A stretch of 64,000 nt of DNA from NCBI RefSeq assembly GCF_001563265.1, contig NZ_CP005084.1, forward strand, positions 925,121 through 989,120, in the 5' to 3' direction. Source of the DNA: Sphingobium sp. TKS (GTDB lineage Bacteria > Pseudomonadota > Alphaproteobacteria > Sphingomonadales > Sphingomonadaceae). This document shows positions 1 through 64,000 of the stretch, piece after piece; position 1 is the stretch's first letter; each line of letters opens with the position of its first letter. The position numbers were made by a program, and so were the translations under genes. Under the pieces are notes generated by a model. It was not told where the DNA came from. It searched no databases and saw only the letters and a program-made list of their open reading frames with translations.

Positions 1-1
1 T

Positions 2-394
2 GAGGTCGACGGCGAAACCCGGCGCTTCCTGTTCGGTGAAACCGGCTGGTGCGGGCCGATCGCACAGCCGGAGAAGCTGCCGCGGCTCTGCTTTCCCATC
101 ACCGGATGGGACGAGAAGCGATATGAGGTCGAAATCCGGCTGCTCAGCACGCTGGAAAGCGGGCAAGAGCGGGCGAACCTGCACGCCATGGCCACGCTGT
201 ACCTGTGCCGGGGCATCGCCCTGCTGGACGCGCAGGACGATCTGGCCGCCCCGTCGCTCACCGAAACCGAGCTTTTCTGCCTCCACCAGCGGCAGGCGGG
301 ATGGTGCGATCTCGATATTGCGGAGGCTCTGGACCGTTCCGTGCAGGCGGTCAAAGTCCATGTTCAGCGCGCCCAGCGCAAGCAGGCCGCCTAA
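2..394 (+). CDS. LuxR-family quorum-sensing regulator, C-terminal part (5' truncated by window)
   Basis: The frame is open from the window edge to a TAA at 392-394, giving 130 residues of the C-terminal part of a transcription factor. The last 50 residues fit a LuxR-type helix-turn-helix: LTETELFCLHQRQAGW followed by DIAEALDRSVQAVKVH matches the family pattern LTxRE..W...G....EIA..L..S..TV..H. The residues before it (around GWDEKRYEVEIRLLS) could be the end of an autoinducer-binding domain, but the N-terminus is outside the window, so this is inferred. It lies 119 bp upstream of a luxI-type gene on the same strand, the usual LuxR-LuxI order, so it probably senses the signal made next door. 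The two normally conserved Gly/Lys positions of the HTH are only partly kept. Family assignment is good; ligand unknown. Confidence 0.75.
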   Translation, partial: EVDGETRRFLFGETGWCGPIAQPEKLPRLCFPITGWDEKRYEVEIRLLSTLESGQERANLHAMATLYLCRGIALLDAQDDLAAPSLTETELFCLHQRQAGWCDLDIAEALDRSVQAVKVHVQRAQRKQAA

Positions 395-464
395 GCCCCC
401 TTTGCCGATTGGATTTTTTGCCGGGCCGATGAATTGCGGCCTGCAACTTTCCGATGACCTCCCC

Positions 465-477
465 AGCATAATATGCT
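465..477. promoter_or_regulatory. 13-bp palindrome upstream of luxI-type gene
   Basis: AGCATA-A-TATGCT is a perfect 6-bp inverted repeat with a 1-bp centre, ending 36 bp before the TTG start at 514. It includes CATAAT, which could serve as a -10 box, so it may be promoter, operator, or both. It is shorter than a typical 18-20 bp lux box and does not match that consensus, so a role in LuxR binding is a guess. Confidence 0.25.
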
Positions 478-513
478 AGAGGCGCAGCCGCTGCATGCGG
501 GAGACGAACGGAT

Positions 514-1305
514 TTGATTCATCTGATTTCGAAGAACAATTCCGCACTTTACCAGGACGAGATCAGAGATTTGCACCAGGCCCGCGCGGAGGTGTTCGTC
601 AACCAGCTTGGCTGGGATCTCAAGGTCAAGGACGGGTTGGAATATGATGAATATGATGATGCGCGCGCGAGCAACATCATAGGGTTTTCGACCGAGAACC
701 GGGTCGTCATGGGGCTGCGTTTCCGCCCCACGGACGACTGTTCCATGCTGCTCGACCATTTTTCGCACGTCCTGCCGGCCGGCATCCGCCCGATCGACGA
801 CGGGCGCACCTGGGAACTGAGCCGGGGATTCTGCATTGAACGGGGCATGCGCCGCCACAATCTGCGACGGAAGGCCGCGTGCATGATCGCGCCGCTGGAA
901 CTGGCCTATGAGGCCGGGATCGACCGCTGCGTCGGCTTCACCGATGTCCGCATGCTCAGCTTTTGTTATGGCGTGGGCTGGAAACTGACCCTGCTCGGAT
1001 CGGCCATGGACTATGGCCAGGGGGAAGCGGTCGCCTATGAGGTGGAAGTATCTCAGGCCGCGCTGAACGAGATGCGGCAGATGTGGGGTCTGCCCAAGCC
1101 GTCGCACATCACGATCGACGACCTCCTTCCAGGGGAGGAGAGCGTGCATGTCGCGGCAGCCCGGCTGGCGCGCGAGAATCCGGAACTGCAAAAGATCGCG
1201 GCCCAGCCGGAGATCGGTTCCGTCACACACCCATCCGCCACGACGCAGGCGGATGGTTATTATGGCAGTTTCGGGACAACCCGATTGTCTGCAGGGGGGC
1301 ATTGA
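514..1305 (+). CDS. LuxI-family acyl-homoserine-lactone synthase
   Basis: Proteins of this family make N-acyl-homoserine lactone from S-adenosylmethionine and an acyl-ACP or acyl-CoA. The 263-residue product keeps the family's invariant residues: R24 and F28 in RAEVF, W34 in LGW, D45/D48 in YDEYDD, R69 in RFRP, and E101/R104 in WELSR. Translation begins at TTG (514) after GGGAGA about ten bases upstream. The protein is about 50-60 residues longer than typical LuxI (about 190-215), the extra being a Gln/Ala/Gly-rich C-terminus from about residue 205. The stop overlaps the start of the next gene (TGATG), which encodes an acyl carrier protein, so substrate is probably delivered by that dedicated carrier. 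The acyl chain cannot be read from sequence. The family call is firm; the lactone product is inferred. Confidence 0.88.
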   Translation: MIHLISKNNSALYQDEIRDLHQARAEVFVNQLGWDLKVKDGLEYDEYDDARASNIIGFSTENRVVMGLRFRPTDDCSMLLDHFSHVLPAGIRPIDDGRTWELSRGFCIERGMRRHNLRRKAACMIAPLELAYEAGIDRCVGFTDVRMLSFCYGVGWKLTLLGSAMDYGQGEAVAYEVEVSQAALNEMRQMWGLPKPSHITIDDLLPGEESVHVAAARLARENPELQKIAAQPEIGSVTHPSATTQADGYYGSFGTTRLSAGGH

Positions 1306-1613
1306 TGAATTTCGACCTTATTCGACAAGCGACAGCAGAGGAGATCGAAGCGTGGATCGTGGCGCGCATCGCTGAAATAGTGAATGTGGCGCCCGATGCC
1401 GTGTCGGCGGACGCGCCGTTCGACAGTTTCGGCATCGATTCCGCCAAGGCGATTTCGCTGATGGTGGAACTGGAAAACTGGCTGAACCTGCCCGACGAAC
1501 TGCCGCTGGAACTGCTGTTCGAAGCGGAGGCGATCCGCGACGCGGCGGCGGGCATCGCCTCGGCGGTCAACGACATGGCGGCGCAACAGGCACAAGGCTC
1601 CGCCGCGCAATGA
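1305..1613 (+). CDS. dedicated acyl carrier protein
   Basis: A 102-residue acidic protein with the ACP fold signature FGIDSAKA, where S46 is the expected phosphopantetheine attachment site. The usual DSL tripeptide is DSA here, a variation common in carriers of secondary metabolism. It extends about 20 Ala/Gln-rich residues past the helical core. It overlaps the luxI-type gene upstream by one base and the methyltransferase gene downstream by four bases (ATGA), so it is translationally coupled on both sides. Its place between a signal synthase, a lipid-type methyltransferase and an acyl-AMP ligase suggests it holds the acyl chain while it is activated, modified and handed to the LuxI enzyme. 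That role is inferred. It would need a phosphopantetheinyl transferase encoded elsewhere. Confidence 0.85.
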   Translation: MNFDLIRQATAEEIEAWIVARIAEIVNVAPDAVSADAPFDSFGIDSAKAISLMVELENWLNLPDELPLELLFEAEAIRDAAAGIASAVNDMAAQQAQGSAAQ

Positions 1614-2476
1614 TCCAGGACGAACAGATCGAATATGGCGGCTCGGCCGCCGCCATCCGCCACCATTATGATGTCGGCAACGACTTTTATTCGGCCTGGC
1701 TGGACCCCACCATGACCTATTCCAGCGCGATGTGGGACGGATTGCCCAAGGACGCGCCGCTGGAAGAGGCGCAGCAGCGCAAGCTCGCCTATCATGCGGA
1801 GTCGGTCGGCGCGGCGGGCGGCATGCGGATATTGGACGTGGGCTGCGGCTGGGGCGGCATGATGCGCAATCTGCGGCGCAACTATGGCGTTGCCGAATGC
1901 GTCGGACTGACGCTCAGCGAGGAGCAGCTCGCCTATATAGAAGGGCTGGGCGATCCGGGCATCGGCGCGGTCCTGTCCAACTGGCATGACTATCGCCCCG
2001 ACAAGCCGTTCGACGCGATCATTTCCGTCGGCGCGTTCGAACATTTCGCCCATCCGCAGCAAAGCGTGGACGAGCGCCGTGGGGTGTACCGCGAGTTCTT
2101 CCAGGCCTGCCGCGACTGGACGGCGGGCAAGGGACGGCTCTCGCTCCAGACCATCGCCTATGGCAAGATGTCGCCGGAGGACGCCAATCCCTTCATCTCG
2201 AACGAGATTTTCCCGGCGGCGGAGCTGCCCACGCTGGAGGACATCGTTGTCGCGTCCAAGGGGCTGTTCCGCATCGAAAGGCTGCGCGACGATGGGCTGG
2301 ACTATGCGCGCACCTGCGAAATGTGGAGCAACAAGCTGCGCGGCGCGGTGAGAAGCGGCGTGGTCGATCCGGACATCCATCCGGTCGAGAAATATTCCCG
2401 CTATCTGCGCATGTCGGCAGCCGGTTTCCGCATGCGCAAGATCGGATTGCTTCGGATAGCCTTCGCGGCGGAATAA
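1610..2476 (+). CDS. cyclopropane-fatty-acid/mycolic-acid-type SAM methyltransferase
   Basis: A 288-residue protein, the size of mycobacterial CmaA/MmaA enzymes and shorter than E. coli Cfa. It has the family hallmark YDVGNDFYSAWLD (residues 20-32) then TYSSAMW, the SAM-binding motif LDVGCGWGG (75-83), and VGAFEHF, matching the conserved VxxxEHV region that binds bicarbonate in Cfa. Members add a methylene or methyl group from S-adenosylmethionine to a double bond of an acyl chain, giving cyclopropane, methyl-branched or oxygenated products. Mycobacterial relatives act on carrier-bound chains. Here the gene overlaps an ACP gene by four bases and precedes an acyl-AMP ligase, so the likely substrate is the acyl group on that ACP rather than membrane phospholipid. 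The substrate is an inference; the family is clear. Confidence 0.85.
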   Translation: MIQDEQIEYGGSAAAIRHHYDVGNDFYSAWLDPTMTYSSAMWDGLPKDAPLEEAQQRKLAYHAESVGAAGGMRILDVGCGWGGMMRNLRRNYGVAECVGLTLSEEQLAYIEGLGDPGIGAVLSNWHDYRPDKPFDAIISVGAFEHFAHPQQSVDERRGVYREFFQACRDWTAGKGRLSLQTIAYGKMSPEDANPFISNEIFPAAELPTLEDIVVASKGLFRIERLRDDGLDYARTCEMWSNKLRGAVRSGVVDPDIHPVEKYSRYLRMSAAGFRMRKIGLLRIAFAAE

Positions 2477-2501
2477 CAAGATCATCGGGTTCGCAAAAAA
2501 G

Positions 2502-4262
2502 ATGCAGATAGACTTTAGTCGATCGATAATCGACATCGTCCTTGGCCATGAAAATACCGTTCCGGATCGGCCCGCGCTGATATTCGATCTGGGCGAAGGG
2601 CCGCAAGACAGCCTGACCTATGCGCAAACTGCGGCTCGGGTCAGGCAGCTTGCCAGCGCCCTGTCGGCGCGGGGATTGGCCGGTCGCAGGATCGCCCTGC
2701 TCTTCTCGGCGGGCACCGATTTCGCGCTTGCGCTGCTCGCCTGCCTTGCGGTGGGCAGCGTCGCCATTCCGGTCGCGCCGGTCGGGCGGCGGCGGGCAAG
2801 GTTGCAGAATATCCTGAGCATGCTGGGCGACATCCGGCCCGATTGCATCATGCTGGACGACAGCATGGCAGGCCAATTCGGGCAGGAACTGTCCGCCGCG
2901 CTTCCCGGCACCATGCGTTATCTGGAATTTTCCGCCCTAGGGCAGGGGACGCATCCCTTCACGCCCCTCACGCTGAAGCCGGATCAGCTTGCCGTGCTCC
3001 AGTTCACCTCCGGCACCACGTCGAACCCCAAGGGGGTGATGATCACCCATGGCAACATCATCGCCAATGAGACGATGATCCAGGCCGCCTTCGGCCACAG
3101 CCAAGATTCCCATTTCGTCGGCTGGGTACCGCATTATCACGACCAGGGGCTGTTCGGTAATATATTGCAGCCGCTGTTCCTGGGCTCGACCTGCGTGATC
3201 ACCTCGCCAGCCGCGTTCATCAACAAGCCGATGTCGTGGCTGCACCTGATTTCCCGCTATCGCGCCCATACCAGCGGCGGCCCGAATTTCGGCTATGACC
3301 TGTGCGTCGACTATGCCACGCGCCGGGGTATCCCGGAACTGGACCTGTCGAGCTGGCGGGTCGCCTTCAACGGCGCGGAGCGGGTCCGGCCCAGCACGCT
3401 CGACCGTTTTGCCGAATGCTTTGCCGATGCCGGTTTCGACAAGCGCGCCTTCCTGCCCTGCTATGGGCTCGCGGAATCGACGCTGGTGACGATCGCGGTG
3501 CCGCCGCAAAGCGAGCCGGTCGTCAGAACCTATGACAGCCGCGCCTTGGCCGCCGGGCGGGCGGAGGAAAGCGCCGAGGGACTCGACCTCGCTTGCTGCG
3601 GCCCAGCCATGGCAGGGGCGGAGGCACGTATCGTCGATCCCAAGACGGGCGAACCGCTGCCCGATGGCTCAGTGGGCGAAATCTGGCTGCGGGGTCCGCA
3701 TATCGCGGTGGGCTATATCGATAATGAAGCGGCGACGGAGGCGACCTTCGGCGGGCGGCTGGATGAAGGCGGGCCGTTCCTCCGAACGGGCGACCTGGGC
3801 TTTTCCACGCCCGAGGGTTTTTTCATCGTCAGCCGTCTCAAGGACACGATCATCGTACGCGGCCGCAACTATGCGCCCAGCGATGTCGAACATATCTGGT
3901 CGGAACTGTCCGGAACGGTCGGCCAGGCCAGCGCCGCCGCCGTCGAGATCGAGATCGGTGACGTGCAGCACATCGTCCTGATCGCGGAGATGAAGCGGGA
4001 CGAGGCCCGGTCCCTGTCCGACGAGATGTTGCAGGAAACCGCCGGCAAATTGCGCGCCATCGCCATGGAGCGGCTGGAACTGAGCATCACCGATCTGGTG
4101 ATGGTGCCCGCCAGCGCGATTCCCCGCACGACGAGCGGCAAGGTGCAGCGGAAACAGGCAGGCAGGATGCTGATGGACGGGGATCTCGCCATCATCGGCA
4201 TGACAGGACCACTGGCGCAGGCCTTTCAGCCGTCCCGGCAAAAGGCTTCGGCCGCGGGCTGA
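2502..4262 (+). CDS. fatty acyl-AMP ligase (FAAL-like, ANL superfamily)
   Basis: A 586-residue adenylate-forming enzyme. The ATP-binding loop is FTSGTTSNPKG (168-178), followed by YGLAEST (A5), LRTGDLGF (A7) and the C-terminal PRTTSGK, where K547 is the expected catalytic lysine. Overall length, the RGRNYAPSDVEHIW segment and the ACP neighbour favour a fatty acyl-AMP ligase, which activates a free fatty acid with ATP and passes it to an ACP, over an acyl-CoA ligase. The FAAL-specific insertion was not verified by alignment. The gene starts 25 bp after the methyltransferase stop and appears to be the last of the luxI operon. Proposed role: load a free long-chain acid onto the ACP encoded at 1305-1613. 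An alternative is lipid or polyketide tailoring unrelated to signalling. Confidence 0.82.
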   Translation: MQIDFSRSIIDIVLGHENTVPDRPALIFDLGEGPQDSLTYAQTAARVRQLASALSARGLAGRRIALLFSAGTDFALALLACLAVGSVAIPVAPVGRRRARLQNILSMLGDIRPDCIMLDDSMAGQFGQELSAALPGTMRYLEFSALGQGTHPFTPLTLKPDQLAVLQFTSGTTSNPKGVMITHGNIIANETMIQAAFGHSQDSHFVGWVPHYHDQGLFGNILQPLFLGSTCVITSPAAFINKPMSWLHLISRYRAHTSGGPNFGYDLCVDYATRRGIPELDLSSWRVAFNGAERVRPSTLDRFAECFADAGFDKRAFLPCYGLAESTLVTIAVPPQSEPVVRTYDSRALAAGRAEESAEGLDLACCGPAMAGAEARIVDPKTGEPLPDGSVGEIWLRGPHIAVGYIDNEAATEATFGGRLDEGGPFLRTGDLGFSTPEGFFIVSRLKDTIIVRGRNYAPSDVEHIWSELSGTVGQASAAAVEIEIGDVQHIVLIAEMKRDEARSLSDEMLQETAGKLRAIAMERLELSITDLVMVPASAIPRTTSGKVQRKQAGRMLMDGDLAIIGMTGPLAQAFQPSRQKASAAG

Positions 4263-4388
4263 GATCGGCCGAACGAAAAACCATTTGGGGATGCCGGACT
4301 CGTTTCTTGATGCCCGGCCTTCAGAAGCGTAAACTTGCGTTCGACTTTGGAGGCCCGACCAACTGCATCAGGTGGAGAGGATGGCCCG

Positions 4389-5006
4389 ATGATTCACGCG
4401 TCATTGCCGATGCGCCGGACCAGGAGATGGGCGGCCCTGGCCTCCCTGCTGCTGGCGGCGACCGCTGGTCCGGCCCTCGCCCAGTCGATGATCCTTCCCG
4501 AAGGCATGACCATCCAGTTGGAGACGCGTCAGGAGCTTTCCTCCAAATCAGCGCGCGTTGGCGACCCGGTCGAGCTGGCGGTCGCCAAGCCGGTCACGAT
4601 CGGGGGCGTGACGCTGATCCCTGCGGGCAGCCCGGCGGTCGGAGAGGTCAGCCGGGCCAGGGACAATGGCCTGTTGGGCCGGTCCGGCAAGCTGGACATC
4701 AAGGTCAGCACGGTCAAGGCGGGCGGAATCGACGTGCCGGTGCGTGGTGAACGCAATGCAAAGGGCAAATCCGGCACGCTAGGCGCGGTGGGCGCGGGCA
4801 TCCTCTTCCTGCCGCTGGCGGTGATCATCCGGGGCAAGGACGTCAAATTACCCTCCGGCACGCTGTTCGAGGTCTATGTCGACAGGGAGGTTAACATCGG
4901 ATCGAACGCCGCCCCTGCCGCGCCCGGTGTAACGGCCCCTTATGAAGGCCGGGAGGCGCCCACCAGCATCAAGACCATCGATCCCAATCAGGCATTGGGT
5001 TCCTGA
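4389..5006 (+). CDS. hypothetical exported protein
   Basis: A 205-residue protein with an N-terminal signal peptide: Arg-rich start, then AALASLLLAATAGPALAQS with cleavage expected after ALA. I chose the ATG at 4389 because GGAGAGG lies about eight bases upstream; a longer reading from 4335 has no ribosome site and 4410 is also possible. The mature part has short beta-rich blocks such as EGMTIQLETRQELSSKSA, a VGDPVELAV segment and a Gly/Ala hydrophobic stretch (GAVGAGILFLPLAVII), so it may be a periplasmic or outer-membrane-associated protein. No catalytic motif was recognised. It is 126 bp from the acyl-AMP ligase and may be independent of that operon. Its 3' end overlaps the convergent LysR gene by 19 bp. 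Confidence 0.6.
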   Translation: MIHASLPMRRTRRWAALASLLLAATAGPALAQSMILPEGMTIQLETRQELSSKSARVGDPVELAVAKPVTIGGVTLIPAGSPAVGEVSRARDNGLLGRSGKLDIKVSTVKAGGIDVPVRGERNAKGKSGTLGAVGAGILFLPLAVIIRGKDVKLPSGTLFEVYVDREVNIGSNAAPAAPGVTAPYEGREAPTSIKTIDPNQALGS

Positions 5007-5908
5007 TCGCCATCGCCCTCTGGTCCCAGACGAAGCGCGCTGGCGCGATCGAATATCGCATGAGTCACCGGATCATTGTCGGAAATGCGCTTCGCGACAT
5101 GGAAGTCGATGGGCGCCAGCGCCGGCATCCCCTCCAGCTCGACCAGAGCGCCGCTCATCAGGTCGTCGCGGGCCATGGGCTCGGGGAAAATGCCGATCCC
5201 GCCCCCGTCCTTGGCGATGTCGATCATCATCCGCGCATTGTTGCATAGGTTGAGCGATTTATGCGCGATCCGCGACGCGGCGATCGCATCGCGCATGCGC
5301 CCGTAAATGGGTGAATGGCTGGCCAGCGACCATATCGGGATCGTGCGATCCCCCGCATCGCCGTGAAATGACGCAGCGACGGCAGGACTGGCGAGCCAGG
5401 CCAGGCGAACCGCCCCGATCGGATGGGACTGGAGCGACGGATGCGCCACAGGCCCGGCCGCGAACGCAATGTCGGTGCGCCCGGTCAGCAATTGCTGGAT
5501 CAGGTTGGCGGTAAGGTCGATTTCCAGTTCCAGGCTGACATGCGGCATATCCGCCTTCAATTGGGACACGAAGGGAGGAAGGCAGCTTGCGGCGGCGATC
5601 TCCCCTGCCCCGATTCGGATCACGCCGGTCGCTTCCTCCAACCCTCCACAGCGCAGGAGCATGCTCTGCAGATCGCTCCAGAGCGGTCCGCAATCCCGCA
5701 CCAACTGGCGTCCGGCCGGGGTGAAAGACATGGTCCGGCCTTCGCGCCGAAACAGGCGGACGCCCAGATGGCCCTCCAATTCCCGCACGCGCGCCGAAAT
5801 GGTGGGCTGCGTCGTGTTCAGCCGTTCGGCGGCGGCGGCGAACGTACCGAGCCGGTCGATCCAGAGCAGGGTTTCGAGATGGAAGAGGCCGATGCGATTG
5901 ATAGACAT
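4988..5908 (-). CDS. LysR-family transcriptional regulator
   Basis: A 306-residue regulator. The N-terminal winged helix is typical: ETLLWIDRLGTFAAAAERLNTTQPTISARV, with the recognition helix at TQPTISARV, followed by a co-inducer-binding domain of about 200 residues. It is transcribed away from the CoA-transferase pair that starts 84 bp further on, the standard LysR arrangement, so it probably controls those genes in response to a metabolite of the pathway. A perfect palindrome in the shared intergenic region (5934-5948) is a candidate operator. The last 19 bp overlap the convergent gene at 4389-5006. Family assignment is firm; inducer unknown. Confidence 0.88.
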   Translation of the reverse strand: MSINRIGLFHLETLLWIDRLGTFAAAAERLNTTQPTISARVRELEGHLGVRLFRREGRTMSFTPAGRQLVRDCGPLWSDLQSMLLRCGGLEEATGVIRIGAGEIAAASCLPPFVSQLKADMPHVSLELEIDLTANLIQQLLTGRTDIAFAAGPVAHPSLQSHPIGAVRLAWLASPAVAASFHGDAGDRTIPIWSLASHSPIYGRMRDAIAASRIAHKSLNLCNNARMMIDIAKDGGGIGIFPEPMARDDLMSGALVELEGMPALAPIDFHVAKRISDNDPVTHAIFDRASALRLGPEGDGDQEPNA

Positions 5909-5933
5909 TATTTTTGGTTAGAGCAAAAAACAA

Positions 5934-5948
5934 ATCATTAGAAATGAT
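5934..5948. promoter_or_regulatory. palindromic candidate LysR operator
   Basis: ATCATT-AGA-AATGAT is a perfect 6-bp inverted repeat with a 3-bp centre in the A/T-rich gap between the LysR gene and the CoA-transferase genes. LysR proteins usually bind imperfect T-N11-A dyads; this 15-bp dyad with A/T ends is compatible. Binding is inferred from position and symmetry. Confidence 0.45.
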
Positions 5949-5992
5949 AAATCCTTCCCGCCAGAATGGCCATTCGAAGGAGATGCATGCTT

Positions 5993-6703
5993 ATGGTCAA
6001 AAAGCTTTATTCGGATGCTGCGAGCGCGTTGGAGGGTCTGCTCTTCGACGGGATGCAGCTATGCGCGGGGGGTTTCGGCCTGTGCGGCATCCCTGAGCGG
6101 CTGATCGACGCGATCCGGGATTCGGGCGTCAAGGATCTGACCATCGCCTCCAACAATGCCGGGATCGACGGCGAAGGGCTAGGCAAGCTGCTGCGTACGC
6201 GGCAGGTCAAGAAGATGATCTCCTCCTATGTCGGTGAAAATAAGGAGTTCGAGCGGCAATATCTGGCAGGCGAGCTGGAGGTGGAATTCTGCCCCCAGGG
6301 AACGCTGGCCGAGCGTTGCCGGGCCGGCGGCGCGGGCATTCCGGGCTTCTACACCAAGACGGGCGTGGGAACCGCCGTGGCCGAGGGCAAGGAGGTCAAG
6401 AGCTTCGACGGGCAGGACTATATCCTTGAGCGCGGCATCTTCGCGGATGTGGCGATCATCAAGGGCTGGAAGGCCGATGAGAGCGGCAATCTGATCTTCC
6501 GCAAGACGGCGCGCAACTTCAACCAGCCCATGGCGACGGCGGCGAAGATCTGCGTGGCTGAGGTCGAGGAAGTGGTGCCGACGGGCAGCCTCGATCCCGA
6601 TGCCATCCATCTGCCGGGCATTTATGTGAAGCGCATGATCGTCGGCGCGCCCTATGACAAGAAGATCGAATTCCGTACCGTTCGCCAGAGGGAGGCTGTC
6701 TGA
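5993..6703 (+). CDS. scoA: 3-oxoacid CoA-transferase subunit A
   Basis: A 236-residue alpha subunit of a class I CoA-transferase. It has the [16 protein letters not shown] glycine-rich CoA-binding motif near the N-terminus, TIASNNAG, and the conserved [20 protein letters not shown] region. The enzyme moves CoA between succinyl-CoA and acetoacetate or a related 3-oxoacid. I placed the start at ATG 5993 because AAGGAG sits ten bases upstream; ATG 5987 would be too close to that site. The stop overlaps the start of the beta subunit gene by one base (TGATG), so the two are coupled. The divergent LysR gene probably regulates them. Oxoadipate CoA-transferase (PcaIJ) is a close alternative; no other oxoadipate-pathway genes are in the window. 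Confidence 0.85.
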
Positions 6704-7356
6704 TGCCCTGGACGAGAGATGAAATGGCCGCCCGCGCGGCGAAGGAACTGCAGGACGGTTTCTATGTGAACTTGGGGATAGGCATTCCGACGCTGGTGGC
6801 GAACCATATCCCGGCGGGCGTGGAAGTGACGCTCCAGTCGGAGAATGGGATGCTGGGCATCGGTCCCTTCCCCTATGAGGGCGAGGAGGATGCCGACCTC
6901 ATCAACGCGGGCAAGCAGACGATCAGCGAACTGCCACAGTCGGTCTATTTCTCCAGCGCCGACAGTTTTGCCATGATCCGGGGCGGGCATATCGACCTGA
7001 CCGTGCTGGGCGCGATGGAGGTGTCGGAAAATGGCGACATCGCCAACTGGATGATCCCCGGCAAGATGATCAAGGGCATGGGCGGCGCCATGGACCTGGT
7101 CGCGGGCGTCAAGAAGATCATCGTGGTGATGGAGCACACGTCCAAGGACGGCAGCCCCAAGTTCATCCCGGCCTGCACCCTGCCGCTGACCGGCAGGAAT
7201 GTGGTCGACATGATCGTCACCGACCTTTGCGTCTTCCAGCGGCCCGACCATGACAGCCCGTTCCGCCTCGTCGAACTCGCTCCGGGCGTGACGGCGGAGG
7301 AAGTCGCCGCCAAGACCAGCGCGCATTATACGGTCGACGCTGTTCAACCCGCTTGA
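6703..7356 (+). CDS. scoB: 3-oxoacid CoA-transferase subunit B
   Basis: A 217-residue beta subunit. The [12 protein letters not shown] motif carries the catalytic glutamate that forms the glutamyl-CoA intermediate in this family; [14 protein letters not shown] and [20 protein letters not shown] are also typical. It forms a heterotetramer with the alpha subunit encoded immediately upstream, with a one-base stop/start overlap. A strong hairpin ten bases after the stop probably ends the transcript. The overall pattern fits succinyl-CoA:3-ketoacid transferase used in ketone-body or aromatic-acid breakdown. Confidence 0.87.
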
Positions 7357-7366
7357 AAAATAAGGG

Positions 7367-7406
7367 ATAACCCGTCATGCCGGCCTCGTTCGGCATGACG
7401 GGTTAT
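7367..7406. terminator. bidirectional hairpin terminator
   Basis: A perfect 16-bp stem (arms 7367-7382 and 7391-7406, containing CCCGTCATGCCG) with an 8-base loop lies between the stop of the CoA-transferase beta subunit and the stop of the convergent histidine kinase gene. The tail lacks a clear U run, but stem strength and position between convergent genes support a two-way terminator. Confidence 0.65.
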
Positions 7407-7441
7407 TCCGGCCTGATCCTCCGACTTGAAAATGCCCCCGG

Positions 7442-9151
7442 TCAGATCGCCTGCGCGCGGGCCGCGGCTATACAGGCCTGCAAATGCTGGTGCCGGAACG
7501 GCTTTGACAGGCGGGTGATGTCCGGCGCGATCAGGTCGACCCCCTCATAGCCTGATATGATGAGCAAGGCGATGTGCGGGTGATCGACACGCAGGCGCAG
7601 CGCCAGCTCCACCCCCGTCATCCCCGGCATGATATGGTCGGTGATGAGGATGTCGGGCCGATCGCCGGACTCGATCATGCCAAGGGCGCGTTCGGCGCGG
7701 TCGGTGTCGATCACCTCATAGCCCATGTCGATCAGCATTTCGCGCGTGCTGTTCCGGACAAGGTCATTATCGTCCACCAGCAGAACCTTCCCCGAACGCT
7801 CTTTGGATCCCTCTTCCACGACCGGGAGATCGACCTTCGGGCTGGGCGCGCGCTCGATGGGAAGCCAGAGCCGGATGCTGGTGCCCTTGCCGACGGCGCT
7901 GTCGATTTCCACCATGCCCCCCAATTGACCGGCAAGGCCATGGACCATGGACAGGCCGAGCCCCGTGCCATGCCCGGACGGCTTGGTCGTGAAAAAGGGC
8001 TCCATCGCCGCCGCCTTGACCGCCGGAGGCATGCCGGCGCCGTTGTCCGTGACGGTGAGGCAGACATATTGGCCGGGCGCAAGCGCGGCGGGCAGCCGGT
8101 TGCGCCTGGCTTCCCCCTTAATGCTGAGCATGCCGCCATCGGGCATGGCGTCCCGGCTGTTGACGGCCAGATTGAGCAGCGCGACTTCAAGCTGATGGGC
8201 GTCCGCGCGAACCGGCGGCAGCATCGCCTGCAGATCGATCGACAGCGCGATCCGTGGCCCTAGCGTGCTGGCAAGCAAATCCTGCATGCCGCCGAGCAGA
8301 GCTGGCAGCTCGACCGCCTTGGCGGCAAGCGGCTGACGACGGGCGAAGGTCAAGAGCCGCTGGACCAAAGTCTGGGCGCTTTCCGCCGCCTGCATGGCGA
8401 TGGTGGCATGCCGCTCGATGGACTCCGGCGTCCTCTTCCCCGACAGGATCAGGTCCAGCCCCGCGACGATCGGCATCAGCAGATTGTTGAAATCATGGGC
8501 GACATGGCCGGTCAACTGGCCGAGCATGTCCAGCTTCTGGACTTGGCGCAGACTGTCCTGCGACCGTTCCAGTTCGCTGGTGCGTTCCCGGACGCGATGT
8601 TCGAGCTGGTCGTTCAGCGCTTCGAGCGACGCAAAGAGGCGCCCATTTTCCAGCGCGGTGGATGCGGCGCGGGCCAGGCCTTCCAGCAGCGCGATCTCAT
8701 TGTCGGTGGGCTGGGCGAATTCGGACCAATAGGCGCCGAGCGCGGCGATGGGTTCGATGCGGCCGATCGGCACCATCACCATGGACCGCACGAAAGTGGT
8801 GCGATAGGCCTCGACCGGCACGCGATCATCATCGAAAACGTCCGGGATCACCACTGTCTGATGATGCTCCATGGCCCACCCAGACACGCAGCTTGAGGCG
8901 GGAAAGCGCTGCCCCGCCCAGAGCGGCTCCATCGAATCTTCCGCGATATAATGGCACTGGTCCTCATCGCGGAGGACCACCGCAATGCCGTCCGCCCCGA
9001 CGGCACGGCGCGCGAAGGCCCGCAACACATAGGTCACCGCCTCCATGGACCGCGCCCCGGCCAAAGCCTCCATGGCCTCGGTGGCGATGCCCCACCGCGC
9101 CGCCAACGCCTTTTGTTCGGCACCCCGTTCGCTTGCCAATTTCCTATCCAT
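7442..9151 (-). CDS. GAF-domain hybrid sensor histidine kinase/response regulator
   Basis: A 569-residue signalling protein without obvious membrane segments. An N-terminal GAF-like sensor domain (about residues 30-170) is followed by a short coiled coil, a phosphoacceptor helix with HVAHDFNNLL (H219), an ATPase domain (VTDNGAGMPP, then GTGLGLSMVHG) and a C-terminal receiver domain starting VLLVDDNDLVRNS with phosphoacceptor Asp in ITDHIMPG. The FNNLL form of the H box is typical of alphaproteobacterial kinases with an attached FixJ-like receiver. I prefer ATG 9151 (AAAAGG six bases upstream) over TTG 9157. It stands alone, 159 bp from acs. The GAF ligand and output are unknown. Confidence 0.85.
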   Translation of the reverse strand: MDRKLASERGAEQKALAARWGIATEAMEALAGARSMEAVTYVLRAFARRAVGADGIAVVLRDEDQCHYIAEDSMEPLWAGQRFPASSCVSGWAMEHHQTVVIPDVFDDDRVPVEAYRTTFVRSMVMVPIGRIEPIAALGAYWSEFAQPTDNEIALLEGLARAASTALENGRLFASLEALNDQLEHRVRERTSELERSQDSLRQVQKLDMLGQLTGHVAHDFNNLLMPIVAGLDLILSGKRTPESIERHATIAMQAAESAQTLVQRLLTFARRQPLAAKAVELPALLGGMQDLLASTLGPRIALSIDLQAMLPPVRADAHQLEVALLNLAVNSRDAMPDGGMLSIKGEARRNRLPAALAPGQYVCLTVTDNGAGMPPAVKAAAMEPFFTTKPSGHGTGLGLSMVHGLAGQLGGMVEIDSAVGKGTSIRLWLPIERAPSPKVDLPVVEEGSKERSGKVLLVDDNDLVRNSTREMLIDMGYEVIDTDRAERALGMIESGDRPDILITDHIMPGMTGVELALRLRVDHPHIALLIISGYEGVDLIAPDITRLSKPFRHQHLQACIAAARAQAI

Positions 9152-9316
9152 CGACAACCTTTTGCCTCGGAACCGCGCCTCTTCCTATCATTGGACGCGG
9201 CCGATCACAAAGCGATTATGATCAATGGTTTAGGAGCAGGGCTTGGCCAATGGCCGTCAATTTTTCCTTAACCCTGCGATTTCGGCAAGCAACGCCGGGT
9301 GGGAAAGAAGGTCGAC

Positions 9317-11281
9317 TTATCCCGCCCGGCTCCGGATCAATTCCTCCACGATTGCCGGGTCGGCCAGCGTCGATATGTCCCCCAACGCCTGAGCGGACAT
9401 CTCGCCCTCCGCGATCTTGCGCAGGATACGGCGCATGATCTTGCCGGAACGGGTCTTGGGCAGTCCCGGCGCGAACTGGATGACGTCGGGCGTGGCGATC
9501 GGCCCGATTTCCTGCCGCACCCATGTCACCAACGACTTGCGCAGCGCCTCATCGGCAACCTCGCCGCTGTTGAGCGTGACATAAGCGTAGATGCCCTGCC
9601 CCTTGATGTCGTGCGGGAAGCCGACCACCGCCGCCTCGGCCACCGCCTCATGCAGCACCAGCGCGCTTTCGACCTCCGCCGTGCCCATGCGATGGCCCGA
9701 CACGTTGATCACGTCATCAACGCGCCCGGTGATCCAATAATCCCCATCCGCATCGCGCCGACAGCCGTCGCCTGTGAAATACAGCCCCGGATAGGTGGTG
9801 AAATAGGTCTGGAAGAACCGTTCATGATCGCCCCACACCGTCCGCGCCTGACCCGGCCAGCTCCGCGCAATGCAGAGATTGCCCTCGCCCGCGCCCTCCA
9901 CGGCCACGCCGTTGCCGTCCACCAGCAAAGGCGCAACGCCGAAGAAGGGCTTGGTCGCGGCCCCCGGCTTGAGGTCGGTCGCGCCCGGCAGCGGGGTGAT
10001 CATGTGCCCGCCCGTCTCCGTCTGCCACCAGGTATCGACGATCGGACAGCGCCCTTCGCCCACCACCTCATGATACCAGCGCCAGGCTTCGGGATTGATC
10101 GGCTCGCCCACCGTGCCCATCAGCCGCAGCGAAGCGCGGCTGGTGCGGGTCACGAACGCGTCCCCCTCCTTCATCAGCGAACGCAGCGCGGTCGGCGCCG
10201 TATAGAGCGTCGTCACCTGATGCCGGTCGACCACTTCCCAGATGCGGGACGGCGTGGGCCAGTTGGGCACGCCCTCGAACATCAGGGTCGTGCCCCCATT
10301 GGCGAGCGGCCCATAGACGATATAGCTGTGCCCCGTGACCCAGCCCACATCGGCGGAGGACCAGAACACCTCGCCGGGCCGATGGTCGAAGGCGAGATCG
10401 AAGGTCATCGCCGCCCAGAGCAGATAACCGCCGGTCGAATGCAGCACGCCCTTGGGCTTGCCCGTCGATCCGGATGTGTAGAGCAGGAACAGCGGGTCTT
10501 CCGCGGACATCGCCTCCGCCGGGCAGTCGGCGGAAACGCTTGGGACCAGTTCGTCATAATAAGCGTCGCGGCCCGGCTCCATCGCCACGTCGCCGCCGGT
10601 CGCCCGGACGACGATCACGCGTTCCAGCATCGGCGCCAGCGCCGCCGCCGCATCGACATTGTGCTTGAGCGGCACCGTCTTACCGCCGCGCCGGCCTTCA
10701 TCGGCGGTGATGACGATCCTGCTGTCGCAATCGGTGATCCGGCCCGCCAGCGCTTCAGGCGAAAAACCGCCGAACACCACCGAATGGATCGCGCCGATCC
10801 GCGCGCAGGCGAGCATCGCGAAGGCCGCCTCCGCTATCATCGGCAGATAGAGCGTCACCCTATCGCCGCGTCCCACGCCCGCGCCCTTCAACACATTGGC
10901 GAAGCGGCAGACTTCCTCATGCACCTGCCGATAGGTAAAGCGCCGCGCCGGTTCGCTCGGGTCGTCCGGCTCCCAGATGATCGCCGTCTGGTCCCCGCGC
11001 TCGGCCAGATGCCGGTCGAGGCAATTGGCGGACACGTTCAGCATGCCGTCGCTGAACCATTTGATGCCGAAATCGCTTTGCGCAAAGCTGCTTTCATCGG
11101 CGCGGGTCGGCTCGCGCAGCCAGTTCAGCCGCTTCGCCTGCTCCAGCCAATAGGCGTCGGCATCCTCGATCGAGCGGCGATAGCCGGCGGCATAGCCCGC
11201 CGCATCGACCTTCGCCTCTGCCGCCCAGTGGGGCGGCACGGGGTAGAGGTCATCGCTTCTTTGCGTAGGGATGTTCAGCAT
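9317..11281 (-). CDS. acs: acetyl-CoA synthetase
   Basis: A 654-residue AMP-forming acetate-CoA ligase of normal family length. Motifs include [18 protein letters not shown] (ATP loop), the [11 protein letters not shown] block (A5), and the C-terminal [17 protein letters not shown], whose lysine is the residue acetylated in well-studied Acs. The start at 11281 ([11 protein letters not shown]) lies eight bases after the pseudoazurin stop, so the two genes form an operon. Its job in context is to convert acetate, the end product of PQQ alcohol dehydrogenase and aldehyde dehydrogenase, to acetyl-CoA. It would then be controlled through the element at 11800-11820, shared with the other alcohol-oxidation genes. 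A reading that extends upstream overlaps pseudoazurin out of frame and was not used. Confidence 0.93.
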
Positions 11282-11289
11282 CGGCCCGT

Positions 11290-11742
11290 TCACTTCACTT
11301 TGGCGAGCGCGGCGGTCATCCGCTTGGCGGCGAAAGGCGGCAGCTTGACCGCCTTGGCGGCGGCAAGATCGGCCGGGGCCACCTTGCCCACCTGCACCAG
11401 CGCCACCATGCCCATCGAATAATGCGGCATGCACTTGATGCCGTAGAGGCCCGGCTTGGTCACGGTCAGCACCGCTTCCTTGTTCATCATGCCCTTCATC
11501 GGCGTGGCGCCAACGGGCAGCATGTTGGGCATGGTTTCGGCATTATGGCTGGGGTTGGTCGGCTGGAACCGGATGGTGTCGCCCACCGCCGCCTTCACGA
11601 AGGACGGTTCGAACACCATGGCGCCGTCCGCGCCCTGGTTCTTCATATGGACGACGATATCCTTGGCCTGCGCCGACAGCGGCGCCAGCGTCAGAAGCGT
11701 AGCGGCGGCGATGCCGCCCAGGGTGATGCGAATGTCGGTCAA
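11290..11742 (-). CDS. pseudoazurin (type 1 copper protein)
   Basis: A 150-residue exported cupredoxin. A signal peptide ends at LSAQA; the mature protein begins [11 protein letters not shown] as in pseudoazurins. Copper ligands H66 (NPSHNAE), C104, H107 and M112 (CMPHYSMGM, spacing C-x2-H-x4-M) are all present. It carries single electrons in the periplasm. The start is taken as TTG 11742 with GGGAGAGAG just upstream, because no ATG precedes the signal peptide in frame. It is the first gene of an operon with acs and has the alcohol-regulon element 58-78 bp upstream, so it may accept electrons from the alcohol dehydrogenase system or donate to an oxidase. The partner is inferred, and no nitrite reductase is in the window. 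Confidence 0.88.
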
Positions 11743-11799
11743 GGCTCTCTCCCAGGAAAATTGGCTTTGGCGCAAGATGACGCAGCGCGGCGGATCGCC

Positions 11800-11820
11800 G
11801 CAATGGGCCTTTGGTCCTAG
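11800..11820 (-). promoter_or_regulatory. alcohol-regulon element upstream of pseudoazurin-acs
   Basis: Read towards the gene this is CTAGGACCAAAGGCCCATTGC. GACCAAAGGCCCA matches GACCCAAGGTCCA of the alcohol and aldehyde dehydrogenase promoters at 11 of 13 positions and lies at a similar distance from the start codon (58-78 bp). It is probably an activator site. Confidence 0.55.
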
Positions 11821-11874
11821 GGCTGATCGGCTGGATGAAGGCAGGCATGGGTGGTTTGCGGACATTCGGAAATC

Positions 11875-12060
11875 CCTCGCCCCACCGGGGAGAGGGTTGC
11901 GCAGACTTGGCAGCTTGCTGCCTAGTCGGAGCTGGGAGAGGGGGAAGCGATCCACAGGATCGCGCGGGCCTTTGGCCCGCTCCCCCTCATCCAACTGCGC
12001 CTAACCTCGCTCCGCTCGGTAAGGCTCCGTATCCTTCTCCCTCCGAGGGAGAAGGATACG
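11875..12060. repeat. intergenic palindromic repeat, family A copy 1
   Basis: This part of the 345-bp gap between pseudoazurin and the TonB receptor holds a multi-hairpin element. Parts of it recur almost unchanged at 39808-39966, for example GCGCAGACTTGGCAGCTTG followed by CTGCCTAGTCG, CTCATCCAACT.CGCCTA and TATCCTTCTCCCT. The outer ends are small hairpins of the CCCTC...GAGGG and TCCTTCTCCCTC...GAGGGAGAAGGA type. It behaves like a REP/BIME-type dispersed repeat and has no gene. The rest of the gap is the pseudoazurin promoter. Confidence 0.7.
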
Positions 12061-12087
12061 TCCGCAATTGGCCAAAAACCATTCCCC

Positions 12088-14376
12088 TCAAAACTCCGCC
12101 TTCACCCCCGCATACCAACGGCGCGGCGCACCCGGTCCATAGGCGCGTGGATCGGACGCATTCGGCGCCTCTTCCATCGCCACCTCCCCCACGTCGCTGA
12201 ACGTCCCGAAGGTCGCATAGCGCCGGTTGAACGCATTGCGCAGTTCCCCGAACAGCGTCACTCCCGACACAAGGTCGATCCCGGCGCGCAGATTGACCAC
12301 CGCATAGCCCCTCAGCCGCGGCTGATCATTCCCCTCGTCGCCAACCAGATATTGCTCCGACCGCGCAATCACATCGCCGCCGACGGACCAGCCCCGCCCC
12401 GCATAATCCAGCGACAGCGTTGCGCTATGACGCGGGATGCCGGGCAGCCGGTCGCCGGGCCGCACGAAGATCACCCCCGCTTCATCCGCCGCCGGATTGG
12501 CGGGGCTGGAAAGCGCCAGCTCATGCCGGTAGGTCGCATCGGTGAAGGCATAGCTGAAGCCGCCGGAAAAGCCGCCCCGCTTCGCCTTCAGATTGAACTC
12601 CACGCCCTGCCGCCGGGTCGCGCCGATGTTGCGGAACCAGGCCCGCCCACGAATGTCCGACGCGACATATTGAATGTCGTCGCGGTTGCGCGCGCGATAG
12701 GCCGACAGCAGCCATTCGAGCTGAAATCCACCCAGCCGCCCCTGCCCGCTCGCGCCCGCCTCCCAGCTTTTGGCGACGACCTGTCTCAGCGGCGGATCGG
12801 CGACGAAGAAATTGGCGAGGCTGCACGGCGCATTCTCATCCGCGCAGGACAGTTCAGCAGGCGTCGGCGCGCGATTGCTCTCCGCATAGCCCGCCCGAAG
12901 GCTCAGGCCTTCCGACAGCGTATAGTCGAATTCCATGCCGGGATTGAGCCGCTCGAACCGATGGTCGCCGTTGAGCGCCGTACCGATCCGATCAAGCATG
13001 ACGATCGCGGCGTGATTATAGCGCAGCCCGATCTCCGCCGAGAGCCGTTCCGTCAAGGGGAGCCGGTCCTGCGCGAACACCCCCCAATAGCTGGCACGAG
13101 CCACCAGCCCGACCGGGCCGATGGCGCCATCCCGCTGCACAATGACCGGCCCCAGCTCCTCAACGCTGCGATCTTCGGTCAGCGCGCCCAATAGGGTCGA
13201 GGCGCCGAAACGGCTGCGGCTCGTGTCATAGCTCATGCCGATGGCGAGATGATTGCTACCCCCCAGCACAGGCCGTTCGTCGATGATCTGCGCCAGGGCA
13301 CCCATCGCCCGGCTGTCGAGCCGCCCTCGATTGAGCACGCCATAGCCTTCGCCGCCCAGCACATCGGCAATCGCTTGGCCGCCCGCGTCCTTCAGCAGCG
13401 CCTCTTCCCCGCCATCGACGGTTTCCAGGCAGAGCAGTCCATCCCCGCACCCCTCGATATCGGCGGCATCGCCGTTCACCGTGCGCAGCTTCAACCGCTG
13501 GGCATAAAGCGTGCCCTCGATCCGCGTCCGCTCGCTCAACGCTACCCAGGGATGCAGGCTGACCCGGCCATAGCGCGCCTTGGCATTGTCCGGCCAGGTG
13601 AAGACCGCGCTTCGGTCCGCCGCCAGCAGCTCCACCGGCGCGACGCCATTGCCGGTCAGGTCGGTATCCGCGCCGACCCATTTCAGATGCAGCCCGCCCG
13701 TCGCGGTATCGAAGCCCAGATCGGCATAGCCATTATACAGCGTCGACGGCGAATGGTCGCGCCAGCCATCCTCATGACGGTACTGGAACGCGCCGAACGC
13801 GCTAAAGTCGCCCTTGCCGAAACCGCCCGCCACGCTTGCCTCCCGCGCGCCGAAGCGGCCGCCGGTCAGGCTTGCCTCCAGCCCCGGATCGCTGAGCCCC
13901 GTCTTGGTGTCGACCACCATCGCTCCGCCCAGCGCGTTGAGACCATAGACGGCGCTGCTGTCGAACAGTGTGAAGCTGCCGATGGCGGCCTCGGGCAGCA
14001 GGTCGAAGGCGACCGTATCGCCAAAGGGCTGGTTGAAGCGCGCACCGTCAAGATAGACCGCCAGCCCCTGCGCCTGCCCCTGAAGCGGCGAGGCGGTGAA
14101 ACCCCGATAGACGAGATTGGGCTGCCAGGGATTGCCCTGCGCGTCCTGCAAGGTGACGCCCGCGATGGAGCGGGTGATCGCGCCCAGCAGATCGGGCGTT
14201 CCGGCGCGGTTGATGTCGGCGCCGGTCAGGCGAAGCGCATCATCGGCATCGACCGCGCCGCCCGGCGCGGTGACGATGATCGCCTGCCGCTCCGCATCGG
14301 CATCGGCGGTGTCGGCCTCTGCCCGTCCAGCCAGAAGCGCCCATGCCGTGCCCGCCAGCCACAGGCCTTTCCTCAT
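12088..14376 (-). CDS. TonB-dependent outer-membrane receptor
   Basis: A 762-residue receptor with a signal peptide (MRKGLWLAGTAWALLAG), an N-terminal plug containing VYRGFTASPLQGQAQGLAVY and the DGARFNQPFGD segment, and a C-terminal 22-strand barrel that ends in aromatic YAGVKAEF. AAGGA six bases before ATG 14376 decides the start over a TTG two codons earlier. It sits between pseudoazurin and the porin of the alcohol-oxidation island. The plug wording (SPLQGQ.QGL.VY.DG.R.N..FGDT) resembles receptors found beside lanthanide- or PQQ-linked dehydrogenases, so import of a lanthanide chelate or of PQQ is a reasonable hypothesis, not shown by the sequence. No alcohol-regulon element was found in its 86-bp leader, which is mostly a terminator. 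Confidence 0.88.
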   Translation of the reverse strand: MRKGLWLAGTAWALLAGRAEADTADADAERQAIIVTAPGGAVDADDALRLTGADINRAGTPDLLGAITRSIAGVTLQDAQGNPWQPNLVYRGFTASPLQGQAQGLAVYLDGARFNQPFGDTVAFDLLPEAAIGSFTLFDSSAVYGLNALGGAMVVDTKTGLSDPGLEASLTGGRFGAREASVAGGFGKGDFSAFGAFQYRHEDGWRDHSPSTLYNGYADLGFDTATGGLHLKWVGADTDLTGNGVAPVELLAADRSAVFTWPDNAKARYGRVSLHPWVALSERTRIEGTLYAQRLKLRTVNGDAADIEGCGDGLLCLETVDGGEEALLKDAGGQAIADVLGGEGYGVLNRGRLDSRAMGALAQIIDERPVLGGSNHLAIGMSYDTSRSRFGASTLLGALTEDRSVEELGPVIVQRDGAIGPVGLVARASYWGVFAQDRLPLTERLSAEIGLRYNHAAIVMLDRIGTALNGDHRFERLNPGMEFDYTLSEGLSLRAGYAESNRAPTPAELSCADENAPCSLANFFVADPPLRQVVAKSWEAGASGQGRLGGFQLEWLLSAYRARNRDDIQYVASDIRGRAWFRNIGATRRQGVEFNLKAKRGGFSGGFSYAFTDATYRHELALSSPANPAADEAGVIFVRPGDRLPGIPRHSATLSLDYAGRGWSVGGDVIARSEQYLVGDEGNDQPRLRGYAVVNLRAGIDLVSGVTLFGELRNAFNRRYATFGTFSDVGEVAMEEAPNASDPRAYGPGAPRRWYAGVKAEF

Positions 14377-14405
14377 CCCCAATCCTTTTTATCTGCCCAT
14401 GAAAA

Positions 14406-14432
14406 GGGCCGCACCCTTGGTAGGATGCGGCC
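14406..14432 (-). terminator. hairpin terminator after porin gene
   Basis: GGCCGCA...TGCGGCC forms a GC-rich stem with a 12-base interior, located 30 bp past the porin stop. On the minus strand it is followed by CTTTTC, a short U stretch. Confidence 0.55.
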
Positions 14433-14462
14433 CCGCCCCGTGACATTGTTCCTAAGGTCGGA

Positions 14463-15851
14463 TCAGAAGAACAGGATCGCCCCCGCCGCGATCGCGTCGG
14501 AACTCGCCCGGTTGCCATTATGCGCTTCCGACTTGGTGTGGACATATTCGCTGAGCAGCGTGACCCAGCTCGTCAGGCCATAGCGGACCTGCCCGACCCA
14601 GCTCGAATTCTTGTCCACAAGCGTCGGATTGGCGAGCGCGTCGGCGGCATTGGCATAGTCGAGATTGCTCTCACCATAGCTGCCGCCCACAGAGAATTTC
14701 CCGAAGCTCGCCAGCCCTTGAAGATAGAAGCCATGGCTGTCGCGCTTATTGCCCAGGCCATCGGTATCGAACAGGTTGAGCGCCGTCGTGCCAAGGCCCG
14801 AGGCATCATAATAGGTGCCGACCAGCGTCAGCGGCCCCACCGTCACCTTCGCGCCCGCATCCCAGCCCCAGCCGGTATAATCGGGGCCAGCGATCACATT
14901 ATGCTTCTGCCGGATGCCCGCGGCCCAGAGGCGCGTCCCCACGCCACCGAACTTGCCGTCATAGACCAGCTTGCCCTGGAAGCCCGGCTCCTTATTGGAC
15001 TCATCCGGCCCCGTCAGCGAGGAGAGCGGCTCAAAAATGCCGATGCTGGCGGTGAAGCCGCTAAGATTGGGCGTGGTATAGGTGATCTGAGGCTGGAAGT
15101 CGGTATAGATATAACCGACGCCGATCCGTCCCAGCGTCGTGTTCGACGGCGCGACATTGCCCGCCGGCGTGCCCGACGACAGTAGGGTGATGTCGTTCAA
15201 TATCTGCTCCGAAGCGAACAGGCCGATGTCGCGGCCGATCTTCACTTCGCCAAAGCCGGGGCGGCCAAAGGTCAGATAGGTCTGGCGGAAATCGATGCCC
15301 GCCGTCTGAAGCCCGCGCGGATTGCCGGGGCTGTTCGCGCCGCCGCCCGAATAGCTGACGGAGTTGATGCCCGGATACATGCCGAAATGCGCGCCCACGT
15401 CCCAGCCGCCCTGGTTGGTCGTGACCTCCACCTTCAGGAAGCCGGGGAGCAAGCCGTTGCGGATGGCCGAACTGTTGCTGCCCACGGTCGCCACGCCGCC
15501 CACGACGCTGTTGGTGGCGCTGGGCGCCTCGCCGTTGTCATGGACGTAGAAGCCGTTGACCGAGCCGGAAAATTTCAGCGTCACGCCGCCCATTTCGAAG
15601 CCCACGCCACTATCGGTCATGCGAACGGTCCGCCCGCCGCCTGACGCATCGGGCGTTACCGGAGGCGCCGAAGGGGCTGCCGCCGCCTCTGCGCTCTCAT
15701 TTTTCAGCAGTTCCTGATATTCATCGTCGGAGAGAATACCCTTTTCATGCAGCCGCTTCAGCAGATCGGCCGTCGTTCCCGCCATGGCTGGCGTAGCAGT
15801 CGCGCAAAGCAGCCCCATGGCCGCGCTCGCGAGGAGCAGCGTCCTTTTCAT
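14463..15851 (-). CDS. outer-membrane porin with coiled-coil N-terminus
   Basis: A 462-residue exported protein. The signal peptide ends PAMAG, then a short helix ADLLKRLHEKGILSDDEYQ (the SHOCT-like segment seen in phosphate-selective and related porins), an Ala/Pro linker, and a beta barrel beginning VGFEMGGVTLKFSGSVNGFY and ending AAGAILFF with a terminal Phe. It probably lets small solutes, perhaps the alcohol substrate, into the periplasm. A version of the alcohol-regulon element lies 73-89 bp upstream of the ATG, and the gene is surrounded by PQQ-related genes, which supports co-regulation. Substrate specificity is unknown. Confidence 0.8.
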   Translation of the reverse strand: MKRTLLLASAAMGLLCATATPAMAGTTADLLKRLHEKGILSDDEYQELLKNESAEAAAAPSAPPVTPDASGGGRTVRMTDSGVGFEMGGVTLKFSGSVNGFYVHDNGEAPSATNSVVGGVATVGSNSSAIRNGLLPGFLKVEVTTNQGGWDVGAHFGMYPGINSVSYSGGGANSPGNPRGLQTAGIDFRQTYLTFGRPGFGEVKIGRDIGLFASEQILNDITLLSSGTPAGNVAPSNTTLGRIGVGYIYTDFQPQITYTTPNLSGFTASIGIFEPLSSLTGPDESNKEPGFQGKLVYDGKFGGVGTRLWAAGIRQKHNVIAGPDYTGWGWDAGAKVTVGPLTLVGTYYDASGLGTTALNLFDTDGLGNKRDSHGFYLQGLASFGKFSVGGSYGESNLDYANAADALANPTLVDKNSSWVGQVRYGLTSWVTLLSEYVHTKSEAHNGNRASSDAIAAGAILFF

Positions 15852-15923
15852 AACATCCTCCCTCTTATGTGCCGGTCAAAGCCCCCGGCGAAGGGAAGAG
15901 TGGGGCGGACAGCCTCATACTGG

Positions 15924-15940
15924 AAATTGGACTTAGGGCT
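15924..15940 (-). promoter_or_regulatory. alcohol-regulon element upstream of porin
   Basis: Towards the gene it reads AGCCCTAAGTCCAATTT. TCCAATT is identical to the alcohol dehydrogenase element and 12 of 17 positions agree overall. It is 73-89 bp before the start codon, the same spacing class as the other copies. It is a weaker match than the pair at 18619 and 41650. Confidence 0.4.
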
Positions 15941-15985
15941 TCCTCCCTTGGGAGGAGGGAGTTGGAAGGAAGCGAGGCGCTTGTT

Positions 15986-16111
15986 CTCCCCTCCCGTTTA
16001 CGGGAGGGGTCGGGGGTGGGCCGCCGCGCCAGCGGCGTTCCGGCCTCACGGATGGCTCAGAAGCTCGCTGCGCTCACGCCCTCCCCTAACCCCTCCCGCT
16101 TGCGGGAGGGG
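15986..16111. repeat. intergenic palindromic repeat, family B copy 1
   Basis: Two hairpins, CCCCTCCCG..CGGGAGGGG at 15988-16009 and a second at 16090-16111, flank about 80 bases including CGCCGCGCCAGCGGCGTT. The same arrangement occurs at 33207-33330. It fills most of the gap between the porin and beta-propeller genes. Confidence 0.65.
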
Positions 16112-16115
16112 AATA

Positions 16116-17072
16116 TCAAGGAACTACCACGATCCCCCAAGGCGCGGCGCCGACCGGGATCGTTCCCGTCACCGTGGCATTGGCCAGGTCGATCACGCTC
16201 ACATTGTCCGAAAGGCCATTGGCCGCATAGGCATGTCCGCCATCGCCACTCACCGCGACGTGCCACACCCGCTTGCCCACCGGCACAAAGGCCCGCACCT
16301 TGCGCGATGCCACGTCGACCAGCGCGACATGATCCGCCCGTCCCAACGCGATCACCGCCGTCTTGCCGTCGGGCGTGAAGCGGATGCCGCAGGGCAGGAT
16401 GCGATGCTCCGCCACACCCGGAATGGCGAAGTGCAACGTCTCCGCCACCTTGCGCGAGGCGGTGTCGATGATCTGCACCGTGCCGCCCACCTCCGCCGCG
16501 ACCCAAAGCTGTTTACCGTCCGCGGTGAATTCGACATGGCGGGGGCGCAGGTCGACGGGCGTCGCGTCGACCATCTCCCTTTTCGCCACGTCGATCCAGT
16601 TGACGACATTGTCTTCCTCCGACGTCACGGCCACCCATTGGCTGTCCGGGCTTTGCGCCACGCCCTCCGGCTCGCCGCCGACATCGACCTGGAAGGCGAC
16701 GCTCCGGCTCGCCAGATCGATCGCGGTCAGCGCGGCATTATCCTCATTGGCGACGAACAGGGTCTTGCCGTCACGCGAGAGGAAGAATTGCTCGGGATCT
16801 TCGCCGGACGGCAGTTCCGCCACCACCTTGCCCGTCGCCCGCTCGATCACCTGCACCGCATGATCAGTCGACGCGCAGAGATAGATATATTTGCCGTCCT
16901 TCGACACGGTGATCCCGCGCGGCCGCCCGCCCACCGGCCAGGTCGCCACCAGCTTCGCGCTGGCCGCATCGATCACCGAGACGCTGTTGCCGCGCTCATT
17001 GGAGACATAAAGCGTCTCAGCCTGCGCGCTCATCGGGACCAGCATCAGCCCCGCCCATAGGATGCGCTTCAT
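16116..17072 (-). CDS. YVTN-type beta-propeller protein of PQQ catabolism clusters
   Basis: A 318-residue exported protein built of seven-bladed propeller repeats. Blades show the recurring pattern Y(V/L)SNE..NSVSVID..S.K(L/V)VAT.PVG..PRGI. The signal peptide is MKRILWAGLMLVPMSAQA. Proteins of this kind accompany PQQ-dependent alcohol dehydrogenases and are usually annotated as PQQ-dependent catabolism-associated; their exact role is not settled. The gene is divergent from cytochrome c with a 142-bp shared control region holding one alcohol-regulon element. I start at 17072, where MKR begins a proper signal peptide, rather than four codons earlier. Confidence 0.82.
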   Translation of the reverse strand: MKRILWAGLMLVPMSAQAETLYVSNERGNSVSVIDAASAKLVATWPVGGRPRGITVSKDGKYIYLCASTDHAVQVIERATGKVVAELPSGEDPEQFFLSRDGKTLFVANEDNAALTAIDLASRSVAFQVDVGGEPEGVAQSPDSQWVAVTSEEDNVVNWIDVAKREMVDATPVDLRPRHVEFTADGKQLWVAAEVGGTVQIIDTASRKVAETLHFAIPGVAEHRILPCGIRFTPDGKTAVIALGRADHVALVDVASRKVRAFVPVGKRVWHVAVSGDGGHAYAANGLSDNVSVIDLANATVTGTIPVGAAPWGIVVVP

Positions 17073-17133
17073 GTTCCTCTCCATCCTGCTCTCCTCCCAG
17101 GGCTCTATCGGGCGGGCGGCGGCTGCGGGATTG

Positions 17134-17150
17134 TACCAACGGCCAATAGG
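17134..17150. promoter_or_regulatory. alcohol-regulon-like element between beta-propeller and cytochrome c genes
   Basis: TACCAACGGCCAATAGG agrees with the core CCCAAGGTCCAATTGC at 11 of 16 positions, keeping CCAA and CCAAT, and lies 65-81 bp before the cytochrome start. Because the genes diverge it could serve both. This is the least certain of the five copies apart from position. Confidence 0.35.
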
Positions 17151-17214
17151 GGAGCAAAGCCCGTCGGCCTACACTCGCAGCCAATCAGGGGAATTACGGG
17201 TGAGGATTTCGAAG

Positions 17215-17640
17215 ATGAATCTGGGACGCATTTCGCTGCTGGGCGCCATGGCTATCTTAGGCGCGACCACGGCAACCGGCCTGATGGCGCATGGCAATGT
17301 GACGCCGCAGGCCGTCGACACCTCCGCCCTGCCGGAAATCGGCGAGGAATGGCTGGGCAAAAACCCCTATAGCGGCAATGCCAAGGCGATCGAGATCGGC
17401 CAGTCGGCCTATGGCCAGAATTGCGCCCGCTGCCATGGGCTGGACGCGGAAAGCGGCGGCATCGCCCCCGATCTGCGCTATCTTGAGCAAGGCGAGTCCG
17501 GCGATCAGTGGTTTGTGGAGCGTTTCCGCCACGGCTCCAGCCACGATGGGAAAGTCTATATGCCACCGTTCGGGGATGTTCTGGGCCAGAAGGCCGGCTG
17601 GGCGATCCGCGCCTGGCTCGAAACCAAGTTCCAGGGCTGA
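17215..17640 (+). CDS. periplasmic c-type cytochrome (cytochrome c-550 type, PedF/ExaB-like)
   Basis: A 141-residue monoheme cytochrome. The signal sequence is MNLGRISLLGAMAILGATTATGLMAHG; the heme site is C70-A-R-C73-H74, with M116 in VYMPPFGD as the likely sixth ligand. It is the expected electron acceptor of the PQQ alcohol dehydrogenase encoded 1.1 kb downstream, passing electrons to a terminal oxidase. The start at 17215 follows GAGGA about eight bases upstream and begins the signal peptide; a longer frame from 17062 has no such features. The next gene starts four bases after its stop. Confidence 0.88.
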   Translation: MNLGRISLLGAMAILGATTATGLMAHGNVTPQAVDTSALPEIGEEWLGKNPYSGNAKAIEIGQSAYGQNCARCHGLDAESGGIAPDLRYLEQGESGDQWFVERFRHGSSHDGKVYMPPFGDVLGQKAGWAIRAWLETKFQG

Positions 17641-17644
17641 CGGC

Positions 17645-18502
17645 ATGATCAGCCGGCGAAGCCTTTTGGGCGGAGCGGGCGCGGCGGTGGCGCTCGGGCT
17701 GCTGCCGGGGATGACCCATGCTGCGCCGCTGGGCAAGGTCAAGGAACTCGGCGTGCTGCGGGTGGTGGTCTATAAGGACAGCCGCCCATGGTCATGGGAG
17801 GAAGGCGGCAAGCTCGTCGGCCTCGACGTCGATCTGGCCCACGCCCTCGCCGCGAAGCTGGGCGTGCGCGCCGATGTGGCCGAGCTCGTGGCCGACGAAA
17901 GCGTGGACGACGATCTGCGCCATGGCGTGTGGAAAGGCGGATTGCTCGGCTTCGCGCCCGGCGATCTGATGCTGCACATTCCCTTCGACCGGACCTTCGC
18001 CGCGCGCAACGATCAAGTGGCGATCGTCGCGCCTTATTATCGCGAAAGCTTTCGTTTTGCGGGTACGCAAAATGTCATCGACCTGGAAGCGCCGCCGACC
18101 GGATGGCGCGGCCATCGCCTCGCCGCGGAGCTGGATTCCATTCCCGATTTCTACCTGATCGGCTCCTTCGGCGGGATATTGGCGAAGGATGTGGCGCACT
18201 ATCCCAGCGGCTCCGACGCGGTGGCGGCAGTGGCGGCGGGCAAGGCCGATGCGGTGCTCGCCAGCCGGGCGCAGATCGAGGAAGGACTGCACCGGGGGGC
18301 TGCGGGCTTGACGGTGCGCAAAGGCCCGCTGCCTGCCTTCACCTCACCCGGCTGGGACATCGGCATGGCGGTCAAGGAAAATAGCCGCACTTTGGGCGAC
18401 GCGGTGGAGGAGATCGTCTCCACCATGGCCGCGAGCGGCGAGATGAAGGCGCTGTTCGCGCCTTATGGGGTCGAGTGGACGCCCGCGCTGGCGGCGGGAT
18501 GA
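17645..18502 (+). CDS. MoxJ/XoxJ-like periplasmic substrate-binding protein
   Basis: A 285-residue protein with a twin-arginine-like signal (MISRRSLLGGAGAAVALGL) and the fold of family 3 solute-binding proteins: LRVVVYKDSRPWSWEEGGKLVGLDVDLAHALA then repeated alpha/beta halves. Genes like it sit beside lanthanide or calcium methanol and ethanol dehydrogenases, where XoxJ binds and helps activate the dehydrogenase rather than acting in an ABC importer. No permease or ATPase gene is adjacent, which fits that reading. It is cotranscribed with cytochrome c (gap of four bases). Its partner is presumed to be the PQQ dehydrogenase 208 bp downstream. Confidence 0.8.
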   Translation: MISRRSLLGGAGAAVALGLLPGMTHAAPLGKVKELGVLRVVVYKDSRPWSWEEGGKLVGLDVDLAHALAAKLGVRADVAELVADESVDDDLRHGVWKGGLLGFAPGDLMLHIPFDRTFAARNDQVAIVAPYYRESFRFAGTQNVIDLEAPPTGWRGHRLAAELDSIPDFYLIGSFGGILAKDVAHYPSGSDAVAAVAAGKADAVLASRAQIEEGLHRGAAGLTVRKGPLPAFTSPGWDIGMAVKENSRTLGDAVEEIVSTMAASGEMKALFAPYGVEWTPALAAG

Positions 18503-18512
18503 AACCTGATCT

Positions 18513-18604
18513 TCCCCTCCCCTTCAGGAGGGGACCGAGGGGTGGGGGTGTGCCCCAAACGCCACCCCGGATAAATCGGCCAACCCTCCCCTGAAGGGGA
18601 GGGA
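18513..18604. repeat. intergenic inverted repeat (family C), possible terminator
   Basis: TCCCCTCCCCTTCAGGAGGGG at the left and CCCTCCCCTGAAGGGGAGGG at the right are near-complementary arms flanking about 50 bases. It directly follows the MoxJ-like gene and may both end that transcript and represent a dispersed repeat. It lies immediately before the alcohol dehydrogenase promoter element. Confidence 0.5.
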
Positions 18605-18618
18605 GCCAACAAAAAAGA

Positions 18619-18638
18619 CCGACCCAAGGTCCAATTGC
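18619..18638 (+). promoter_or_regulatory. alcohol-regulon element upstream of PQQ alcohol dehydrogenase
   Basis: CCGACCCAAGGTCCAATTGC, 73-92 bp before the ATG. It matches the element before the aldehyde dehydrogenase gene (41650-41669) at 19 of 20 positions in the same orientation relative to the gene. GACC-CAA-GGTC inside it is an interrupted palindrome. It is probably bound by an activator such as the NarL-type regulator encoded after this gene. Confidence 0.7.
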
Positions 18639-18710
18639 TGCGCACAATGGGTGCAATAATCTGATGATGTCGGGGGCGTGTCCAACGCTCCACAACAGAG
18701 GGAGGATGGA

Positions 18711-20450
18711 ATGAGAGGACATATGATGCGTGGCCTGTCCGGCGCCGCAATATTGACGCTGGCGATCGCCGCCGCGCCGCTTCTGGCCGAGGGGCCGACC
18801 GATGCGGACCTGATGAACGACGCGGCAACGCCCGGCGATGTCCTGACCTATGGCATGGGTCCGCAGGCGCAGCGCTTCAGCCCCTTGAAGGCCATCAACG
18901 CCTCCAACGTGTCGAAACTCGTCCCCGCCTTCGCTTCCTCGCTGGGCGGCGAAAAACAGCGCGGGCAGGAAGCCCAGCCCATCGTCTATGACGGCACCAT
19001 CTACGTCACCGGCAGCTATTCGCGCGTCTTCGCCTTCGACGCGCGCACCGGCGAGGAAAAATGGCAATATGACGCCCGCCTGCCCGAAGCGATCATGCCC
19101 TGCTGCGACGTGGTGAACCGCGGCGCGGCGATCTATGGCGACAAGATCATCTTCGCCACGCTCGACGCGCATATGGTGGCATTGAACCGCCACACCGGCA
19201 AGGTCATCTGGAACAAGCAGACCGCTGACTATCAGGCCGGCTATTCCGCCACCGCCGCGCCGATGGTGGTGAAGGGCAAGGTGATCTACGGCAACTCCGG
19301 CGGCGAGTTCGGCATTGTCGGCGCGGTGGAAGCCCGCGACGTCAACACCGGCGAACTGGTCTGGCGCCGCCCGACGATCGAGGGTCATATGGGCACGCTC
19401 GGCGGCAAGGATAACGGCATCACCGGCAAGACCAACGCAAGCTGGACCGGCGACCTGTGGAAGACCGGCGGCGGCGCGACCTGGCTGGGCGGCACATACG
19501 ACCCGGAAACCAACCTGCTTTTCTTCGGCACCGGCAACCCCGCGCCCTGGAACAGCCATTTGCGCCCCGGCAACAATCTCTACACCAGTTCGACCCTCGC
19601 CATCGATCCCGACACCGGCGTCATCAAATGGCATTATCAGACCACGCCGCATGACGGCTGGGACTTCGATGGCGTGAACGAGTTCATTCCCTTCGACGCG
19701 ACGATCAACGGCAAGCCGATGAAACTCGGCGCAAAGGCCGACCGCAACGGCTATTTCTTCGTGCTCGACCGCACCAACGGCAAGTTCATCAGCGCCAACA
19801 AGTTCGTCATGCAGACGACCTGGGCCAATGGTTACGACAAGGGCGGCAAGCCCAACACGATCGAGGCTGGCCGCCCCGGCGCGCCGACCACGGAAAAGGG
19901 AAAGCCGGTCTTCGCGTCCCCCAGCTTCCTGGGCGGCAAGAACTGGATGCCCATGGCCTACAGCCAGGACACCGGCCTGTTCTACGTGCCCAGCAACGAC
20001 TGGGGCATGGACATCTGGAACGAACCGATCGCCTACAAGAAGGGCGCGGCCTATCTGGGCGCGGGCTTCACCATCAAGCCGATTGCGCAGGATCATATCG
20101 GCGCGCTGCGCGCCATGGACCCCAAGACCGGCAAGATCGTCTGGGAATATAAGAACAAGGCGCCGCTCTGGGGCGGGGTGCTGTCGACGGCGGGCAACCT
20201 CGTCTTCACCGGCACGCCAGAGGGCTATCTGAAGGCCTTCGACGCCAAGACCGGGCAGGAATTGTGGAAGTTCCAGACCGGCTCGGGCGTGGTGGGCAGC
20301 CCCGTGACCTGGGAACAGGATGGCGAGCAATATGTCGCCGTCATGTCCGGCTGGGGCGGCGCGGTGCCGCTGTGGGGCGGCGAGGTCGCCAAGAGCTTCA
20401 AGGACATCAATCAGGGCGGTTCGCTCTGGGTGTTCAAGCTGCCTAAGTAA
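18711..20450 (+). CDS. PQQ-dependent alcohol dehydrogenase, lanthanide-type active site
   Basis: A 579-residue periplasmic quinoprotein of the methanol/ethanol dehydrogenase family, with a signal peptide ending near LLAEG and an eight-bladed W-motif propeller (repeats such as [12 protein letters not shown] and [12 protein letters not shown]). The adjacent cysteines C131-C132 form the unusual disulfide over PQQ. The catalytic Asp is D318 in [11 protein letters not shown], and the residue two further is D320. That second Asp is the hallmark of lanthanide-dependent XoxF and PedH enzymes; calcium enzymes have Ala or Ser there. GGGAGG five bases before ATG 18711 sets the start. No C-terminal heme domain, so electrons go to a separate cytochrome, probably that at 17215. 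Ethanol or other primary alcohols are the likely substrates given acs and aldehyde dehydrogenase in the regulon. Confidence 0.92.
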
Positions 20451-20581
20451 AGGATAGTAAGATGATCGTCATGGGACGCGGCAATCATGTGCAGAATGTT
20501 GCGGCACTTCCGCCCGGCGCGATGCGGCTTGCCTCATCCCATGACTTGTCCGATTATCCGGGCCGAGGGGTGGGCCACATA

Positions 20582-21238
20582 ATGAGCGATGAGCCGATCA
20601 TGGAACGCGTGCTGATCGTCGACGATCACCCCCTTGTGCGCGACGGGCTGCGCAGCGTCATCGCGATCAGCTTCGACAATATCGAGATTTTCGAGGCGGC
20701 GACGCTCGACGAAGCCGTCGCCACGCTGGAAAAGCAGGACAATTTCGACCTGATCCTCCTCGACCTCAACATTCCCGATGTCCGCCGCCTTGATGGCCTG
20801 AAACTGCTGCGGGATCGTTTCCCGATCCTTCCCGTGGTGATGGTTTCAGGCGCCTTCGACCGCGCTATCGTACAGGAGGCGCTGGCCGCGGGCGCGGCGG
20901 GCTTCATTCCCAAGTCGTTGAAGCGCAGCGCCATCGTGGATGCGCTGCATCGCGTGGTGTCGGGGGAAATCTACCTGCCCGAAGCCATGGGCGAGAGCGT
21001 CGCGCCAACGGCGGAGGAGGATGAGATCAGCCGCCGGATCGACAGCCTGACGCCGCAGCAGAAGACGGTGCTGGCGCATCTGGTGCGCGGGCGGCTCAAC
21101 AAGCAGATTGCGCATGATCTGGGCGTGTCGATGACCACCATCAAGGCGCATGTGTCGGCCATCCTCCAGAAGCTGGGGGTGCTCAGCCGGACGCAGGCGG
21201 TGATCAAGGCCAATCAGGTGCATTTCCGGGCGGATTAG
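20582..21238 (+). CDS. NarL/FixJ-type response regulator, likely activator of alcohol oxidation genes
   Basis: A 218-residue regulator with an N-terminal receiver (VLIVDDHPLVRDGLRS, phosphoacceptor Asp in LILLDLNIPD, Lys in FIPKS) and a C-terminal LuxR-type helix-turn-helix (LTPQQKTVLAHLVRGRLNKQIA then DLGVSMTTIKAHVSAIL). It resembles AgmR/ErbR/ExaE-type regulators that control PQQ ethanol oxidation in pseudomonads, and follows the dehydrogenase directly. A longer reading from ATG 20462 has a good AAGGA site and would add 40 residues without known features; I prefer 20582 on family length. Candidate kinases in the window are those at 7442 and 36013, but no pairing is shown. It is a good candidate for binding the repeated element. 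Confidence 0.85.
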   Translation: MSDEPIMERVLIVDDHPLVRDGLRSVIAISFDNIEIFEAATLDEAVATLEKQDNFDLILLDLNIPDVRRLDGLKLLRDRFPILPVVMVSGAFDRAIVQEALAAGAAGFIPKSLKRSAIVDALHRVVSGEIYLPEAMGESVAPTAEEDEISRRIDSLTPQQKTVLAHLVRGRLNKQIAHDLGVSMTTIKAHVSAILQKLGVLSRTQAVIKANQVHFRAD

Positions 21239-21277
21239 GGCGGATTCCCGACTAGATCGTGTAGCCGTTAAGCAATA

Positions 21278-21345
21278 CGTGCTCCTGCGCAGGCAGGAGC
21301 CCAGTTCAGACGGCAGGCCTGGGCTCCTGCCTGCGCAGGAGCACG
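21278..21345. repeat. 26-bp perfect inverted repeat of nested palindromes (REPIN-like)
   Basis: Arms 21278-21303 and 21320-21345 are perfect reverse complements separated by 16 bases. Each arm itself contains the palindrome GCTCCTGC-GCAG-GCAGGAGC, so the element can fold either as one long hairpin or as two small ones. This is the architecture of paired REP sequences. It lies in the 291-bp gap between the response regulator and the TolC-like gene, otherwise without recognisable features, and may also stop transcription. Confidence 0.75.
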
Positions 21346-21529
21346 GAAATGTCCGGGCCGACATGCGCCCTACAATATTAAGCGCCAGTCTCGCCTCGAC
21401 GGAAAGTCCCGTAGCAGGACAGGAAAGTCCGATCCCACCCGCTTTTACCGGGCCATACCGCATATGGGTGATGTGCGAAAAGCCAAGGCTCTTTAGTCCA
21501 GCGGCGAGTCTGTTGGGGGAATTTCGCTG

Positions 21530-22822
21530 TTGGTTTCCGGTCGTTGGTGGCGGGGTTTGTTGCTGGGCGCGTCGATCTTGTCGGCTCCGGCAAGGGCCGA
21601 GACGTTCGAGCAGGTGCTTGAGCGTGTCGCCGCCGCGCATCCCAGGATCGTCGCCGCGCAGCAATTGACCCGTGCCGGACGCGCGGATGTGCGCGCTGCG
21701 AAATCCAGTTACCGGCCGCAATTCGGGGTGGAAACCGATCTGGGGTGGGATGACGGCAATAGCAGCCGGTCGTCCGGTTTCGCCCTGTTGCCGGAAGCAA
21801 AGGTCAGCCAGCTTGTCTATGACGGCGGACGCACTCCAGCGGAAATCCGGCGGCGGCGGTTGCGGGTCGACCTGCTGGGGGTGCAGGAGCAGGCGGCGCT
21901 GGCGGATCTGTCGCAACAGCTCGCCGCCGCCTGGATCGACCATGCGCGGGCAGCGGAACTGATCGACATCGGCACGCAGCAAGTGGCGGCGCTGGAAGCG
22001 CTGGACCGGCTGGTGGTGGAGATTGCGAGCTTCGACCGGGGCCGTGCTTCCGATGTGGTGATGGTGGAATCGCGGCTGGAGCAAGCACGCACCGCGCTCC
22101 AGACGCGGGAGATCACGCTGGCCGAGGCGCGGGGGCGCATTCGCGAAGTGTCCACTTTGCCGGTCGAACCGCAGGGAAGCGTGCCGGACATCGCCGGAGC
22201 CCTGCCTGAAACGGCGGAAAATGGCGAGGCGATGGCGGCAGGCAGTCCCGCCGTGCGCAGCGCCGATATCGAGGTCGCGGAAAATGCCGAGGCGGTAAAG
22301 GGCACGCGCAACTGGTGGTTGCCGCAATTGGCGCTGGAGGGCGCACGCACGTCCGAGCGGACGGTGGAAGGCGACACCCGGCTGTTCAACGGCTTTGCGG
22401 TGCGGTTACGCGCCAGCGCCCTGCCCTTCGACAGCGGCGGCGGGCGGGCGCGGCATGAAGCGGCCAGGGCGGAACTGGAGTCGGCGGAGTCCAGCGCGAC
22501 GCTGGCCCGGACTTCTCTGGGCGCGCAAGTGCGGCGGCTCTGGACATTCCAGGCGCAGCGGCGGGCGCGGCTACCTTCGCTCGCGGGGCTGATCGCGCGG
22601 GCGGATGATGCGCGTAATATCGTGTTCGAACAGTTCCGGCTGGGGCGGCGGACCATTCTCGACCTGCTGGGTTATGAGCTGGAGCGGTTCAATGTGCGCG
22701 CCCAATTGGTGAACGAACGCTTCGATATTGCGCAGACGCAATATCAACTGATGGGCGTGCTGGGGCGCATCTATCCGGCGGTCGTCGGGGGGCCAATGAT
22801 CGGGCCGGGGGCAAGGCCATGA
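21530..22822 (+). CDS. TolC-family outer-membrane channel of a type I secretion system
   Basis: A 430-residue exported protein whose two helical repeats are typical of TolC/LapE: TFEQVLERVAAAHPRIVAAQQ begins the first, and long heptad-rich helices follow (ALADLSQQLAAAWIDHARA; ALVNERFDIAQTQYQLM near the end). The signal peptide ends APARAE. It begins at TTG 21530 with GGGGGA about eight bases upstream. The stop overlaps the ABC transporter ATG by four bases, so it is the first gene of a three-gene secretion operon with the adhesin directly behind. It forms the outer-membrane tunnel. Confidence 0.88.
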   Translation: MVSGRWWRGLLLGASILSAPARAETFEQVLERVAAAHPRIVAAQQLTRAGRADVRAAKSSYRPQFGVETDLGWDDGNSSRSSGFALLPEAKVSQLVYDGGRTPAEIRRRRLRVDLLGVQEQAALADLSQQLAAAWIDHARAAELIDIGTQQVAALEALDRLVVEIASFDRGRASDVVMVESRLEQARTALQTREITLAEARGRIREVSTLPVEPQGSVPDIAGALPETAENGEAMAAGSPAVRSADIEVAENAEAVKGTRNWWLPQLALEGARTSERTVEGDTRLFNGFAVRLRASALPFDSGGGRARHEAARAELESAESSATLARTSLGAQVRRLWTFQAQRRARLPSLAGLIARADDARNIVFEQFRLGRRTILDLLGYELERFNVRAQLVNERFDIAQTQYQLMGVLGRIYPAVVGGPMIGPGARP

Positions 22823-24897
22823 CGGAGTTGGTGGCCGTGACTTCCCTGGCCGATGCGCTGGCCCGCTGCCTGGACTTGCGCGGGCATGGGGTGAGCGCGG
22901 CGGTGCTGCGCGCCGCGATCGGGACCAGCGGCGATCCCGAGGACATGCTGCGCAGCCTTGCCGAACTGGGCATCCGCGCCAGCGCCATCGGGGCGCGGGC
23001 GGTGACCGACGATCTGCTGCCGGTGGTCGCCTTGCTGGCCGATGGGCTGGTGCTGGTGGCGGTCCGGCGGGACGGCGATGTGCTGATCGACGCGGCGGGG
23101 GTCGGCATCGGCGTGGATGAGGTGAAGCGGTGCATCGCCTTTGCGCCGCCGACCGCTGTGGACGGACGCGCCGACGATCTGGTGGCGGCGCAGGGCAGCG
23201 GCTGGTTCTGGCCGGTGCTGTGGCGGCATCGCCGCTATTTTTACGAGGCGGCGGCGCTGTCGGCGGTGATCAACCTGCTCTCGCTCGCCGGGATCATCTT
23301 CATGATGACGGTCTATGACCGCATCCTGCCAAACCTCGCCTTCGTGACGCTATGGTCGTTGCTGGCGGGGGTCGCGATCGCCTGCCTGTTCGAGTTCGTG
23401 TCGCGGACCATTCGCAGCCACGCGCTGGACGCGGCGGGCAAGAAGATCGACCTGATATTGGGCGACGCCGTGTTTTCGCGGGTGCTGGCGACGCGGCTGG
23501 AGGCGCGGGCGCAATCCTCCGGCGCCTTCGCCAATGTGCTGAAGGAGTTCGAATCCGTTCGCGGCTTCGTGACCAGCGCGACGTTGACGACCATTGCCGA
23601 TTTGCCTTTCGCGCTGCTGTTCCTGACCGTTTGCGCGATGATCGGTGGGGCTTTGGTCGCGGTGCCGTTGCTGGCCTTCCTCATCGTGCTCGCCCTGTCG
23701 CTGCTGGTGCAGATTCCGATGGCGAAGCTGGCGCGCGAGAATTTGCGCGAGGCGGCAGTGCGGCACGGCACGGTGATCGAGAGCCTGGAAGGGCTGGAGA
23801 CGCTGAAAGCCCTGCGCGCCGAAGGGCGGATGCGGCGGCGGCATGAGATTTCCAGCGGCTTCATCGCGGACCGGGCGCTGGCCAGCCAACGCTGGTCCAA
23901 TCTGGCGCTCAACATCACCATTGCCGTGCAGCAGATCGGCTCGGCGGTCCTGCTCGCCTGGGGCGTCTATCTGGCGAGCATCGGCCAGACCACGGCGGGC
24001 GCGCTGGTGGCCTGCGTGCAGCTTTCCAGCCGGTCCCTGGCGCCGCTGGTGACGCTCTCCTCGCTGGCGGTGCGGTTTCAACAGGTGCGGTCGGCTTTGG
24101 CGAGCCTGAACCAGATCATGGCCCTGCCGCTGGACCGCGATCCCAGCCGCCATTTGCTGTCCAGCGATGCGTGGCGCGGCGATGTGGAGCTGCGCCATGT
24201 TAGCTTTTCCTATGAGCAGGGCGCGCAACCGGCGTTGAACGACGTGTCGTTGAGCATCAAGCGCGGCGAGAAAGTCGCGATCCTCGGGCGGATCGGCAGC
24301 GGTAAGTCGACCCTGCTGCGGATGCTGGCGGCGCTCTACCGGCCGCAGGAGGGGCAGGTCTTTCTCGACGGCGTCGACATGACCGCCATCGAGCCTGCCG
24401 ATATTCGCTCTACCCTGCTGCTGGTCGGGCAGGATGCGCGGCTGTTTCATGGGACGTTGCGCGACAATCTGCTGGTGGGGGCGCCGCAGGCGAGCGACCA
24501 GCGGCTGTTGCAGGTGGCGGAGGCTACCGGGGTGACGGCGCTGGCGGGCGCGCATCCACTGGGGTTCGACCGGGGGGTCGGTGAGCGCGGCGACACGCTG
24601 TCGGGCGGGCAACGCCAGACCGTGGCGGTCGCGCGCTCGCTCATGGCAGAGGCGGCCGTCACTTTGTTCGACGAGCCGACCTCCGCCATGGATCAGCAAT
24701 CGGAGGCGGAGGTGCTGCGCAGCATCGCCGCCTTGAGCGAGCGCGGGGCGGGCTATGTGATCGTGACGCACAAAAATTCTATCCTGCCGCTAGTCGACCG
24801 CGTGATCATCATGGATGCCGGACGGGTCATTGCCGACGGACCCCGCGACGCGGTGCTGCAAGCGCTGTCCGAGGGCAAGGTGAGGTCGGCGGCATGA
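22819..24897 (+). CDS. type I secretion ABC transporter (LapB/HlyB-like)
   Basis: A 692-residue inner-membrane exporter. An N-terminal C39-peptidase-like domain (about 1-130) lacks a catalytic Cys-His pair at the usual place, as in LapB and HlyB. A six-helix membrane domain follows (AALSAVINLLSLAGIIFMM and others, about 155-430), then the ATPase with Walker A GRIGSGKST, signature LSGGQRQ, and Walker B VTLFDEPTSAMD. It drives export of the adhesin at 26121. It overlaps the genes before and after by four bases each, so the operon is tightly coupled. Confidence 0.92.
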   Translation: MTELVAVTSLADALARCLDLRGHGVSAAVLRAAIGTSGDPEDMLRSLAELGIRASAIGARAVTDDLLPVVALLADGLVLVAVRRDGDVLIDAAGVGIGVDEVKRCIAFAPPTAVDGRADDLVAAQGSGWFWPVLWRHRRYFYEAAALSAVINLLSLAGIIFMMTVYDRILPNLAFVTLWSLLAGVAIACLFEFVSRTIRSHALDAAGKKIDLILGDAVFSRVLATRLEARAQSSGAFANVLKEFESVRGFVTSATLTTIADLPFALLFLTVCAMIGGALVAVPLLAFLIVLALSLLVQIPMAKLARENLREAAVRHGTVIESLEGLETLKALRAEGRMRRRHEISSGFIADRALASQRWSNLALNITIAVQQIGSAVLLAWGVYLASIGQTTAGALVACVQLSSRSLAPLVTLSSLAVRFQQVRSALASLNQIMALPLDRDPSRHLLSSDAWRGDVELRHVSFSYEQGAQPALNDVSLSIKRGEKVAILGRIGSGKSTLLRMLAALYRPQEGQVFLDGVDMTAIEPADIRSTLLLVGQDARLFHGTLRDNLLVGAPQASDQRLLQVAEATGVTALAGAHPLGFDRGVGERGDTLSGGQRQTVAVARSLMAEAAVTLFDEPTSAMDQQSEAEVLRSIAALSERGAGYVIVTHKNSILPLVDRVIIMDAGRVIADGPRDAVLQALSEGKVRSAA

Positions 24898-26081
24898 CGA
24901 TGCTCTCTGCCCTGCGTTCGCCATTGGCGGTGGCCGAGGTGCGGGACCGGCATCCGGGCTGGCTGGTCTTTTCCCTGTTGCTGCTGGCTTTGCTGGCGAC
25001 GTTGCTGGTCTGGGCGCGCTTCGCCGTGCTGGAGGAAGTGACCACCGGCGCGGCGCAGATCGTGCCGTCGGGCAAGGTGCAGACGATCCAGAGCCTGGAG
25101 GGCGGCATCGTCTCCGCGCTCAAGGTGCATGAAGGCGACCTTGTGGAAGCGGGCCAGCCGCTGATCGTGATCGATCCGACGCGGGCGGAATCCTCCTTCA
25201 ACGAGATGGAACGACGGCGGCGGTCCCTGCTGGCGAGCGCGGCGCGCTTGCGGGCGGAGGCGAGCGGGTTGTCGCTTTCCTTCCCGAAGGAGATATCCGG
25301 GGATGCCGACCTGATCCGCTATGAGACGGAGACGTACCACGTGCGGCGGGCGGCGGTGGATCAGTCGACGGCGGCGCTGTCCGGATCGATCGCGCTGATG
25401 CGGCGGGAATTGGGGATTACCGCGCCCATGGCCGCGCGGGGGCTGGTGCCGGAGGTCGACGTGCTGCGCCTGCGCCGCCAGATCAACGACGCGCAGATGC
25501 AGATCAGCGATCGCACCAACCGCTACCGCGCCGATGCCGGGACGGAGCTGTCCAAGGTGGAGAGCGAGCTGTCGCAGGTGTCGGAGGTCGTGACCGGGCG
25601 GCGCGACGCGCTGAACCGCACGGTGCTGCGCGCGCCGGTGCGGGGCACGGTCAAGAATGTGCAGGTGACGACGATCGGCGGCGTGGTGCAACCGGGCGCG
25701 GCGATGCTGGAGATCGTGCCGTTCCGCGACGTGCTGCTGGTGGAGGCGAAGATCAGACCGTCCGACGTCGCGTTCATCCGGCCGGGGCAGGACGCGACGG
25801 TGAAGCTCGCCGCCTATAATTACCTGGTCTACGGATCGCTGAAGGGCAGGGTCGAGACGATCAGCCCCGACACGCTGCGCGAGGACCGCAAGCCCAACGA
25901 GGAAGCCTTTTACCGGGTGCTGATCAGCACCGGGCAATCCTCGCTGGTCCATGACGGCAGGCCACTGCCCATCATTCCCGGCATGACCGGCACGGTCGAG
26001 ATACTGACCGGGCGGCGGACGGTGTGGGACTATTTCCTGCGGCCGGTACTGAAGATCGAGGAAGCGTTCCGGGAACGCTGA
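24894..26081 (+). CDS. HlyD-family membrane fusion protein (LapC-like)
   Basis: A 395-residue periplasmic adaptor anchored by one N-terminal membrane helix (LVFSLLLLALLATLLVWARF). A biotinyl-lipoyl-like half (KVQTIQSLEGGIVSALKVHEGDLVEAGQPL), a long alpha hairpin and a closing beta domain (APVRGTVKNV.VTTIGGVVQPG) follow in the usual order. It bridges the ABC exporter and the TolC-like channel. It ends 39 bp before the adhesin gene, which has its own ribosome site. Confidence 0.9.
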   Translation: MTMLSALRSPLAVAEVRDRHPGWLVFSLLLLALLATLLVWARFAVLEEVTTGAAQIVPSGKVQTIQSLEGGIVSALKVHEGDLVEAGQPLIVIDPTRAESSFNEMERRRRSLLASAARLRAEASGLSLSFPKEISGDADLIRYETETYHVRRAAVDQSTAALSGSIALMRRELGITAPMAARGLVPEVDVLRLRRQINDAQMQISDRTNRYRADAGTELSKVESELSQVSEVVTGRRDALNRTVLRAPVRGTVKNVQVTTIGGVVQPGAAMLEIVPFRDVLLVEAKIRPSDVAFIRPGQDATVKLAAYNYLVYGSLKGRVETISPDTLREDRKPNEEAFYRVLISTGQSSLVHDGRPLPIIPGMTGTVEILTGRRTVWDYFLRPVLKIEEAFRER

Positions 26082-26120
26082 AAACCATTCACGGACAATA
26101 TGTAACAGGGGAGTTCCGCA

Positions 26121-29100
26121 ATGAAGATCGTAGCGAAGATTTCGACCAAGGGCGGAAAGCTGGTCCGCACGATCGCCCTGGGCAAGGGCACGAATGTGCT
26201 GACCGCGGACAAGGACGCCCTTGTTGCCATCATCGATGAAGCCACCGGCAAGGCGGTCAACGGCGCCCATTATGTGCGGCACGGCGGCGAAGTGACGGTG
26301 CAGGTGCCCGATGCCGCCTTTGCCGAGGCCGGGAACGGGATCAGCCAGGCGGCGGGCGCGGCGCAGGATGCTGCGGCGGCTCCGGCGGAGGCAGCGCCTT
26401 CCGCTCCTGCGGCCAGTGAAGGCGCAGGCGGCGGCAACGGGCTGATCTTCGGCGTGCTGGGCGGTCTGGCGGCGGTCGGCGGCATTGCCGCTGCGGCGGG
26501 CGGCGGCGGCGGCAAGGCCAAGGACACGACCGCGCCTGTCGCGCCCACCGGCCTGGCGCTGGCGGCGGCGGACGATAGCGGCAGCTCCAGCAGCGACCGG
26601 ATCACCAAACAGACCAGCGCGCTCACCATCACCGGCACGGCGGAGGCCGGGGCCACGGTGACGCTGCGGGACGGCAGCACGGTGCTCGGCACGGCGACTG
26701 CGGGCAGCGGCGGCGCATTCAGCATCGATGTGTCGCTGGGCGAAGGAGCGCACAGCATAACCGCGACGGCGACCGATGCGGCCGGGAATGTGGGGACGGC
26801 GTCCTCCGCTCTGGCGATCACGGTCGATACGACCGCGCCGGCGGTGGCGATCAGTGCCGTACCTGCCGCCTTGGTGGCGGGGCAGACGGCGACGGTGACC
26901 TTCAGCTTCAGCGAAACGCCCGCCGGGTTCGACGCGAGCGACATCAGCGTTTCGGGCGGGACTTTGAGCAATCTCGCCGTTTCCCCCAGCAACGCCAATG
27001 TCTATACGGCGACGCTGACGCCGACGGGCGCGGTCGCCATCTCGGTCGCGGGCGGTGCCTTTACCGATGTGGCGGGCAATGCGAGCGGGGCCGCTTCGTT
27101 GAACGTCGCTTTCGATCCGGGCGCGAGCGGTGCGGCCATTGACGGCTATATCGCAAACGCGCTGGTGTTCCGCGATGCCGATGGCGACGGCGTCTGGGAC
27201 CATGAGAGCTTCACCGACGGCAACAATAATGGGGTACGCGACGCGGGCGAGGCCTTTGTCGACGCCAATGGCGACGGCCTGTTCACCGCCGAATATTACA
27301 CCACGACCGACGCACAGGGCAATTTCAGCGGCCTGTTCGGCACCGGCCAGATCGTGCTGACGCCTCTGATCGCAGGCGACGGCACCAACCTATCGCGCGA
27401 TATTTCGACCGGCATCGCCTTTACCGGCCAATTGAGCGCGCCGGACGGGTCGAGCGTCGTCACGCCGCTGACCACCATCGTCGCCGCGCTGGCGGGCGCG
27501 GGTGCGAATGCCACGCAGATCGCCAATGCTGAAGCGCAGGTAAAGGCGGCGCTGGGCCTGGACGCCGCGCTGAACCTTGGCAGCTATGATCCGATCGCCG
27601 TCGTGGCGGCATCGACCGACAGCGCCGCGCTCGCCAATGCGGTGGCGGTGCAGAAGGCGGCGATCCAGGTCGCCAACATCCTGTCGGTCATGGCCAGCGC
27701 CAGCGAGGCGGCGGGCAGCGGCGCGCAGGCGGGACTGGACGCCGCCGTCACCGCCATTGCAGGCCAGGTCGCAGGCGGCAGCGTCGACCTGACGAGCAGC
27801 GCGGCCATCGGCCAGATCGTGCAGGCCGTCGCGGCGGCAAGCGGGACCGGCATCACAGCGCAGGCCGCCGCGATCAGCAGTTCGCTCGCGAGCGTCAATC
27901 TGAGCATCGCGCAGGCCAGCGGCAGCAGCGCGGTCGACACGCTGACGGCGGTCGCCACCTCGCAAATCGTGGCGCAGGAAACTTTGGCGGGCGAAGTGAG
28001 CACGGCGGTCGGCGGCGGCGCTGCTCTCAACAGCACCGCCTATCAGGGCGCAGCGCTGGCGGAGAAGATCGATGACGCCTCGACCCAGGTGCAGGTGATC
28101 GTGCCCACCCCGCCAACGGCAGGCGCCCTGGGTGCGCCCGACCGGCCGGTGGTGGACGACGGCGCGCGCATTTCGGCGGCGGAAGCGGCCGACGGCGTGG
28201 TCGTGTCGGTGGGCCTCGGCTCCGGCAGCGGCGTGGCGGCGGGCGATACGCTGCGCCTGATGATCGGCGGCACGGAGGTCAAGGCGGTTACCCTCAGCGC
28301 CGGAGACATTGCCAGCCGCACCGTCAGCATTGCGCTGGCGGCGAGCGATCTGGGCGCGGACGGCGCCAAGTCGATCACGGCGGGCTTCGTATCGACGGCT
28401 GGCCTCGCGGGCGCTGTATCGCTGCCCGCCGCGGTGACGCTCGACACCACGCCCCCCGCGGCGCCAACTGCGCTGGCGGCAACGGAAGGACCGCTGCTGA
28501 CCGGCGGCGAAGCGGCGAACGGCACCAGCATCACCGGCACGGTCGAGGCGGGCAGCAATGTGACGCTGACCCTCACCAACGGCGCGCAGACGCTGGTCAA
28601 GCAGGCGGTGGTGACGGGCACGGCCTTTTCCGTGGCGCTGTCCGCTGCGGAGATCGCGCAACTGGGCGAAGGCACGGTGCGCTATTCGGCGGTGGCGACC
28701 GATACGGCGGGCAACAGCAGCGCGCCCTCCCCGACCGGCCATTATTTCTACACGACGGAAACCATCGTCGACCCGAGCACGCGCATCGACGGCGTCGGCG
28801 CCCGCATCGAAGCCGATGACGAGGAAAATGCGCTGCGCCTGACCGCGCTGCCGGGCGGCGGCTTTGCGGTCAACTGGACGGTCGATACCAATGGCGACGG
28901 CGATGTCGATGGCCTCGCCATCCAGCGCTTCGCCGCCGACGGCAGCAAGGATGGCGGCATCATCCTGTTGCGGGGGATTTCCCAGCAACTGATCGACAGC
29001 GAAAGTGACGAGCAGGCCTTCGACGTGCAGGCGTTGGCCAATGGCGGCTATGCGCTGACCTATTCGCTGGCGCTGGAGGATGTGGGCCGGCCGGCGGCTT

Positions 29101-32100
29101 TCAACCCGCAATCGACCGGGACCATCCTTGTCGGCGTGCCGACCGATATCTTCATCCAGGCGGCCCCCGCCAATGCGGTTTTCGCGCTGGCCGGGCTGGG
29201 CACGGACGGACAGGCCAGGACGGTCACGCTGACCCCGGTCAATGGACGCGTAGAGGTCACGCAGGCGATGCTCGACCTGTTCGCGATCGACAACCGCCTG
29301 ACCCTGACGGTCGGCGGCCTCACCACCGGGCAGACCGCCAATGTCTTAATCAATGCGCTGGAGGATTGGCATTATGATCCGGCGGCGGCGCTGGAGCAGA
29401 TCAGCGTCAGCCGCGCGGTGACGAACGGCGTCGGCGTGCTCGCCACGCCCACGGGCCATCCTGAAGGCTTCCATATCGACGCCGTCGTCGGCACGCCAAC
29501 CTTCGTCAACATACAGATCACTCCCAATGGCGGATCGATCATCGACATCAGCGGCGTGACCGGCGCCATTCAGCTTTCCAATGGCGCGATCCAGATCAAC
29601 GGCGTGGTCGCGGACGCGAACGGCATCTATCATGTGCCGCAGGCGCTGCTCGATCAGCTCGCCGGCCATGATTATCAGGCGATATTGATCGTCGGTGGGC
29701 TGACCAACGGGTCCACCATCACCGGCACGATCGACGTGCGCGAGCCGGTTGCCGTGCCCGAAGGCGTGTTCGTCCAGACCTTCGACGCGCAGGGCCAGTC
29801 GGTCAACGAAAGCGCGCGGCTGGATGGCGCGGAATCGCGCTTCTACAGCGATGATGAGGATAATGGCGTGCGCGTCACGCCGCTGTCGGGCGGCGGCTTC
29901 GTCGTCAACTGGGTGGTCGACGCCGATCATGACGATCAGGGCGACGGCTTTGCGGTGCAGCGCTTCGCCGCCGACGGCAGCAAGGTCGGCGGCGTCGTGC
30001 TGTTGCAAGGCATCGCGCAGCAATTGATCGACTATGCCGCGGATGAGGATGTCGCCTTCGACCTGCAGGCGCTGGACGATGGCGGCTATGTGTTGGCCTA
30101 TTCGCTGGCCCGGCCGGAGGTGGGGCAGTCCGTGACCTTCAGCTCGTCGCTGACCGGCGTGCCGATCATCGGTGAGCCCACGAACATCTATCTGAGCAAC
30201 GCGCCCGCCAACGCCAGCTTCGCCCTGACCGGCCTTGGCATGGACGGGCTGGCCAAGTCGGTGGCGGTGACCGTGGTCGACGGAGAGATCGCGATCACCC
30301 AGGCGATCCTCGATCAATTCTCCATCGACCATCGCCTGTCGCTGACGGTCTCTGGCCTGACGAGCGGGCAGACCGTCAGCGCCAGCATCTATGCCGAGGA
30401 AGTGCAGCAATATGATCCGGCGGCGGTGCTGCAACAGGTCAGCGTCAGCCGGCAGGTCGCAGGAAACGGCGTGGGCACGATCGTGCTGCCGGGCAGCAAT
30501 GCCGAAGCCTTCCATATCGACAGCAGCTCCGGCCCGGCGAGCGGCGTCACCTTGCTGCTGACGCCCAGCGGCGGCGCCTTCATCGACCTGACGGGCATCG
30601 CCAACGCGACCCGGCTGGCCAGCGGCATCATCGTCATCACCAATATGACGGCGGATGCAGGCGGCAATTATGCCGTGCCGCAGGCGTTGCTCGATCAGTT
30701 GGCGGGGCATGATTATCAGGCATCGCTGAATGTCGCGGGCCTGACCGCCGGTTCCACCATCACCGGCACGGTCAGCGCGCGCACGCCGCATCTGCTGCCC
30801 GAGGGGCTGTTCGTCCAGACCTTCGACGCCAATGGCGTGGCGGGGGTCGATACCGGCCAGCGGCTGGACGGCCCGGACAGCCGGATTTCGGGCGATGACG
30901 AGGATAATCCGCTGCGCGTCACGCCCCTGACCGGCGGGGGCTTTGCCGTCAGTTGGGTGGTCGATGTCGACGGCGACGATCAGGCCGACGGGCTTGCGGT
31001 GCAGCGCTTCGCCGCAGACGGCAGCAAGTCGGGTGGCGTCGTGCATCTGCAGGGCATCGCGTCGCAGCTTAGCGACGCCGACGGCGATGCCGTTTCCTTC
31101 GACCTTCAGGCGCTCGACAATGGCGGCTATGCGCTCAGCTATGTGCTGGAACCCGAGGAGGTCGGACGCCAGATCGTCTTCACGCCCCAGCTCACCAGCA
31201 CCGCGATCGTCGGGCAGCCGGTCGATCTCTATGTCGGGTCGGCCCCCGCCAATGCCAGCTTCGCGCTGGTGGGCCAGGGCAATGACGGATTGTCGAAGAC
31301 GATCGCCCTGACCGTTGTGGACGGCACCGTCCAGATCGATCAGGCGATCCTCGACCAGTTCGCGCTGGACAACCGCCTGACGCTGACGGTCAGCGGCCTC
31401 ACCACCGGGCAGAATGCGACCGTCCATGCCTATGCGCTGGAGGATCAGCGCTATGACCCCACGGCAGGGCTGCATGATGTGGCGAGCAGCCTTCAGGTCG
31501 GGCCGGGCGGCTTCGGGGTCATCGCGACCGGCGCCGGTCATGCCGAGACGTTCCACATCGACTCCATCGCCGGTACGCCGACCACGCTGTTGCTGCAGGT
31601 GACGCCCAACGGCGCGACATCGATCGACCTGAGCGGCATCGCCAATGCGACCACCCTGCCCACGGGCGCGATCAATATCAGCGGGCTGACGGCGGACGCC
31701 AGCGGCCTCTATCATGTGCCGCAGGCGCTGCTCGACCAGTTGGCGGGGCATGACTATCAGGCGATCCTGATCGTCGGCGGCCTCACCGCCGGGTCCACCA
31801 TCACCGGCACGATCAGCGTGCGGGAGCCGGTGGACGTGCCCGAAGGCGTGTTCGTCCAGACCTTCGACGCCAATGGCGTGGCGATCAGCGCCGACCTGCA
31901 CCTGACCGGCACGGCGGGGACCGACCTGTTGCTGGGCGATGTCGGCAATGACCTGCTGAACGGGCTGGACGGCAATGACCTGCTGGACGGCGGCGCGGGC
32001 ACCGACACGCTGACCGGCGGGGCCGGAGCCGACCTGTTCATCCTGGAAGCGCCCCATGGCCAGACGCTGTCGGTGGCCGACCTGATCACCGATTTCCAGG

Positions 32101-32288
32101 CCGGGGTCGATCATCTGCGGCTGCCCGACAGCGTGACCTTCGCCAGCCTCCAGATCGTGCAGGGTGACCCCACGGCCAATGGCGGCGGCAGCAGCGAAAG
32201 CCTGATCATCGACGGCGGCAGCGGCGACATATTGGCGCGGTTGACCAATGTGGATGCGGCGGCGATCACCCAGGCATCCTTCGCCTGA
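26121..32288 (+). CDS. giant BapA-like biofilm adhesin with RTX C-terminus
   Basis: A 2055-residue secreted protein, Asp/Gly/Ala-rich and without cysteine-rich modules. Residues 1-70 form a BapA-prefix-like domain (MKIVAKISTKGGKLVRTIAL). A Gly/Ala hydrophobic linker (about 105-131) follows, then Bap-type Ig-like domains (TITGTAEAGATVTLRDGS), a Ca-binding-rich Asp segment (FRDADGDGVWDHESFTDG), and three tandem units of about 347 residues beginning around residue 866. The C-terminus has RTX nonapeptides (GNDLLNGLDGNDLLDGGAG) and the FILE...ITDFQAGVDHL segment that marks type I secretion substrates. A GGGGAG site nine bases upstream sets the start. It is almost certainly exported by the three proteins encoded just upstream and mediates cell-cell or surface attachment. 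Confidence 0.9.
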   Translation: MKIVAKISTKGGKLVRTIALGKGTNVLTADKDALVAIIDEATGKAVNGAHYVRHGGEVTVQVPDAAFAEAGNGISQAAGAAQDAAAAPAEAAPSAPAASEGAGGGNGLIFGVLGGLAAVGGIAAAAGGGGGKAKDTTAPVAPTGLALAAADDSGSSSSDRITKQTSALTITGTAEAGATVTLRDGSTVLGTATAGSGGAFSIDVSLGEGAHSITATATDAAGNVGTASSALAITVDTTAPAVAISAVPAALVAGQTATVTFSFSETPAGFDASDISVSGGTLSNLAVSPSNANVYTATLTPTGAVAISVAGGAFTDVAGNASGAASLNVAFDPGASGAAIDGYIANALVFRDADGDGVWDHESFTDGNNNGVRDAGEAFVDANGDGLFTAEYYTTTDAQGNFSGLFGTGQIVLTPLIAGDGTNLSRDISTGIAFTGQLSAPDGSSVVTPLTTIVAALAGAGANATQIANAEAQVKAALGLDAALNLGSYDPIAVVAASTDSAALANAVAVQKAAIQVANILSVMASASEAAGSGAQAGLDAAVTAIAGQVAGGSVDLTSSAAIGQIVQAVAAASGTGITAQAAAISSSLASVNLSIAQASGSSAVDTLTAVATSQIVAQETLAGEVSTAVGGGAALNSTAYQGAALAEKIDDASTQVQVIVPTPPTAGALGAPDRPVVDDGARISAAEAADGVVVSVGLGSGSGVAAGDTLRLMIGGTEVKAVTLSAGDIASRTVSIALAASDLGADGAKSITAGFVSTAGLAGAVSLPAAVTLDTTPPAAPTALAATEGPLLTGGEAANGTSITGTVEAGSNVTLTLTNGAQTLVKQAVVTGTAFSVALSAAEIAQLGEGTVRYSAVATDTAGNSSAPSPTGHYFYTTETIVDPSTRIDGVGARIEADDEENALRLTALPGGGFAVNWTVDTNGDGDVDGLAIQRFAADGSKDGGIILLRGISQQLIDSESDEQAFDVQALANGGYALTYSLALEDVGRPAAFNPQSTGTILVGVPTDIFIQAAPANAVFALAGLGTDGQARTVTLTPVNGRVEVTQAMLDLFAIDNRLTLTVGGLTTGQTANVLINALEDWHYDPAAALEQISVSRAVTNGVGVLATPTGHPEGFHIDAVVGTPTFVNIQITPNGGSIIDISGVTGAIQLSNGAIQINGVVADANGIYHVPQALLDQLAGHDYQAILIVGGLTNGSTITGTIDVREPVAVPEGVFVQTFDAQGQSVNESARLDGAESRFYSDDEDNGVRVTPLSGGGFVVNWVVDADHDDQGDGFAVQRFAADGSKVGGVVLLQGIAQQLIDYAADEDVAFDLQALDDGGYVLAYSLARPEVGQSVTFSSSLTGVPIIGEPTNIYLSNAPANASFALTGLGMDGLAKSVAVTVVDGEIAITQAILDQFSIDHRLSLTVSGLTSGQTVSASIYAEEVQQYDPAAVLQQVSVSRQVAGNGVGTIVLPGSNAEAFHIDSSSGPASGVTLLLTPSGGAFIDLTGIANATRLASGIIVITNMTADAGGNYAVPQALLDQLAGHDYQASLNVAGLTAGSTITGTVSARTPHLLPEGLFVQTFDANGVAGVDTGQRLDGPDSRISGDDEDNPLRVTPLTGGGFAVSWVVDVDGDDQADGLAVQRFAADGSKSGGVVHLQGIASQLSDADGDAVSFDLQALDNGGYALSYVLEPEEVGRQIVFTPQLTSTAIVGQPVDLYVGSAPANASFALVGQGNDGLSKTIALTVVDGTVQIDQAILDQFALDNRLTLTVSGLTTGQNATVHAYALEDQRYDPTAGLHDVASSLQVGPGGFGVIATGAGHAETFHIDSIAGTPTTLLLQVTPNGATSIDLSGIANATTLPTGAINISGLTADASGLYHVPQALLDQLAGHDYQAILIVGGLTAGSTITGTISVREPVDVPEGVFVQTFDANGVAISADLHLTGTAGTDLLLGDVGNDLLNGLDGNDLLDGGAGTDTLTGGAGADLFILEAPHGQTLSVADLITDFQAGVDHLRLPDSVTFASLQIVQGDPTANGGGSSESLIIDGGSGDILARLTNVDAAAITQASFA
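28713..31890 (+). repeat. three tandem 1041-bp coding repeats in the adhesin
   Basis: Unit starts at 29754, 30795 and 31836, marked by (V/L)PEG(V/L)FVQTFDA, are spaced exactly 1041 bp (347 codons). A first, more diverged unit begins near 28713, and the last start at 31836 runs only about 18 codons before the RTX region. Each unit contains RFAADGSK.GG, ALD.GGY, SAPANASFAL.G and the GNYAVPQALLDQLAGHDYQA-like segment. Confidence 0.8.
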
Positions 32289-32294
32289 CCGGGA

Positions 32295-32326
32295 CCGGCC
32301 CGCAGCGCCCCGGCGCTGCGGGCCGG
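32295..32326 (+). terminator. GC-rich hairpin after adhesin gene
   Basis: CCGGCCCGCAGCGCC and its exact complement form a 15-bp stem two bases apart, seven bases after the adhesin stop. There is no U tail, so it may slow or end transcription or protect the 3' end. Confidence 0.6.
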
Positions 32327-32728
32327 CGCATATTGGGTCCGGCTGTAACCGTCATGGGCAAATGGTCGGGGCAGCCGGACCCGGAAATCGCGCCATTGGG
32401 GGGATGGCGCGATGCCACCGCCTCCCCGAGCGGTCAGCGGCGGCGCCATCCTAAACTGGCGGCCCGCGCCCGGCATCTGCGCAACATGCTGATCCGCCAG
32501 CGATTCAGGGCAAGGGCCGATGCCCCTTTGGAGGCATTGACGAACGCCTTCGCCCGCGCATCGGCATGGCCCCATGATGATTGGTTATCGGCGCTAAATC
32601 TGCTATTCCTTGTCCATTGGATGGCATTGGCCAGACCCGCCGCCCGCCCCAGTGCCGGCATCCTTTTCCGGCACCGCGCCTGACGCCCGGCTGACCATGT
32701 CTTCAGGCGTAGGCCGATGGAGGATGTC
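32327..32728. other. intergenic stretch without confident gene
   Basis: About 400 bases separate the adhesin hairpin from the deacylase gene. A plus-strand frame from 32354 to 32683 and a minus-strand frame over 32434-32730 are both open, but neither has a ribosome site or recognisable motif, and overlapping opposite open frames are common in this GC-rich DNA. The end holds the GGAGG site of the next gene. Confidence 0.4.
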
Positions 32729-33193
32729 ATGGCGATTTCCCAAAGATTGCGCGGCTATCTGGACCGCTGCGGCACGCGATTCGACGAATGGCCGCATGAG
32801 CCCGCCACCGAAATGGCCCGGGCAGCGCAGGCGGCGCATGTCCCCGGAAGACAGGTCGCCAAAGCCGTGCTGGTGCAGGCGGGCGACGAATATATGCTGG
32901 CGGTGCTGCCCTCCTCCAAGCATGTGAGCTTCAACTTCCTGCAGCAATGGCTGGCGCGCGACGTGGCGCTGGCGGAGGAGCATACGGCGGCGGCTCTGTT
33001 CCCGGACTGCGAACTGGGCGCGATCCCGCCGGTGGGCGCGGCCTTCGGATTGAAGACGATCATCGACGACGACATGCTGATGGATCAGGATGTCTGGTTC
33101 GAGGGCGGCGATCATCATACGCTGGTGCATATGAATGCGGAAAACTGGCGGCGGCTGCAAAAGGGCGCCGGGCATTTCGCGTTCAGTATATAG
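32729..33193 (+). CDS. YbaK/ProX-type aminoacyl-tRNA deacylase family protein
   Basis: A 154-residue single-domain protein of the YbaK/prolyl-tRNA editing fold: AAHVPGRQVAKAVLVQAGDEYMLAVLPSSKHVS places the conserved Lys of the substrate pocket, and the later IPPVGAAFGLKTIIDDDM matches the GxxPxG...DxxL region. Members hydrolyse mischarged tRNAs such as Ala- or Cys-tRNA(Pro), acting in trans. The C-terminal GGDHHTLVHMNAENWRRL is typical of the YeaK-like subgroup. GGAGG five bases before ATG 32729 fixes the start. It stands alone; exact tRNA substrate unknown. Confidence 0.8.
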   Translation: MAISQRLRGYLDRCGTRFDEWPHEPATEMARAAQAAHVPGRQVAKAVLVQAGDEYMLAVLPSSKHVSFNFLQQWLARDVALAEEHTAAALFPDCELGAIPPVGAAFGLKTIIDDDMLMDQDVWFEGGDHHTLVHMNAENWRRLQKGAGHFAFSI

Positions 33194-33206
33194 AGATGAA
33201 AAGTTG

Positions 33207-33330
33207 TCCCCCTCCCGCAAGCGGGAGGGGTTAGGGGTGGGCGCGAGCAAAGCGAGCTTCTGCCCTATCGGCTGGGGCAGAACGCCGCTGGCGCGGCGCC
33301 CACCCCGACCCCTCCCGCTTGCGGGAGGGG
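33207..33330. repeat. intergenic palindromic repeat, family B copy 2
   Basis: CCCCTCCCGCAAGCGGGAGGGG begins this copy at 33209 in nearly palindromic form, and a matching hairpin ends it at 33330. Between them AACGCCGCTGGCGCGGCG is the reverse complement type of the segment in 15986-16111. The rest of the gap to katG (33331-33459) is A/T-richer and should contain its promoter, but no clear OxyR site was seen. Confidence 0.65.
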
Positions 33331-33423
33331 AGTTATGTTCCCCCTCTCATGCAATAAATTCCACACTGTTATCGGAAAAATAACATGGCCTGCCATGTTC
33401 CCCCCTCGCCGGGCATGGCCTAG

Positions 33424-35682
<2,259 letters not shown>

Positions 35683-35690
35683 TGGTTGGG

Positions 35691-35717
35691 AAGGCCGCTC
35701 CTTCGGGGGCGGCCTTT
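35691..35717 (+). terminator. terminator after katG
   Basis: AAGGCCGC and GCGGCCTT form an 8-bp stem with a 10-base loop (TCCTTCGGGG), eight bases after the katG stop, followed by only one further T, so it is a weak intrinsic terminator. Confidence 0.65.
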
Positions 35718-35803
35718 GCCAATCGGACTAGAACTTTTCGCTTAATTGAGCTTGCGTAACTTTCATGCGACACTGCCGCCCGCAGTGATGCGGGAGATTC
35801 GCT

Positions 35804-35959
35804 GTGCATGATCATCTGAAAGACGCTGCCGAAGCGGCCAATCTGACGGACGAACAGCTCGTCGCGATCCGCCGCAAGATCGGTGATCCGAAACATCCGA
35901 CCGGGTTCGAACAGGCTGTTCTGGACGAAATGGAACGGCGGCATCTGGCCCCTTCCTAA
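35804..35959 (+). CDS. small acidic/basic helical protein, unknown function
   Basis: A 51-residue frame starting GTG (35804) with GGGAGA six bases upstream and ending TAA at 35957-35959. The product (VHDHLKDAAEAANLTDEQLV...EMERRHLAPS) is charged, predicted helical, has no signal peptide or cysteine, and shows codon use like its neighbours. It reads as a complete small cytoplasmic protein. It begins 121 bp after katG, beyond a terminator, so it probably has its own promoter. Function not recognised. Confidence 0.5.
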   Translation: MHDHLKDAAEAANLTDEQLVAIRRKIGDPKHPTGFEQAVLDEMERRHLAPS

Positions 35960-36012
35960 TCCTTCCTGCGCTACGCGTGGGGAGGATTAAGTTGTTCCCG
36001 ACCTCCAATATC

Positions 36013-38208
36013 CTATTTCAACATCGTCCGCAGCAGCGCGCGCAATTGGGCGGGCTTGACCGGCTTGCCCAGCAGGGGAATGCCCCAACCGTCCAGCTTC
36101 GCCTTCAATTCCTCGCCCCGGTCGGCGGAGATCATCACCGACGGCACCACCCGCCCGAAATGGCCGTGCAGCCGCTCGATCACGGTATCGCCCGTCTCGC
36201 CGTCGTTCAGATGATAGTCGACCAGGATGATGTCGGGCGCCCCGTCCCCGGCAAAGGCGGCCACCGCCTCATCGAAACCCGCCGCCGTCGTCACCGTGCA
36301 GCCCCAGCCGCCCAGCAGCGTCGACATGCCGGTCTGGATCGCCCGCTCATTGTCGATCACCAGCACCTTGAGCCCGCGCATCGACCGGTCGCTGCGGGGC
36401 AGGCTGCCGCCCTCCCCCTCTTCCACCACCGCCTCGCCCGGCGGCACGCGGATGGAAAAGGTCGCGCCCTGCCCCGGCACTGATTCCAGCGTCACTTCAT
36501 GGCGCAGCATGTCGCTCGCCCGGCGGACGATGGCGAGGCCCAGCCCCTTGCCCGCCGTCCGGCTATCGAGTCGGCGGAATTCCTCGAAAATCAGTTGCTG
36601 CTTGTCGAAGGGGATGCCGGGGCCGCTGTCGGTGACGCTCAGACGAATGCCTTCCGGCCCCGGCGCGCAGATGACGCGCACCGATCCGCGCTGGGTATAG
36701 CGCAGCGCGTTGGACAGGAAATTCTGGAGGATGCGGCGCAGCAGGCGGATGTCGGACCGGACCCAGACCTGCTCCGTCTCCACCGTCAGCGTCAGGCCCG
36801 ATGAGCGGGCCATCGGCGCGAATTCCGTCCGCAGCGTGCCGAGCAGCCGGTCGATGCGGAAATCGCTGATCTCCGGCTGGATCGCGCCCGCATCGAGGCG
36901 GCTGATCTCCAGCAGCGCCTCCAGCAGATCCTCCACCGAATCCAGCGCGGTGGAGGTCTGGTTGACCAGCGCCCGCGTAGGCAGCGCCAGCCGCCGGTCG
37001 CCCAGCGCCGCGACGAACAGCCGCGCCGCGTTCAAGGGCTGCAACAGGTCATGGCTGGCGGCGGCCAGGAAGCTGGTCTTGGACAGATTGGCCTTTTCCG
37101 CCGCCGTTTTCGCGTCCATCAACTGCGCCTCGATCTGGCGCCGCTCAGCCACCTCCGCCTCCAGTTCGGACGTGCGCTCCGCCACGCGCCGCTCCAGCGA
37201 CTCGGCCGTCTCGCGCAGCGCCGCCTGGGCGCGCAGCATGTCGGTGACGTCGGTAAAGCCGATCACCTGACCGCCGCGTTCCATGGCGTTGCTGCGTATC
37301 TCGAAGCGCCGTTCGCCCGCCTGGACCAGTTCGCTGCGATAGCGCGCCCCGCCCCGGTCGAGGCAGCCTTTGTCGTCCATGCCCAGCGTGCCCCGGCACC
37401 AATCCAGCAACGCCTCATGGGTGCCCCGTCCCTGCGCCCAATCCTCCGGCAATCCCAGCAGACGTTGCAGCGCCTCGTTCCACGCCGCCAGCCGCCCCTC
37501 CGCATCGAACAGGCACACGCCTTCGGAGAGGTTATCGAGCGTCGCCTGCAACACGATGTTGCGCTCGGCCAGTTCCCGCGCCCGGTCGCGGGCATCCTCC
37601 GCCTTCACCTCGGTTATGTCGGTATAGATGCCGACGATGCCGCCCTCGCTGGTGCGCAGTTCGTTGATCTGCACCCAGCGCCCATCGGACAGAGCCTGCA
37701 CATGGCCGCCCTCCGCCACGCTGTGCCGCGCCAGCCGGTCCGACACCCAGCGGTCCTGCCCGACCGGGCGATGATGGGCAGCGGCGAGCTTGGCGATCTC
37801 GTCGAAATTCATGCCCTCGCGGATATGATCCGCAATTTCGGGCCAGAAACCCAGATAGGCCTCGTTATAGAGGACCAGCCGGTCCTCCGCGTCGAACAGG
37901 ACGAAGCCCTCATTGATGGAGTCGATCGCGTCGCGCAGCCGCATCCGCGCTGCATCCGCCAGCGCATGAGCGGAAGCGAGGTCGGCATTGGCCTCCGCGA
38001 GCTTCGCCAGCGCATCTTCGAGCTGCACCGTCCGCTCGCGCACCATGGCTTCGAGGGAAATCGCCGTCTCGAACATCGAAAAGGCGTTGCCGGCCATGTC
38101 GCTCGATCGTTCGACGCGATCGATCAGCGCCGCATTGATCTTGCGCAGCTTGCGGTTCTCATGCCTGAGCGCCTCGATTTCGGCGGAAGAGAGGTCCGCT
38201 TCACTCAT
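36013..38208 (-). CDS. PAS-domain hybrid histidine kinase (NahK/ErcS'-like)
   Basis: A 731-residue cytoplasmic kinase. A coiled coil (RENRKLRKINAALIDRVERS region) leads to two PAS domains (DAIDSINEGFVLFDAEDRLVLYN; ATLDNLSEGVCLFDAEGRLAAWN), a phosphoacceptor helix with ASHDLLQPLNAARLF, the ATPase domain (NFLSNALRYT, DSGPGIP, GKGLGLAIVRR) and a C-terminal receiver with IILVDYHLND. The SHDLLQPLNAA H box and layout are those of NahK and ErcS'. Its start overlaps the stop of the FIST gene by four bases, so the two are coupled; in Pseudomonas the FIST protein NosP regulates NahK in response to nitric oxide. An alternative link is to alcohol-oxidation control, where ErcS'-like kinases act. Phosphotransfer partner not identified. 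Confidence 0.85.
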   Translation of the reverse strand: MSEADLSSAEIEALRHENRKLRKINAALIDRVERSSDMAGNAFSMFETAISLEAMVRERTVQLEDALAKLAEANADLASAHALADAARMRLRDAIDSINEGFVLFDAEDRLVLYNEAYLGFWPEIADHIREGMNFDEIAKLAAAHHRPVGQDRWVSDRLARHSVAEGGHVQALSDGRWVQINELRTSEGGIVGIYTDITEVKAEDARDRARELAERNIVLQATLDNLSEGVCLFDAEGRLAAWNEALQRLLGLPEDWAQGRGTHEALLDWCRGTLGMDDKGCLDRGGARYRSELVQAGERRFEIRSNAMERGGQVIGFTDVTDMLRAQAALRETAESLERRVAERTSELEAEVAERRQIEAQLMDAKTAAEKANLSKTSFLAAASHDLLQPLNAARLFVAALGDRRLALPTRALVNQTSTALDSVEDLLEALLEISRLDAGAIQPEISDFRIDRLLGTLRTEFAPMARSSGLTLTVETEQVWVRSDIRLLRRILQNFLSNALRYTQRGSVRVICAPGPEGIRLSVTDSGPGIPFDKQQLIFEEFRRLDSRTAGKGLGLAIVRRASDMLRHEVTLESVPGQGATFSIRVPPGEAVVEEGEGGSLPRSDRSMRGLKVLVIDNERAIQTGMSTLLGGWGCTVTTAAGFDEAVAAFAGDGAPDIILVDYHLNDGETGDTVIERLHGHFGRVVPSVMISADRGEELKAKLDGWGIPLLGKPVKPAQLRALLRTMLK

Positions 38209-39362
38209 CGCCCGATGGCAAGGCCGCTGAAGGTCTGGTTGACGTGAAGGGCATGATATTGCTCGCCATAGGTGTTGAAGCCAATCACCCGGTGCCGACC
38301 ATAAAGCGCCGACACGTCCCGGCTGATCTGCCGCTGTTCGGCATCGATGCGGTTGAGCACGCAATCGAAGGCGATGATCCGGTCGACCTGCCCGACCTCG
38401 GCGGCAATATCCGCAAACAGGGCGTCCATACGCGCAATCCGGTCCACCGGCTCGCCCACGGTCATCACGATCCCCTCATCGATGGCGCAGTAGAAGGTGA
38501 GGCTGCCGTCGGGGTTCGCACTCTGGATCGACCGCACATGATAATCGCCTCCCGCCCGCACCATCAGCGGATGCGCGGCATAGAAGGCAACGCCCAGCGC
38601 CTCGCCCGCATGACCCGCGAGCCTCAGATATTCCTGCGCGGCGGGTTCCGCATTGATCTCGGTCACGATCCGGTCCTGCGGAATGGCGCCGGTGACGACC
38701 ATCTTCGCCTCGCTCGGCCGGTAATGCTGAGCCTTGAACACATGAATGGGGCGCGGCGTCGACAGGATCGCCACCACCGCCGCTCGCGGCTGAAAGCGGC
38801 CTCCGTCGAAAATCGCCGTTTCGCGGAACGCCATGCCGTCGCCCGACGATCCGCCGATCAGCGCGATGTCGCCCAGCGCATCCTGGATCGTCATGGTCAG
38901 CAATTCCTCCCGGTGCGACAGGCCATCGACCAGGAACAAGGCGACGTGATTGACCCTGTCGCCCAGATGGCGGCTTTCCCGCTCGGCGCGGGCGGCAAGG
39001 CTGCGCACCGCCTGGCGCGCGGCAGCGGGGTCGAAATTCTCGATATCGTCGAAGCAAAGCGAGCTCATGTGAAATGCGGAAGCAGGAAAGCCGATGACGC
39101 TCAAACTGTCCTCATCATAGCCATTTTCGGTGAGCTCGCCCGAACTGGTACAGCCGATCGCCACCACGCCATCGCCCCCCATATTCTCCTTCTGCCGGTT
39201 GACCGCGCGGGCCAACGCCTCCCGGTCGAAGCGATGCGAGCAGAAAAGCAGCATCCCGGCCAGCGGCTCGTCGCCCAATTGCCCGGCCACGTCCGCCATG
39301 GCCTTGGCCGGATCGCCCGCATGGCTCGACGCAAAGGCGATTTCCGATGCCAGCACCGTCAT
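38205..39362 (-). CDS. FIST-domain sensor protein (NosP-like)
   Basis: A 385-residue soluble protein with FIST-N (about 35-220) and FIST-C (about 225-365) domains: GVVAIGCTSSGELTENGY, ALIGGSSGDGMAF and the C-terminal IIAFDCVLNRIDAE then VIGFNTYGEQY are characteristic. FIST proteins are small-molecule sensors. Those encoded directly before a NahK-like kinase (NosP) bind heme and sense nitric oxide, and the genetic arrangement here is the same with a four-base overlap. The heme-coordinating His was not assigned, so NO sensing is inferred from context. Confidence 0.83.
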   Translation of the reverse strand: MTVLASEIAFASSHAGDPAKAMADVAGQLGDEPLAGMLLFCSHRFDREALARAVNRQKENMGGDGVVAIGCTSSGELTENGYDEDSLSVIGFPASAFHMSSLCFDDIENFDPAAARQAVRSLAARAERESRHLGDRVNHVALFLVDGLSHREELLTMTIQDALGDIALIGGSSGDGMAFRETAIFDGGRFQPRAAVVAILSTPRPIHVFKAQHYRPSEAKMVVTGAIPQDRIVTEINAEPAAQEYLRLAGHAGEALGVAFYAAHPLMVRAGGDYHVRSIQSANPDGSLTFYCAIDEGIVMTVGEPVDRIARMDALFADIAAEVGQVDRIIAFDCVLNRIDAEQRQISRDVSALYGRHRVIGFNTYGEQYHALHVNQTFSGLAIGR

Positions 39363-39403
39363 TTTCCTCTCCCGCAGATTCTCCTGTTCTTATCTATGCA
39401 TAA

Positions 39404-39793
39404 TCAGCCGCCGCGCAAAGGTTCGCCCGCTGCGGCGAGCGCTTCCACCTCCTCGTCGGTGAACACCCGCGAGCGGACGATGAAGCGCATCCCCTCCGGA
39501 CTTTCCAGTGACATGCCCGCGCCGCGCCCCGACACGACGTCGATGGTGATCTGGGTATGGCGCCAATATTCGAACTGCGCCGCGCCGATCCACACCGGCA
39601 CGTCGCCCGCGACATGGCCCAGCAGCACGTCCTGCCCTCCGACCTTGAACTCGCCACGGGGGAAGCACATCGGCGCGGAGCCATCGCAACAACCGCCGGA
39701 CTGATGGAACATCAAGGGGCCGTGGCGCACGGTCAGCCGGGCGATCAAGGCTTCGGCTTCTAACGTGGCAAGGATGCGGGGTGGAAGGTTCAT
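39404..39793 (-). CDS. DUF779 family protein
   Basis: A 129-residue protein with the DUF779 core: LMFHQSGGCCDGSAPMC near the middle, then VWIGAAQFEYWRHTQITIDVV. The paired cysteines suggest metal or redox chemistry, but the family has no defined activity. Genes of this family commonly follow ExaC/AcoD-type acetaldehyde dehydrogenase genes, exactly the arrangement here: the aldehyde dehydrogenase is 276 bp upstream on the same strand. TAGGAG eight bases before ATG 39793 decides this start over GTG 39802. The strong terminator in between means it may need its own promoter. Confidence 0.82.
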   Translation of the reverse strand: MNLPPRILATLEAEALIARLTVRHGPLMFHQSGGCCDGSAPMCFPRGEFKVGGQDVLLGHVAGDVPVWIGAAQFEYWRHTQITIDVVSGRGAGMSLESPEGMRFIVRSRVFTDEEVEALAAAGEPLRGG

Positions 39794-39807
39794 AGGGTTC
39801 ACTCCTA

Positions 39808-39966
39808 CCCCTCTCCCTTGAGGGAGAGGGCTGCGCAGACTTGGCAGCTTGCTGCCTAGTCGAAGCTGGGTGAGGGGGATAGCGCAGGTGCCACCCCCTC
39901 ATCCAACTCCGCCTAGCTTCGCTCCGCTCAGCAAGGCTCCATATCCTTCTCCCTCAAGGGAGAAGG
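39808..39966. repeat. intergenic palindromic repeat, family A copy 2
   Basis: CCTCTCCCTTGAGGGAGAGG at the left and CCTTCTCCCTCAAGGGAGAAGG at the right are short perfect or near-perfect hairpins, flanking a core that shares long identical stretches with 11875-12060 (GCGCAGACTTGGCAGCTTG, CTGCCTAGTCG). It lies between the DUF779 and aldehyde dehydrogenase genes. Confidence 0.72.
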
Positions 39967-40006
39967 AAAAAACAAAAAAAGCGGGCACCTGTCTCCAGGC
40001 GCCCGC
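39965..40006 (-). terminator. intrinsic terminator of the aldehyde dehydrogenase gene
   Basis: On the minus strand GCGGGC-CCTGG hairpin (39981-40006, one mismatch bulge) is followed by TTTTTTTGTTTTTT, a textbook U tail. It is 64 bp past the aldehyde dehydrogenase stop. Confidence 0.85.
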
Positions 40007-40069
40007 CGAAAGCCGAAGGCGTGAAAGAGGAGAGGCCCGCCTTCGGCATGGTGCGACCCGCCGCTCGCC

Positions 40070-41593
40070 TCAGAAAAAGCCCAAGGCCTTGGTGCTGTAG
40101 CTCACCAGCAAATTCTTGGTCTGCTGATAATGGTCCAGCATCATCTTGTGGGTTTCGCGGCCGATGCCCGACTGTTTGTAACCGCCAAAGGCCGCGTGGG
40201 CTGGATAGGCATGGTAGCAATTGGTCCACACGCGCCCGGCCTGGATATTGCGGCCCATGCGATAGGCGGTGTTGCCGTTGCGGCTCCACACGCCCGCGCC
40301 CAGACCGTAAAGCGTGTCGTTGGCGATGTGGAGCGCGTCCGCCTCATCCTTGAAGGTCGTGACCGACAGCACTGGGCCGAAAATTTCCTCCTGGAAGATG
40401 CGCATCTTGTTATGCCCTTCCAGCACGGTCGGCGTCACATAATAGCCCTGCTCCAGCTCGCCGCCCAGATGCGCACGCGTACCCCCGGTCAGCACCTTCG
40501 CGCCCTCATCCCGACCGATGTCGATATAGGAAAGGATCTTCTCCAACTGATCGTTCGACGCCTGCGCCCCGATCATCGTCGCGGGATCGAGCGGGCTGCC
40601 CTGCACGATCTTCTGCACGCGGGCGACGGCGCGCTCGATGAACTTCTCGTAGATGCTCTCCTGCACCAGCGCGCGGCTCGGACAGGTGCAAACCTCGCCC
40701 TGGTTGAGCGCGAACATCGCAAAGCCCTCAAGGCATTTGTCGAAATAATCGTCGTCCGCGTCCATCACGTCGGCAAAGAAGATGTTGGGCGATTTGCCGC
40801 CCAGCTCCAGCGTCACCGGAATGAGATTTTCCGACGCATATTGCATGATCAGCCGCCCGGTGGTGGTTTCCCCGGTGAAGGCGATCTTGCTGATCCGCTT
40901 GTTGGTGGCCAGCGGCTTGCCCGCCTCGACGCCAAAGCCGTTGACGACGTTCAGCACGCCTTCGGGGATCAGGTCGCCCACCAGATCCATCAGCACCATG
41001 ATCGACATGGGCGTCTGCTCGGCGGGCTTGAGCACCACACAATTGCCTGCCGCGAGCGCGGGGGCGAGCTTCCACGCCGCCATCAGGATCGGGAAGTTCC
41101 ACGGAATGATCTGCCCGACCACGCCCAACGGCTCATGGAAATGATAGGCGACCGTGTCATGGTCGATCTCGGCAATCGACCCTTCCTGCGAGCGAACGCA
41201 GGCCGCGAAATAGCGGAAATGGTCGATGGCGAGCGGAATGTCGGCGGCAGTCGTCTCGCGGATCGGCTTGCCGTTGTCGATCGTCTCGGCCATGGCGAGC
41301 AGGTCGAGATTCTCCTCCATCCGCTGCGCGATGCGGTTGAGCACATTGGCCCGCTCGGTGGCGGAACGCTGACCCCAGCTTTCCTTGGCGAGATGCGCCG
41401 CGTCGAGCGCCAGCTCGATATCCTCGGCGGTCGACCGCGCGATCTTGCACACGCTCTGTCCCGTCACCGGCGAGATATTGTCGAAATAGTCGCCACGGGT
41501 CGGCGCCACCCACTGGCCACCGATGAAATTGTCGTATTTATCGCGGATCAGTGTCTTGCCCGCGAACCGCGCCATTGCCTGCTGTAACATCAT
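40070..41593 (-). CDS. NAD-dependent (acet)aldehyde dehydrogenase (ExaC/AcoD-like)
   Basis: A 507-residue enzyme of the aldehyde dehydrogenase superfamily. It has [13 protein letters not shown], the general base Glu in [11 protein letters not shown], the nucleophile Cys in [14 protein letters not shown], and [13 protein letters not shown]. The Cys-x-Cys sequence, length and DUF779 neighbour place it with ExaC-type enzymes that oxidise acetaldehyde from ethanol to acetate. GGGAGAGG just before ATG 41593 sets the start. The element at 41650-41669 is almost identical to that of the PQQ alcohol dehydrogenase 22 kb away, so both are probably induced together. An IS1380-type element lies about 140 bp upstream but leaves the element intact. 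Confidence 0.92.
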
Positions 41594-41649
41594 CCTCTCC
41601 CGGACTCGTCTGAAACTTGAAGGACAGGATGAACCTTTCGGGAGAATGG

Positions 41650-41669
41650 GCAATTAGACCTTGGGTCGG
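41650..41669 (-). promoter_or_regulatory. alcohol-regulon element upstream of aldehyde dehydrogenase
   Basis: Towards the gene it reads CCGACCCAAGGTCTAATTGC, 57-76 bp before the ATG. It differs at one position of 20 from the alcohol dehydrogenase copy at 18619-18638. Such identity in non-coding DNA 23 kb apart is strong evidence for a shared regulator. Confidence 0.7.
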
Positions 41670-41732
41670 GTCAGAACACGCCGCCGCTCATCGCGGACGG
41701 CGGGCGCCCCCGCCGGACAAGCCTCCAACCCA

Positions 41733-43395
41733 CATTTCCCAAGTAAGGCGCTGATTTCGCTGTCCTGACCATTATATTTCCTATATAAAACATGGTGTTG
41801 AAGGCTGCGAGGGGCGCGTTTCATGGATCACCCAGAGGGTGCGGGCTTGCAACGGGCAGATCGGGTGGATTTCGACCCTCGCGTGCGGCTGGAATTTCGC
41901 GGCACGCAGCTCAGTTCCGACGGCGGCCTTCTGGTGATGCGCGAGCTTGATGACGCGCTCGGGTTGTCCGATTTGGCGTCAGCGGCGCTGCGCGATACTC
42001 GCTCTGGCAAGAACACGGTCCATCGGCTCGACGGCCTGTTCCGGCAATCAGTCTTTGGGCGGCTGGCCGGATACGAGGATGTCAACGACGCCAACCGTCT
42101 CGCCTGCGATCCGGTCATGCGCCAAGTTGTCGGCGGCAGAGCGGTCGATGCACAAGCGGCCTCGGCATCGCAGATGGGACGGTTCGAGACCGAGACGCTG
42201 GCTCTGGCCGGGAACCGTGCCGCGCTGGCCGACCTGAACGGGCAATGGATCGACCGGTTCCATGACCGTAACGGGCTGAAGTACATCGTTCTGGACATGG
42301 ACAGCTCGGTCAGCCCGACCCATGGCGACCAGGAAGGGTCCGCCTGGAATGGCCATTTCGACTGTAGCTGCTATCACCCCAACTTTCTGTTCAACCAGTT
42401 CGGGATGCTGGAACGCTGCGCCCTGCGCCATGGCAACGTCCACAGCGCCGATGGCTGGCGTGATGTTCTCGACCCCGTCATTGCGCGCTACGCGGAGCGC
42501 GACCTTGGTGGCAGGTTCTTCCGGGCCGATGCTGCCTACGCGATCCCGGCGATCTATGAGCGATTGGAAGAAGCGCGGTTCTTCTACGCCATCCGGCTGC
42601 CCGCAAACGCGGTCCTCAAGGACAAGATCGCGCATCGGCTAACGCGCCCTGTCGGGCGGCCGTCACTGACCAAGGTCAAGCGGTTCTTCGAGGAATTCGA
42701 GTATCAGGCGGCGTCCTGGGACAAGGAACGCCGGGTGATCGCCAAGATCGAATGGCATCCGGGCGAACTGTTCCCGCGTGTCGGCTTCATCGTCACCAAC
42801 CTGCCGATGGAGCCGGACTGGGTGGTGCGGTTCTACAACCAGCGCGGCACCGCCGAGCAGCACATCAAAGAGGGCAAATACGCCTTTCGCTGGACGCGGC
42901 TGTCGTGCCGGAAGTTCCGCGACAATGAGGTGCGGCTGCAACTGCACGCCCTGGCGTACAACCTGGCCACCTTCTTGCGCTGCATCGAGCTGCCCGAGGC
43001 CATGGCCGACTGGTCGTTGACCAGCCTGCAACTGAAGCTGATCAAGATCGGGGCACGTGTGGTCCGTCACGCCCGCACCATCACCTTCCAGCTGGCCGAG
43101 GTCGCTGTCACCGGCACGATGGTACGCGCCATCCTCGCCGCTATCCGCCGATTGCGAGCGCCACCGCTATGCGCATGATCGCGATCCACGCTCAAACTGA
43201 ACGAAAGCGGCTGGACAGATCTGTCCGCTGCGCTGAAAAACGCCGCCCCTGGGCAAGGAAACAGCGGCTTCGCGGTCTGATCCGTCCAGATCCAGCAGTC
43301 TGCGCGACCGCAGGTGCCGCTTGCGGCAGAAAATCCTTGTCTAGCGCTCGGATACAGGCGATCTTCACCTCAAACGACACGCCACTTGGGGAATG
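41733..43395 (+). mobile_element. IS1380-family insertion sequence
   Basis: The element encloses one transposase gene. Candidate ends are CATTTCCCAAGT at 41733-41744 and the complement of CATTCCCCAAGT at 43384-43395, matching at 11 of 12 bases. The resulting 1663 bp agrees with the usual size of this family (about 1.65 kb). No convincing 4-bp target duplication was found, so exact ends are uncertain or the copy has since rearranged. It lies between the aldehyde dehydrogenase promoter and the AIM24 gene and interrupts no visible gene. Confidence 0.75.
41823..43178 (+). CDS. IS1380-family transposase
   Basis: A 451-residue DDE transposase, apparently intact. Typical segments include QLSSDGGLLVMRELDDALG, LDMDSSVSPTHGDQEG (first catalytic Asp), FRADAAYAIP (second Asp), and FYNQRGTAEQHIKEGKYAF, which carries the catalytic Glu, followed by a basic C-terminal tail. 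The codon use is somewhat different from neighbours, consistent with a mobile gene. It starts about 90 bp inside the left end of the element. Confidence 0.92.
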   Translation: MDHPEGAGLQRADRVDFDPRVRLEFRGTQLSSDGGLLVMRELDDALGLSDLASAALRDTRSGKNTVHRLDGLFRQSVFGRLAGYEDVNDANRLACDPVMRQVVGGRAVDAQAASASQMGRFETETLALAGNRAALADLNGQWIDRFHDRNGLKYIVLDMDSSVSPTHGDQEGSAWNGHFDCSCYHPNFLFNQFGMLERCALRHGNVHSADGWRDVLDPVIARYAERDLGGRFFRADAAYAIPAIYERLEEARFFYAIRLPANAVLKDKIAHRLTRPVGRPSLTKVKRFFEEFEYQAASWDKERRVIAKIEWHPGELFPRVGFIVTNLPMEPDWVVRFYNQRGTAEQHIKEGKYAFRWTRLSCRKFRDNEVRLQLHALAYNLATFLRCIELPEAMADWSLTSLQLKLIKIGARVVRHARTITFQLAEVAVTGTMVRAILAAIRRLRAPPLCA

Positions 43396-43465
43396 CAGGT
43401 CCAAAGGGTGGCGCAAGCTGCCCGGAAGCGGCTATGACGAGCCCCGAAGCATCAGGAGCGCGAAC

Positions 43466-44302
43466 ATGCCGAACCCCAGTCCCTGGCAACATCATCGTCA
43501 ACCCGGCCTGGCCGACGACATCGATTTCGAGATCAAGGGCCAGGAATTGCAATTTCTGGAGATCGAACTCGATCCGGGCGAAAGCGCCGTGGCGGAGGCC
43601 GGCGCCCTGGTCTGGAAGGATGCGGCGATCGGCATGACCACCGTCTTCGGTGACGGCAGCGGCGGCAGCGACGGCAGTTTCATGGGCAAGCTGCTGGGCG
43701 CGGGAAAGCGGCTCGTCACCGGAGAGAGCCTGTTCACCACGGTCTTCACGCATAACGGCCATGGCAAGGCGCGGGTCGCCTTCGCCTCCCCCACGCCGGG
43801 CGCGATCCTCCCCATCCGGCTCGACCAATATGGCGGCCGGCTGATCTGTCAGAAGGACAGTTTCCTGGCAGCGGCGAAGGGCGTTTCGATCGGCATCCAT
43901 TTCCAGCAGCGGATCATGACCGGCCTGTTCGGCGGCGAAGGCTTCATCATGCAGAAGCTGGAAGGCGACGGCTGGGTGTTCGTCCAGATGGGCGGCACGA
44001 TCGTGGAGCGCGAACTGGCGCCCGGCGAGCAGCTTCACGTCGATACCGGCTGCGTCGCGGCCTATACCGACACGGTGGATTTCGATCTGGAGCGGGCGGG
44101 CGGCGTGCGCAGCATCCTGTTCGGCGGCGAAGGCCTGTTCTTCGCGCGGCTGACCGGGCCGGGCAAGGTGTGGATACAGTCCCTGCCCTTCTCCCGCCTG
44201 GCCGGCCGCATGCTCGCGGCGGCGGGAAGCCGGGGAGGACAGAATCGCGGCGAAGGCTCCGTGCTCGGCGGCCTGGGGGATCTGATCGGCGGCAATAATT
44301 AA
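43466..44302 (+). CDS. AIM24/TIGR00266 family protein
   Basis: A 278-residue beta-rich protein of the AIM24 (TIGR00266) family: LDPGESAVAEAGALVWKD, the GKARVAFASPTPGAILPI block, KGVSIGIHFQQRI, and LAPGEQLHVDTGCVAAYTDTVDF are characteristic, with a Gly-rich C-terminus. Mitochondrial AIM24 is linked to cristae organisation; bacterial members have no established biochemical role. AGGAG seven bases before ATG 43466 decides the start; the frame continues upstream into the insertion element but that part is not gene-like. It has no obvious operon partner. Confidence 0.82.
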   Translation: MPNPSPWQHHRQPGLADDIDFEIKGQELQFLEIELDPGESAVAEAGALVWKDAAIGMTTVFGDGSGGSDGSFMGKLLGAGKRLVTGESLFTTVFTHNGHGKARVAFASPTPGAILPIRLDQYGGRLICQKDSFLAAAKGVSIGIHFQQRIMTGLFGGEGFIMQKLEGDGWVFVQMGGTIVERELAPGEQLHVDTGCVAAYTDTVDFDLERAGGVRSILFGGEGLFFARLTGPGKVWIQSLPFSRLAGRMLAAAGSRGGQNRGEGSVLGGLGDLIGGNN

Positions 44303-44480
44303 CGGGGTTCGCGGCTGATGGCATGGTCTCGGTGAAGCTGGGCGGGACTTGCGGTCCCCTTGGTTGGTTCCGGTGTCTGCGCTAGGCTGAACGCATGCAA
44401 TTCTGGAGTGTCTCACGATCGGGAACGATCGTCGCGACAATGCCCATTCCATGGGAACAGTCACGATAAAGGGGAAAGTC

Positions 44481-45161
44481 ATGACAAGATCGGTTATCGT
44501 CACCGGAGGATTTGGCGCGCTGGGCCGCGTTGCCGCTGACGCCTTCATCGAACAGGGTTATGCGGTCGCCTGCATCGACTATGCTCCGGCGGCCAGGTCT
44601 GCCTTGCCGGGCGCGCTGGACATTGGCGGGATTGACCTGACGGACGGCGAGAAGACGAAAAACGCTCTGGCGCGGATTGTCGCCGCCCATGGTGGCATTG
44701 ATGTCCTGGTCAATATCGCAGGGGGTTTCGTCTGGGACAAGCTGGCGGGTGGCGATCTGGGCAACTGGTCCCGGATGCAGGCGATGAACCTGACGACGGC
44801 CGCGACGATCACGCAATTGGCCTTGCCGCACCTGACCGCGGCCCGCGAGGGGCGGATCGTCAATATCGGGGCCGGCGCCGCGATCAAGGCGGGTGCCGGA
44901 ATGGGCGCCTATGCGGCGGCAAAATCGGGGGTGCATCGCCTGACGGAGGCGTTGGCGGAGGAGCTTGTCGGCACCAGCGTAACGGTGAATGCGATCCTGC
45001 CCAGCATTATCGACACGCCGACCAACCGCGCCGACATGCCGGATGCGGACTTCGCGCAGTGGGTTCAACCTTCGACGATCGCCGACGTGATCCTATTCCT
45101 GGCCTCCAAGGCCTCTCGCGGCATATCAGGTGCGCTCATCCCGGTCACAAGAAACGAGTGA
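44481..45161 (+). CDS. short-chain dehydrogenase/reductase
   Basis: A 226-residue SDR. The cofactor motif TGGFGALG (8-15), the LVNIAGGF segment and the active-site Y-x3-K (YAAAKSGV) are present. The catalytic Ser position is within IVNIGAGAAI and appears to be Gly/Ala, so activity may be altered. GGGGAAAG lies just before ATG 44481. It stands alone 178 bp after the AIM24 gene and ends 52 bp from the convergent Nramp gene. The substrate cannot be deduced. Confidence 0.8.
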   Translation: MTRSVIVTGGFGALGRVAADAFIEQGYAVACIDYAPAARSALPGALDIGGIDLTDGEKTKNALARIVAAHGGIDVLVNIAGGFVWDKLAGGDLGNWSRMQAMNLTTAATITQLALPHLTAAREGRIVNIGAGAAIKAGAGMGAYAAAKSGVHRLTEALAEELVGTSVTVNAILPSIIDTPTNRADMPDADFAQWVQPSTIADVILFLASKASRGISGALIPVTRNE

Positions 45162-45213
45162 ATCGCCCGCGGTTGGCACCGGCTCCACTCCAGGCGGTGA
45201 TGGAGCAATCCAG

Positions 45214-46530
45214 TCAACTAAGGACGGTAAAGACAAGGAATATGCCGGTTGCGGCGAACATGACGATAGTGGCGCCCCAGCCCATGACGGTCGGACCGAA
45301 GGGGAGGCACAATCGTCCCATGGCGCGACGATTACGGGCTATGAGCATCATGACCACCATGAGGGGCGCAGCCAGAATGCCGTTGACGACAGCGGCCCAA
45401 TAAAGCGCGCGGACCGGATCGATGCCAATTCCGTTTAGAGATGCCCCCCCGAGCGTCGTGGCAGCGATAGTTCCGTAGAACAGACGCGCCGACAGCGGCT
45501 TGGCGTCGAGGCTGCCGCTTAACCCCGCCATCTCGGTGACCGCATAGGCTGCCGATCCTGCCAGCACAGGAACGGCAAGCAGGCCCGTCCCGATAATGCC
45601 CAGGGCAAACATGGCGAAGGCGAATTTTCCGGCGATCGGGCGCAGCGCTTCGGCGGCCTGTGATGAGGTCGCAATGTCGTAAATGCCGTGAGCGTGGAGC
45701 GTGGCGGCCGTAGCGAAGACAATCGCGAGCGAGACCAAGGTGCTGAACGCCATCCCCGTCAATGTATCGAAGCGAATGCGCGCCAGCTCGCGGCCGGCCG
45801 TCTGCGGGGCGATGCAAAGCGGCTTGGCGTGATGGCGATGCTGCTCCTCAATCTCCTGCCCGGCCTGCCAAAAAAAGAGATAGGGGCTGATCGTCGTGCC
45901 CAAGATCGCCACGAGGGCCGTTGCGTAGGCGGCATTCCACTGAATTTCCGGCACGACGAGAGATCGGAGCGCGTGCGCCCACGGAACCTGCGCAACCATG
46001 ACTACGGCGAAATAGGTGAAGAGCGAGAGTGTCGTCCATTTCAATATGGATGCATAACGAGGGTAGCTCAGTCCCACCTCAGCCAGGATACAGACGATTC
46101 CAAATGACAGGGTGTAAAAGGTGGAATTTCCCCCTGCCAAAAGAGACAGCGCTGCGCCCATGGCGCTCAGATCGGCGCCCAGATTGACAATATTGGCAAT
46201 CAGCAGAAGGGCCACGACCGTCCAGAGCAAGGGACGCGGATAGTGACGGCGCAGATTGCGCGCGATCCCGGCGCCGGTCACCCTTCCAATTTCGGCCGCC
46301 ACCTGCTGGATTGCGACCATGAGGGGAAAGCTGAGGACGAAAGTCCATGCAAGACCATATCCGAACTGCGCTCCGACCTGGCTGTGCGTGCCAATCCCGC
46401 TTGGGTCGTCGTCCGCCGCGCCAGTGATGAGCCCCGGCCCAAGACGGCGCAACATGGCTCTCAAGCCGGGCGTCCCGGATCTTTCTCCCCTTCCCGGAGC
46501 GGCTGCCGTATCTTCCATCACCTCGTCCAT
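45214..46530 (-). CDS. Nramp-family divalent cation transporter (divergent)
   Basis: A 438-residue membrane protein with about eleven hydrophobic helices. The TM1 signature is ADDDPSGIGTHSQVGAQFG, compared with DPGN in classical MntH. The TM6 region, where classical Nramp has MPH supplying the soft-metal Met ligand, reads TTISPYLFFWQA, so that Met is absent. This fits the Nramp-related group reported to move magnesium or other harder cations rather than Mn/Fe. The sequence supports the family; the ion is inferred. It is transcribed towards the SDR gene and has a 136-bp leader with no recognised metal box. Confidence 0.83.
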   Translation of the reverse strand: MDEVMEDTAAAPGRGERSGTPGLRAMLRRLGPGLITGAADDDPSGIGTHSQVGAQFGYGLAWTFVLSFPLMVAIQQVAAEIGRVTGAGIARNLRRHYPRPLLWTVVALLLIANIVNLGADLSAMGAALSLLAGGNSTFYTLSFGIVCILAEVGLSYPRYASILKWTTLSLFTYFAVVMVAQVPWAHALRSLVVPEIQWNAAYATALVAILGTTISPYLFFWQAGQEIEEQHRHHAKPLCIAPQTAGRELARIRFDTLTGMAFSTLVSLAIVFATAATLHAHGIYDIATSSQAAEALRPIAGKFAFAMFALGIIGTGLLAVPVLAGSAAYAVTEMAGLSGSLDAKPLSARLFYGTIAATTLGGASLNGIGIDPVRALYWAAVVNGILAAPLMVVMMLIARNRRAMGRLCLPFGPTVMGWGATIVMFAATGIFLVFTVLS

Positions 46531-46666
46531 CTCCCCGATATTTCAGTGACCGAAGGATGAAACGATCCGTATTAGTACGTGACGAGAGAAACAAGATAAT
46601 CGCCTGAGAGTCTGTTTGGAAATGCGCGGAAGAGCGCATTTTAGCGCCGGCGCCGATCCAGGCTGG

Positions 46667-47629
46667 CTACCCCGCGCGCCCGACCGCCGCGAAAAGACCA
46701 CCTTCCCAGCCGATCCGGCCGATCCAGCCGATCTGCGCCAACAGGTCTTCCAGCCACCATTGATCTTCCTCGGCGTCGGTCAACCGCATATCCTCCATCT
46801 GGCCGAGCAACGCGCTGGGGAAGGTCCGGACATAGGCGATGCCGTTGTCCGCGAACCAGCGGCGGAGCTGCGCCAATGTGTGGCTATGCTCTTCGGGATG
46901 ATGATATTGATCGCGCAGCCAGGCCCGATACCGACCTGGCTGCAGCCGACGGCTGGCGAGCACCGGATCGCCCGGAACCCAGCGCCCGCCGCTCAGCATT
47001 GCGACCCCCCGCCTCAACCTGTGCGGCAGCCGCGCATAGCGGTTGTAGAGACCGATGACGATCAGGCCGCCAGGGCGAACCAGCCGGGCCACATGCCCGA
47101 ACGCAGCGCGGGGATCGGGCGTGTGATGCAGCACGCCCGAGCAATAGACGATATCGAAGGCACCCTCACGCAGCCCCGAAAGATGCAGGTCGGTTTCGAC
47201 GAATTCGACCTGGCCGATGTCGAGCCGCCGGGCCGCCGCCCGGCCGAGCGCCAGCGACGCGCGGCAGAGATCCGCGGCAATCACCATCCGCTCGCCGCGC
47301 GCGAGATAGAGGCTCATCTGGCCGGTGCCGCAACCCATCTCCACGATCCGCGCATCATAGGGGATCGCCGCATCGAGCAGCCGGGCGAACGGGCTGCGCT
47401 CCGCCCGGGCGCGCAGCCAGTCGATGCTGTCGCGGGGCGGATAGCCGGGGAATGGCGCCGCCTCATAGAAATTCCTGACCAACTCGGTTCGCGCAGCGCC
47501 GGGCAGGCGCAGCTCGGCTATGCCGTCGGCCTGCCGGTAGCCTGCCGCGCATTCGCGACAGCATAGCGCCTCATCCAGCCGCCCGCCGCACCGGGGACAG
47601 GCAAGCAGCGGCAGGGCGCGCGCATCCAT
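46667..47629 (-). CDS. SAM-dependent methyltransferase with N-terminal zinc-ribbon-like motif
   Basis: A 320-residue class I methyltransferase. The N-terminus has LACPRCGGRLDE..CCRECAAGY, a four-cysteine Trm112-like ribbon. The Rossmann core is IVEMGCGTGQMSLYLA, then IAADLC, EFVETDLHL and SGVLHHTPDP. It is the last gene of the operon that starts with the cupredoxin; it starts three bases after the DUF5989 gene ends. Context suggests it methylates the metabolite or glycan handled by the carbamoyltransferase; substrate unknown. Confidence 0.82.
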   Translation of the reverse strand: MDARALPLLACPRCGGRLDEALCCRECAAGYRQADGIAELRLPGAARTELVRNFYEAAPFPGYPPRDSIDWLRARAERSPFARLLDAAIPYDARIVEMGCGTGQMSLYLARGERMVIAADLCRASLALGRAAARRLDIGQVEFVETDLHLSGLREGAFDIVYCSGVLHHTPDPRAAFGHVARLVRPGGLIVIGLYNRYARLPHRLRRGVAMLSGGRWVPGDPVLASRRLQPGRYRAWLRDQYHHPEEHSHTLAQLRRWFADNGIAYVRTFPSALLGQMEDMRLTDAEEDQWWLEDLLAQIGWIGRIGWEGGLFAAVGRAG

Positions 47630-47631
47630 CC

Positions 47632-47844
47632 CTAGAAGATCGAGTAAATGAAGGGCGCCAGCGCCTCAACGCCGGCCGCCAGCGTCAATATCACCCCCAC
47701 GGAGCAGAAGAAGATCACCGGCGGGATCATCCAGCGCCGCCCGCCGGGCGCCCGCCACAGACCCCGCACCAGATCCGCGATGGTCCCGGATGCACTGCCG
47801 ACGATGATGAGCTGGCGCCGCAAGCGCCCCTTGCGCGGGATCAT
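47632..47844 (-). CDS. DUF5989 small membrane protein
   Basis: A 70-residue protein with a basic N-terminus, a conserved LWRAPGGRRWMIPPVI segment and one long hydrophobic helix (VIFFCSVGVILTLAAGVEAL). DUF5989 proteins recur next to carbamoyltransferases and SxtJ-like small proteins in cell-surface or exosortase-type loci. It overlaps the carbamoyltransferase stop by four bases. Probably an inner-membrane partner; no activity is known. Confidence 0.78.
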   Translation of the reverse strand: MIPRKGRLRRQLIIVGSASGTIADLVRGLWRAPGGRRWMIPPVIFFCSVGVILTLAAGVEALAPFIYSIF

Positions 47845-49610
47845 GCCACTGCCTCCAGTTCATGGTCCTGCCGCGCATGATCGCGGCGGACCATCAGATT
47901 ATCCGCGATCAGCACGTCCATGCCGGCGCGGCGGAATGTCGAATAGCCTTCCGCGGCGCTGGTCACGATCGGATCGCCAGCCAGGTTGAAGGATGTGTTG
48001 AGCAGGACGGGAGAGCCGTGACGCTGCCAATAGGCCATGAGCAGCGCGTGCAGGCGAGGCGCCATGGCCCGCTCCACGATCTGCACGCGTGCGGTGCCGT
48101 CGACATGGGTGACGGCGCGCAGTCGATTCCGCCATTCAGGCCGGACCGGGAAAACGCCCGACATGAACCGGCCCAGACGTGCGCCGCCCGCGGGCAACTC
48201 GAAATAGGTCGCTGCATGTTCGGCGGGCACCACCGGCGCAAAGGGGCGGAAGGATTCGCGAAATTTGATGTCGCGGTTGATCCGGTCGCGCATCGCCGCA
48301 TCGCCCGGATCGGCAAGGATGCTGCGGTGGCCGAGCGCGCGCGGCCCGAATTCCGCCGCGCCCTCCATCCATCCGACGATCGCGCCGTGCCCGATCGCAT
48401 CGACCAGCCGGTCGATCAGTGCCGCATCCCCCACTCGTTCGAAGGGCAGCCCGTCCTCAGCGGCCAGCCGCGCCAGATCGTCGGCCTCGACCGCGGGCCC
48501 CCAGAAGGGATGATCGGGGCAATCGCGATGCGGCTGGCCGAACAGGATGCGGTCGGCCCAGAGCGCCGCCCCCAAGGCGCAGCCCGCATCGCCCGGCGCG
48601 GAGGGCACGAACAGCCGCTCATAGCCCGCTTCGCGCAGGATGCGGGCATTGGCGACCCCGTTCAGCGCCACGCCGCCGCCCAGGCAGAGATCGGGCAGGC
48701 CGGTTTCCTTCTGAAGCGCGGCGGCGATGTCGACGATCACCTCCTCCAGCACAAGCTGCGCGCTCGCCGCGACATCGGCTTGATGCTGCCCCAGCGGCGT
48801 CGCAAGGTCGATCGGCTCGAACCGATCGCGGGGCGGGCCGAACAGTTCGACAAAGCGGCGGGAATAGGCGGCGTCGACCGCCTGATGATAATCGAAATAG
48901 CGAAGGTCCAGCGCAAAGGCTCCATCGGGCGTCCGTTGCAGGATGCGCCGCACCTCCCCGGCGAAGCGCGGCGTGCCATAAGCGGCAAGCCCCATGACCT
49001 TATATTCCCCCTCATTGACCTGAAATCCCAGCCAGGCGGTGAAGGCGGAATAGAAAAGGCCGAGCGAATGGGGAAAGCGCACTTCCCGCCGCAGGCTGAT
49101 TTCCGTCGGCCCGCCCACCTGCTTGCGCGCCTGCCCCACCGTCAGCGTCGCCCATTCGCCCACGCCGTCGGCGCTCAGGATCGCGGCCCGTTCGGTCGGG
49201 GCGGTCAGGAAGGCGGCGGCTGCGTGCGAGAGATGGTGGTCGGTAAAATGAACGCGCTTTACCGGGATTCCCAACTGCGCGCTGATGATGCCGCGCACCC
49301 ATAATTTCTCCCCCACCATATTCTTCATCGCCCTGGGGAAGATGCGCCAGCTATGCGGAAAGCCGCGCAGCAACGTCGTCAGCACCCGGTCGAACTTGAG
49401 CGCGGGCCGTTCATAGAAGATCACCGCGTCCAGATCGTCCGGCTCCACCGCTGCCTGGTCGAGGCACCATTGGATGGCGCGCAGGGGAAAGGCCGGGTCG
49501 TTCTTGGATCGCGACAGGCGCTCCTCCTGCACGGCGACGACGGGCAGCCCGTCGATCGTCAGTGCAGCGGCCGCATCATGGTAGAAGGCTGAAATGCCGA
49601 GGATCTTCAT
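47841..49610 (-). CDS. NodU/CmcH-type carbamoyltransferase
   Basis: A 589-residue enzyme, MKILGISAFYHDAAAALTID at the N-terminus. It has the metal-binding TDHHLSHAAAAFL motif, GGGVALNGVANARI, and the C-terminal YrdC-like lobe with EFGPRALGHRSILADP. Family members transfer a carbamoyl group from carbamoyl phosphate to a hydroxyl of a sugar, antibiotic or toxin. The start overlaps the stop of the ferritin-like gene by one base. It is the centre of the minus-strand operon, pointing to a carbamoylated product. Confidence 0.9.
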   Translation of the reverse strand: MKILGISAFYHDAAAALTIDGLPVVAVQEERLSRSKNDPAFPLRAIQWCLDQAAVEPDDLDAVIFYERPALKFDRVLTTLLRGFPHSWRIFPRAMKNMVGEKLWVRGIISAQLGIPVKRVHFTDHHLSHAAAAFLTAPTERAAILSADGVGEWATLTVGQARKQVGGPTEISLRREVRFPHSLGLFYSAFTAWLGFQVNEGEYKVMGLAAYGTPRFAGEVRRILQRTPDGAFALDLRYFDYHQAVDAAYSRRFVELFGPPRDRFEPIDLATPLGQHQADVAASAQLVLEEVIVDIAAALQKETGLPDLCLGGGVALNGVANARILREAGYERLFVPSAPGDAGCALGAALWADRILFGQPHRDCPDHPFWGPAVEADDLARLAAEDGLPFERVGDAALIDRLVDAIGHGAIVGWMEGAAEFGPRALGHRSILADPGDAAMRDRINRDIKFRESFRPFAPVVPAEHAATYFELPAGGARLGRFMSGVFPVRPEWRNRLRAVTHVDGTARVQIVERAMAPRLHALLMAYWQRHGSPVLLNTSFNLAGDPIVTSAAEGYSTFRRAGMDVLIADNLMVRRDHARQDHELEAVA

Positions 49611-50338
49611 CAATATTGCCCTCCGCCATCGTCGCGCGGCTGATCCTTGCACATGTGCCAGCCGGACGCCTCCCGCCGGGCCGCCCGCTTCGCCATCCAG
49701 GCGAAAGGCGCCAGCAGCAGGAAATAGAGCAAGGTCAGCATGACCCGCGAGATCATGTCGGCCAGGATCAGCGCCAGCCGCAAATAGGCCCGCCAGAGCC
49801 GTCGCAGGCGTGCGACCCACACCGCCCGGCGGCCGCGATCCGGCGCCAGGCGAGCGAGTTCGTCGTGCGAATAGCGCATATGCCCCTCCTCGTCGCGGGC
49901 GATCCGCGCGATCACCGCCTGCGTCTCCGGATCATGGTCCAGCGCCGCGCCATAAGCGGCAAAGGCGTGCGCCGCGGCCCGTTCCGACAGATGGATAAAG
50001 GCCAGCAGCGCGACCATGCTTTCTCTCTCGACCTCCAGCCGGTCGAAGCCGCGCTCGCCGGGAATCAGCCCGTCGCCCCATGCGCGATCGGGGCCGGGAT
50101 CGGCCAGCGTCCGCCGCAGCGCGAGTCCCCGCTCGCGGAATAAAGCGGCGTGGCGCACCTCGTCCCTTCCATGGGCGAAGAGGCGGCGGCGCAGCAAAGG
50201 ATCGCGCGTGATTTCCGCCGTGCGGAAAAGGTCGCGCGCGCCCTGCGCCTCGACCTCCGCAAATTGCAGCAGCTTGCGCGCCCGGCGGCGCGGGTCGCCC
50301 CACACCATCCGGTCGATCGGCGCGCGCCAGCCCATCAT
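49610..50338 (-). CDS. ferritin-like di-iron protein with C-terminal membrane segment
   Basis: A 242-residue protein. The first 165 residues are a four-helix bundle with two ExxH motifs, E60-x2-H63 and E150-x2-H153 (DEEGHMRYSH), plus E28/E30, enough for a di-iron site. A hydrophobic stretch near 185-215 (ADMISRVMLTLLYFLLLAPFAW) anchors it to the membrane, and a short charged tail follows. Such proteins act as oxygenases, desaturases or oxidases; with a cupredoxin in the same operon it may receive electrons in the periplasm or cytoplasm, though orientation is unknown. Overlaps both neighbours by one to four bases. Confidence 0.75.
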   Translation of the reverse strand: MMGWRAPIDRMVWGDPRRRARKLLQFAEVEAQGARDLFRTAEITRDPLLRRRLFAHGRDEVRHAALFRERGLALRRTLADPGPDRAWGDGLIPGERGFDRLEVERESMVALLAFIHLSERAAAHAFAAYGAALDHDPETQAVIARIARDEEGHMRYSHDELARLAPDRGRRAVWVARLRRLWRAYLRLALILADMISRVMLTLLYFLLLAPFAWMAKRAARREASGWHMCKDQPRDDGGGQY

Positions 50339-50742
50339 TGCACCACGATCCGCCCGGTCATCCCCAACATGCTGTGCATGAAATGGGTGCAGCGTATCTT
50401 GTAGCGGCCCGGCGACGGCGCGATCAAATGGATGTCGACGCTTTCCCCGCCGCTAAGTTCGACCCGGCCTCCGCTGATCCTGGCCGCATCCTCGGGCCTG
50501 ATCCGCGCCTGGGCGAAAAATTCCTTCCCGGCAAAATCATGCCCTCCCGACGCATTGTTGACGAAATGCAGCCGGTACGGCTGGCCATGTTCCAGCACGA
50601 TGTCCGCCGGCTCGAACCGGAAGCTCGACAGTTGGATGGTAACGAGCCGGGCGCCGCTCCAACTGTCGGCCTCGGGCTGCGCCCCGGCGGTCGATGCCAG
50701 AATGAGAGCGGCCAGAACCGCAGACCATCGCGCATGAGACAT
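50335..50742 (-). CDS. exported cupredoxin
   Basis: A 135-residue exported protein with a signal peptide (SAVLAALILASTAGAQ). The single cupredoxin domain carries H68 (GGHDF), C118, H123 and M128 (CTHFMHSMLGM), the four ligands of a type 1 copper site. It differs from the pseudoazurin at 11290. It is the first gene after the ECF-type promoter at 50768-50797, and its 3' end overlaps the ferritin-like gene by four bases. Likely a periplasmic electron carrier or copper-binding subunit for the pathway of this operon. Confidence 0.83.
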   Translation of the reverse strand: MSHARWSAVLAALILASTAGAQPEADSWSGARLVTIQLSSFRFEPADIVLEHGQPYRLHFVNNASGGHDFAGKEFFAQARIRPEDAARISGGRVELSGGESVDIHLIAPSPGRYKIRCTHFMHSMLGMTGRIVVQ

Positions 50743-50767
50743 GTCATGCCTCCTTCCTCAATAGCCC

Positions 50768-50797
50768 TGAGTGGCGCGGGCCGAAGCGGCCGGTTCA
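50768..50797 (-). promoter_or_regulatory. ECF-type promoter of the cupredoxin operon
   Basis: On the minus strand TGAACC (-35) and CACTCA (-10) are separated by 18 bases, ending 26 bp before the cupredoxin ATG. The same hexamers with the same spacing occur in the opposite direction before the sigma factor gene. Confidence 0.65.
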
Positions 50798-50818
50798 TGG
50801 CCCCCTGCAAAATATTTT

Positions 50819-50848
50819 TGAACCGCCGCGCCAGCGGGCGCACACTCA
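50819..50848 (+). promoter_or_regulatory. ECF-type promoter of the sigma factor operon
   Basis: TGAACC-N18-CACTCA ends 20 bp before the TTG start at 50868. ECF promoters commonly carry GAAC in the -35 box, and ECF genes usually autoregulate; the identical partner at 50768-50797 supports both being read by the sigma factor encoded here. Confidence 0.65.
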
Positions 50849-50867
50849 TGCAGCGAAGGAGTCGCTC

Positions 50868-51464
50868 TTGGAGACAGTCGGGAAGGCAGGCCGAACGGAA
50901 GCGAGCGCGCATGCGCGCGCCGAGGAGGATCTGTATCTGCTCGCGCGGGTCAAGCGGCGCGATCTCAAGGCGTTCGAGGCGCTCTATCGCCATTATCAGC
51001 CGCGCCTCGCGCGGTTCCTGACGAACATCCTGCGCCGCCCGCATCTGGTCGAGGAGGTGCTGGACGATACGTTGCTGGTGCTATGGGACCGGCCCGACAG
51101 TTTTTCCGGCAGGTCGAAACTGTCGACCTGGCTGTTCACCATCGGCTGGCGCAAGGCGATGAAGGCGCTACGCAAACAGGACGATCCGGTGGAGGACAGG
51201 TTCATCGAAGAACGGATCAACCCCGATCGCTCGCCCGAACAATGCGCCGGCGACAACAGGATACGCGCCGCGCTGCTCCACGCGCTGGCGGACCTTTCGC
51301 CGGAGCAGCGGGCAGTCGTCGACCTCAGCTATTTTCACGAGATCGGCTATCGCGATATCGCGGAGATCATGGATTGCCCGGTCGATACGGTGAAGACGCG
51401 GATGTTCCATGCCCGGCGGCACTTGCGGCGCGCCCTGCCGGGCGATTATGGCGACTGGATCTGA
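50868..51464 (+). CDS. ECF RNA polymerase sigma factor
   Basis: A 198-residue sigma-70 family protein with region 2 (AFEALYRHYQPRLARFL, LVEEVLDDTLLVLW) and region 4 (LSPEQRAVVDLSYFHEIGYRDIAE then CPVDTVKTRMFHARRHLRRAL). There is no region 3, as in ECF factors. It starts at TTG 50868 with AAGGAG six bases upstream. The anti-sigma gene follows six bases later. It probably directs transcription of its own operon and of the divergent cupredoxin operon from the shared TGAACC-N18-CACTCA elements. Confidence 0.9.
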   Translation: METVGKAGRTEASAHARAEEDLYLLARVKRRDLKAFEALYRHYQPRLARFLTNILRRPHLVEEVLDDTLLVLWDRPDSFSGRSKLSTWLFTIGWRKAMKALRKQDDPVEDRFIEERINPDRSPEQCAGDNRIRAALLHALADLSPEQRAVVDLSYFHEIGYRDIAEIMDCPVDTVKTRMFHARRHLRRALPGDYGDWI

Positions 51465-51470
51465 CAGGTC

Positions 51471-52088
51471 ATGGCCGACATTCTCTCCTTTCGCGGCGAT
51501 CCGCACCGGGCGATGGAAATGCTGCTGCCCTGGTATGTCACGGCGCAGTTGGACGCCGATGACCAGGCGCTGGTGGAAGCGCATCTGCATGACTGCGGCC
51601 AATGCCGGACGGCCCTGGACCGGGAAAAACGGTTAAAGGCGGCCATAGCAGGGCTGCCGATCGGAACCGATCTGGGCTGGGAAAAGTTGCAACGCCACCT
51701 GGCGCCGACCCAAAGGGCCGAACGCGTGACGCCGCCCCGGCGAACCTTCGCATGGCCGGTGCTGGCGGCCGTCGCCGCGATGCCGGCCATGCTGCTCTGC
51801 GGGGCCGTTCTCCTTTTCCGCCCGGCGGCGCAGCAGGCCGATTATCGCACGCTGGGCGCACCGGCGGCGCGGGGCGACGGCAACATACTCGTCATCTTCC
51901 GGCCCGATACGCCTGAACGGGAATTGCGCTTCACGATCGAACGCGCCGGAGCGAGGCTGGTCGACGGTCCGACCGCCGCCGGCGCCTATGTGCTGGATGT
52001 CGCGCCGACCCGGCGGGATGCGGCGCTGGCCGATCTGCGCACGCGGCGCAGCATCATGCTCGCCCAGCCGATCGAGCCCGCGCCATGA
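51471..52088 (+). CDS. membrane anti-sigma factor with protease-pro-domain-like periplasmic domain
   Basis: A 205-residue protein. A cytoplasmic zinc anti-sigma domain has H38-x3-C42-x2-C45 (AHLHDCGQC); one membrane helix spans about 93-117; the periplasmic part has a domain (138-205, NILVIFRPDTPER... to IMLAQP) that looks like the beta-alpha-beta pro-domain (inhibitor I9 type) of S8 peptidases. The neighbouring S8 peptidase has its own similar pro-domain ending HIAWSQP. The gene overlaps the peptidase gene by four bases. A plausible mechanism is that the peptidase binds or cuts this domain and so frees the sigma factor; this is inference. Confidence 0.78.
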   Translation: MADILSFRGDPHRAMEMLLPWYVTAQLDADDQALVEAHLHDCGQCRTALDREKRLKAAIAGLPIGTDLGWEKLQRHLAPTQRAERVTPPRRTFAWPVLAAVAAMPAMLLCGAVLLFRPAAQQADYRTLGAPAARGDGNILVIFRPDTPERELRFTIERAGARLVDGPTAAGAYVLDVAPTRRDAALADLRTRRSIMLAQPIEPAP

Positions 52089-53314
52089 TCCCGGCGCTGT
52101 TCCGCCTGCGCGCGACGATCGCATTGCTGATCGCGGCACTCGCCGCGCCCGCCGCCACGCACCCGGCCAAGGGGGAGCAGATATTGGTGATGCTCCATCT
52201 TCCGCCGGCTCATTTCCGGGCGGGCGGCGACTATGACGGCGACTATGGCGACGGCATTCGCCGCGCCCAGATGCTGCGCGCGGCGCAGCGCATCGCCCGC
52301 GATCATCATCTGACGCTGGTGACGGACTGGATGATGCCGGTCATCGGCCTCGACTGTTTCGTGATGCGCGTGCCCGACGGGGCATCTGCGGAAGCGATGA
52401 TGCAGGAGCTGGCGAAGGACAGCCATATCGCCTGGTCGCAGCCGATGCATGACTATCAGACCCTCGGCGGCGCTCAAGGTCATGATGACCCGCTCTACCC
52501 CGCCCAACCCGCACGAACCCTCTGGCATCTGGACGCGGTCCACCGGCTGGCGACGGGGCGCGGCGTCACGGTGGCGGTGATCGACAGCGGCATCGGCGCG
52601 CGCCACCCCGATCTGGCGGGGCAGGTGCGGGCCAATGTCAATCTCGTCACGGGCAGGGCTTTCGCGGCCGAAGCGCATGGCACGGCGATCGCCGGCATCA
52701 TCGCGGCGCGGGCCCACAACCGGATCGGCATGGTGGGGGTGGCGCCGGACGCGCAACTGCTGGGCTTGCGCGCCTGCTGGCAGGCGGGCAGCCCTGGGTC
52801 GATCGCATTGTGCGACAGCCTCAGCCTGGCCCGGGCGATCCATTATGCCATCGATCATAAGGCAGCGGTCATCAACATGAGCCTGGGCGGGCCGCCGGAC
52901 CGCTTGCTTTCCACGCTGCTGGACGCGGCCATGGCGCGCAACATGGCAGTCGTGGCCGCCTATGACCCGCATCGGCCGGACGGCGGTTTCCCCGCCTCCT
53001 GGCCGGGGGTCATCGCCGTCTCCGGCAGTCCGGTATCGGGCAGGCACGCGCCCGTCCAGATCGCGCCGGCGACGGGCATCCCGGCGACCGAGCCCGGCGG
53101 CAAATGGAGCCTGGTGGACGGTACATCCTATGCGGCGGCGCATGTCAGCGGCCTCATCGCCTTGATCGATCAGGCGCGGGGGCATAGGCAGGGACGCTTC
53201 ATGTTCGTGATGTCGGCAGGAGGGGTGATCGATGCGCTCGCCACGGTGCAAGGCAGGGCCGCAGGGTGCGACGGCGCCTGCGCGGTGGCCGTGGCATCGG
53301 CGGGCCGCGACTAA
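52085..53314 (+). CDS. exported S8 (subtilisin-type) serine peptidase
   Basis: A 409-residue peptidase with a signal peptide (residues 1-24), a pro-domain (about 31-122) and a catalytic domain with the triad D167 (AVIDSGIGARHPDL), H198 (AHGTAIAGIIAA) and S348 (GTSYAAAHVSGL). The oxyanion-hole Asn usually found in AAGN is here AAYD (D294), a substitution that may lower activity. It overlaps the anti-sigma gene by four bases. It may act in the periplasm as part of the sigma switch or as an exported effector of the operon. Confidence 0.88.
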   Translation: MIPALFRLRATIALLIAALAAPAATHPAKGEQILVMLHLPPAHFRAGGDYDGDYGDGIRRAQMLRAAQRIARDHHLTLVTDWMMPVIGLDCFVMRVPDGASAEAMMQELAKDSHIAWSQPMHDYQTLGGAQGHDDPLYPAQPARTLWHLDAVHRLATGRGVTVAVIDSGIGARHPDLAGQVRANVNLVTGRAFAAEAHGTAIAGIIAARAHNRIGMVGVAPDAQLLGLRACWQAGSPGSIALCDSLSLARAIHYAIDHKAAVINMSLGGPPDRLLSTLLDAAMARNMAVVAAYDPHRPDGGFPASWPGVIAVSGSPVSGRHAPVQIAPATGIPATEPGGKWSLVDGTSYAAAHVSGLIALIDQARGHRQGRFMFVMSAGGVIDALATVQGRAAGCDGACAVAVASAGRD

Positions 53315-53990
53315 ACAACTAGGCCGTTGCGCCCTGCTGCTGACCGCTCATCTTTTCGCCACCCCCGCCGCCGCGCAACTGGGTGGCAGCCTGACCCTTT
53401 CCAGCCAGACCCGGCTGCGCGGGCAGCCGATCAGCGATCATCGGCCCGTCGCGGAGCTGGAAATGGTGCATGACGGTGACGAGGGCTTCTATCTCGGCGC
53501 TGCAGCGGCGCTGGTCGCGACGCGCGACGAAGGGCTGAAGCCATTGTCCTTCCGGCCCTATGCCGGATTTGCAAAGCACCTGTCGGATGCGGCGACGATC
53601 GATGTCGGCATCGTCCACAACCGCTACAGCGGCTATTCCGCCATCAACGGCGGCGGCAGTTATACCGAAGCCTATGTCGGCATCGCCGGTCGGCATGTTT
53701 CCGGCCGCCTTTACCTGTCACCCGCCTATTTCCTCAGGGACGCGCCGACGCTCTACATGGAACTGAACGGCCATCTGGGCCTTGCCCGCAATTGGACGCT
53801 GGTCGGCCATGCCGGGCGGCTGACCTTTTTGAAGGATCGGCCGGACAGCTATGCGGGGGACGCCACCGACTGGCGTTTGGGCCTGCGCCGCCGCCTTGGC
53901 CGGGTCGATCTTGACGTCGCCTGGACCGGTCAGGATGGGCAGCATGGCGCAGAAGGCGCGCTGGTGATCGCGCTGGCCTTCGCCCTTTGA
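53232..53990 (+). CDS. TorF-like outer-membrane protein (start uncertain)
   Basis: The frame encodes a beta-barrel protein: signal-like ALLLTAHLFATPAAAQ, then GGSLTLSSQTRLRGQPISDHRPVAELEM, alternating strands such as FYLGAAAAL and a terminal LVIALAFAL. The pattern LGGS...S...R.RG.P.SD..P fits TorF-type putative porins. The only standard start in frame is ATG 53232, inside the peptidase gene by 83 bp, giving a 33-residue Arg-rich leader; initiation from a non-standard CTG near 53334 would give a more normal signal peptide. It belongs to the sigma operon by position and may form a pore for the exported product. Confidence 0.72.
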   Translation: MRSPRCKAGPQGATAPARWPWHRRAATKQLGRCALLLTAHLFATPAAAQLGGSLTLSSQTRLRGQPISDHRPVAELEMVHDGDEGFYLGAAAALVATRDEGLKPLSFRPYAGFAKHLSDAATIDVGIVHNRYSGYSAINGGGSYTEAYVGIAGRHVSGRLYLSPAYFLRDAPTLYMELNGHLGLARNWTLVGHAGRLTFLKDRPDSYAGDATDWRLGLRRRLGRVDLDVAWTGQDGQHGAEGALVIALAFAL

Positions 53991-54024
53991 ACCACCGGCG
54001 GCGGCAGCGGCACAAAGGCTTGCC

Positions 54025-55290
54025 ATGCCCGTCCATGCCGCCCGTCCGACAATGGTTCCGCTTTTCCGGCGTATCCGCATGAGCCAGGCGCTGCGCCCAG
54101 GCGCCATGCTGTGCGTCGGCGCCGCCGCGCTGCTGCTGGGCGGGCTGGCGATCGGCATGACCCGTGCCTGGGTCGACCGCCATCTGCTCCCCGACATTCT
54201 CGTGCCCAGCGACTGGCTGATGACGATCGTTCAGATCGAGCGGCTCATCCTGATGGCGCTCGCGCTTGTCCTGATGCTCGCGCTGCGCTGGATCAGGGCC
54301 GGACGCGGCGACAGATTGTGGCGCGGGATCGTCATAGGCATGGCCGTACTGCTGGCCTTGCCCGCGAGCGAGGTGATCCTGCAATGGAACTCCGGGCGGA
54401 AAGGCCGGCCATGGACTCCGGGCGATGAGCCGCTGCGCCGGGTCGATCCGCTGCTCGGCTGGGTCTATGTCCCGTCGCGCCGCGTGGCCGACCCGGAATA
54501 TGCGTGGCGGCCGCACTATCAGATCGACAGCCATGGCTATCGGGTCGCTCCCGGCGCGCCGCCGCTCGACCTGACAGCCCCCTCGATCCTGTTTGTCGGG
54601 GAATCGATCATGTTCGGCAAGGGACTGAACTGGCGGGATACGCTGGCGGGAAAAGTGCAAGGGTCGAGCGGCATCCAGAGCGCCAATCTGGCGGTCAACG
54701 CCTATTCCGTCAGCCAGAGCTTTCTGCATCTCCAGCGCGAACTCCCGCGCTTCCGGAATCCCAGGGCGGTGGTCTTCCTGTTCTCGCCCAGCCTGATGGC
54801 GCGCGACCTCGACCATAACCGGCCCTGGATCGACAGCGCGGGGCGTTGGCACGCGGCAGAGCCGAGCTGGGCGCTCGGCCATCTGGGACGGGTGCTCTTT
54901 CCCTATCATGGCGCGGCCGCCATCAATGAAGCCATCGCCAGCGACCGCCGCCTGTTAAAGGCCGCGGTCGCGATGGCGCGGGCGCGCGGCGCCCGGCCGC
55001 TGATCCTGGTGCCCGTGTTCCAGCCCGAAGGCGCGCGCGAACTCGCCCTTGGGCGGGCGATTTTCGGCAACGGCGCCATTCCGCATCTTATGGTGCCGCT
55101 CGCCCCGGACTGGCGGCTGCCGCGCGATTCCCATCCTGACGCCAGGGGTCACGCCGCGATGGCCCGTGCGATTCTTCACGAGTTTGAAGGGCCGGAATCC
55201 CTGACTGCCCCGGCCGTTCACCGGCAATCTCAAACCACCCTCGGGCGCGGATCCGATCCTCTCACTGGAGCGCGACGGATAAGTCCGTGA
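54025..55290 (+). CDS. membrane-anchored SGNH/GDSL hydrolase
   Basis: A 421-residue protein. Three hydrophobic helices (about 29-47, 72-90, 101-117) precede an SGNH hydrolase domain: block I FVGESIMFGKG with nucleophile S194, block II/III NLAVNAYS, and the C-terminal PRDSHPDARGHAAMA with the Asp-His pair. It fits acyltransferase or esterase chemistry on surface glycans or lipids in the periplasm. SGNH proteins of this build often accompany NodU-type carbamoyltransferases and DUF5989, present in the divergent operon. The ATG at 54025 lacks a strong ribosome site; 54052 or 54079 are alternatives. Confidence 0.78.
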   Translation: MPVHAARPTMVPLFRRIRMSQALRPGAMLCVGAAALLLGGLAIGMTRAWVDRHLLPDILVPSDWLMTIVQIERLILMALALVLMLALRWIRAGRGDRLWRGIVIGMAVLLALPASEVILQWNSGRKGRPWTPGDEPLRRVDPLLGWVYVPSRRVADPEYAWRPHYQIDSHGYRVAPGAPPLDLTAPSILFVGESIMFGKGLNWRDTLAGKVQGSSGIQSANLAVNAYSVSQSFLHLQRELPRFRNPRAVVFLFSPSLMARDLDHNRPWIDSAGRWHAAEPSWALGHLGRVLFPYHGAAAINEAIASDRRLLKAAVAMARARGARPLILVPVFQPEGARELALGRAIFGNGAIPHLMVPLAPDWRLPRDSHPDARGHAAMARAILHEFEGPESLTAPAVHRQSQTTLGRGSDPLTGARRISP

Positions 55291-55404
55291 GCGCCACTCG
55301 ACCATTTGGCATTATCCCTAAGCCGCCGGGTGATCCGCGTTTGGAATCGCCTCGCCCCTCCGGTTCGGCATAAGAGCGCTGTCCTCCTCCCGGGCTTTCG
55401 TCCT

Positions 55405-56700
55405 TCAGGCCAAGATGCGCACCGGCTCTTCCACCAGGGCGCGTAGTGCCTGTATGAACCGAGCCGCGACCGCGCCATCGATGGCGCGATGATCGAAGCT
55501 GGCAGTCGCGGCGACTATGGTTGCAAGGCCGATCTTCCCATCGACCTTCCATGGCTGCTCGACGCCCGCGCCAACGCCGAGAATTAACGCCTGTGGCGGG
55601 TTGATGACGGGAAATATCTCATCGATCCCGAACATGCCGAGATTGGAGATGGACGCGGTGCCGCCCTGATATTCCTCGGGCAGCAACTTCCCGTCGCGCG
55701 CCTTGATGGCGAGCATCTTGCTGGCCGTTGCGATGGCGGAAAGCGAGAGCGTGTCCGCACCTTGGATCACCGGCGTGACGAGACCGCCATCGATCGCCAC
55801 AGCCATCGAAATGTCGACGCGACCGAAGCGATGCAGTTCGTCGCCGCCGAACTGCACGTTCGCATCCGGCACCTCGACGAGCGCGAGCGCCATGGCCTTT
55901 ATCAGCATGTCGTTGACGCTGAGCTTGACGCCGCGTGAGGCGAGGCCGGCGTTCAGTTCACCCCGCAGTTTCAGCAGCGGATCGAGATTGCAACGCGCCG
56001 TCAGGTAAAAATGCGGAACGGTCTGCTTGGCTTCGGTGAGCCGCCGCGCGATCGTCTTGCGCATCGAGCTGAGCTTGACCGATTGCGCCGGGACGCCTGC
56101 AGGGGGGCTCGCGATCGCGGGCGCCGGTTGAACGGCGATCGCCTGGGGAACGGCGTCGGGTCGTGACGTAACGAGTGACCCGATGCCAAGGTCCGCTCGA
56201 ACAATGCGGCCATTGGGGCCCGTCCCGCTAATGCCGTCAAGGTTGATTCCCTTGGCCCCGGCGATGCGAAGGGCAAGCGGGCTGACCTTGACCCGTTCGG
56301 CAGGCGACAGGCGGGCACGGGGCGCGGCCACTTCCGGCGCATGCCTGGGCTGGACAGGGGCTTGAGCGGGCATGGACGCCACTGGGGTGGCCTCGACGGG
56401 CCCGGCAGCGGCAGGAACCGGAACCGCCTGCTCGAGCACGGGCTCCGGAACGGCGTCGCCGGATTCGGCGATCAAGGCTATGACCGTCCCGACCGCGACG
56501 TCGTCTGTGCCTTCGGCGATGACGAGACTTGCGATGCGACCTCCATCGGCTGCCTCAATCTCCATCGTCGCCTTGTCGGTTTCGACTTCGGCGACAGGAT
56601 CGCCGGGCTTCACCATGTCGCCTTCGGCCACCAGCCATCTTGCGAGCGTGCCTTTTTCCATCGTCGGCGACAGCGCCGGCATCTTGAGTTCGATCGGCAT
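55405..56700 (-). CDS. 2-oxoacid dehydrogenase E2 (dihydrolipoamide acyltransferase)
   Basis: A 431-residue E2. One lipoyl domain (lipoyl Lys in [12 protein letters not shown]), an Ala/Pro linker, a peripheral-subunit-binding domain ([22 protein letters not shown]) and a catalytic domain ending with FDHRAIDGA, the HxxxDG active site. It moves the acyl group from E1-bound TPP to CoA. It starts one base after the E1 stop, so both are made together. No E3 gene is in the window; the general cellular E3 would be used. Confidence 0.9.
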
Positions 56701-56701
56701 G

Positions 56702-59044
56702 TCAGTTCCCCAGAAAGAGTTCGGCAGCAGCTTCGACGATGGCGTCGCTGTCCAACCGATAGGCATGATAGAGGTCCGGCAAGTCGCCGGTCTGGCCAAA
56801 GCTATCCGTGCCGAGCGGGCTGACCCGCATCCCCTTGACGCCGCCTAGCCAAGAGAGGGCGCCGGGCGATCCGTCCAGGACCGTCACAAGCCCAGCCCCC
56901 GGGGCGAGCGCGGAAAGGAGCTTTTCGGCATGGCAAGGCGTTACCGCCCCTCCCGACCAGCGCGCCGCACGGCGTGCCGACCAACCACGATGCAGCAGGT
57001 CGGGCGAGGTGACGTTGAGCAGGCCTATGCCGGGGATGTCCTCGGCGAGTTGCTCCCACGCCGCCATCGCCTCTGGCGCGACCACCCCGGTGAAGACGAC
57101 AGCGGCCTCCGCGCCCTCGGCGGGCCGTCGCAGCCAGTAGCCGCCCTTCAGCGCATCGACTTCCCAGCCATCATCGTGACGCGCGATCTGCGGGATCGAC
57201 CGGGTCGAAAGGCGCAGATAGACGGAACTGCCGTCGGGCCGCTGCATATGATCGAAGGCCCAGCGCATCATCGCCGCCAGTTCGTCCGCGAAAGCCGGTT
57301 CGAAATAGGTCAGATTGGGCTGGCCCATGCCGATGAGCGGCGTGTTGATCGACTGGTGCGCGCCCCCTTCGGCCGCCAGCGTGAGCCCGGACGGCGTGCC
57401 GACCAGCAGAAAGCGCGAGTCCGAATAGCAACCATAGTTGAGCGCATCGAGGCCGCGCGCGATGAACGGATCATAGACGGTGCCGACCGGCAGCAGCCGT
57501 GTGCCAAAATGTGGCGCGGCCAGCCCCAGCGAGGCGAGCATGATGAAGAAATTATTCTCCGCTATGCCCAGTTCGATGTGCTGGCCGGCGGCATGCTGCG
57601 TCCATTTCTGCGCGGAGGGAATCTTCGCCTTGTGAAATACATCGGCCAGTTCCTGGCGGCGGAACAATCCCCGTTGATTGACGAAGGCGCCCAGATTGGT
57701 CGTCTGGGTGACGTCAGGCGCGGTGGTCACGATGCGATCCGCCAGTTCCTCGCCGGACTTGGCGAGATCGAGGAGGATGCGGCCAAACGCCGCCTGCGTC
57801 GACTGGTCGGCGCCCTCGGGCGTCGGCAGGCGCGCGGGAACAGGAACGGCAGGCGCGACCGGCTCCGGCTTCACCTTCGCGACCGGACTTCCGGCCACGA
57901 ACGCCTTGAGTTCGGCTGCCGCATTGTCGCCAAGGCCGCCCCACCGCTCCCATTCCTCGCCTTCCTTTATGCCCAGGCTGGCGCGGAATTGATCCATCTG
58001 CGACGGGTTCATCATCCCGCTATGATTGTCCTTATGGCCCGCCAGCGGCAGCCCATGGCCCTTGACCGTATAGGCGATGAAAAGCGTCGGCCTGTCGTCC
58101 TGGGCGCCGTCGAACGCATCGATCAGCGTCTCGATGCAATGCCCGCCAAGGTTCGTCATCAGCCGGGCCAGCGCCTCATCGTCGAAACTGTCGAGCAGCT
58201 TCCTGACGTTCGGCTTCTTGCCGATGTCGGCGGTCAACCGCTCGCGCCAGGCCGCGCCGCCCTGATAGGTGAGCGCCGCGAACTCGGCATTGGGGCAATT
58301 GTCGATCCATTCCTCGAGCGCCCTGCCACCGGGACGGGCAAAAGCCGCCTGCTGCATCTTGCCATATTTGAGCGTGACGACCCGCCAGCCGCAGGTCTCG
58401 AAAATATCATCGAAGCGGCGGAACATGCGATCCGCCGTCGTGGCGTCGAGCGACTGGCGATTATAGTCGACGATCCACCAACAATTGCGAAGATCGTGCT
58501 TATACCCCTCGATCAGGCATTCATAGATATTGCCCTCGTCAAGCTCAGCATCGCCCATGAGGGCGATCATCCGCCCGGCATTCTCCTCCTTCACCTGCCC
58601 ATGCGCGATCAGATAATCCTGAACCAGGCTGGAGAAGGCGGTCACGGCGACGCCGAGACCAACCGATCCGGTCGAGAAATCGACGGGTATCTTGTCCTTG
58701 GTGCGGGAAGGATAACTTTGGACACCATTAAGCCCGCGAAATTTCTGCATGCGCTCGAGGGTCTGATTGCCGAGCAGATAGTGGATGGCGTGCAGGACCG
58801 GACCGGCATGCGGCTTGACTGCAACCTTGTCCTGCGGACGCAGCGCATAAAAATAGAGCGCCGTCATGACCGCGGTCAGCGACGAACAGCTCGCCTGATG
58901 GCCGCCTACCTTCAATCCGTCGCGCTTGGGGCGGATGTGATTGGCATTGTGGATCATCCAGGACGACAGCCAGAGAAGGCGCGTCTCCAAATGCTCCAGA
59001 GCGCTGACCGTGTCATGCCGTGAATGGGAAATTGTCGAATCCAT
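56702..59044 (-). CDS. homodimeric 2-oxoacid dehydrogenase E1 (AceE/MdeB-type)
   Basis: A 780-residue TPP enzyme of the single-chain (alpha2) E1 type, similar to AceE and Pseudomonas MdeB but shorter than AceE. The TPP motif is GDAELDEGN...DYNRQSLD; the N-terminal [19 protein letters not shown] and GGAHQSIN segments are also typical. It decarboxylates pyruvate or 2-oxobutyrate and passes the acyl group to the E2 encoded next. A divergent Lrp/AsnC regulator, as in the Pseudomonas mde locus, hints at 2-oxobutyrate from methionine or threonine breakdown; pyruvate is equally possible. I begin at ATG 59044 ([11 protein letters not shown]); a frame from 59128 lacks a ribosome site. Confidence 0.87.
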
Positions 59045-59170
59045 ATGCTGTGCCCCGATGTGAGAGAAAAGGCATAGCGTAGGAAAACGGGGCATGTCCT
59101 TGCGAAGAATTGCTGTATCCGAATTCACTTTAGCTGATTATGCTTGTTTTTAGATTTTTGGAGACAGAAT
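59045..59170. promoter_or_regulatory. divergent control region of E1-E2 and Lrp genes
   Basis: This 126-bp region must hold both promoters. It contains A/T-rich stretches such as AATTCACTTTAGCTGATTATG and CTTGTTTTTAGATTTTTGG, the kind of DNA bound by Lrp/AsnC proteins, and GGAG for the regulator gene at 59160. No single clear palindrome stood out. Confidence 0.4.
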
Positions 59171-59644
59171 ATGCCCTATGTGGAAATGGACGCGCTCGAT
59201 TTCCGAATTCTCGCCGAACTCCAGGCCAACGGTCGCATGTCGAATCAGGAGTTGTCGGAAAAGGTGGGCCTTTCCCCCTCCCCTTGCTTGCGGCGGCTTC
59301 GGCACCTGGAGGATCGGGGTATCATTTCGCGCTATGTTGCACTGGTGGATCCCGCTGCCGTCGGTTTGTCGGTCACGGCGTTCGTCCGCGTTCGCCTCGA
59401 CCGGCAAGATGACAAGCACCTCGAAATTTTCGAGAATATGGTCTCGGGTTTTCCGGAAGTCATGGAATGTTACCTGATGTCCGGAGACGCCGATTATCAT
59501 CTGCGCGTACTGGTAGGATCTTTGAGCGAGTTCGAAACATTCCTCAGGGCCAAGCTTACCAAGATCGCGGGTGTGGCCGAAGTCAAGACAAGCTTTGGCT
59601 TGCGCCAGGTGGTTTATCGAACGGAATTGCCGGCGCAGGTTTAA
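59171..59644 (+). CDS. Lrp/AsnC-family transcriptional regulator
   Basis: A 157-residue regulator with the family's N-terminal helix-turn-helix (DALDFRILAELQANGRMSNQ, SEKVGLSPSPCLRRLRHLEDRG) and C-terminal amino-acid-sensing RAM domain (MECYLMSGDADYHLRVLV). It is divergent from the E1-E2 genes and is their likely regulator, responding to an amino acid such as methionine or its oxoacid (inferred). GGAG seven bases before ATG 59171 sets the start. Confidence 0.9.
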   Translation: MPYVEMDALDFRILAELQANGRMSNQELSEKVGLSPSPCLRRLRHLEDRGIISRYVALVDPAAVGLSVTAFVRVRLDRQDDKHLEIFENMVSGFPEVMECYLMSGDADYHLRVLVGSLSEFETFLRAKLTKIAGVAEVKTSFGLRQVVYRTELPAQV

Positions 59645-59725
59645 CAGTCTCTTTGGGTCGGAACATCACCCGATACAAGATCCTGTTCGCACATGGCATA
59701 CCCGGCTCAGGCAGCCGTCGCGCCA

Positions 59726-61066
59726 TCAGAACTGGTCGAAAATCGACCCCATGCGCGGACTGAAAAGCCGGTCATAGGCTTTGAGCAAGGCGCCGTCGGT
59801 CATGCCCGCAATATAGTCGCAAATGACCCTCGGCACATCCTCCCCCGCCCGGACCAGCGCCAGTTGTTCGGCGGGCAGCAACGTCTCCGGCTCCGACGCC
59901 AGAGCCTCGAAGACCGAGACGACCATTTTCTGGCCCTTGAACTCCAGTTGCTGCACCCCCGCGCTCTGGATCACGGCCCGGTAGACCGCGTTCTTGAGCG
60001 CGCCCAGGAACCGCGCCGGCCCTTCCAGCATCCCGGCCCGATAGCGGATCAGCGGTTCCTCAAATTCCTCCAGCGTTTCGATGCGGCAATGGGTGATCAG
60101 ATGGTGGACCATCCGGCTGATGCAGCGCTTGCGTTCGCCGCCCTCGCCAAAGAGCGTCCCGACCAGCTTCTCATAGACATTATTCTCGGACTCGCCGGGA
60201 TATTTCTGCTTCAGATGGACGAGGAAGGAGGCGCATTCCTCCTCCGGCACCAGCGAGCGGAAGGCCTCTTCGCTGATCAGGCGCAGCGCCAGCGCATCCT
60301 CCAGGTCATGGACGCCGAAACCGATATCGTCGGCCACATCCATGATGCTGCAATCGAAGGATTTATGGATGGCCTTGTGATGCTGGCCGGTCTGCGGCCG
60401 CAACGCCGTGAACGCCTCCCGGTCGGCGCTCGACAGGGGCGCCAATATCCATTGCACCACTTGCCTCTCGCTATCGAGATAGCATTTGGGCGGCTTCGAT
60501 GCGGCGCGGTCGATGATGCGGATGGCGGTGGGCTTGTCGTTGAGCCGTGGCGCGCAGGCGGGATTATAGGCCTGCGAGAAGGGAACGGGATATTTGAGAA
60601 CCCCCAGCAGCGTCCGCCGCATGAGATTGGCCCCTGCCCCGGCGGAGAATTTCTCCAGGCGCGAAAGGATGCGCAGGGTCTGGCCATTGCCCTCGAACCC
60701 GCCCGCCTGCCGCATGCAGTAATTGAGCGCGATCTCGCCGCCATGGCCGAAGGGCGGATGGCCCAGATCATGGGTGATGCCGATCACCTGGATCAGACTG
60801 TGGTCGGGCAGATGGGGAATGGCCGGATGGTCCGCGAAATCCTGCCGGAACTGCCGGGCGATCCCGCCCGCGATCTGGGCGACCTCCAGCGAATGGGTCA
60901 GCCGCGTCCGGTAGAAATCGCTGTCCCCCAGGTTGAGGATCTGGGTCTTGCCCTGCAATCGGCGGAAGGATGCGGAATGAATGACCCGCGCATAATCGAT
61001 GTCCGCTTCGTTGCGGGCATCCTCGCTCTGCGCCTTCCAATTTTCCTGCCGATCGTACCAGCTCAT
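59726..61066 (-). CDS. dgt: deoxyguanosinetriphosphate triphosphohydrolase (dGTPase-like)
   Basis: A 446-residue HD-domain nucleotidase. It shows the N-terminal DYARVIHSASFRRLQGKTQIL and RTRLTHSLEVAQIA, and the metal-binding THDLGHPPFGHGGE motif, all standard for Dgt. The enzyme hydrolyses dGTP (and in some members other dNTPs) to the nucleoside and triphosphate. It is transcribed towards the Lrp gene and divergent from parA, with a 201-bp gap. Length is normal for the shorter dGTPase group. Confidence 0.92.
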   Translation of the reverse strand: MSWYDRQENWKAQSEDARNEADIDYARVIHSASFRRLQGKTQILNLGDSDFYRTRLTHSLEVAQIAGGIARQFRQDFADHPAIPHLPDHSLIQVIGITHDLGHPPFGHGGEIALNYCMRQAGGFEGNGQTLRILSRLEKFSAGAGANLMRRTLLGVLKYPVPFSQAYNPACAPRLNDKPTAIRIIDRAASKPPKCYLDSERQVVQWILAPLSSADREAFTALRPQTGQHHKAIHKSFDCSIMDVADDIGFGVHDLEDALALRLISEEAFRSLVPEEECASFLVHLKQKYPGESENNVYEKLVGTLFGEGGERKRCISRMVHHLITHCRIETLEEFEEPLIRYRAGMLEGPARFLGALKNAVYRAVIQSAGVQQLEFKGQKMVVSVFEALASEPETLLPAEQLALVRAGEDVPRVICDYIAGMTDGALLKAYDRLFSPRMGSIFDQF

Positions 61067-61267
61067 ATGGTGTCGTTCTCCGACGAATCCGTCTGCCGGT
61101 CACGCATAGCCCGAACGCGGCCCCTTGTCCCGGCTTGCCGGCAGAAAATGGCTTCATTATCCACCCTCGGCCCCGATCCGCATCTCAAATCCCCCTCATT
61201 TGCCAATTTGAAGGATTTATGGCACATCAATCCGGAACAAGCTTCAACTTCGCGCGTGAGGGCACAA

Positions 61268-62464
61268 ATGAACGCAGTGGTAACCCAGATCGGGGATCTG
61301 GCGGAGGCCGGCGAAAAGATGGTCGAACGCCTGCGCCGTAAGGCTTTTCTGCCGGATAGCCGCAAGGAACTCAATATCCGCTTCGGCATTGCCGAGGCGG
61401 CGCAACTGCTTGGCTGCTCGACGAATCGGATTCGCATGGCGGAGGAGGATGGCCGCCTGCCCCCTGCCCCGCCGACCGAAAATGGACGCCGCCCCGGCTA
61501 CAAGGTGGAAGAGCTGCTGAACATGCGGCAGGTGCTGGGCGCTTCGCCCGAACGCGCCCCGATGGACGTGCCCGCGATCATCGCGGTCCAGAATTTCAAG
61601 GGCGGCGTCGGCAAGTCGACCGTCACCACCCATCTCGCCCATTATTTCGCGGTCCAGGGCTATCGCGTGCTGGTGGTCGACTGCGACAGCCAGGCGACGA
61701 CCACCACGCTGTTCGGCTTCAACCCGCATTTCAACATCCAGCGGGAAGAGACGCTTTACCCCTATCTGTCGATCGACCCGACACAGGTCGACCTGCTCTA
61801 TGCGGTCAAGCACACCGCCTGGCCCAATGTCGACCTGATCCCGTCCAATCTGGAACTGTTCGACGTGGAATATGAGCTGGCGGCGGCGGGCAGCGACGGC
61901 GGCTCCGTGCTGGCGGCGCGCTTCCGCAAGCTGAAGCAGGGGCTGATGGACCTCGCCCGCCATTATGACGTGGTGCTGCTCGACCCGCCGCCAGCGCTCG
62001 GCACGATCAGCCTGGCGGTGATGCAGGCGGCGAACGCCCTGCTGGTGCCGCTGGCGGCGACCACGCCCGATTTCTGCTCGACCGTCCAGTTCCTCTCGAT
62101 GATGGATCAGGTGATCGGCCAGCTCCAGCAGGCGGGGATCGAGGTCGACTATCATTTCGTCCGCCTGCTCTGCTCGAAATTCGACAGCAACGATCCCAGC
62201 CATTCTATGGTCCGCGCCATCATGGAACAGAGCTTCGGCCCTGCCCTCCTTCCCATCCCGATCCTCGACAGCGCTGAGATCAGCCATGCGGCGCTGCGCA
62301 TGATGACGGTCTATGAGCTGGAAAAGCCGATCGGCACGCCGCGCACGCACAAGCGCTGCCGCGCCAATCTGGACGAAGCCATGGGCCAGATCGAGGCGCT
62401 GGTGCGCCAGGGTTGGGGCCGCGTCGCCCCAGCGCGGGAGGAGGACATTGTCAATGCGGCATAA
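61268..62464 (+). CDS. ParA/RepA-type partition ATPase
   Basis: A 398-residue partition protein. An N-terminal MerR-like helix-turn-helix (FGIAEAAQLLGCSTNRIRMAEEDGRLP) is followed by a deviant Walker A NFKGGVGKSTVTTH (KGGVGKST 111-118), the Walker A' region VLVVDCDSQ and DVVLLDPPPALG. The HTH-ATPase fusion marks plasmid and chromid ParA proteins that repress their own operon as well as moving DNA, unlike the shorter chromosomal ParA. GAGGG about five bases before ATG 61268 fixes the start; the same frame is open far upstream across the dgt gene but that is shadow. parB follows after 59 bp. Confidence 0.9.
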   Translation: MNAVVTQIGDLAEAGEKMVERLRRKAFLPDSRKELNIRFGIAEAAQLLGCSTNRIRMAEEDGRLPPAPPTENGRRPGYKVEELLNMRQVLGASPERAPMDVPAIIAVQNFKGGVGKSTVTTHLAHYFAVQGYRVLVVDCDSQATTTTLFGFNPHFNIQREETLYPYLSIDPTQVDLLYAVKHTAWPNVDLIPSNLELFDVEYELAAAGSDGGSVLAARFRKLKQGLMDLARHYDVVLLDPPPALGTISLAVMQAANALLVPLAATTPDFCSTVQFLSMMDQVIGQLQQAGIEVDYHFVRLLCSKFDSNDPSHSMVRAIMEQSFGPALLPIPILDSAEISHAALRMMTVYELEKPIGTPRTHKRCRANLDEAMGQIEALVRQGWGRVAPAREEDIVNAA

Positions 62465-62523
62465 AAGTCTGTCCTACACGCATATGTTCACCATATGTTC
62501 CCGATTCGGGAAAGGGGAATGTC

Positions 62524-63615
62524 ATGGCGCGTAAACAATCCGATTATCTGGCGGCGCTTCTGTCGGACGAGCCGGAGGCGGCCACGCCCGCGCCCGCCGA
62601 GCCGGAAACGGCCCAGACGCCCGTGCCGCCCCCCTCCCCTGCCCCGGCTGCGCCCCGCCAGGACCGCGCTCGTGGCACGACCTTGCTCGGCCGCGAATCC
62701 GCCCTCGCCCGCCTCGCCTCCGGCGAAGTGCGCCAGGTCACGCAATTGCTGCTCGACCCGGCCAGGGTGCGCATCTGGCGCGGCAATGCCCGCCTTTACG
62801 CGCATCTCAATGAGGAAAATTGCCGCGAACTGATCGATTCGATCATCGCGGAAGGCGGGCAGAAGGTGCCCGCCGTGGTCCGCCGGATCGAGGATGACGC
62901 GGATCATGATTATGAAGTGATCGCCGGCACCCGCCGCCACTGGTCGATCAGTTGGCTGCGCGCGAACAGCTATTCGGACATGATGTTCGTGGCGCAGGTC
63001 GCGCAACTGGACGATGAAGCGGCCTTCCGCCTTGCCGACCTCGAAAACCGCGCGCGCAAGGACGTGTCGGACCTGGAACGCGCGCGCAACTATGCCGAGG
63101 CGCTCAAGGCCCATTATGGCAGCCACCTGACCCGCATGGCCGAGCGGTTGAAGCTTTCCAAGGGGTGGCTCAGCAAGATGATCAAGGTGGCGGGCATAGA
63201 GGACGCGGTCATCGACGCCTTCGCCTCCCCTGCCGACGTGCAGTTGAAGCCGGCCTATGCGCTGGCCCAGGCTCTGGACGATCAGAAGGCGGCGCCTGCC
63301 ATCAATGCGGAGGCAGGACGCCTCGCCTCCGAGCAGCGCGCCTTGCGGGCTGCGGGCGCGTCCACGATCCCGGCGGCGGAAGTGCTCAAGCGTCTGCTCG
63401 ACGCCCCACGCGTCGCGCAATCCGCGCCCAAGGACGAGCCCTTCACCTGGAACACCCGCTATGGCCGCCCGGCGCTGACGGTGCAGTCGGTCAACCGCCA
63501 GGGCATCACCATCCGCCTTCATGCAGGGTCGGGCGCGGATATGGAGACGCTGGCGACCGCCTTGCGCGACACGCTCGAACATCTCGAACGCCAGGGCATA
63601 GGACTTCAGCGCTGA
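62524..63615 (+). CDS. ParB/RepB-type centromere-binding protein
   Basis: A 363-residue protein. After a Pro/Ala-rich N-terminus, the ParB nuclease-like fold (NCRELIDSIIAEGGQKVPAVV, IAGTRRHW) and the helix-turn-helix (RMAERLKLSKGWLSKMIKVA) follow; the C-terminus has a dimerising helix (ATALRDTLEHLERQ). It binds parS-like sites and with ParA separates replicon copies. Two palindromes just downstream (63693, 63752) are candidate sites. AGGGGAA precedes ATG 62524. Confidence 0.9.
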   Translation: MARKQSDYLAALLSDEPEAATPAPAEPETAQTPVPPPSPAPAAPRQDRARGTTLLGRESALARLASGEVRQVTQLLLDPARVRIWRGNARLYAHLNEENCRELIDSIIAEGGQKVPAVVRRIEDDADHDYEVIAGTRRHWSISWLRANSYSDMMFVAQVAQLDDEAAFRLADLENRARKDVSDLERARNYAEALKAHYGSHLTRMAERLKLSKGWLSKMIKVAGIEDAVIDAFASPADVQLKPAYALAQALDDQKAAPAINAEAGRLASEQRALRAAGASTIPAAEVLKRLLDAPRVAQSAPKDEPFTWNTRYGRPALTVQSVNRQGITIRLHAGSGADMETLATALRDTLEHLERQGIGLQR

Positions 63616-63624
63616 TGGAAAGCG

Positions 63625-63657
63625 GGGGGAAGGATAGAGACAGGGGGAAGGATAGAG
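63625..63657. repeat. two direct repeats (iteron-like)
   Basis: GGGGGAAGGATAGAG occurs at 63625-63639 and again at 63643-63657, 18 bp apart, directly after parB. Two copies are too few to call an origin, but the period and location are iteron-like. Confidence 0.35.
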
Positions 63658-63692
63658 GGCCGGTCGGGCTGATTGCCTTTCCCCTGCCCTTT

Positions 63693-63708
63693 GTTTCCCC
63701 GGGGAAAC
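63693..63708. promoter_or_regulatory. parS-like palindrome 1
   Basis: GTTTCCCCGGGGAAAC is a perfect 16-bp palindrome with the GTT...AAC ends found in parS sites of ParB/RepB systems. It lies 78 bp after parB and recurs identically at 63752. Confidence 0.65.
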
Positions 63709-63751
63709 AGCTCCCCCCCGCCTGCCTCTCCCCCCAGGAAACCTCTCTCCC

Positions 63752-63767
63752 GTTTCCCCGGGGAAAC
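63752..63767. promoter_or_regulatory. parS-like palindrome 2
   Basis: Identical to the palindrome at 63693-63708, 59 bp start to start. Two identical 16-bp palindromes next to parAB support a centromere site. Confidence 0.65.
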
Positions 63768-64000
63768 ACCCACCCCCGCTCGATTGGTCTACCAAACAAA
63801 ACCGCCCCCTCCATGGAAATGGCGCGGCGGCCGATCATCGCGCCACCAGCCCGGCGGAACCCGCCTGCCCTCGCGCAAAGCCCCTGCCCTTCCCACTTCC
63901 TTTCCACCCCACCAACTCGTTCACGGTATCGCCCCGCCGACACCGATCCGCTTGCCTCCACCCCATGCCACGGGCTGCCGCTCATCTTCAGGATCCGCCC

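Follow-up and report, generated by a model that had tools for sequence, protein, structure and literature searches.

A luxI-led operon of Sphingobium sp. TKS encoding its own acyl carrier protein, CFA-family methyltransferase and fatty acyl-AMP ligase

The analysed window is a stretch of 64,000 nucleotides from Sphingobium sp. TKS. Its first genes form a tight operon, 514-4262, in the order luxI, acyl carrier protein (ACP), CFA-type methyltransferase (CFA) and fatty acyl-AMP ligase (FAAL), with a luxR-like gene upstream (Table 1). All four genes were confirmed by Pfam domains and key residues at the positions where the initial annotation had placed them. The luxI stop and the ACP start overlap in TGATG, the ACP and CFA genes overlap in ATGA, and the gap between the CFA and FAAL genes is 25 nt. 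The protein encoded after the FAAL gene has homologues in loci L071, L072, L168 and L169, and the gene also follows the FAAL in close relatives; no match was found in L073, L074 or L102, nor one above 60 bits in L175, and its membership of the operon is uncertain. The gap between the luxR-like gene and luxI was similar in six close relatives and aligned poorly in distant loci, and a comparison of relatives for a conserved operator in this gap established none.

Table 1. Features at the start of the window (positions within the window).
Feature	Position	Strand	Details
luxR-like gene, 3' part	1..394	+	whole ORF 182 aa; starts 155 bases before window base 1
luxI, acyl-homoserine-lactone synthase	514..1305	+	263 aa, TTG start; PF00765 E 4.7e-25
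Acyl carrier protein	1305..1613	+	102 aa, Ser46; PF00550 E 9.4e-11
CFA/CMAS-type SAM-dependent methyltransferase	1610..2476	+	288 aa; PF02353 E 1.4e-55
Fatty acyl-AMP ligase (FAAL)	2502..4262	+	586 aa, Lys547 in SGKVQR; AMP-binding E 3.7e-66
Conserved protein	4386..5006	+	~206 aa; looks exported by eye; no Pfam family

The Autoind_synth domain of LuxI scored 88.6 bits against a cut-off of 24, which places the protein in the LuxI family. Ten residues were checked, which, together with their roles, we take to be the set usually named for LuxI proteins: R24, F28, W34, E43, D45, D48, R69 and F83 are present, and E101 and R104 were located in the WELSR motif of the translation. The best matches among solved structures were RpaI (55 bits), BjaI (53 bits) and 6wns (46 bits), followed by 3p2f (33 bits), LasI (32 bits) and EsaI (29 bits). 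RpaI and BjaI use acyl-CoA, and the LuxI is thus closer in score to acyl-CoA-type synthases; judged from its sequence, either ACP or CoA could carry the acyl donor. This lean is not general in the LuxI family, because a canonical sphingomonad LuxI used as a control matched 3p2f and RpaI about equally. Eight LuxI relatives with 40-50% identity are encoded in luxR-like-luxI arrangements without ACP, CFA, FAAL or TonB receptor matches at the locus, and this LuxI type can therefore dispense with the cassette.

The ACP belongs to the carrier proteins, with Ser46 as the serine of the phosphopantetheine site. Its sole NCBIfam match was to the start of Pks13, a weak one of 21.9 bits that lies far under the cut-off; Pks13 is loaded by a FAAL. 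The CMAS domain of the CFA protein was recognised with 189 bits against a cut-off of 27. The protein is without about the first 100 residues (the N-terminal part) of the long Cfa enzymes, and in the comparison with the PDB it aligned nearly end to end with the mycolic-acid methyltransferases, enzymes that act on carrier-bound chains. At the Cys, Glu, His and Tyr positions that we take to be the active-site residues of the solved cyclopropane synthases, Glu144 and Tyr232 are kept, while Cys is replaced by Ser39 and His by Gln180, and a cyclopropane product is therefore not assured. The domain thus agrees with the CmaA/Cfa-type enzyme of the initial annotation, but the implied cyclopropane does not follow from it; the enzyme is best described as a CFA-family methyltransferase that may form either a cyclopropane or a methyl branch.

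The reading of the ligase as a FAAL was borne out by both profiles and solved relatives. Among the NCBIfam profiles, all of which matched below their curated cut-offs, an NRPS/PKS subfamily scored 402.8 bits and the FAAL models 355.5 to 262.6 bits, and among the CoA ligase models one scored 281.6 and the next 169.2 bits, likewise below the cut-offs. The top PDB match was 7r7f, named as a polyketide synthase, with a score of 349. Entries named fatty-acid-AMP or fatty acyl-adenylate ligase scored 285 to 195 and those named Acyl-CoA synthase, which are presumably of the FadD32 type, 220 to 182, with ordinary CoA ligases at 109 or less. The ligase is closer to the FAALs than to the acyl-CoA ligases, and transfer of the acyl group to the ACP is predicted.

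The adjacent LuxR had been proposed as the receptor of the signal, and this role was not supported. The autoinducer-binding domain PF03472 was found in none of 18 members of the LuxR-like family (E 0.5) nor in the copy at the window, whereas one canonical sphingomonad LuxR used as a control matched it with E 1.1e-23, and the adjacent protein was rejected as an ordinary receptor. The protein has a short N-terminal part before its helix-turn-helix (HTH), and the HTH (GerE) of the window copy was matched weakly (E 0.00086, 19.3 bits against a cut-off of 23.5); across the family, a LuxR-type HTH was matched in 17 of the 18 members at E up to 0.5. A profile comparison aligned the family lengthwise with 11 canonical LuxRs at 97% probability, mostly via the HTH, and descent from LuxR is therefore possible. 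The luxR-like gene showed dN/dS values of 0.15-0.18 against L070-L072, which indicates purifying selection.

The initial annotation had suggested a search for co-conservation of these genes, and this was observed. The gene order luxI-ACP-CFA-FAAL is kept at 10 distinct loci, with LuxI identity down to 57%, in Sphingobium species (two on plasmids), two MAGs and S. sufflavum; the carriers include S. chlorophenolicum NBRC 16172, S. fuliginis DSM 18781 and S. indicum B90A. A chance neighbourhood was rejected on this kept order. Among the 94 genus genomes searched, the matches to LuxI, to CFA and to the TonB receptor fall in one shared set of 7, as judged with 11 receptor candidates scored per genome, of up to 135. 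Since most of the luxI loci (six to seven of 10) are closely related, the co-occurrence does not represent many independent events. The CFA scan of the genome contigs used two short peptide patterns and retained 80 of 130 relatives, and some loci end at contig ends. A second pairing of luxI and CFA was observed at G056, with no ACP or FAAL match within the 14.5 kb examined. A class-wide search gave 6 matches beyond the genome of the window; the context of four of them (L182-L185; the other two are G648 and G423) held no LuxI match.

Seven genes (luxR-like, luxI, ACP, CFA, FAAL, TonB receptor and GGDEF-EAL; the P450 lies outside this set) showed dN/dS values of 0.08-0.25 against three close relatives, which demonstrates purifying selection. 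This selection bears on the possibility that the genes share no pathway and are merely carried along together by mobile DNA, as might be supposed from the two plasmid loci, one of which is adjoined by IS6100 while an IS256-family transposase lies ~8 kb from the other. Gene order and overlaps were nevertheless retained down to the lowest LuxI identity while the receptor and the P450 moved, and we regard such hitch-hiking as highly improbable.

The TonB receptor, the P450 and a PAS-GGDEF-EAL neighbour all lie beyond the window edges and were hence not seen by the initial annotation. An orthologous TonB-dependent receptor is encoded at all 10 loci, in two different positions, and is interrupted by IS6100 at one of them. 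Its nearest solved relative is the pesticin receptor, and siderophore-receptor models match it under their cut-off. The names of the solved structures do not fix the cargo, and a siderophore-type name carries little information in a family as broad as this one. A CYP153-like P450 is present at 4 of the 10 luxI loci; with ~25-30% identity to the P450s of the L081 cassette, it was rejected as a fixed part of the system. The constant presence of the receptor and its resemblance to siderophore receptors, together with the lack of a detectable autoinducer domain in the LuxR-like proteins, would fit a scavenging or surface lipid, in which LuxI couples the modified chain and the receptor retrieves a product that is not mainly a quorum signal, the LuxR-like protein being a relic or a regulator that does not respond to acyl-homoserine lactones. 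The limited weight of the receptor names, the purifying selection on the luxR-like gene and the retention of its HTH in nearly the whole family argue against this reading, which we consider improbable.

A luxI-free cassette with the order desaturase-ACP-CFA-P450-FAAL-thioesterase (4HBT) was found in actinobacteria and Pseudovibrio. Across 54 luxI-free CFA loci (L075-L130 minus the luxI-bearing L089 and L102), matches were obtained to the desaturase in 49, to the FAAL in 49, to the P450 in 48 and to the thioesterase in 38; the ACP, a short protein, was matched by tblastn in 12 and more often by ORF search. This cassette shares with the luxI operon homologous CFA and FAAL, an ACP and the same order, and differs in its own desaturase, in the thioesterase and in having no LuxI match. 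A desaturase match was found at none of the 10 luxI loci and a thioesterase match at one, L073, where a 4HBT-thioesterase-like ORF of 166 aa lies behind the P450, beside general-looking genes.

The trees confirmed that the CFA and FAAL of the luxI operon are kin to those of the luxI-free cassette. In the CFA tree (36 chosen rows of 82, among which L067 and L089 represent one locus), the six luxI-linked CFAs formed a single clade (99/97) with the Pseudovibrio cassette as its sister (96/97), and this group stood beside a clade of 16 actinobacterial CFAs. In the tree of 32 chosen FAALs, the six luxI-linked FAALs grouped with Pseudovibrio at 100/100 and by themselves at 93/91. Recruitment of the FAAL from the common sphingomonad FAALs was rejected, as 6 of 9 such proteins from elsewhere fell far apart; of the other three, L059 and L060 were on long branches, and L058 joined L096 close to the FAALs of the cassette. 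The LuxI tree held 27 chosen LuxIs, and TomMM15 is absent from all three trees.

The existence of the cassette without luxI, commonly with a thioesterase, and of this LuxI type without the cassette, together with the lean of LuxI towards acyl-CoA-type synthases, would also fit two products within one regulon: an ordinary or acyl-CoA-derived acyl-homoserine lactone made by LuxI and a separate quorum-tied lipid made by ACP, CFA and FAAL. As luxI is the first gene of an overlapping operon, and 9 of the 10 luxI loci are without a thioesterase match or other evident release enzyme at the locus itself, we consider this division of labour rather unlikely.

The explanation that we favour, and hold to be somewhat probable, is that a LuxI-type synthase has been joined to a lipid-tailoring cassette and releases the CFA-modified chain as an acyl-homoserine lactone. 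We infer its chemical steps, its product and the receptor cargo as follows. The FAAL would convert a free fatty acid to the adenylate and pass it to the ACP that the operon encodes. Next, the CFA-type methyltransferase would add a SAM-derived carbon to a C=C bond of the ACP-bound chain, giving a cyclopropane or a methyl or methylene branch. LuxI would take the part that the thioesterase plays in the luxI-free cassette and offload the modified long chain as an acyl-homoserine lactone. Where a locus encodes the CYP153-like P450, this enzyme may in addition hydroxylate the chain terminally, and the TonB-dependent receptor next to the operon is a probable importer of the signal or of a related lipid.

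Parts of this proposed pathway have parallels in known systems. In the Jamaicamide-type JamABC loading triad, a free acid is attached to a private ACP, on which it is modified before being passed on; the modifying enzyme is a desaturase/acetylenase rather than a methyltransferase and the acceptor a PKS rather than LuxI. Pks13, FadD32 and the mycolic acid methyltransferases likewise combine a FAAL and an ACP with CMAS-type enzymes that modify chains on the carrier; the acceptor and the product are different.

Closer to quorum sensing, a report on Mesorhizobium describes a three-gene circuit, R1-I1-crotonase, with a LuxI of the acyl-CoA type and a luxI-linked gene that shapes the acyl chain, which we counted in favour of the proposed pathway (PMC10470506). 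As at the present loci, luxI has an accessory gene close behind it, which in that circuit is required for an unusual acyl chain, and the acyl-CoA type is the one suggested here by the best matches; the circuit has a single accessory gene and its LuxR is a functional receptor (PMC10470506), whereas the present loci have ACP, CFA, FAAL and a TonB receptor, and no autoinducer domain is detectable in their LuxR-like protein. Within the same bacterial family, a sphingomonad survey describes luxI-phyH neighbourhoods and luxI solos with an N-terminally truncated LuxR, which in two other Sphingobium strains lies upstream of the luxI solos, and its table gives one unpaired luxI each for S. chlorophenolicum NBRC 16172 and S. 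indicum B90A; these are likely the loci described here, and the text of the survey is without the terms 'acyl carrier', 'cyclopropane' and 'TonB' (PMC4288048). According to a study on Sinorhizobium, FadL mediates the uptake of long-chain acyl-homoserine lactones; it is likewise an outer-membrane protein for hydrophobic signals, but not a TonB-dependent receptor (PMC9938287). In titles and abstract openings among the matches listed, with most subscription journals outside this scope, no LuxI with ACP, FAAL or CFA was found, nor any cyclopropane acyl-homoserine lactone.

A wider reading would be a new class of quorum signal, a cyclopropane or methyl-branched acyl-homoserine lactone built on a private, FAAL-loaded ACP, in some loci terminally hydroxylated, imported actively by a dedicated TonB receptor and acting through the adjacent PAS-GGDEF-EAL protein and through a LuxR-like protein whose usual domain for signal binding has been lost; taken as a whole, this is speculative and rather unlikely. 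Surveys by biosensor or by homoserine-lactone fragments can miss unusual chains, and the discussion of the Mesorhizobium report describes such a miss for the signal of that circuit (PMC10470506). The question is directly testable, since culture-collection strains carry the operon. If the proposal is true, a LuxI enzyme would be seen to offload the chain in a lipid pathway that runs on a carrier, acyl-homoserine-lactone chemistry would be widened to SAM-alkylated chains, and active uptake of a hydrophobic signal across the outer membrane could be tested in these bacteria.

The initial annotation had singled out the order luxR-luxI-acyl carrier protein (ACP)-CFA/CMAS-type methyltransferase (CFA)-fatty acyl-AMP ligase (FAAL) as unusual, and the analysis showed that this order is kept at 10 distinct loci, counted by contig. 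These were the window, Sphingobium chlorophenolicum (L070), Sphingobium sp. 15-1 (L071), S. fuliginis (L072), genome G367 (L168), plasmid pSRL2 of S. indicum B90A (L169/L174), a plasmid of Sphingobium sp. TomMM15 (L175), two MAGs (L073 and L074) and S. sufflavum (L102), with the operon found in at least six further records by the scan of the genome_contigs collection. The LuxI identity to that of the window ranged from 94 down to 57%. The window is part of contig C2, at the contig end, in a genome of 6.2 Mb. The genes overlap at luxI/ACP and at ACP/CFA, and 25 nt separate CFA from FAAL. Outside the window, on the opposite strand and 5' of the luxR-like gene, are genes for a PAS-GGDEF-EAL protein, a TonB-dependent receptor and a CYP153-like P450, whose top matches among solved structures are 6hqw (554 bits) and CYP153D17 (500 bits).

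Coordinates of the operon, its neighbours and a second luxI-CFA pairing
Feature	Location	Coordinates	Remarks
luxR-like gene	window	start before window, end at 394	182 aa
luxI	window	514-1305	
ACP	window	1305-1613	Ser46
CFA/CMAS-type methyltransferase	window	1610-2476	
FAAL	window	2502-4262	Lys547
PAS-GGDEF-EAL gene	L005, contig C2, ahead of window	8787-11009	
luxR-luxI-phyH-CFA operon	L067, contig C132 of G056 (presumed MAG KLAP49)	6904-10202	contig shared with L089

Seven genes tested against L070, L071 and L072 were under purifying selection (dN/dS 0.08-0.25); against L073, synonymous sites were saturated for the luxR-like gene, the receptor and the ACP. A conserved exported-looking protein with no Pfam family (window 4386-5006) lies behind FAAL in close relatives, pSRL2 included. 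In genome G000, a LuxI match that is partial and carries an in-frame TAG (C1:123956-124171, L003) is likely a decayed luxI, and contig C3 holds two more LuxI matches.

When the window LuxI was compared with 298 family genomes, eight relatives at 40-49% identity were found besides its own genome, the next being only ~29% identical. In these eight, a luxR-like gene and luxI adjoin a PAS-GGDEF-EAL gene, and no match to the ACP, CFA, FAAL or TonB receptor was detected at any of the eight loci, nor a CFA match at E 1e-60 anywhere in their genomes. The search with the CFA gave a match in two of the 298 genomes, the window's own and G056. In the LuxI tree, nine LuxIs from loci with the ACP-CFA-FAAL cassette formed one group with moderate support (88/81), within a 17-row clade (100/99) separate from the canonical sphingomonad LuxIs. 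The PAS-GGDEF-EAL gene was found at 9/10 cassette loci as well as at all eight cassette-free ones, a hint that this LuxI type has a long-standing connection with c-di-GMP.

An orthologous TonB-dependent receptor was identified at all 10 cassette loci, with 50-92% identity among the eight full-length copies compared (TomMM15, 78% to the window's). It lies upstream of the luxR-like gene and divergent at seven loci, with the P450 in between in three of them, and downstream of FAAL and convergent in L073, L074 and L102. Across 94 genomes of the genus, the receptor (E 1e-120), LuxI (E 1e-30) and CFA (E 1e-60) matched in exactly the same seven. Given the fact that most of these seven are close kin, the linkage reflects descent as well as function, and the shifted position of the receptor in the three diverged loci is the stronger argument. 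In pSRL2 the receptor gene (L174 3632-6163) is interrupted by IS6100; the annotated luxI, ACP, CFA and FAAL there have their normal lengths. The P450 was present at four cassette loci (window, L169, L175 and L073).

The CFA relatives at ~50% identity came from actinobacteria (Nocardia, Frankia, Amycolatopsis and others) and one Pseudovibrio, and no LuxI match was found at their loci. At the loci examined closely (L081 and L117, and parts of L077 and L075), the order is desaturase-ACP-CFA-P450-FAAL-4HBT thioesterase, the L075 desaturase counting as a match at its locus and not as a placed gene. The luxI-free cassette around this CFA is widespread: across 54 luxI-free loci (L075-L130 minus L089 and L102), matches were obtained to the desaturase in 49, the P450 in 48, FAAL in 49, the thioesterase in 38 and LuxI in none. 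At the 10 luxI loci no desaturase matched and one thioesterase did, a 4HBT-like ORF of 166 aa in L073 (15466-15966; 26% identity) behind the P450; this may be a general gene, since its flanking genes, named by eye, are an ATPase and a succinate-dehydrogenase-like gene. In the CFA tree, six luxI-linked enzymes formed one clade (99/97) whose sister was the Pseudovibrio cassette (96/97). The FAAL tree grouped the same six with Pseudovibrio (100/100; the six alone 93/91) and placed six of nine sphingomonad FAALs from elsewhere far away. On the simplest account, a ready-made cassette, minus its thioesterase and desaturase, was acquired once by a luxR-like-luxI-GGDEF locus; as the trees were midpoint-rooted, the direction is inferred. 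Two other gene sets were observed: an alphaproteobacterial desaturase-ACP-CFA-FAAL followed by two acyl-CoA-dehydrogenase-like genes, assigned by eye, with no luxI match (L184 7891-14553), and FAAL-P450-(ACP+thioesterase) in G057 (L068 6052-10066), with a FAAL 43% identical to the window's and no CFA or luxI seen.

Compared with long Cfa enzymes, the CFA is missing roughly 100 residues at its N-terminus; its alignment with mycolic-acid methyltransferases, whose substrates are carrier-bound chains, is nearly end to end. One detail of the initial proposal, the formation of a cyclopropane, is called into question by the active site: Glu144 and Tyr232 are kept, but Ser39 and Gln180 replace the Cys and His of solved cyclopropane synthases, so that a cyclopropane is not assured and cyclopropanation and branching are both candidate chemistries. 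Gln at position 180 is the rule (72/81 aligned relatives), and Ser at position 39 is rare (8/81 rows, four of them luxI-linked). Acyl-CoA is a live rival as the acyl donor, because the window LuxI scored best with solved enzymes that we take to be RpaI and BjaI, unlike a canonical sphingomonad LuxI, which matched 3p2f and RpaI about equally. The operon's most likely predicted route is that FAAL would load a free fatty acid onto the ACP, CFA would alkylate the bound chain at a double bond, and LuxI would offload it as an acyl-homoserine lactone; at nine of the 10 luxI loci no other release enzyme is evident.

The second pairing lies in G056: behind a canonical luxR-luxI pair come a PhyH-type dioxygenase and a CFA that shares 52% identity with that of the window, and the 14.5 kb examined gave no match to the ACP or FAAL. 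The LuxI of G056 is ~28% identical to the window's, and the tree places its CFA apart from the luxI-linked clade; on this evidence, luxI and a CFA of this subfamily seem to have been joined twice. PhyH next to luxI is already known in sphingomonads (PMC4288048).

The neighbouring LuxR had been proposed as the receptor, which was not borne out: the autoinducer domain was detected in none of 18 family members (canonical control, 1.1e-23). Profile comparison with 11 canonical LuxRs aligned the family over its length, chiefly via the HTH. For two Sphingobium strains, PMC4288048 describes 'luxI solos' with an N-terminally truncated LuxR gene 5' of them, and its table lists a single unpaired luxI for S. 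chlorophenolicum NBRC 16172 and another for S. indicum B90A; probably these correspond to the locus studied here.

Quorum circuits with a single linked acyl-shaping gene are already known. In a Mesorhizobium circuit (PMC10470506), an unusual acyl chain requires a gene adjoining luxI, which resembles the proposal for this operon. Among the papers listed from an open-access library, none showed luxI in one operon with a private ACP, FAAL and CFA and with a TonB receptor beside it. The synthase family is known; what is new is its arrangement with a predicted supply route and a putative import partner.
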